A stretch of 5,315 bases of DNA from the NCBI GenBank assembly GCA_030620115.1, contig JAUXFG010000223.1, positions 1-5,315 on the forward strand, written 5' to 3'. The notes under the pieces are model-generated. The model worked only from the letters and a program-made list of their open reading frames with translations. It had not been told where the DNA came from and ran no database searches. The DNA comes from Candidatus Fermentibacterota bacterium (GTDB lineage: Bacteria; JAFGKV01). Made by a program: the position numbers and the translations under genes. Of the stretch, positions 1 to 5,315 are shown one piece after another (the first letter of the stretch is position 1; every line of letters begins with the position of its first letter).

Positions 1-1961
1 AAACCAAGAAGGCCATCAATGAGCACATCCCTGGGGAAGTTGAGCTCCTCCAGGATACTGGTGGGGATGGTGAACCAATAGCTCGTGGTGTGCATCTGAT
101 TCTCTGGAAGCTCCACCTCCCCGGACCCCACGTTCTCCAGCGTGTGGAACTTGATCTTCTTGAAACCCACCACCTGTGTGGTCACAAGCACTTCGCCCTG
201 CTCTACCTTGACGTCACGGATGCTGCGGTTGGCGAAGGATTCCAGGATGCGCACCTTGGTGTAGCTTATGGCGTCGGTGAAGTAATCGATGGTGACACGG
301 GAGATATATGCCCGGCGCTCGTGGTAGTCGAGCTCATCGACGTAGTACTGCTCGCCTCCGTGAAGATAGATAGCCTTCTCATGGATCAGCATTGGTGCAC
401 TGCTGAAGTCGACCTCTCCGATGACCCGGCTCTTCTGCCCGGTTCGATCCACTACCACGAAGTTATCGGAGGATACGGACCGGAGGCTCATGTGATCCGC
501 AGGGTAGTTGTCAGAGGTCCAATGCCACTTGCCTCCGCTTTGGCGCACGACCTGTTCCTCCTGCAGGAAGGCAAGCATTTCCTGGGTAGGCGTGTCTCCG
601 AGTTGCTCCTCCTCTTCAAAGGGGAGCTCGAATGCGGCGCATTTTATGTGTGACAATAAGATCAGGAGATTGTTCGGGTCGATGTAACAGTGCTCAGGCG
701 AGCCTCCGAAGAAGTAGCCGGGGTTTTGTATGATGAATTGGTCGAGTGGCGATGAGGATGCAACCAGGAGCGCCCCGGAGAGCCCCGATCCTCGTCCTGC
801 CCGGCCGGCTTGCTGCCATGTGGAAGTGATGGTGCCCGGGTAGCCCGCCATGATGCACATATCGAGACTACCGATATCGATGCCCAATTCCAAGGCATTG
901 GTGGAGACCACACCCACGATGGATCCTTCTCGCAATCCCTTCTCGATCCCCCGGCGTTCCTTTGGCAGATAACCCCCACGGTAGCCCCGGACGAGGCCGT
1001 GGTGAGCCGGTGTTTTTTCCACGCGTTGCTTGATCTCCGAGAGGAGCACTTCGGTATTGACCCGGCTCCTGGCGAATACGATGGTCATGATCTCGCTGTT
1101 CATGAATCGGCTGGCGAAGCCCACCACTTCCGGGAGATAAGAACGACGAATGCCCAGTTGAGGGTCGATCACCGGAGGGTTGTAGAAGGCGATGATCTTC
1201 TCACCTTTGGGAGCGCCATTCTGATCGATGAGATCCACCGGAGCGCCGGTGATTCGCTCAGCCAGCTCCTGTGGGTTCGCGATGGTGGCGGATGACAGGA
1301 TGAATTGGGGGGATGAACCGTAGAACCGGGCGATCCGCATGAGCCGTCGGAGAACATTCGCCACATGGCTGCCGAACACCCCACGGTATGCATGGAGCTC
1401 ATCTATGATCACGTAACGGAGATTCCGGAAAAGCCCCATCCATTTGGTGTGGTGGGGGAGGATGCCGGCATGAAGCATGTCAGGATTGGTTACCACGATG
1501 TGTGCCTTGTTGCGTACCGCGCGCCGCACATCCCCCGGAGTGTCGCCGTCGTACGTGTACGCCCGGAAGGAAGCTTCTACGTGGGGCATCAGTTCCTGAA
1601 GCTCCGTCACCTGGTCCTGGCCCAGGGCCTTGGTAGGGAAGAGGTAGATTGCTCTGGTGGAGGGATCTTTTAGGATGGCGTCAATCACCGGAAGGTTATA
1701 GCAGAGCGTCTTACCTGAAGCCGTAGGCGTGGTCACCACCACATTTCGCCCCCCGCTCACCGCGGCGTAGGCTTCTGCTTGATGAACGTATGGTGTTTCT
1801 ATTCCACGCTCCTGATATGCCTGGCGGAGCTCAGGAGAGAGGGCTTCGGGCCATGGGGCAAACTGGGCTTCCTTGGCGGGAAGATGCTGCCATGCGGTGA
1901 AGTTTTCGGACAGGAAGCCCTTATGCAGACTGTGAAGGACCTGATCAATGCTATTGTTCAT
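1..1961 (-). CDS. MrfA/YprA-type DEAD/DEAH-box helicase, 3' end outside window
   Basis: This is a superfamily 2 ATP-dependent DNA helicase of the YprA/MrfA type (relatives of fungal Hrq1), a family tied to repair of DNA damage such as mitomycin lesions in Bacillus. I read 653 uninterrupted codons from ATG 1961 to the window edge. Visible motifs: Q-like TPYVHQAEA (56-64), Walker A TPTASGKT (78-85), Ia FPTKALGQDQ (108-117), Ib TNPDML (158-163), DELH (187-190), SSAT (223-226), IV TIVFARSR (293-300), V STNALELGIDIG (353-364) and VI QQAGRAGR (383-390). Both RecA-like lobes are therefore complete. Family members are about 750 residues, so roughly the last 100, where the DUF1998 zinc-binding cysteines should lie, are missing only because the window ends. 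The start is chosen because AAGGA lies 7 nt upstream, an in-frame TGA follows shortly 5' of it, and no other ATG lies between. The helicase family is certain; orthology to mrfA is likely but unproven. Confidence 0.93.
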   Translation of the reverse strand, partial: MNNSIDQVLHSLHKGFLSENFTAWQHLPAKEAQFAPWPEALSPELRQAYQERGIETPYVHQAEAYAAVSGGRNVVVTTPTASGKTLCYNLPVIDAILKDPSTRAIYLFPTKALGQDQVTELQELMPHVEASFRAYTYDGDTPGDVRRAVRNKAHIVVTNPDMLHAGILPHHTKWMGLFRNLRYVIIDELHAYRGVFGSHVANVLRRLMRIARFYGSSPQFILSSATIANPQELAERITGAPVDLIDQNGAPKGEKIIAFYNPPVIDPQLGIRRSYLPEVVGFASRFMNSEIMTIVFARSRVNTEVLLSEIKQRVEKTPAHHGLVRGYRGGYLPKERRGIEKGLREGSIVGVVSTNALELGIDIGSLDMCIMAGYPGTITSTWQQAGRAGRGSGLSGALLVASSSPLDQFIIQNPGYFFGGSPEHCYIDPNNLLILLSHIKCAAFELPFEEEEQLGDTPTQEMLAFLQEEQVVRQSGGKWHWTSDNYPADHMSLRSVSSDNFVVVDRTGQKSRVIGEVDFSSAPMLIHEKAIYLHGGEQYYVDELDYHERRAYISRVTIDYFTDAISYTKVRILESFANRSIRDVKVEQGEVLVTTQVVGFKKIKFHTLENVGSGEVELPENQMHTTSYWFTIPTSILEELNFPRDVLIDGLLG

Positions 1962-1968
1962 GGCAGTA

Positions 1969-1973
1969 TCCTT
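1969..1973 (-). promoter_or_regulatory. Shine-Dalgarno site of the helicase gene
   Basis: The minus strand reads AAGGA, then 7 nt, then ATG at 1961. This is a near-ideal ribosome binding site and fixes the helicase start. Its first two bases are also the end of the inverted repeat at 1972-1998. Confidence 0.75.
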
Positions 1974-1998
1974 GAGGTTCGCGCAGAAATAACCTCAA
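1972..1998. promoter_or_regulatory. 8-11-8 inverted repeat touching the helicase ribosome binding site
   Basis: TTGAGGTT (1972-1979) and AACCTCAA (1991-1998) are perfect inverted repeats separated by 11 nt. In the helicase mRNA they could form a stem whose 3' arm ends in the AA of the AAGGA ribosome binding site. As DNA it could be a repressor operator placed just before the start codon. The sequence shows only the symmetry; a regulatory role is inference. Confidence 0.4.
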
Positions 1999-2020
1999 AT
2001 TTTCGCATCTCATCTTCATC

Positions 2021-2044
2021 CCCCGTAGTACGCGGGGTTACCCC
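2021..2044. repeat. Overlapping GC hairpins in the helicase leader/spacer
   Basis: CCCCG (2021-2025) can pair with CGGGG (2033-2037). GGGG (2034-2037) can alternatively pair with CCCC (2041-2044) across TTA. The two hairpins share the same G run and exclude each other. A run of five A follows on the plus strand, which is a T run before the hairpin on the minus strand, so this does not have the order of an intrinsic terminator in either direction. Confidence 0.35.
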
Positions 2045-2056
2045 AAAAACGTAGAT

Positions 2057-2332
2057 GTGACGGATAAGGACTATAGGCTTCTTCCGAGCGAAGTCTCGGA
2101 AGAAGAAACATCAAACATCCAGATTCTCGCGACTGATGGCCATGTGATCATTTCTCAATTCGATGCCGATTCCGATGAAGTCGTCTTTCTCCGTCTCTCT
2201 TCGCACCAAATAGCATATGTGCTTCACCGATATGAACATCGAACATCCAATCCGCCAGCTGGCGGAAACACCGAAGTAGGAGAAATCCCCCTCAATCCCC
2301 CTTTGCGAAAGCTGACTATTGGACACACATGA
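2057..2332 (+). CDS. Possible small hypothetical protein, 3' end altered by repeats and the IS
   Basis: I do not recognise this 91-codon reading frame, which starts at GTG and is divergent from the helicase. Residues about 20-59 look protein-like: an alternating hydrophobic stretch (IQILATDGHVIISQF, then EVVFLRLS) and a helix-like SSHQIAYVLHRY. This resembles small bacterial proteins with a beta strand plus a C-terminal helix. From about residue 60 the codons lie in dispersed repeats: GAACATCGA, the TCCGCC/GGCGGA palindrome and the CCCCCTTTGC palindrome. The last six residues and the TGA are supplied by the IS terminal repeat. Removing the IS and one target copy would give an 88-codon frame ending at TAG 4702-4704. 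There is no clear Shine-Dalgarno site and a strong hairpin lies in the first 20 codons. It may be a degraded gene or chance; no function is assigned. Confidence 0.33.
   Translation: MTDKDYRLLPSEVSEEETSNIQILATDGHVIISQFDADSDEVVFLRLSSHQIAYVLHRYEHRTSNPPAGGNTEVGEIPLNPPLRKLTIGHT
2078..2105. repeat. Perfect 11-bp inverted repeat (strong hairpin)
   Basis: CTTCTTCCGAG (2078-2088) and CTCGGAAGAAG (2095-2105) are exact reverse complements around a 6-nt loop. No T run follows on either strand, so a classical intrinsic terminator is not supported. It lies upstream of the helicase on the minus strand and within the first codons of the possible small gene on the plus strand. Confidence 0.6.
2251..2266. repeat. 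16-bp perfect palindrome TCCGCCAGCTGGCGGA
   Basis: This self-complementary GC-rich word follows two adjoining GAACATC words (2234-2247). Such words look like dispersed extragenic repeats rather than coding sequence. Copy number cannot be judged from this window. Confidence 0.55.
2301..2311. repeat. Left target-site duplication of the IS
   Basis: CTTTGCGAAAG directly abuts the CTG end of the IS. The copy at 4682-4692 differs at one of 11 positions (CTTTGCAAAAG). IS4-family elements duplicate roughly 9-12 bp of target, so the length fits. The duplicated word is itself nearly palindromic. Confidence 0.7.
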
Positions 2333-2341
2333 CACCGGGGG
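2312..2341 (+). repeat. Left terminal inverted repeat of the IS
   Basis: Thirty bases starting CTGAC and ending in a G run, matching the reverse complement of 4652-4681 except at repeat positions 4, 6, 7, 9 and 18. Position 18 is A here, giving ATGACA where the right end has TTGACA. Confidence 0.85.
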
Positions 2342-2342
2342 G

Positions 2343-4628
2343 TTAAGGGCCGGCAGGCATCCTGCTTGTGAGAAGAATATACATCGCTTTCATGTCTCCC
2401 AACCGCTGCAGGCCGCGCCAGAGCCTTGTCGGGCCTGGCTCACCATCGCTTTTCCGGCCTAAGAAGCCCCCGAGGGAAGCAACCATGCGAGTAACTGTGC
2501 GAAGCTCGGGAGGCTCTGCGGGAATGGCTTCTCTCTTGAAAACATGTAGCGCTTTCCACTCTTCCTCTTCGAATACCTTTGTGCACGGCACGTCGGGTGT
2601 CTCACGGCTCAGTTTGGTCAGATAGAGTACACGCCAAGCAATCACCATATCTATTGCCAAACACGCCTTGAGCCGATCGGCATCGTTCAATCGCCGGTCT
2701 TGTATCCGACATCCACTCTTCAACGTGCGATGATAGTCTTCTATGCCCCACCGCGTACTATACCAATCTAATCGTTCAATCGCCTCTGCAAAGCATGATA
2801 CTTCTATCGTCGTCAAAAGCATCCATTCCACAGAATTCTTTACATCCGATGGACAATCCACCTCTCGCGCATATACAGCCCATACTCCTATCGGCGACAA
2901 ATCTTTCCCTTGAGGAGGCTTTAATGTTACACCCGCAAAGCGTACCTCCAGTTTCGCATCTCGCGCCGGACGACGTCCCTTGCGAGGAATATGGAGTATC
3001 CTATGCCCCCGAACATCCTCCTTCTCCATCTTCTCCCAAAGCTTCTCTTCCCCAACCTTCCGATTCCGCGTCCGCTCTGCTCGTACCAACAATTCCGGAC
3101 TCGTCGGATCATCCACCCGCTCATGGAATAACTCGTATATGTCCGCTTCTCGATCCCCTACGCTCACCAACTTCGTTCTCGGACAAAGCCGTTGTATTTC
3201 CCTCACTGCCCTATGGCTGTTCAGCCATTTCATGCTCTCTTTCTCTTCTATCGGTAACTTGCTCCGTCGTTCCTTCTTCCCTCTATCGTTTGGATCTCGA
3301 GCCCAACACTGTACATCAAGCAGTCCCAGCGGCGTCCCCTCTGGGGTAAACGCCATCGTGTCATGAAGGATCAAGCCGGTCTTGGTACTCCTCTTCGTGT
3401 TGATTGGTCCAAGATTCTTTGTCCCTGGATGCGCCGTGTAATCCAACGTGCTGCTGTCTTGCACCGCCAATACTAACTCGTGCTCGTTGATCCGATCCGT
3501 TGTCGATTCTACATGCGGTTTCAGCAGCGTCTGCATGTCTACCTGCTTGTTACAAAAAAACCGATACGCCGCCTTCGTCTTTGCTTCTGATCCATTACAC
3601 GCCTGTGGTACAAGTTCCCCTGACTGTGCATGGAAATCTCTCGCCAACGTGAACAACCGTCTCCTTAATCGATTATCGTAAATGTCTACCCTGCCAAACT
3701 CCTCTTCCGCCCAATCCGATGCGCCTATCGGTCGAGGCTTCTCCCCCAACCGCAACTCCGGTTCTCTGCATAGTTCCGCCTGCCAATGCTTCGCTAACGG
3801 ATACAGATATATGTCCTTCTTACTCCCGCCTCCTTCCTCTTCTCCCTCTCCTCCCCTCCGCCCTGAACTCCTCCCTATATGTTCCCAATTCGCTGCTCGA
3901 TAACTCGTCCCTCTATATCGTTTCGGATCTACAAACGTCTCCAACAACAACGGCCTATATCCATAACGCTCCTCCCAATCCCCACAGAGTCGCTTCGTAC
4001 TTCGACTCAATACATATGAGCCCAGGTTTGGTACCTCTACCCCAGGAACTATCAGAAACCGGCTGTTTGACACCACCTTCCTTAAGTTTGCTATCCGGGC
4101 TCTCTCACTCCACCCTATCCTCTTGTCTCGATCCTTCATATGCCAGACCGCTGAACTGAAACTCAATCCTCCCAACCAACCATACTCTGAACTCCTTATC
4201 AAATACCGTATCTGGTTCCCACAGAGCGGCCCCCCTCCCAAATAATGATACCTCTCCATCAATCCATTCCATATCTCCGACGCCTTGCTGTAACGGCTCC
4301 CCACTGGCTCGATTTCTACGTCCCCCAGTTCTCCCAAACTACAGCGTACCTCTGATAATTCAGGTATTTCTCTCCTTGCTTTCAGGGTCTCTCGCTGAAA
4401 CGCATACTCCTCCGTCGTCCTCGGCAGTTCCACCAATCCCCGTCGCTCCAACTCCAAAAGCGCCTTCCGGCAACTCATCTCCTGAAGCTTCCCATTCGGT
4501 GCCCGCCATCCCATCCACTCACATACCTGCCGAGACAACCTGCACCGAGATAGCGAGGAATCCTGCTCCATTGCCGCTCGGATCTTGCCAATCACGTCAG
4601 AATCGAATTCTTTCCCACATACTCTCAT
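2343..4628 (-). CDS. DUF4338 (DruA-like)-Tn5-type transposase fusion
   Basis: This is an IS4-family cut-and-paste transposase of 761 residues, against about 476 for the Tn5/IS50 enzyme. Residues 1-70 look like a winged-helix region (CGKEF to RRGLVELP). Residues about 95-290 match my memory of DUF4338/DruA: YHYLGGGPLCG (127-137), GWLGGLSFSSAVWHM (150-164), LGSYVLSRS (202-210), ETFVDPKRYRGTSYRAANW (230-248) and IYLYPLAKHW (273-282). A Gly/Glu linker (257-271) interrupts its end. Residues about 305-761 are nearly a whole Tn5-like enzyme: DNA-binding part SDWAEEEFGRVDIYDNR (304-320), then AYRFF. Catalytic D391 (QDSS), D492 (VGDREADIYE) and E630 follow, with Y623-R626-E630-K637 exactly matching Y(2)R(3)E(6)K. 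The D492-E630 spacing of 138 equals that of Tn5 D188-E326. The GGFLGRKSDGEPG tail (720-732) is also Tn5-like. Frequent AGG/AGA/CGA arginine codons in the N-terminal half differ from the helicase. The start at 4628 keeps the conserved N-terminus. Confidence 0.93.
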   Translation of the reverse strand: MRVCGKEFDSDVIGKIRAAMEQDSSLSRCRLSRQVCEWMGWRAPNGKLQEMSCRKALLELERRGLVELPRTTEEYAFQRETLKARREIPELSEVRCSLGELGDVEIEPVGSRYSKASEIWNGLMERYHYLGGGPLCGNQIRYLIRSSEYGWLGGLSFSSAVWHMKDRDKRIGWSERARIANLRKVVSNSRFLIVPGVEVPNLGSYVLSRSTKRLCGDWEERYGYRPLLLETFVDPKRYRGTSYRAANWEHIGRSSGRRGGEGEEEGGGSKKDIYLYPLAKHWQAELCREPELRLGEKPRPIGASDWAEEEFGRVDIYDNRLRRRLFTLARDFHAQSGELVPQACNGSEAKTKAAYRFFCNKQVDMQTLLKPHVESTTDRINEHELVLAVQDSSTLDYTAHPGTKNLGPINTKRSTKTGLILHDTMAFTPEGTPLGLLDVQCWARDPNDRGKKERRSKLPIEEKESMKWLNSHRAVREIQRLCPRTKLVSVGDREADIYELFHERVDDPTSPELLVRAERTRNRKVGEEKLWEKMEKEDVRGHRILHIPRKGRRPARDAKLEVRFAGVTLKPPQGKDLSPIGVWAVYAREVDCPSDVKNSVEWMLLTTIEVSCFAEAIERLDWYSTRWGIEDYHRTLKSGCRIQDRRLNDADRLKACLAIDMVIAWRVLYLTKLSRETPDVPCTKVFEEEEWKALHVFKREAIPAEPPELRTVTRMVASLGGFLGRKSDGEPGPTRLWRGLQRLGDMKAMYILLTSRMPAGP
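3534..3545 (-). promoter_or_regulatory. Possible internal start (M365) with AGG-type ribosome binding site
   Basis: The coding strand reads AGG (3543-3545), then five bases (TAGAC), then ATG (3536-3534). Starting here would give 397 residues that retain D391, D492 and E630 but lack DUF4338 and the DNA-binding part. IS50 makes an N-terminally shortened inhibitor from an internal start, so the idea has precedent, but the site is weak. Confidence 0.2.
3554..3560 (-). other. T7 homopolymer, possible slippage site in the transposase gene
   Basis: On the coding strand seven T encode F357-F358 and the first base of C359, at the end of the Tn5-like DNA-binding region. One extra U would give TTG then TAA. 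One fewer U would give four codons (V, T, S, R) and then TAG. Either event would stop the protein before the catalytic core. The homopolymer and frames are observed; slippage is inference. Confidence 0.35.
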
Positions 4629-4635
4629 GCCCCCC

Positions 4636-4664
4636 TATGTACACTCACACACCCCCGGTGTCAA
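4636..4664 (-). promoter_or_regulatory. Transposase promoter within and next to the right IS end
   Basis: The minus strand carries a perfect -35 TTGACA (4664-4659), a 17-bp spacer, and a weak -10 TACATA (4641-4636). The -35 lies inside the right terminal repeat. The -10 ends 7 bases before ATG 4628, so transcription would begin about at the start codon and the message would be leaderless. The G run just before ATG sits too close to work well as a ribosome binding site. Transposase binding to the end would cover the -35, suggesting autoregulation (inference). Confidence 0.5.
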
Positions 4665-4681
4665 GTGTGTCCGAGTGACAG
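4652..4681 (-). repeat. Right terminal inverted repeat of the IS
   Basis: Read from the element's outer edge it begins CTGTCACTCGGACACACTT and ends in GGGGG. It contains the TTGACA promoter box that the left repeat lacks by one base. Confidence 0.85.
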
Positions 4682-4692
4682 CTTTGCAAAAG
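4682..4692. repeat. Right target-site duplication of the IS
   Basis: CTTTGCAAAAG immediately follows the CAG end of the IS and repeats 2301-2311 with one A/G difference. Confidence 0.7.
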
Positions 4693-4746
4693 GGGGAGGA
4701 ATAGATATCGAACGCGAACATCGAGCAATTTGCAATAAGGAGTAAT

Positions 4747-4767
4747 CGCGGGAGCATGGCTCCCGCG
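4747..4767. repeat. Hairpin CGCGGGAGC-ATG-GCTCCCGCG
   Basis: Perfect 9-bp arms surround a 3-nt loop. No T run follows, so it reads as a dispersed extragenic palindrome rather than a terminator. Confidence 0.6.
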
Positions 4768-4846
4768 GAACAAGGCGCAAGCATCGCACTCCAAGGCTTG
4801 GGCTACGCCTCCCGTCTACGCCAAGGCTACGCCGAGGCAGGCCGAT

Positions 4847-4866
4847 GGGCACGGCATGCCGTGCCC
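4847..4866. repeat. 20-bp perfect palindrome centred on GGCATGCC
   Basis: The arms GGGCACGGCA and TGCCGTGCCC are exact reverse complements with no spacer. It is followed by CCTACATGGG. This looks like a member of a dispersed GC-rich repeat family common in repeat-laden bacterial genomes. Confidence 0.6.
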
Positions 4867-4926
4867 CTACATGGGAGAGATCCTGCGAGCACGATCTTGC
4901 GCGAATCCTTAATAGATAAGCTGCCG

Positions 4927-4955
4927 AAGGTATGCGCAAACTCAGAGGAAGTCAA
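4927..4955 (-). promoter_or_regulatory. Weak candidate promoter beside the operator-like palindrome
   Basis: On the minus strand TTGACT (4955-4950) and TACCTT (4932-4927) are separated by 17 bp. The -35 matches 5 of 6 and the -10 only 3 of 6. The -35 begins two bases from the palindrome at 4957-4972. No gene follows within the spacer. Confidence 0.18.
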
Positions 4956-4956
4956 T

Positions 4957-4972
4957 CTGTACAAATGTACAG
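4957..4972. promoter_or_regulatory. Operator-like palindrome CTGTACA-AA-TGTACAG
   Basis: Perfect 7-bp arms flank AA. It satisfies the gammaproteobacterial LexA pattern CTGT-N8-ACAG. Its core TACA-NN-TGTA also fits operators of BlaI/MecI/CopY-type repressors. Which, if any, protein binds cannot be told without the regulators and host lineage. No gene starts immediately beside it. Confidence 0.4.
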
Positions 4973-5109
4973 TTGTTTCACGTCCGATTGTGTCTGTCGA
5001 GCGGTGAAGATGCGAAACGCGGATTGATCCGGCAATTCCTGCGCGGGGGGTGGCAGGGAGGGGCGGAGGAGGAGCGTGATTCATCATGGCGGTTGGCGCT
5101 TGATACGGC

Positions 5110-5129
5110 GGACGCGACGGAGCGCGTCC
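5110..5129. repeat. Inverted repeat GGACGCG-N6-CGCGTCC
   Basis: Perfect 7-bp arms around ACGGAG. This reads as an extragenic palindromic repeat like the others in this spacer. Confidence 0.5.
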
Positions 5130-5182
5130 CTCCAGAGATGCGATATTTGTGGTTGGGGGATTGAACATCGAAGGTTTGGGGA

Positions 5183-5222
5183 AGCTGATGAGCTGATGAG
5201 CTGATAAGTTGTTGAGCTGATG
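5183..5222 (+). repeat. Five-unit tandem array of AGCTGATG
   Basis: Units in order: AGCTGATG, AGCTGATG, AGCTGATA, AGTTGTTG, AGCTGATG. Units 1, 2 and 5 are identical, unit 3 has one change and unit 4 two. An 8-bp period is not a multiple of three and the array is outside any credible gene. Confidence 0.8.
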
Positions 5223-5230
5223 AGCAGGAA

Positions 5231-5310
5231 GGAGGGAGGGGAGGGGGATTCAATTTTGAATTTCTAATTCTCAATTCTTAATTCATAATTTGGGAGAAGG
5301 AGGGAGGAGA
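5231..5310 (+). repeat. AATTC-rich tract between two G-rich tracts
   Basis: A tract at about 5249-5291 is composed of degenerate AATTC/AATTT words. It is flanked by G-rich runs at 5231-5247 (G runs of 2, 3, 4 and 5 separated by single A) and at 5292-5310. The left G-rich run could form a two-tier or bulged quadruplex. No gene is seen here. Confidence 0.5.
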
Positions 5311-5315
5311 TTGAG

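Follow-up and report, generated by a model that had tools for sequence, protein, structure and literature searches.

A phage Mu Mom-like DruA domain fused to the transposase of a Tn5-type insertion sequence

The window analysed here, a 5,315-nucleotide stretch of DNA from a Candidatus Fermentibacterota bacterium, contains a transposase gene whose product carries a DUF4338 (DruA) domain in its N-terminal half. Although the defence system to which DUF4338/DruA belongs is known, no function has so far, to our knowledge, been assigned to the domain. The gene lies on the reverse strand at positions 2343-4628 and encodes 761 amino acids in a single uninterrupted frame, which a first-pass annotation had read as a DUF4338 domain joined to a Tn5-type transposase. 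Both assignments were borne out by profile searches, a kind of check which that annotation had proposed, with the absence of a DUF4338 match to count against it. Pfam DruA (PF14236) matched residues 60-257 (E 2.9e-29; 102.6 bits, cut-off 27), and the NCBIfam IS4 family transposase model matched residues 353-748 (E 8e-125, 417 bits against a cut-off of 160). The protein begins with a winged-helix-like domain (residues about 1-66; positions 4431-4628), with AlphaFold2 (AF2) helices at residues 10-22, 28-39 and 50-62 modelled at high pLDDT, followed by the DruA domain (residues about 95-290; 3759-4346), the transposase DNA-binding domain (residues 305-363; 3540-3716; PF14706, E 7.7e-17), the DDE catalytic core (residues 364-661; 2646-3539) and the Tn5 dimerisation domain (residues 662-743; 2400-2645; PF02281, E 5.5e-20), all encoded on the reverse strand. 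The catalytic residues D391, D492 and E630 and the YREK signature (623/626/630/637) had been named correctly at first reading, and D391, D492, E630, Y623, R626 and K637 show no variation among 32 aligned relatives, the majority of which have the layout of the window protein. Structure prediction covered both halves; the full 761-residue model has a pLDDT of 88.4 and a pTM of 0.71, and its transposase half resembles Tn5 transposase complex structures, with a TM-score to the target of about 0.8 (0.82 for 1mus). A segment that matches the winged-helix-like domain adjoins DruA in IS66-borne forms as well.

The gene is the only one in a complete insertion sequence (IS) of 2370 bp (positions 2312-4681, reverse strand), which is delimited by terminal inverted repeats (TIRs) and a target duplication. 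The 30-nt TIRs, at 2312-2341 (forward strand, gene 3' side) and 4652-4681 (reverse strand, gene 5' side), open with CTGACTATTGGACACACATGACAC at one end and CTGTCACTCGGACACACTTGACAC at the other, and their starts, CTGACTATTGG and CTGTCACTCGG, are like IS50-type ends. They are flanked by an 11-bp target duplication with one mismatch, CTTTGCGAAAG at 2301-2311 and CTTTGCAAAAG at 4682-4692. Correcting an earlier extent, the 46-nt inverted repeat consists on each side of the 30-nt TIR and 16 nt of a host palindrome within which the IS has inserted, the left half (TCCCCCTTTGCnAAAGGGGGA) lying at 2296-2311 and the right half at 4682-4697. Intact copies of this palindrome, TCCCCCTTTNNNAAAGGGGGA, occur 32 times elsewhere in the source genome and the reversed control pattern not at all, and these palindromes are a REP-like family used as an IS target. 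The CTG... TIRs and the duplication, within the 9-11 bp range, are those of the Tn5/IS50 group of the IS4 family, and the element is a Tn5-type IS of that group with a winged helix-turn-helix-GNAT module at the N-terminus of its transposase. A related fusion (52% identity) is present ten times in one complete chromosome (G346); clear ends were obtained for nine of the copies, of the same form as those of the window element and with duplications of 9-10 bp, and at seven of the nine the insertion splits a hairpin such as CCCCCTCTCCCGATTTTCGGGAGAGGGGG, of which 19 intact copies remain. Outside the IS, the window also carries a DEAD helicase gene with an HRQ1-type winged helix (MrfA/YprA-like; 3-1961, reverse strand), truncated at the contig end, and a short 8-bp tandem-like repeat, GAGCTGAT, in four copies of varying likeness (5182-5225).

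One 2024 study calls DUF4338 a GNAT domain in passing (PMC10853773). The AF2 model of residues 1-290, built from 82 sequences, has a pLDDT of 93.4 and a pTM of 0.86 and shows a winged-helix-like part followed by a GNAT fold. When this model was compared with solved structures by VIA-align, the first-ranked match was Mom of phage Mu (8bv8), a methylcarbamoylase (Z 15.1, 170 residues, rmsd 3.7), with other GNATs following from Z 13.1 downwards. Foldseek alone placed ordinary GNATs, not Mom, at the top, and against a viral library it returned NAT/GNAT-like and endonuclease-annotated proteins, with no named Mom among the 50 matches listed. An hhalign comparison of 82 DruA domains with nine Mom sequences gave a probability of 96.6% (E 6.8e-10) and a score of 72.6, against at most 21.8 for 60 column-shuffled decoys, and the match stayed (3.6e-10) when Mu Mom and the Mom of a viral contig (L091) were left out. 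Single IS-borne DruA domains matched Pfam Mom (PF25680) at E-values of 1.2e-5 and 0.001, with up to 25.5 bits and thus below the cut-off of 27.1; the window protein itself gave no match to this profile at E up to 1, and the DruA profile gave none among PDB sequences (hmmsearch). Judged from these profiles and the predicted structure, the IS-borne DruA domain is homologous to phage Mu Mom and has the same fold and a Mom-type site. In the viral contig just mentioned, three GNAT-type genes stand in a row (L091:3923-6709), encoding a DruA with a Mom-like site, a Mom and a DruA1-like protein, and the DruA gene directly abuts the Mom gene (PF25680, 1e-41).

The site residues of Mom (231-aa numbering) align with the window protein as H48-H128, Y49-Y129, R101-R190, N111-N201, S114-S204, D139-D234, Y149-Y243, A151-A245, N153-N247 and G158-G252. 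With D139 set aside, the nine remaining residues are all found in the window protein, and the corresponding set (H, Y, R, N, S/T, Y, A, N, G) is conserved in all nine Mom sequences, so that in aligned sequence the putative active site is identical with that of Mom. Across 82 DruA sequences, H128, R190, E230 and Y243 never vary, N247 is kept in 81, S204 is replaced by T in four and is S in the other 78, and the position equivalent to Mom D139 holds D or E in 75 and is hence not invariant. S204 aligns with Mom S114, which is alanine in the sequence of 8bv8, an entry titled 'inactive mutant S124A'; the two numberings would then be offset by ten, S124A corresponding to S114. E230 is a DruA-specific residue, and the chemistry could accordingly be other than that of Mom.

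The first reading, that a DruA-like domain is Druantia-like, holds for the Pfam family, which is shared, and fails for the active site, which is that of Mom and is nearly all lost in Druantia DruA. The Druantia set comprised seven DruA1-type proteins, one (L160) encoded beside DruE1 and a PD-(D/E)XK nuclease and others beside HerA or NurA genes. In these proteins position 128 is W, 129 is S, 188 is A or L, 190 is mostly V, 201 mostly L, 204 mostly G and 245 R. The window element has no DruB-E neighbourhood, being one gene bounded by TIRs, and the PADLOC DruA1 model matched its protein at E 0.015 over 50 residues only. Druantia and transposon-borne DruA are nevertheless homologous (hhalign 97.9%, 6e-13) and not the unrelated families that the first-pass annotation had named as the outcome against it, and they fall on opposite sides of one very long branch with 99% support. 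A direct profile match between Druantia DruA and Mom was absent (0.8%), which makes the IS-borne DruA the bridge between them. A tree rooted with Mom puts Druantia DruA within the DruA set, as neighbour to phage DruA, a placement that is weak (91/69) and carries a long-branch warning; the trees agree with the suggested recruitment of defence DruA from mobile elements, which that same placement and branch keep from being more than a possibility. As Mom, IS-borne DruA and phage DruA have the same site, its loss in Druantia DruA is probably derived. At four loci (L162, L163, L165 and L166, from G318, G173, G161 and G013) the neighbours of DruA1-type genes are HerA-like and/or NurA-like genes, and no DruE was seen in the vicinity; DruA, HerA and NurA may there form a defence module that is separate from type I Druantia.

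A scan of species genomes with the DruA domain found at least 569 relatives, of which the best 80 loci, the majority from metagenome-assembled genomes, were examined and came from many bacterial phyla and one archaeon. Among these 80 were about 30 fusions of the window type from many phyla, mostly of 740-800 aa where complete, and the earlier suspicion that such fusions sit unremarked in databases was thus right; at other loci DruA is encoded on its own, by a gene for about 285-300 aa next to that of a transposase. The partners are transposases of six kinds by Pfam, the names IS701, ISAs1 and IS1380 being our reading of the Pfam domains: Tn5/IS4 (PF14706, PF02281), IS66 (PF03050; fused in the opposite domain order in L067 and L074), ISAs1-type DDE_Tnp_1/DDE_Tnp_1_assoc (fused in L039, L066, L185 and L187, adjacent in L170 and L180), IS701-type DDE_5 (fused in L004, from the window's own genome, adjacent in L173), IS1380-type (L038) and UPF0236-type (L065). 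The source genome alone has DruA in four places with three transposase families; at one of its loci (L001, G000:C29) a second Tn5-type DruA fusion has a 673-aa frame without the C-terminal part, the latter being encoded in a different frame at the edge of the contig, as in a decayed copy. Searches of plasmids by tblastn with the whole protein aligned IS4-type transposases to the transposase half only, with no place covering 80% of the query, and the DruA domain as query found only Candidatus Thiodictyon; the same domain matched nothing in the phage collection. The Candidatus Thiodictyon protein (L097:2908-4242) bears DruA and is annotated merely as an 'ISAs1 family transposase', which illustrates how the module goes unremarked. 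A DruA match should be read with caution, being often part of a transposon: in a survey spread over the taxonomic domain, PF14236 was present in 23 of 386 genomes, of which at least 12 were transposase-linked by our reading, as against 8 of defence type and 3 assigned to neither.

In the DruA tree, 38 Tn5-type rows cluster with a support of 94, excluding the two-gene forms L043 and L045/L046/L051, which are placed separately among IS66-borne DruA; this is consistent with one main origin of the Tn5-type fusions. Eight partner groups need 11 changes on the tree, where the minimum is 7 and the shuffled mean 36; several exchanges of the module between transposases have thus probably taken place. 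Pairwise dN/dS in the GNAT part is 0.06-0.22, similar to the transposase part where measurable, and indicates that the module is maintained by purifying selection. The many loci in metagenome-assembled genomes might raise the fear that the fusion is dead or is an artefact of assembly or annotation; given about 30 independent cases of it, the ten copies that a single complete chromosome holds and dN/dS well under 1, the probability of this is negligible and it can for practical purposes be set aside.

The first-pass annotation had supposed that DruA may give the element its choice of target, and a related explanation is that the module recognizes DNA without catalysis, for target choice or for binding the element's ends. 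The N-terminal winged helix would suit such a role, as would the insertions in mid-palindrome, which were seen at seven of nine sites of the multicopy IS described above and in most of the DruA-bearing Tn5-type elements with usable ends. These ends came from automated end-finding, which yielded a small sample of 15 Tn5-type elements with DruA and 10 without; a simple symmetry score proved too rigid for off-centre duplications and was replaced by a stem score, chosen after the first result had been seen. By this score, insertion had occurred in significant stems in 10 of 15 elements with DruA and in 4 of 10 without (Fisher p 0.24). Tn5-type IS without DruA on plasmids (L214, L218, L220, L005) likewise lie in terminator-like or other hairpins, and ISRm22, of the IS4 family, targets REP palindromes (PMC1525189). 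Because hairpin insertion also occurs in elements without DruA, the domain does not explain the targeting, and target choice by DruA was rejected as unsupported. The transposase, moreover, already has a DNA-binding domain, and the putative catalytic residues of the module are invariant; recognition without catalysis is accordingly an unlikely role.

The conserved Mom-type site points to catalysis, and modification of DNA bases by the module is proposed. Mom itself modifies adenine at N6 with acyl-CoA and gives protection to Mu DNA (PMC7824862; PMC6483171). By its family, catalytic residues, ends, duplications and multiple copies, the transposase half would act by cut-and-paste in the manner of Tn5. 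The GNAT half would bind acyl-CoA and modify nucleobases, probably adenine, in the DNA of the transposition complex, the candidate substrates being the target and, from the element itself, its ends or its copy. The benefit may be that intermediates or new copies are shielded from host nucleases, as Mom shields Mu DNA, or possibly that further transposition is regulated. The fold, the homology with Mom, the conservation of the site, purifying selection and the repeated association with DDE transposases were observed here; the cofactor, DNA as the substrate, the chemistry and the benefit to the element are what we infer. A search of the open-access literature found no report of activity, cofactor binding or a modified base for any IS-borne DruA, and no paper joining DruA, Druantia and a transposase. 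We put the probability that the Mom-like GNAT module modifies DNA during transposition at about 0.5.

GNATs act on proteins and small molecules too. The module might therefore acetylate a protein, such as the transposase or a host factor, or a substrate such as tRNA, with a role in regulation or as an addiction or toxin function; most GNATs act on protein or small-molecule amines, many of the PDB neighbours are such enzymes, and the fusion places the enzyme next to a protein substrate. Its nearest solved structure and profile, however, is Mom, a DNA enzyme; it has the site residues of Mom and, where the CoA loop motif of GNATs usually stands, a Mom-like NxxS, and one module serves unrelated transposase families and stand-alone genes, all of which leaves acetylation of a protein or tRNA on the unlikely side, though worth keeping in mind. 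Homology with both Druantia DruA and the anti-restriction enzyme Mom could also mean that the module is anti-restriction or Druantia-like defence cargo that guards host or element against foreign DNA. The element encodes no DruB-E and no partner nuclease or helicase, the site of Druantia DruA differs, and the module's covalent attachment to the transposase speaks for a part in transposition instead, so that we regard defence cargo as improbable. Modification of DNA during transposition thus remains the preferred reading, and an extension of it is offered more tentatively, as somewhat less probable than not: that, in a broad class of bacterial IS drawn from six or more transposase families, a Mom-type enzyme for DNA hypermodification is fused to the transposase or coupled with it and puts a chemical mark on transposon or target DNA during transposition, Druantia DruA being a derived branch with a changed site. 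Tied to Mom by fold, profile and site, the IS-borne DruA offers an assayable hypothesis with residues to mutate, and its likeness to Mom gives a testable idea of the function of the DruA family. If the reading is true, base modification became covalently coupled to transposition in many transposase families, whether by origin or by spread, which would add a new layer to the biology of IS.

Among known systems, the module is closest to phage Mu Mom, with which it shares the predicted GNAT fold (its best structural match), the HY, R, NxxS, Y-x-A-x-N and G positions, a significant profile match and encoding by a transposing element; it differs in having 15% identity, a window protein under the Pfam Mom cut-off, a DruA-specific RDxxIGW loop and E230, a winged helix at the N-terminus and a transposase that is either fused to it or encoded in an adjacent gene. 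Type I Druantia DruA (PF14236, PADLOC DruA1) is alike in Pfam family, profile match, RD..IGW, Y243 and G256, whereas its Mom-type site residues are replaced (W, S, A, V, G), the protein is longer, it sits with DruE and a nuclease or with HerA/NurA genes, and it is set apart by a long, strongly supported branch. The transposase of IS50/Tn5 (IS4 family) has the same DNA-binding domain, DDE core with YREK and dimerisation domain, CTGACT-type ends and 9-11 bp duplications, but no DruA module, and is 27% identical in the structure alignment. ISRm22, compared by its description only, also inserts in repeated palindromes, with DruA absent from that description (PMC1525189).
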